Positions 1 through 11,530 of a stretch of DNA of 11,530 nt are shown piece after piece (position 1 is the stretch's first letter; each line of letters begins with the position of its first letter). A program made the position numbers and the translations under genes. The notes beneath the pieces are model-generated. The model worked only from the letters and a program-made list of their open reading frames with translations, searched no databases and was not told the DNA's origin. This DNA is from Terramyces sp. JEL0728 (taxonomy: Eukaryota; Chytridiomycota; Chytridiomycetes; Rhizophydiales; Terramycetaceae): contig JADIIU010000220.1 of NCBI GenBank assembly GCA_027603945.1, forward strand, positions 1-11,530, read 5' to 3'.

Positions 1-52
1 CATAGTGGAACAGATTTCAAGTCTGTCGCCTTAACCGCTCGGCCACGTTGTC
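1..52 (-). tRNA. tRNA-Ser(UGA), 5' part, cut by the window edge
   Basis: Read on the minus strand this is the acceptor 5' strand (GACAACG), D arm, anticodon arm with loop CTTGAAA (anticodon TGA) and the start of the long variable arm. It matches the first 52 nt of the complete tRNA at 3738-3819 except for one base in the variable-arm loop (A instead of T). The T arm and 3' acceptor lie outside the window. Confidence 0.93.
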
Positions 53-323
53 ACATCAAATCTGCTGCCTGTGTTCTAGTAATGTGTTAAGTATTTGCAT
101 TTATATCGCACTTTCCTATGGCTTTGGTTTTATGTCCTTGATATTATTTGCCATTATTGTTTCGAAAGATGAGATTATCTGTGAATAAAATTTGGAGTTG
201 ATCCCGTAAAATGTACGTTTACTATATCGCGACAGAAAAAGTAGTCTGGTGATTTTGAAGCGAGATATTTCTCTCTAATCGATGGAACTTATTGGTCACA
301 CCAAATAATTTAATTTCGCAAAA
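53..323. other. Intergenic spacer, tRNA-Ser / carboxypeptidase
   Basis: This 271-bp spacer separates two divergently transcribed genes. I see no ORF of note, no intron matching the local pattern and no clear TATA box; AT-rich sequence such as AATAATTTA lies just before the carboxypeptidase start. It must hold the promoter of the downstream gene, but no element can be named. Confidence 0.5.
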
Positions 324-1865
324 ATGAAAATTAGCCAGCTGCTCCTACCAACTTCAGCATTAGCATCAAATCTTTTGAATTTCCAAAATGCGCAAGAAAA
401 GGTTTTAGAATTTGGAAGTGAATTCAGCAAGTTGACTCACCAATTCATCTCCAAACCTTCTCTGCACGGAGACCAAAACTGGAACGTATTCACTCATTCA
501 AACTACCCCGGGTATGCATTAAGGGTTAAAGTAAATGGAAAGCTGTGTGATCCGAATGTTCGCCAATATTCCGGATATTTGGACACTGCTGACGACAAGC
601 ATTTTTATTTTTGGTTCTTTGAAAGCAGAGACAAACCTGCTGAAGATCCAGTTATAATGTGGCTAAATGGCGGTCCTGGATGTAGCTCATTCACCGGATT
701 GTTGGTAGAATTGGGTCCTTGCACTGTCAATGCAGATAGGCTTTCTACAACCCTGAACCCTTACTCTTGGAACAACAATGCAAACATCTTCTTTTTGGAT
801 CAAGTAAGCTTTGCTAATTCTAGCCGGTTAATGTTGGCTTCAGTTACTCTGATTCCCATAGGATTGATACTACTGTTTCTGCTGCTGAAGATGTCCACAC
901 TTTCTTGCAGCTATTCTTTGATGCATTCCCAACATATGCCAAGTTAGATTTCCATGTAACTGGTGAATCTTATGCCGGCCACTACATTCCAGCGATTGCT
1001 AAATCTATCCAGGACCATAAACACGCAATTGAACAAGGCTCAGAAGAAGGTCTACTTATCAACCTCAAAACATTGGCTATTGGTAATGGTATAACAGATC
1101 CATTGGTTCAATACAAGTACTTTCCTGATATGGCTGCGGATACTAAATACGGTCCAGTTCTCTCTGAACAAATCGTCGCAAAGATGAGATTCGGATGGCC
1201 GGTTTGTGAACAGATGATTAAATTCTGCTATGAATATACAAACAAGGAAATTTGCAAGTAATTTTGGTTAACCATAGACCCGCAGCAACGTTCTGTTATG
1301 ATCTGATGAAGCAAGATTATGACGATGCTCATTTGAATCCCTATGATGTTCGTTTGCCACCAGATGATCATTCTACTGACGAGAGAAGTATTCGAATGCA
1401 CGAATGGCTAAACAACCCTGAAATTCAACAACAGCTCGGTGTTGAAAGAGCTCATGATGGTTGCAGCGATAGTGTTGGTAGTGACTTTGAAAAGAACGGG
1501 GATACCATGCATCCAATTGTCAAAGGTATTCCGTCTCTATTAGAAGATGGAATTCAGATCTTAATTTATGCTGGTGATGCCGACTGGACTTGTAACTGGA
1601 TTGGAAACAAAGCCTGGACGCTTGCTTTGCCATGGCACGGACAAGAAGGATTCAATAACGCTACCGATATCTTTTGGCAATCAGAGCTTACAAAACAAGC
1701 TGCAGGAGAGTATCGACAATTTGAAAACTTTGCATTTTTAAGAGTTTACGAATCTTCACACTTTGTCCCGACTGATCAAGTAATAATTATTAACAATAGC
1801 CTGAACACTCGCTAGAATTCATCAACAAGTGGATCAGAGGAAACCCTGTTGCCGTTGGGAAATAA
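324..1865 (+). CDS. PRC1: Vacuolar serine carboxypeptidase (carboxypeptidase Y, peptidase S10)
   Basis: Exons are 324-803, 824-1257, 1278-1779 and 1800-1865, giving 493 aa; the three introns are each exactly 20 nt. Without splicing the reading frame breaks three times, and splicing restores family sequence across each join (for example [14 protein letters not shown]). The enzyme removes C-terminal residues from peptides in the vacuole. The catalytic triad is visible: Ser209 in GESYAGH, Asp405 in YAGDADW and His466 in SSHFVP; the oxyanion/substrate segment [10 protein letters not shown] is at 113-122. Family members usually have GGHMVP around the histidine, so SSHFVP is a small departure. The N terminus looks like a signal peptide (about residues 1-15, [15 protein letters not shown]) followed by a propeptide shorter than in yeast. 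The start is the first ATG in frame, in the context CGCAAAAATG. The gene ends 16 bp from the convergent WASP gene. Confidence 0.95.
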
Positions 1866-1866
1866 A
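1861..1866 (+). terminator. AATAAA poly(A) signal overlapping the carboxypeptidase stop
   Basis: AATAAA overlaps the TAA stop at 1863-1865. As only 16 bp separate this gene from the stop of the convergent WASP gene, cleavage and polyadenylation must happen inside the neighbour's coding region. Assigned by motif and position only. Confidence 0.5.
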
Positions 1867-1871
1867 TTGTT

Positions 1872-1877
1872 TTTATT
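1872..1877 (-). terminator. AATAAA poly(A) signal of the WASP gene
   Basis: On the minus strand AATAAA lies 4 nt past the WASP stop codon, inside the 16-bp gap between the two convergent stops. The transcript end probably runs into the carboxypeptidase last exon. Confidence 0.5.
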
Positions 1878-1881
1878 CGTT

Positions 1882-3466
1882 TTACCATTCATCGTCGTCG
1901 TCTTCTTCATCTACTATTAGCATTTAAACACCTGACCCGCCAGTTACCGCAGTGATTCGTTTTTGTAGCGCATCTCTAAGTGCGTCTGCAATAGCATCTC
2001 CAGTTCCTTTGGGAGCTTCCTGTTGGATCGGGTTATCCGCAGCGGACTTTAATTGTGTTCCTTGCCGGATTTGAGACAACAAGTCCCCTGGTTGCGCTTT
2101 TGCCGGAGTTGCTTGTTTCGCAGGTTGTGCTGGGGCTCTTGCAGGAGTTACATGAATTGGCGGAGGAGGTGCATTGGAGAAATCTGGAGGAGGTCTAGAA
2201 TTAACTAATATTACGGAGGAGGCGGTGGAGTTGCACCTGAAGGTTGATTGCGAGATGGAATAGCTGGATGTGGAACTCTACCGGGAATAGCAGGCGGGGC
2301 AACAGCAGGTCTTTCTGGAATACTTTTGCGTTAGTTAGTAGTTACTGTGATTGTCGGTCTGGAAGACTGGGAGGACCAGCTCTACTTGGTGGGGGAGGAG
2401 CCTTCTCAGCAATTATGTTTGTATTGGACTGTCCTCGAGATGGCGGCGCTTAATTAGAAAGTAAATACGCGGTGGTGCAGATCTATTCACATTCAGTGTT
2501 GGATTAGTTGTTGTGCTTCCCCTAGATGGTGGTGCTAGCTATTAATAAAAAATACGTGGAGGGGGGGCTCTTCTACCTAACTATTAAATAGAGATTACTT
2601 GCCGGTTGTTGTGCAGCAGACTGGCTTGCATTTGGTTGCAGTGCTGGTGGTGTTGGTGCTTCAATGGATGACGATGCCAACAATCCTGCATTTTCTTTCA
2701 TGAATTTCTTGATCACTTTTTGCTGCTTCTTATCTTGCAATTGCTCATCAGTAATTCCAGCTTTTTGAAAAATAATCTTCCATTCTTTGGATTAGAAAAA
2801 AGTACCCATTGGGATGTTTTGGACACTGAAGCCATCTGCTTTGCTATAGCCTACGTGGCTAACGTGTTGAAAGTCTGATGGACCAGAAATCATTGCTTTA
2901 TCCAACTTTTTTTCTTTAGTTTTAGTATTTTTTCTGAATAATCCAAACCCTGTGCTTTCTTTCTTTGATTTTCTTCTATCAAGACCGCTATCTAATGAGG
3001 GACTTGATTGATTCGCATTGGTAGTTGACGCTGAAGAAACAGATCGGATGTGGTCTCGTTCCCTTTGCGAAAACGCATCGTGAAAAACCAACGCATCATC
3101 CTCATCCGCAAATGAAAATCCAATCATGCAATTCTACATTAAAATCAAGTACTTTTCCAACAAACGAGTGAAAAAACGGTTTTTCAGCTTGATATTTAAT
3201 ATCTCCAAAAATATTAAAATCCCATAGTTGACTTCCAGACTGTATTAATCAATAGTACTTTTAAATCAACAATTGAAAAATTGAATTCGCCGCTATTCTT
3301 ATTTTTGTATAACGCTAACCCTCCAGTGAAGGAATGCGAATATTCTTTCGCGTTGGTTGCTTGATACAGACGTGCTACTGTGCTGGCCAATACCTTGTTA
3401 GTTTCCAATTACTGCTCCATCACAAGATTTTTCAATGCATCTTTGTTCTTCAGGTAGCAATATCAT
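1882..3466 (-). CDS. LAS17: Wiskott-Aldrich syndrome protein homologue (WASP/N-WASP type, full domain set)
   Basis: Eleven exons (3466-3413, 3393-3259, 3239-3153, 3133-2806, 2784-2599, 2576-2556, 2534-2469, 2448-2346, 2322-2215, 2194-1932, 1910-1882) encode 459 aa; ten introns are 19-23 nt. It activates the Arp2/3 complex to nucleate branched actin at the cell cortex. Domains in order: WH1 at about 19-115 (TVARLY; FFHSF; GFSFADEDDA), a basic stretch at about 149-171, CRIB ISGPSDFQHVSHVG at 174-187 with the rest of the GBD after it (GITDEQLQDK), a proline-rich region with repeated APPP/PPSRG, WH2 near 400-415 (LLSQIRQGTQLK), a central helix near 429-446 and an acidic tail ending DDDDEW. Exon 6 is only 21 nt. 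The last intron may end at 1911 (21 nt, preferred) or 1914 (18 nt, adding one Val). The start at 3466 is the only in-frame ATG in exon 1 and shares CGCAAAAATG with the carboxypeptidase start. Confidence 0.93.
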
Positions 3467-3737
3467 TTTTGCGTGTAAAAATCAAACAATGAAATAAACA
3501 GAGCTAGTATTTGATCGAGCAGTTTTGAAGGCAGAATTTCATAGAAATATCATACTCAATTTTATGAACGTGTGGAGCTACTATTCTAACAATATAGTCG
3601 ATACTGGAAGTATACTTTGGAGCGCCTATCGAGGTGCTCTCGTAACCAGGACAACATAGGTTTACTTTGCATCATAATTCATTTGAAATTAGAATAATCT
3701 GCAATAATACGCATGTATTTTCTTTTTGAGATTTCGT
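3467..3737. other. Intergenic spacer, WASP / tRNA-Ser
   Basis: This 271-bp region lies between the divergent WASP and tRNA-Ser genes. It is AT-rich, has no long ORF on either strand and no segment fitting the local intron rule. No recognisable TATA box precedes the WASP start. Confidence 0.45.
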
Positions 3738-3819
3738 GACAACGTGGCCGAGCGGTTAAGGCGACAGACTTGAAATCTGTTCCACTTTGTGGTCGCAGGT
3801 TCAAGTCCTGCCGTTGTCG
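3738..3819 (+). tRNA. tRNA-Ser(UGA)
   Basis: This 82-nt gene folds as a class II tRNA. The acceptor GACAACG (3738-3744) pairs with CGTTGTC (3812-3818), with discriminator G at 3819. The anticodon stem ACAGA/TCTGT encloses loop CTTGAAA, anticodon TGA, which reads UCA and related serine codons. A long variable arm (CCAC...GTGG) is typical of tRNA-Ser. Box A (TGGCCGAGCGG) and box B (GGTTCAAGTCC, 3798-3808) are intact. It has no intron and no encoded CCA. Confidence 0.97.
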
Positions 3820-3823
3820 TTGC

Positions 3824-3829
3824 TTTTTT
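3824..3829 (+). terminator. RNA polymerase III T-run terminator
   Basis: Six consecutive T residues begin 5 nt after the tRNA-Ser discriminator base, the normal stop signal for RNA polymerase III. Confidence 0.75.
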
Positions 3830-3932
3830 CTTGTTTAACAATACTAGTGGCAGACATGCGTCGCAATTTGCAAACCCTAATCTGTTGCAACTCTGAAATT
3901 TAGTTTTGGAATAAATGCAAGATTGATTTCGA

Positions 3933-3938
3933 TTTATT
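3933..3938 (-). terminator. AATAAA poly(A) signal of the DHTKD1-type gene
   Basis: AATAAA on the minus strand lies 14 nt past the stop codon at 3953-3955. Only about 130 bp separate that stop from the tRNA-Ser gene. Confidence 0.45.
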
Positions 3939-3952
3939 AAATAATGAATCTT

Positions 3953-6871
3953 TTAAAAGTTAAAGATCCCGCTGATAACGTGAGCTTGTTCTTTTTTGTA
4001 TACTTTGCTGACTCCGGTAGCTGGTGCAGCTAAAGGCCCTCTTCCGTGATAGTTCAAATTCATGCTTAATAACTCTTGCAATCTTGGAGCACAGAATGTA
4101 TAGGCACCTTGATTTTGCGGCTCTTCTTGTACCCAATAGTAGTCTTGGACGTTTTTGAATTTGGCAATTTCGTTGGCCAAATCAGCAGTTGGGAAAGGGT
4201 TTAGTTCTTCAAGACGGATGAAGGCTACTTCAGCATCTTTTCCTTTGTTGCTTCTTTCCTTTACAAGGTCGTAATAAAGTTTACCGCTGACAAAACAGAC
4301 TCTTTTAACAGAATCATGGGATTCAGGGGTGGTGAAAATTGGATCAGAAAGGACTGGCTGCCATGTGGTTCCTGGTCCCATTTCAGTCAAATCAGAAGTA
4401 CATACAGGTGATCTGAGCAATGCCTTTGGACCAACAACAATTAATGGTTTCCTGTAATTTCGTACCATCTAGTGTTAATAATAAGTTACTTGACGTCTCA
4501 TAACATGAAAGTACTGAGCTGGAGTGGTAGGGTTCACAACGTGCATGTTTGGATTATCTTGTTTTGGCTCCCCAGCGACATCGAATCTGTGGTCACATAG
4601 TTGCAAGAATCTTTCTACTCTGCAAGAAGAATGTTCAGGGCCAGCGCCTAAAATTAAAAACAATTACCATCGTAGCCGTGTGGCAATAACATTACTAGAC
4701 CAGATTGTCTCATCCATTTAGCCTCTCCAGAAGACAAGTAAACATCAATAACAATTTGGGCACCATTGAAAAAGTCGCCAAACTGTGCTTCCCAGATGCA
4801 GAGACGGTTAGGAGTTTCCCAAGACACGCCATATTCAAATCCTAGTACAGCAAACTCAGACAAGTGTGAGTTGGCAATTTCTAATTTTGCCTGTGGCTTA
4901 TCAGAAATATGATTCAATGGAATGATGGTTCTTTCAGTTTCGGAATCTACCAACATGGCGTGTCTTTGAGAAAAGGTGCCACGACCGACATCCTGCCCAG
5001 AAATACGGACATGATACCCTTCAGTAAGGAGGGAACCAAAGGCAAGTGCTTCAGCAGTAGCCCAGTCGAGGTTCTTTCCAGATTCCAATTTCTTTACTCT
5101 GTTTTCAATGTGATATTTAGCAATACGTGGATGAACAGAGACGCCATGGGTTGCAACAGACGCAAGACCAACTTGTCTTAGCGCTTCGACTTCAACGCCA
5201 GTCTCTGCTTTAACAACAGCGCTGGTAGTTGGAATCATATTTTTCCATTTTCCTTTGAATGCTTCGACATCTGGCTTGTAGCCATCAGAAACTGCCAATT
5301 TGTCTTCAAGTGCAGTGTAGTATCCTTTACGGAAGTCTTCTATTTCCTGTTTGGATGAGAACACCTTTTCTTCCAGTAATTGCTCCTCATATTTTGCCGG
5401 AACACTTTTCTGACCTCTGATTTTCTTGTACATTAATGGTTGGGTAAATGCAGGTTCGTCCAACTCATTGTGTCCTAATCTTCTGTATGCAATCATGTCC
5501 AAAATGATATCTTTGCGGAATTTCTGGCGATATTGATAAGCAATGGAGGTAGCAAATGCAACTTCTTCCGGATAGTCAGCGTTCACATGCAATACAGGAC
5601 TGTTGATCATTTTGCCAACGTCAGAAGTGTAGACGGTGGATCTGGCATTCATGGATGGGGTGGTGTAACCAATTTGGTTATTTACAATAACATGGATAGA
5701 ACCACCAGCAGTAAAGTGAGGCAGGTTGGATAAACCAAGAGTTTCAGTTACAACACCTTGCCCAGTGAATGCAGCATCACCGTGCATTTGAATACATACA
5801 ACTCTGTCTCCAATGAAACACTCCTTTTCTGTACCTTCTTCGTATAAATACATCTGTCTTGCTCTTGCCTTTCCTAATGCAACTGGATTAGCAGCCTATA
5901 TCAAATACAAATTACTTCCAAGTGGGATGGATTGTGGAGCATGGAAACATGCAATGGCTTGTCTTTTCCATAGCTTTCCAAATCAGTTGAAATTGCCAAG
6001 TGCGAAATAACATCGCCAGATGCTGGCAAGCCTTCAGCCAATTCAGCGTTTCCTTTGATTTTATGGAACAAAGCTTCAGGTTTGAAGTGTAAAATATCAG
6101 TCAATAAATTCAATCTCCCACGATGAGGCATGCAAACGATTGCATCCCTAATACCGGCTAAAATTAGAGAAAAGTACCATCGCCTGCTTCCTTAAAGAGA
6201 GTGTGCAAAACAATCATCATGCTTTCAGACCCTTCCAGCCCATATCTCTTTAATTGAGGAAACTTTTTCGCCATAAAGTGGTCAAATACCTATGTTAATA
6301 CAGTCTACTTCAGATTTAGATAATAGGGAGAAAAAAGTCTTTTTATCTTCTGCAGTGTACTTTGGCTTTTCATAGGATTCTACTAGTCCGGCAAACCAGC
6401 GACGTTCAGCGGATGAAGGCAAGTGTTGAAATTCAAATCCGATCCTTCCAGTATAAGTAGAACGCAAGTGCTTCAAAATAGTTTCTACTTTGGCATTTTC
6501 CCTCGAAATGGTAGGATCGCTGGTCTTTCCAATATGTAATATACCAGCTAATGGATAAGATTTCCCAGATTCAGGGATGCCATAGCGTGTTGGGTCGAGT
6601 TCAGGAATAGGGTCCAGCTTGGCGAGGTTAAGCGGATCCAAATCAGCTAATCTATGCCCATTTGCCCTGAAAGAATGAACTAGACGCAAGAGATTAGAAT
6701 TTTCAATGCGATTATTAATTTCTTGTGCAGAGTCTACAGTTAGAATCGCTTACAATCTTCAATCTTTGCCTCCCTGTTGTATCTGAATCCATAAACATCA
6801 TCGTGGTTGTAATGATACTTTCTGGTTGGCGGCAATGACTTTACAGTTTTCCTGATTCCTGCTCTCAGCAT
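3953..6871 (-). CDS. DHTKD1: 2-oxoadipate dehydrogenase E1, DHTKD1 type (thiamine diphosphate enzyme)
   Basis: Seven exons (6871-6754, 6733-6309, 6289-6178, 6157-5916, 5895-4668, 4647-4490, 4468-3953) encode 932 aa; six introns are 19-21 nt. The E1 decarboxylates a 2-oxoacid with thiamine diphosphate and passes the acyl group to a lipoylated E2 in mitochondria. A basic, acid-poor N terminus ([19 protein letters not shown]) suits mitochondrial import. Visible are MPHRGRLN (228-235), the ThDP/metal motif HGDAAF...VNNQ (337-373), GHNELDEP (440-447) and [14 protein letters not shown] (598-611). I call it DHTKD1 and not 2-oxoglutarate dehydrogenase because the length is close to the roughly 920 aa of DHTKD1, and because [47 protein letters not shown] and RNYRKPLIV resemble DHTKD1, as remembered, more than OGDH. 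Substrate preference is inferred. The start is the ATG opening exon 1; the frame closes correctly across all joins. Confidence 0.92.
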
Positions 6872-7250
6872 TTTAAAAATTGAAATTTAAAAAAAGTCAG
6901 TTAGTTCAGTAGTCACAAGAGTGGCTTTCGCTGCAATACGGCCAGTTCGGTTTAACAGAGAGTAGACAATGATTCAAATTGCAAAATAATGCGCAGGTGT
7001 TCTCTGTTATTTAGGCTGCCTTAATTAAGCTATTTTTGGATGGTTTTAAGCAAATGGAGATGAAATATTTGTGTACCACCTTGGGCTCGGGGCTTGCTCG
7101 AATGGCGCTGGACTCTAGTAGGTTGGACATTAAGCTATGGATGCATGTCTGCAACTAGAGAGATTGAGATTGGCGAATTTAATTCTCCACGACACGATTC
7201 AATTCGCACGTACAATAAAAGAATGGGATATATTTGCTTAACCAATTTCG
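6872..7250. other. Intergenic spacer upstream of the DHTKD1-type gene
   Basis: This 379-bp stretch should carry the DHTKD1-type promoter and the 3' end of the 7TM gene transcript. A 33-codon ATG ORF beginning near 7054 (+) exists but resembles nothing I know. No tRNA fold, local-type intron or TATA box was found. The 7TM stop lacks a close AATAAA, unlike the other protein genes. Confidence 0.45.
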
Positions 7251-8069
7251 CTATTGATTTAATTTTGACTGTTCGATATCTACCAGCGCTCCCTTCTCCG
7301 TCTGCCTGTCGGATAGAGTAAAATCCTTAAAGAGAGGAATAACAAATATACTAGCAGTGACATGGAGCCCCGTTGCAGCCAGTGAAATATGCACAAGGAA
7401 ATAGAAATCCAACGTTTGAATAAACTCTTCTGTAGCTTTGCTCTGTATGTACATGAATAGGAGGAAATTAAGCCAATCAACCATGTTTAGCGTGAGGTTG
7501 AAGAGTAATAGCTTCCGCAATGCAAATACAACGGATGGTTGCAGATTGATCTTTCGTTCTCTCTTGAACTGATATACCAGCCAAATCAAGTACGCGCATT
7601 GTACGTTAGCATACAGAAATGAGAGCATTAGAAATACCAGTGGTCCGAATCCAATGCCAAGCAGCAAATAATCTGGCGGATTACTGTAAAATAATATCAC
7701 ATAACTTGGCCAGACAGCAGCCAAGAACAGAGTTATTGCGAGAATACGGCCATACTGTATCCTTTTGTCAGTAATCCTGCCATTCAAAACTGAAAACGAT
7801 CTTAGAATCTCTGTATTCAACAATACTTCTCCTAATATCGACCACTGAGCTGCCATCGTTTCAATTCGAAATAGCATTACATTTGGCGATCCGTAATAGA
7901 ACCGCAGCCCACATATTAGCTGGATTATGTTTATAATTAGCAACAGAACTGCTGGGATTCTGAATTTTATAATTTTAATGCGATTTGTTGCTATTAGACA
8001 TATACAGATAATACTTGATCCAAATATTACGGAGAGGAAGGCAATTGGTGTCCATTGCAACGATGACAT
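7251..8069 (-). CDS. Seven-helix membrane protein of unknown function, possibly receptor-like
   Basis: A single uninterrupted exon encodes 272 aa. Hydrophobic segments lie at about 7-27, 37-57, 72-90 (weak), 106-127, 134-166 (long), 186-208 and 222-247, giving a probable seven-helix topology. Charged loops follow helices 1 (NRIKIIKFR), 3 (GRITDKR) and 5 (QFKRERK), and a polar 25-residue C-terminal tail ends SKLNQ. Positive charges after odd helices suggest an N-out, C-in orientation as in G-protein-coupled receptors, but I recognise no DRY, NPxxY or other family motif. It lacks introns, unlike its larger neighbours. The start is the first ATG, 22 nt after a TATA-like element. It could equally be a transporter or a lineage-specific sensory protein. 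Confidence 0.8.
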   Translation of the reverse strand: MSSLQWTPIAFLSVIFGSSIICICLIATNRIKIIKFRIPAVLLLIINIIQLICGLRFYYGSPNVMLFRIETMAAQWSILGEVLLNTEILRSFSVLNGRITDKRIQYGRILAITLFLAAVWPSYVILFYSNPPDYLLLGIGFGPLVFLMLSFLYANVQCAYLIWLVYQFKRERKINLQPSVVFALRKLLLFNLTLNMVDWLNFLLFMYIQSKATEEFIQTLDFYFLVHISLAATGLHVTASIFVIPLFKDFTLSDRQTEKGALVDIEQSKLNQ

Positions 8070-8090
8070 GTTCCAGAAAATGAAAAAGCA

Positions 8091-8097
8091 TTTATAC
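8091..8097 (-). promoter_or_regulatory. TATA box of the 7TM gene
   Basis: The minus strand reads GTATAAATG 22-28 nt before the start codon at 8069. If it acts as a TATA box at usual spacing, transcription would begin almost at the ATG. Assigned by motif and position only. Confidence 0.45.
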
Positions 8098-8216
8098 CAG
8101 AGGTAACATTAAAATTTTTAATGCAGATTCGAAATACTTTGGAATGCCGTATCGCTGATTGCATGATAATTCAATCTCGCTGATAACAAACGCGAAAGCA
8201 GATTGCTATAACTCTA

Positions 8217-8222
8217 TTTATT
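8217..8222 (-). terminator. AATAAA poly(A) signal overlapping the ankyrin-gene stop
   Basis: On the minus strand AATAAA contains the TAA stop codon (8220-8218) of the ankyrin gene. The same overlap is seen in three other genes here. Confidence 0.5.
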
Positions 8223-9166
8223 GGTTGATATATTCATCAACTTGCCAGTTCCCAGAGGCTTTAGCACAATCACCAAGTGTCCATTCACCAGACTTTTTAA
8301 ATACCCCTTGCTCAGAACTTCCTGAAGCAACACCTTCTCCAACCGCGCCATAAGTTTTCAAGAGTTTAATAGACTCTAAATCACCCATATACGCTGCGAA
8401 ATGGAGTGGGGAACCAGAGGCAAAGAATCTATTCGCGCCGATGCTGTTGTACAGTTGAATATATCCACCTTCTTCAAATTCGACGCTCATATTTACATCC
8501 AACATTCCAAGTTCTTTGGCGAGCGGATTCTTCAAGATGGTTTCCAACAAAGAGAGCTTGTTTTCCAAGGCAGACACCAAAATAGCGTGTACAATGAACC
8601 TTGGAGGAGTAGATCTAAAGTAATATTCAGTGGTTGAAGGGATATTAGTTGGTTTTGCATTTACTTCAAATGAGGGAAATTTGGAGGTTTCTGGTGAAAT
8701 TAGAACTCTGTGAATTTGCTTGGTATTGAATAAAGGAGCTTGCTCGGATTCCCAAACTTTGTCGATAATCTGCTCCAATTCAGCAGAAAATACAATGGTT
8801 TCAAGAGAATATTTTTCAGTTAGAACCGTGTCTCGGAGAGCTAGATCTGAAGATACATCCTTTTCAACCACAACTTCACTTGAAACTATTTCGTTTACAA
8901 CATCAACTCCTTTTGGCTCTGCATCCAGCGCTGGCGGTACATCTGCTTTTTCTTCTTGGATGTCCACTTTAACTTTGATCTCCAGTTCAGCAACTTTTAC
9001 TTTAGCCTCGATAATTTCAACCGGTGCTTCTTTGGCTATGAATTAAAACCCATTTACCAATACCATCAGGTACAGTCATACCAACTGGAGTTGGCTCAGT
9101 TTGAGCGACAGCCTTACTTGGTTTATCTTCTACTTTTTCAGTGCTAAAGCAAGAGCAACAACCCAT
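8218..9166 (-). CDS. Ankyrin-repeat protein with predicted myristoylated and palmitoylated N terminus
   Basis: Exons 9166-9058 and 9035-8218 encode 308 aa around one 22-nt intron; splicing joins PDGI|AKEAPVE and bypasses a stop. The N terminus MGCCSCFS has Gly2, followed by Cys3, Cys4 and Cys6. Gly2 with a small residue at position 6 fits N-myristoylation, and the cysteines fit palmitoylation, so the protein is probably anchored to the cytosolic face of a membrane (vacuole or plasma membrane; inference). Residues 12-110 are acidic and low-complexity, rich in V, E and K. The clearest ankyrin unit is SPLHFAAYMGDLESIKLL near 245-262. Degenerate repeats probably flank it: about 182-215 (FIVHAILVSALENKLSLLET) and the C terminus (WTLGDCAKASGNWQVDEYI). 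Its partner is unknown. The gene follows a TATAAAAGG box 27-33 nt before the ATG. Confidence 0.85.
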
Positions 9167-9192
9167 CTTGAAATCACGGCTACGTATTTTCC

Positions 9193-9199
9193 TTTTATA
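9193..9199 (-). promoter_or_regulatory. TATA box of the ankyrin gene
   Basis: The minus strand carries TATAAAAGG, a canonical TATA sequence, 27-33 nt before the start codon at 9166. This implies a leader of only a few bases. Confidence 0.6.
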
Positions 9200-9577
9200 C
9201 CATTGTTGTCTCTTGATAAGTGTTCGATAAGGATATCAGGGTGATTCGGGATCTTTCAATCACAGTGAAAAAATCAAATGAGGACGGATTTTGAAATGGC
9301 AAACGGCATGGATATCAAAGTAGGATGAATCTATTTGCAATTGGGAGCATGCTTGAAGCCTTGTTGCAGATCTGGATTAGCTGTCAGTTCTTATTCCTCG
9401 TGTGACTTTGGCATACAAATGACTGTCTGGTGGAGCGATGAAGAGTCCATCTCTCAATGAATTGCATTTTAACTTGAATCACGGTTCCGAATATTTGTAT
9501 TTCTAACCCATCTTATCTACAACCTCAGGGTGATATTTCCATGTTTGATTGACACTAATTAGAATGACATTTATTAA

Positions 9578-9706
9578 ATGACAGATGCGCCAAAAGTAGA
9601 TCTCACTTTCAATGGTAGAATCATGTCCGCTCAAGATTGTTTTGAGCGATGCGATAAAGCACCTTATGGGGTTGGACAGATCCAAACCGCAGAACTAGTA
9701 ACTTGA
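9578..9706 (+). CDS. Possible 42-residue small protein, doubtful
   Basis: An ATG in good A-rich context opens a 42-codon frame containing SAQDCFERCDKAPYG, with two cysteines spaced CFERC; I recognise no family. The composition looks protein-like, but the reverse strand is also open here. A 25-nt GTAACT...TTAG segment from 9698 would lengthen the frame to 80 residues, ending at 9845, 4 nt before the uL4m start. It breaks the intron spacing rule, so I do not use it. It may be chance within a promoter region. Confidence 0.22.
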   Translation: MTDAPKVDLTFNGRIMSAQDCFERCDKAPYGVGQIQTAELVT

Positions 9707-9849
9707 CATTCCTGATATTTAGAACTCAACCGCAAATATCAACAACCGCAATGGTGCCAATGTTCAATTCTGCCACTCCAGACTACCATTCAATAAATTT
9801 CTCTTGAACACATTTTTTGACTTTCTACAAAAAAATTTTCTTTAATCAA

Positions 9850-10810
9850 ATGAGACAGGTATTCAAAAGGCTGCTGACATCCATATCATCAGAAATTACG
9901 CCAGAGATTCAACCCATCCAAGTCGTAGAGGAGAAGTTGCCTTCCAGGATCAGAAAGAATTATTTATCCGAAATTCAAATTGTAGGACAATCAGCGATTC
10001 TACACAAATCCACAGAAATTGTAAACCAACCGAAAATGGATTTCTCTCAATTAGACAAATACGATAATTTAAAGAATGCATGGTTTGAATATCCGTTTAA
10101 ACAAGCCTTTTTAAAGACTTTTACGACCAACAACCGCATTGGCCTAGTTGAATTACAAAAGAATGTTTTCGGGTTGGATGTCAGAGTTGATTTGATGGCC
10201 AGATGCTTGAAATATGAAAAATCGTGGAAAGAACAAGGAACTGAAAGTACAAAAGCTAGAGGTCAAGTTAGAGGAACAGGCAAGAAAGCTGCACCACAAA
10301 AAGGACGAGGTGCTGCTAGAATCGGGTCTTTGCGTGCTCCACAGTTTAGAGGAGGTATAATAGCACTAATTTAGGCTATAATGTCCATGGTCCACGGCCT
10401 CACAACAAAACTACTGACATTCAAAAGAAGGTGTACAGTGCAGGCATTAGACATGCATTATCCGCAAAATTCCAACAGTCGCAGTTACTAGTGGTTGACC
10501 ATTTATCGCTATCTACTGGCACCAAACAAGAATTAAAAGACGTGTTGGAAGCCCACGGGCTATCTGGCCAAAAAGTATACTTTATCTATGGATCCTTGGA
10601 CTCGGATATAGTAATTCTTTCTAATGCTAGCCATTGACTAATGCTGTAGACATGTTTGCAAAGAAGCCAAAGACAGACTTGTTACCACATGGCGAAAGGC
10701 CACTGTTGATTACCCACGCTAATCAAGTATCTGTATCTACTCTGTTGGAGTACGATTATATTGTCATGGATAAAGAAGCTTCTGAGGTTTTGGAAGAAAT
10801 GTATGCTTGA
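9850..10810 (+). CDS. YML6: Mitochondrial large-subunit ribosomal protein uL4m
   Basis: Exons 9850-10354, 10375-10610 and 10631-10810 encode 306 aa; both introns are 20 nt. Splicing restores FRGGG|YNVHGPRPH and DSDI|PLTNAVDMF. The protein belongs to the uL4 family, which lines the exit tunnel of the mitochondrial large ribosomal subunit and contacts 23S-type rRNA. The N terminus MRQVFKRLLTSISS is basic and free of acids, as expected for a mitochondrial presequence. The uL4 core includes FKQAFLKTF, the basic loop KARGQVRGTGKKAAPQKGRG (about 136-155), RAPQFRGG and YSAGIRHALSAKF, with the C-terminal domain ending LLEYDYIVMDKEA. I use the ATG at 9850; a longer in-frame extension upstream has only a TTG. 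The stop is TGA, overlapped by AATAAA. Confidence 0.94.
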
Positions 10811-10815
10811 ATAAA
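10810..10815 (+). terminator. AATAAA poly(A) signal overlapping the uL4m stop
   Basis: AATAAA begins at the last base of the TGA stop codon (10808-10810), so the 3' untranslated region can be very short. Confidence 0.5.
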
Positions 10816-10867
10816 GTGAATTCCTTGTTGCACACTATCATTGTACCCACTCGGTTACACATTGTCA

Positions 10868-10880
10868 TTCTCGAAATTTC
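10868..10880 (+). promoter_or_regulatory. Heat-shock element, perfect three-unit
   Basis: TTCTCGAAATTTC is an exact TTCnnGAAnnTTC array, the binding site of a heat-shock factor trimer. It lies about 138 bp upstream of the Hsp20 start, between uL4m and Hsp20. Confidence 0.75.
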
Positions 10881-10956
10881 CACATACCATAGATCACATG
10901 ACCCATTAACCCCCATGCATAAAATAGTAGCAAATATGGTAATACTGAATCACCTC

Positions 10957-10969
10957 GAACAATCTAGAA
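10957..10969 (+). promoter_or_regulatory. Second heat-shock element, one mismatch
   Basis: GAACAATCTAGAA fits GAAnnTTCnnGAA with one wrong base in the middle unit (ATC). It lies 11 bp upstream of the TATA box, the usual place for a proximal heat-shock-factor site. Confidence 0.6.
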
Positions 10970-10980
10970 TGTGTCATGAA

Positions 10981-10992
10981 TATATATAAATA
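10981..10992 (+). promoter_or_regulatory. TATA box of the Hsp20 gene
   Basis: TATATATAAATA ends 25 nt before the Hsp20 ATG. With heat-shock elements directly upstream this is a compact, inducible core promoter with a very short predicted leader. Confidence 0.7.
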
Positions 10993-11017
10993 GATATGCG
11001 CAACACCTCAACGAAAA

Positions 11018-11425
11018 ATGTCATTAGTTCAAAGATTATTCCCTGAATTGCAATCTCTCTCACGCTATTCCGATCCATTCGAAAACGAATTCAAGTCTCT
11101 CCACCAGTATTCCCAACTGCCTGTGATTGATGTAAAGGAAACCAAAGATTCCTTTGTCGTCCATGCTGATATTCCAGGCTTTACTCGCGAAGAAGTTGAC
11201 ATTTCTCTCAATGGCCAAGTATTGTCATTAAAGGGCAACAAGGAAAAGAAGGAAGAGAAGCGAGACGAAACTCACCATGTTCAAGAACGAATCCAGAGCT
11301 CTTTCTTCCGAAGCATTACTTTGCCTGATACTGTTGCACCTGAAAACGTCAAAGCCAACCTGACGGATGGAATCTTGGAAATCGCTATCCCAAAGAATGG
11401 GGCTACTAAAAGGATTTCCAAATAA
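11018..11425 (+). CDS. Small heat-shock protein, Hsp20/alpha-crystallin family
   Basis: A single exon encodes 135 aa. Small heat-shock proteins form oligomers that hold unfolding proteins without using ATP, usually in the cytosol. After a short N-terminal arm (MSLVQRLFPELQSLSRY, then DPFENEF) the alpha-crystallin domain covers about 36-126: VIDVKETKDSFVVHADIPGF, a charged segment KEKKEEKRDE, SSFFRSITLP and the family signature GILEIAIPK. The tail after this is about ten residues and shows no separate I-x-I/V motif, so the C-terminal contact used for oligomer assembly in many relatives may be absent. Two heat-shock elements and a TATA box upstream predict strong heat induction. The lack of introns fits a stress gene that must be expressed when splicing is impaired (inference). 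Confidence 0.95.
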   Translation: MSLVQRLFPELQSLSRYSDPFENEFKSLHQYSQLPVIDVKETKDSFVVHADIPGFTREEVDISLNGQVLSLKGNKEKKEEKRDETHHVQERIQSSFFRSITLPDTVAPENVKANLTDGILEIAIPKNGATKRISK

Positions 11426-11426
11426 A
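11421..11426 (+). terminator. AATAAA poly(A) signal overlapping the Hsp20 stop
   Basis: AATAAA contains the TAA stop (11423-11425), the same arrangement as at the carboxypeptidase end; both genes finish AAATAAATT. Confidence 0.5.
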
Positions 11427-11485
11427 TTATGTACTTTCAACTTGGGATAATGGTGATTTGCGATGGGGTAGAGAGAGAGTCAAGT

Positions 11486-11530
11486 TCTTTGTTAGTATAG
11501 TGGTTAGTATCTCCGCCTGTCACGCGGAAG
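11486..11530 (+). tRNA. tRNA-Asp(GUC), 5' part, cut by the window edge
   Basis: The acceptor 5' strand TCTTTGT is followed by TA, the D arm containing AGTGGTTAGTAT (box A), and the anticodon stem TCCGC/GCGGA enclosing loop CTGTCAC with anticodon GTC at 11519-11521. The D arm and anticodon loop agree closely with eukaryotic tRNA-Asp. The variable loop, T arm and 3' acceptor are beyond the window. The gene starts 60 bp after the Hsp20 stop. Confidence 0.92.

Follow-up and report, generated by a model that had tools for sequence, protein, structure and literature searches.

The window, that is, the whole 11,530-nt stretch of DNA analysed here, is contig C220 of the Terramyces sp. JEL0728 assembly (15,016,339 bases in 231 contigs), and both of its strands were searched for candidate short introns. 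It carries genes for a serine carboxypeptidase, a WASP/Las17 protein, DHKTD1, an ankyrin-like protein and mitochondrial ribosomal protein L4 (Table 1). The closest proteins were from Terramyces and Boothiomyces, and the gene set, which the initial annotation had rightly called opisthokont-like, can thereby be sharpened to that of a chytrid fungus; Terramyces belongs to the Terramycetaceae within the Rhizophydiales (Chytridiomycota). All 22 introns proposed earlier were recovered in these five genes, with an identical length tally of four introns of 19 nt, eleven of 20 nt, four of 21 nt, two of 22 nt and one of 23 nt. Every one of them has GT..AG ends, and the donors are GTA in 21 cases and GTG in one.

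Table 1. Genes of the window and the short introns within them (+n, n nt past the branch A).
Feature	Position	Strand	Details
Serine carboxypeptidase gene	324..1865	+	3 introns; Peptidase_S10 1.3e-113 with spliced protein
Intron, 20 nt, serine carboxypeptidase	804..823	+	branch A at 14
Intron, 20 nt, serine carboxypeptidase	1258..1277	+	branch A at 14
Intron, 20 nt, serine carboxypeptidase	1780..1799	+	branch A at 14
WASP/Las17 gene	1882..3466	-	10 introns; CRIB, proline-rich, acidic tail
Intron, 21 nt, WASP	1911..1931	-	sole GTG donor; branch A at 15; tail like relative's
Intron, 20 nt, WASP	2195..2214	-	branch A at 14; position aligns with relative
Intron, 23 nt, WASP	2323..2345	-	branch A at 15; proline-rich, without alignment support
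Intron, 20 nt, WASP	2449..2468	-	branch A at 15; proline-rich, without alignment support
Intron, 21 nt, WASP	2535..2555	-	branch A at 14; AG at +3 skipped; without alignment support
Intron, 22 nt, WASP	2577..2598	-	branch A at 15; AG at +3 skipped; without alignment support
Intron, 21 nt, WASP	2785..2805	-	branch A at 14; within CRIB domain
Intron, 19 nt, WASP	3134..3152	-	branch A at 14; position aligns with relative
Intron, 19 nt, WASP	3240..3258	-	branch A at 14; position aligns with relative
Intron, 19 nt, WASP	3394..3412	-	branch A at 15; position aligns with relative
DHKTD1 (2-oxoadipate dehydrogenase E1) gene	3953..6871	-	6 introns; E1_dh/Transket_pyr/OxoGdeHyase_C matches
Intron, 21 nt, DHKTD1	4469..4489	-	branch A at 15
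Intron, 20 nt, DHKTD1	4648..4667	-	branch A at 14
Intron, 20 nt, DHKTD1	5896..5915	-	branch A at 15 (TTGAT)
Intron, 20 nt, DHKTD1	6158..6177	-	branch A at 14
Intron, 19 nt, DHKTD1	6290..6308	-	branch A at 14
Intron, 20 nt, DHKTD1	6734..6753	-	branch A at 14
Ankyrin-like gene (named by eye)	8218..9166	-	1 intron
Intron, 22 nt, ankyrin-like	9036..9057	-	branch A at 15; frame and motif only
Mitochondrial ribosomal protein L4 gene	9850..10810	+	2 introns; Ribosomal_L4 4.3e-45 with spliced protein
Intron, 20 nt, mitochondrial L4	10355..10374	+	branch A at 15
Intron, 20 nt, mitochondrial L4	10611..10630	+	branch A at 14

It had also been claimed that removal of the introns restores conserved proteins across every join. 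This held for four of the five genes and for 17 of the 22 introns, which are backed by alignments, but not for the ankyrin-like gene, and five introns are without an alignment. Eleven introns lie within domain or PDB alignments: three in Peptidase_S10, two in Ribosomal_L4 and six in the structure alignment of DHKTD1. Specifically, the spliced DHKTD1 protein has 932 residues, of which residues 25-927 align to the human-type DHKTD1 in the PDB, and it can be aligned position by position with a protein of equal length from Boothiomyces sp. JEL0866 (880 of 932 residues identical). In the WASP gene, comparison by eye with deposited relatives supports six of the ten intron positions, including one that falls within the CRIB match. 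Its WH1 region was assigned through comparison with relatives, PBD was matched, and the WH2 match fell slightly under the Pfam cut-off. Excision of the intron at 1911..1931 produces the acidic tail DEEDDDDEW, to be compared with DEEDDDDDW in Boothiomyces sp. JEL0838. The best match to the WASP protein, the deposited HDV01_003340 of Terramyces sp. JEL0728, agrees with the window's protein at 355 of 357 residues, while three stretches are missing from it and its tail is different. The other four WASP introns are situated in proline-rich sequence and are backed by frame, motif and composition, and the single ankyrin-gene intron by frame and motif, the spliced protein of this gene having no Pfam match. 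A chance origin of the window introns is excluded by the statistics obtained for 200 kb outside the window.

These 200 kb comprise the initial 100 kb of contig C1 and of contig C2, scanned on both strands, and are not a random sample. When GTA[ACT], YTAAY and AG were searched for together, the matches numbered 61, 61, 35, 18 and 13 at lengths of 19, 20, 21, 22 and 23 nt, respectively, and between 1 and 16 at each of the other lengths from 12 to 150 nt, the 16 being at length 17. The peak was absent when a decoy donor was used in the same scan. The position of the branch A relative to the 5' splice site was equally restricted, with 2 cases at position 13, 97 at 14, 76 at 15, 22 at 16 and 6 at 17, against a background of 7.4 taken from positions 200-2000; over positions 17-150 there was no excess (-48 ± 33). 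Substitution of GTG, GCA, ATA or GAT for GTA gave no comparable peak in the same DNA. The excess of YTAAY-type introns amounts to 173 in 200 kb, which extrapolates to about 13,000 such introns genome-wide, provided that the rest of the genome is alike.

The lengths implied by the first AG in the 200 kb were 17 nt in 6 cases, 18 in 3, 19 in 69, 20 in 67, 21 in 36, 22 in 14, 23 in 7, 24 in 3, 26 in 4 and 27 in 1. The distribution has a sharp lower limit at 19 nt, the exception being a handful of 17-18 nt candidates, and the spacing to the branch has its floor at 14 nt. Neither this limit nor the nearly constant spacing of 14-16 nt had been pointed out in the initial annotation. All six 17-nt cases have an AG 3 nt past the branch A, and in seven of the eleven cases with an AG that close, a second, potentially usable AG follows at 6 or 7. 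The two window introns with an AG 3 nt past the branch A (2535..2555 and 2577..2598) must skip it for the reading frame to be kept; elsewhere, the skipping of closer AGs is inferred.

Two gene models were also applied. A weak model, both trained and run on the 200 kb together with the window, used a flat length prior and GT..AG ends only, and placed 70 of its 116 introns at 19-22 nt. Of its 22 calls that were flanked on both sides by coding support, 16 were of 19-22 nt, while six decoy dinucleotide pairs gave 0-2 calls each in this range out of 12-24 supported ones. Supported calls of 36-150 nt numbered 5, as compared with 8-17 for the six decoys. An earlier coding model was dropped, as it was overfitted (39 training ORFs), called 15 introns only and performed no better than the decoys. 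The second model was permitted lengths up to 150 nt at a penalty; having been given the learned motif, it returns lengths that are in part preset. In the 200 kb, this model called 112 genes, of which 84 bear introns, and 294 introns in total, with lengths of 19 nt (76), 20 nt (121), 21 nt (67), 22 nt (24), 23 nt (5) and 11 nt (1). This means that 293 of the 294 fall at 19-23 nt, and none exceeds 23 nt. Scaling of the 294 introns to the whole genome would give about 22,000. From the genes with at least three introns and suitable length and score (33, of which 20 were listed), 16 were chosen by hand for a Pfam scan, and all 16 proteins had a match over the cut-off. Of their 87 introns, 52 lie at least five residues inside such matches, or 53 when weak matches are counted. 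In-frame stops occur in 51 of 67 introns of 3n length and in 125 of 226 others (Fisher p 0.003). This apparent signal of nonsense-mediated decay (NMD) was rejected as confounded, because the model has the greatest difficulty in recognising 3n introns that lack a stop. Taken together, the earlier description of these introns as a genome-wide style is borne out as far as the genome was read: the 200 kb outside the window contain the same length class and no longer one.

The introns share one layout, in which GTA (once GTG) is followed by 7-9 T-rich bases, a motif near YTAAY, and 4-8 bases past the branch A that end in AG; the branch A is the fourth base of the motif and intron base 14, 15 or 16. 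A signal profile was made from 195 introns picked by GTA and YTAAY, at which positions conservation is 100% by construction. After the GTA, these motif-selected introns have A at +4 in 50%, T at +5 in 49% (G in 19%) and T at +6 in 53%. They show a T-rich stretch upstream of the branch, and a clear pyrimidine tract between the branch and the AG was not seen in them. Natural variation in length is found between pieces of contigs C199 and C111, which are 98.9% identical over 3.1 kb. Two of the six motif-called introns differ between them by one base (21 versus 20 nt), and both differences fall between the 5' splice site and the branch (A15 versus A14), within the allowed spacing.

Some components of a splicing machinery are encoded in the assembly. 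There is one copy of the U2 snRNA (140 bits) with the usual branch-pairing sequence GTGTAGTATCTGTTC, so that the YTAAY motif at fixed spacing has its pairing partner in a U2 that carries GTGTAGTATCTGTTC. A U2AF65 gene lies at C2:44938-46279, where a match of 251.7 bits is accompanied by another piece; the score is under the model's cut-off for the whole protein, probably due to interrupting introns, and the spliced protein carries RRM matches. A zf-U1 match of 52 bits corresponds to a minus-strand reading that appears U1C-like by eye, although E. coli also matched in this search among 14 control genomes. With a canonical U2, U2AF65 and a U1C-like protein present in the assembly, the introns are very probably spliceosomal.

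Other components escaped the searches. U1 snRNA was not found in the assembly at E 10, a threshold at which the search was noisy, with matches under the cut-off in 9 of 14 prokaryote controls. U6 snRNA was not found in the assembly by Rfam or pattern searches: the Rfam matches on C199 and C111 were under the cut-off and lie within what is by eye an apparent membrane-protein gene, and none of the seven matches to the pattern ACAGAGANGATNAGCA has U6 flanks. U1-70K was not found with its N-terminal domain or with a typed human piece, the best matches of the latter looking like generic RRMs, and a candidate exon at C10:78185 reads by eye as a different RRM protein. The RED_N profile gave no candidates for RED in a search without a positive control. 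To miss U1 and U6 is odd if the spliceosome works, but most likely reflects limits of method or assembly. Because most of these searches lacked a positive control and a U6 must exist, we do not claim absence of U1, U6, U1-70K or RED. Loss of the whole U1 snRNP is likewise unsupported, since the U1C-like zinc finger is encoded (with the same search also matching E. coli).

The segments might be insertions that arose in sequencing or assembly and disrupt the reading frames, and a draft assembly in 231 contigs could harbour such errors. We find this hardly credible, since GT..AG ends and a branch motif recur at fixed spacing in many different sequences and, judging from its letters, the deposited WASP protein already omits three of the segments. 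Removal by a route other than the spliceosome, such as ligation of the tRNA or HAC1 type or bypass by the ribosome, could be argued from the undetected U1 and U6 snRNAs and from a spacing of 14-16 nt that is far under the minimum estimated for the human machine (PMC6692369). It is nevertheless very improbable, given that the ends and the branch all follow the spliceosomal consensus, and given a canonical U2 with its branch-pairing sequence, U2AF65 and a U1C-like protein.

Alternatively, the short introns could be real but local or a sub-class, with ordinary fungal introns of at least 40 nt in the rest of the genome. Besides the window and small pieces, 200 kb of the 15 Mb were covered, and a motif scan would overlook longer introns whose motif is different and weaker. 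Against this reading stand the lack of any excess at branch positions 17-150, the supported calls of 36-150 nt from the flat-prior model, which were fewer than with any of the six decoys, and the second model, in which not one intron went beyond 23 nt despite the longer lengths permitted at a penalty. We therefore consider a local feature or a sub-class very unlikely.

Sequence evidence of this kind makes it highly probable that the introns are spliceosomal, of the U2 type, and have been reduced to a physical floor, throughout the chytrid genome as far as it was read, and the earlier suggestion of a spliceosome tolerating extreme compression is a fair inference. For human B complexes, about 52 nt are estimated to be necessary between the 5' splice site and the branch site, and RED/SMU1 become essential near this limit (PMC6692369). 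The 14-16 nt of Terramyces lie outside what this estimate allows for a human-type B complex. For introns of this layout, the 5' splice site would be read by U1/U6 and the branch site by U2 as usual, with the two duplexes abutting. The extended U6-5' splice site and U2-branch helices of the human B complex could presumably not both form on one intron, because the spacing is 14-16 nt. The duplexes would then be either short and adjacent or formed one after another, and recognition would probably be a hand-over inside one compact unit rather than the work of two separately seated snRNPs. The 3' splice site would be the first AG at least 4 nt beyond the branch A, nearer AGs being skipped. A more far-reaching proposal, which we hold to be doubtful though conceivable, is that the early spliceosome has been rebuilt so as to handle the intron as a single 19-nt unit containing a 14-16 nt ruler. 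In such a machine, joint seating of U1 and U2 in the human manner would be impossible, the extended helices of U6 and U2 would not form, the G at +5, normally a signal for U1 and U6, would be largely abandoned, and U1-70K and the RED module would be lost or unrecognisable.

This chytrid fungus is free-living and in culture. Among the open-access titles and abstracts listed in literature searches aimed at fungi, none reports such introns in a fungus, and they are likely unreported for fungi. Their presence in a chytrid brings the question of the smallest intron that a spliceosome can manage into a kingdom that is strong in biochemistry and genetics. The spacing of 14-16 nt to the branch and the total of about 19 nt are precise values, and they are disallowed by the estimate published for the human B complex; therefore, the question of how the 5' splice site and the branch site are held together becomes directly testable. 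In addition, annotation may misread genomes of this kind, as the deposited WASP model omits exons.

Ultra-short introns are on record for ciliates, for the relic nuclei of algae and for reduced parasites (PMC10245619, PMC9505925, PMC6461891). The initial annotation pointed to chlorarachniophyte nucleomorphs and ciliates for comparable sizes, and the mikrocytids, with introns of 16-17 nt, belong in the same company (PMC10245619). Stentor and other heterotrichs share with Terramyces tiny introns genome-wide, a free-living host and a conserved A near the 3' end, and they have conserved U1 and U2 (PMC10245619, PMC9505925, PMC10946202). Stentor is, however, a ciliate with shorter introns, given as 15-16 nt for heterotrichs (PMC10245619), and has matches to SMU1 and IK/RED (PMC9505925), whereas RED was undetected in Terramyces in a search without a positive control. 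For Nyctotherus, another length range, 21-29 nt, is given (PMC2633312). The introns of Mikrocytos mackini resemble those of Terramyces in their extremely narrow sizes and conserved sequence; this parasitic organism has 224 introns and a spliceosome that is much reduced (PMC10245619), as opposed to about 13,000 or more, by extrapolation, and the presence of U2AF65 in Terramyces. Type B introns of Trichomonas are likewise short, with lengths of about 25 nt and a minimum of 23 nt, and have the branch site fixed near the 3' end, but these are 24 introns only, beside a long class (PMC12316389), while Terramyces has a single class in the DNA read. The nucleomorph of Bigelowiella natans has tiny introns in a similarly narrow range of 18-21 nt (865 introns), in a remnant nucleus of 373 kb and with no obvious 5' motif past the GU (PMC6461891). 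Terramyces, on the other hand, has a 15-Mb fungal genome, and its introns begin with a clear GTA, from which an equally clear branch motif keeps a fixed distance.

The protein deposited for the WASP gene of this contig, HDV01_003340, was compared with the gene as read in the window. The deposited protein implies that three introns of 19-21 nt are spliced, while one WH1 exon, part of the proline-rich region and the acidic tail of the window gene are missing from it. An additional, diverged WASP gene (P0124) is listed for Terramyces sp. JEL0728, with 44% identity to the window WASP.

Two pieces on other contigs of the same assembly, C199 and C111, share 98.9% identity across 3.1 kb, and are either haplotypes or recent duplicates. 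One-base indels separate them in two introns called by motif, and in these the branch-site A stays 14 or 15 nt from the 5' splice site.

Further features of the window
Feature	Position	Strand	Remark
Partial tRNA-Ser	1-53	minus	by eye
WASP gene	1882-3466	minus	deposited protein HDV01_003340, 357 aa
Complete tRNA-Ser(TGA)	3737-3820		
Intronless protein gene	7251-8070	minus	
Apparent partial tRNA-Asp	about 11487-11530		by eye

The product of the intronless gene looks like a multi-pass membrane-bound protein, and a Pfam search with it returned no match. Since both contig ends, inspected by eye, appear to fall within tRNA genes, the assembly seems to break at repeated tRNA genes.

The deposited DHKTD1 protein of Globomyces pollinis-pini (P0002) diverges abruptly, as judged by eye, near the site of the window intron 6158-6177. 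Because of this abrupt difference in the protein sequence, a very short intron may have been misread in Globomyces as well.
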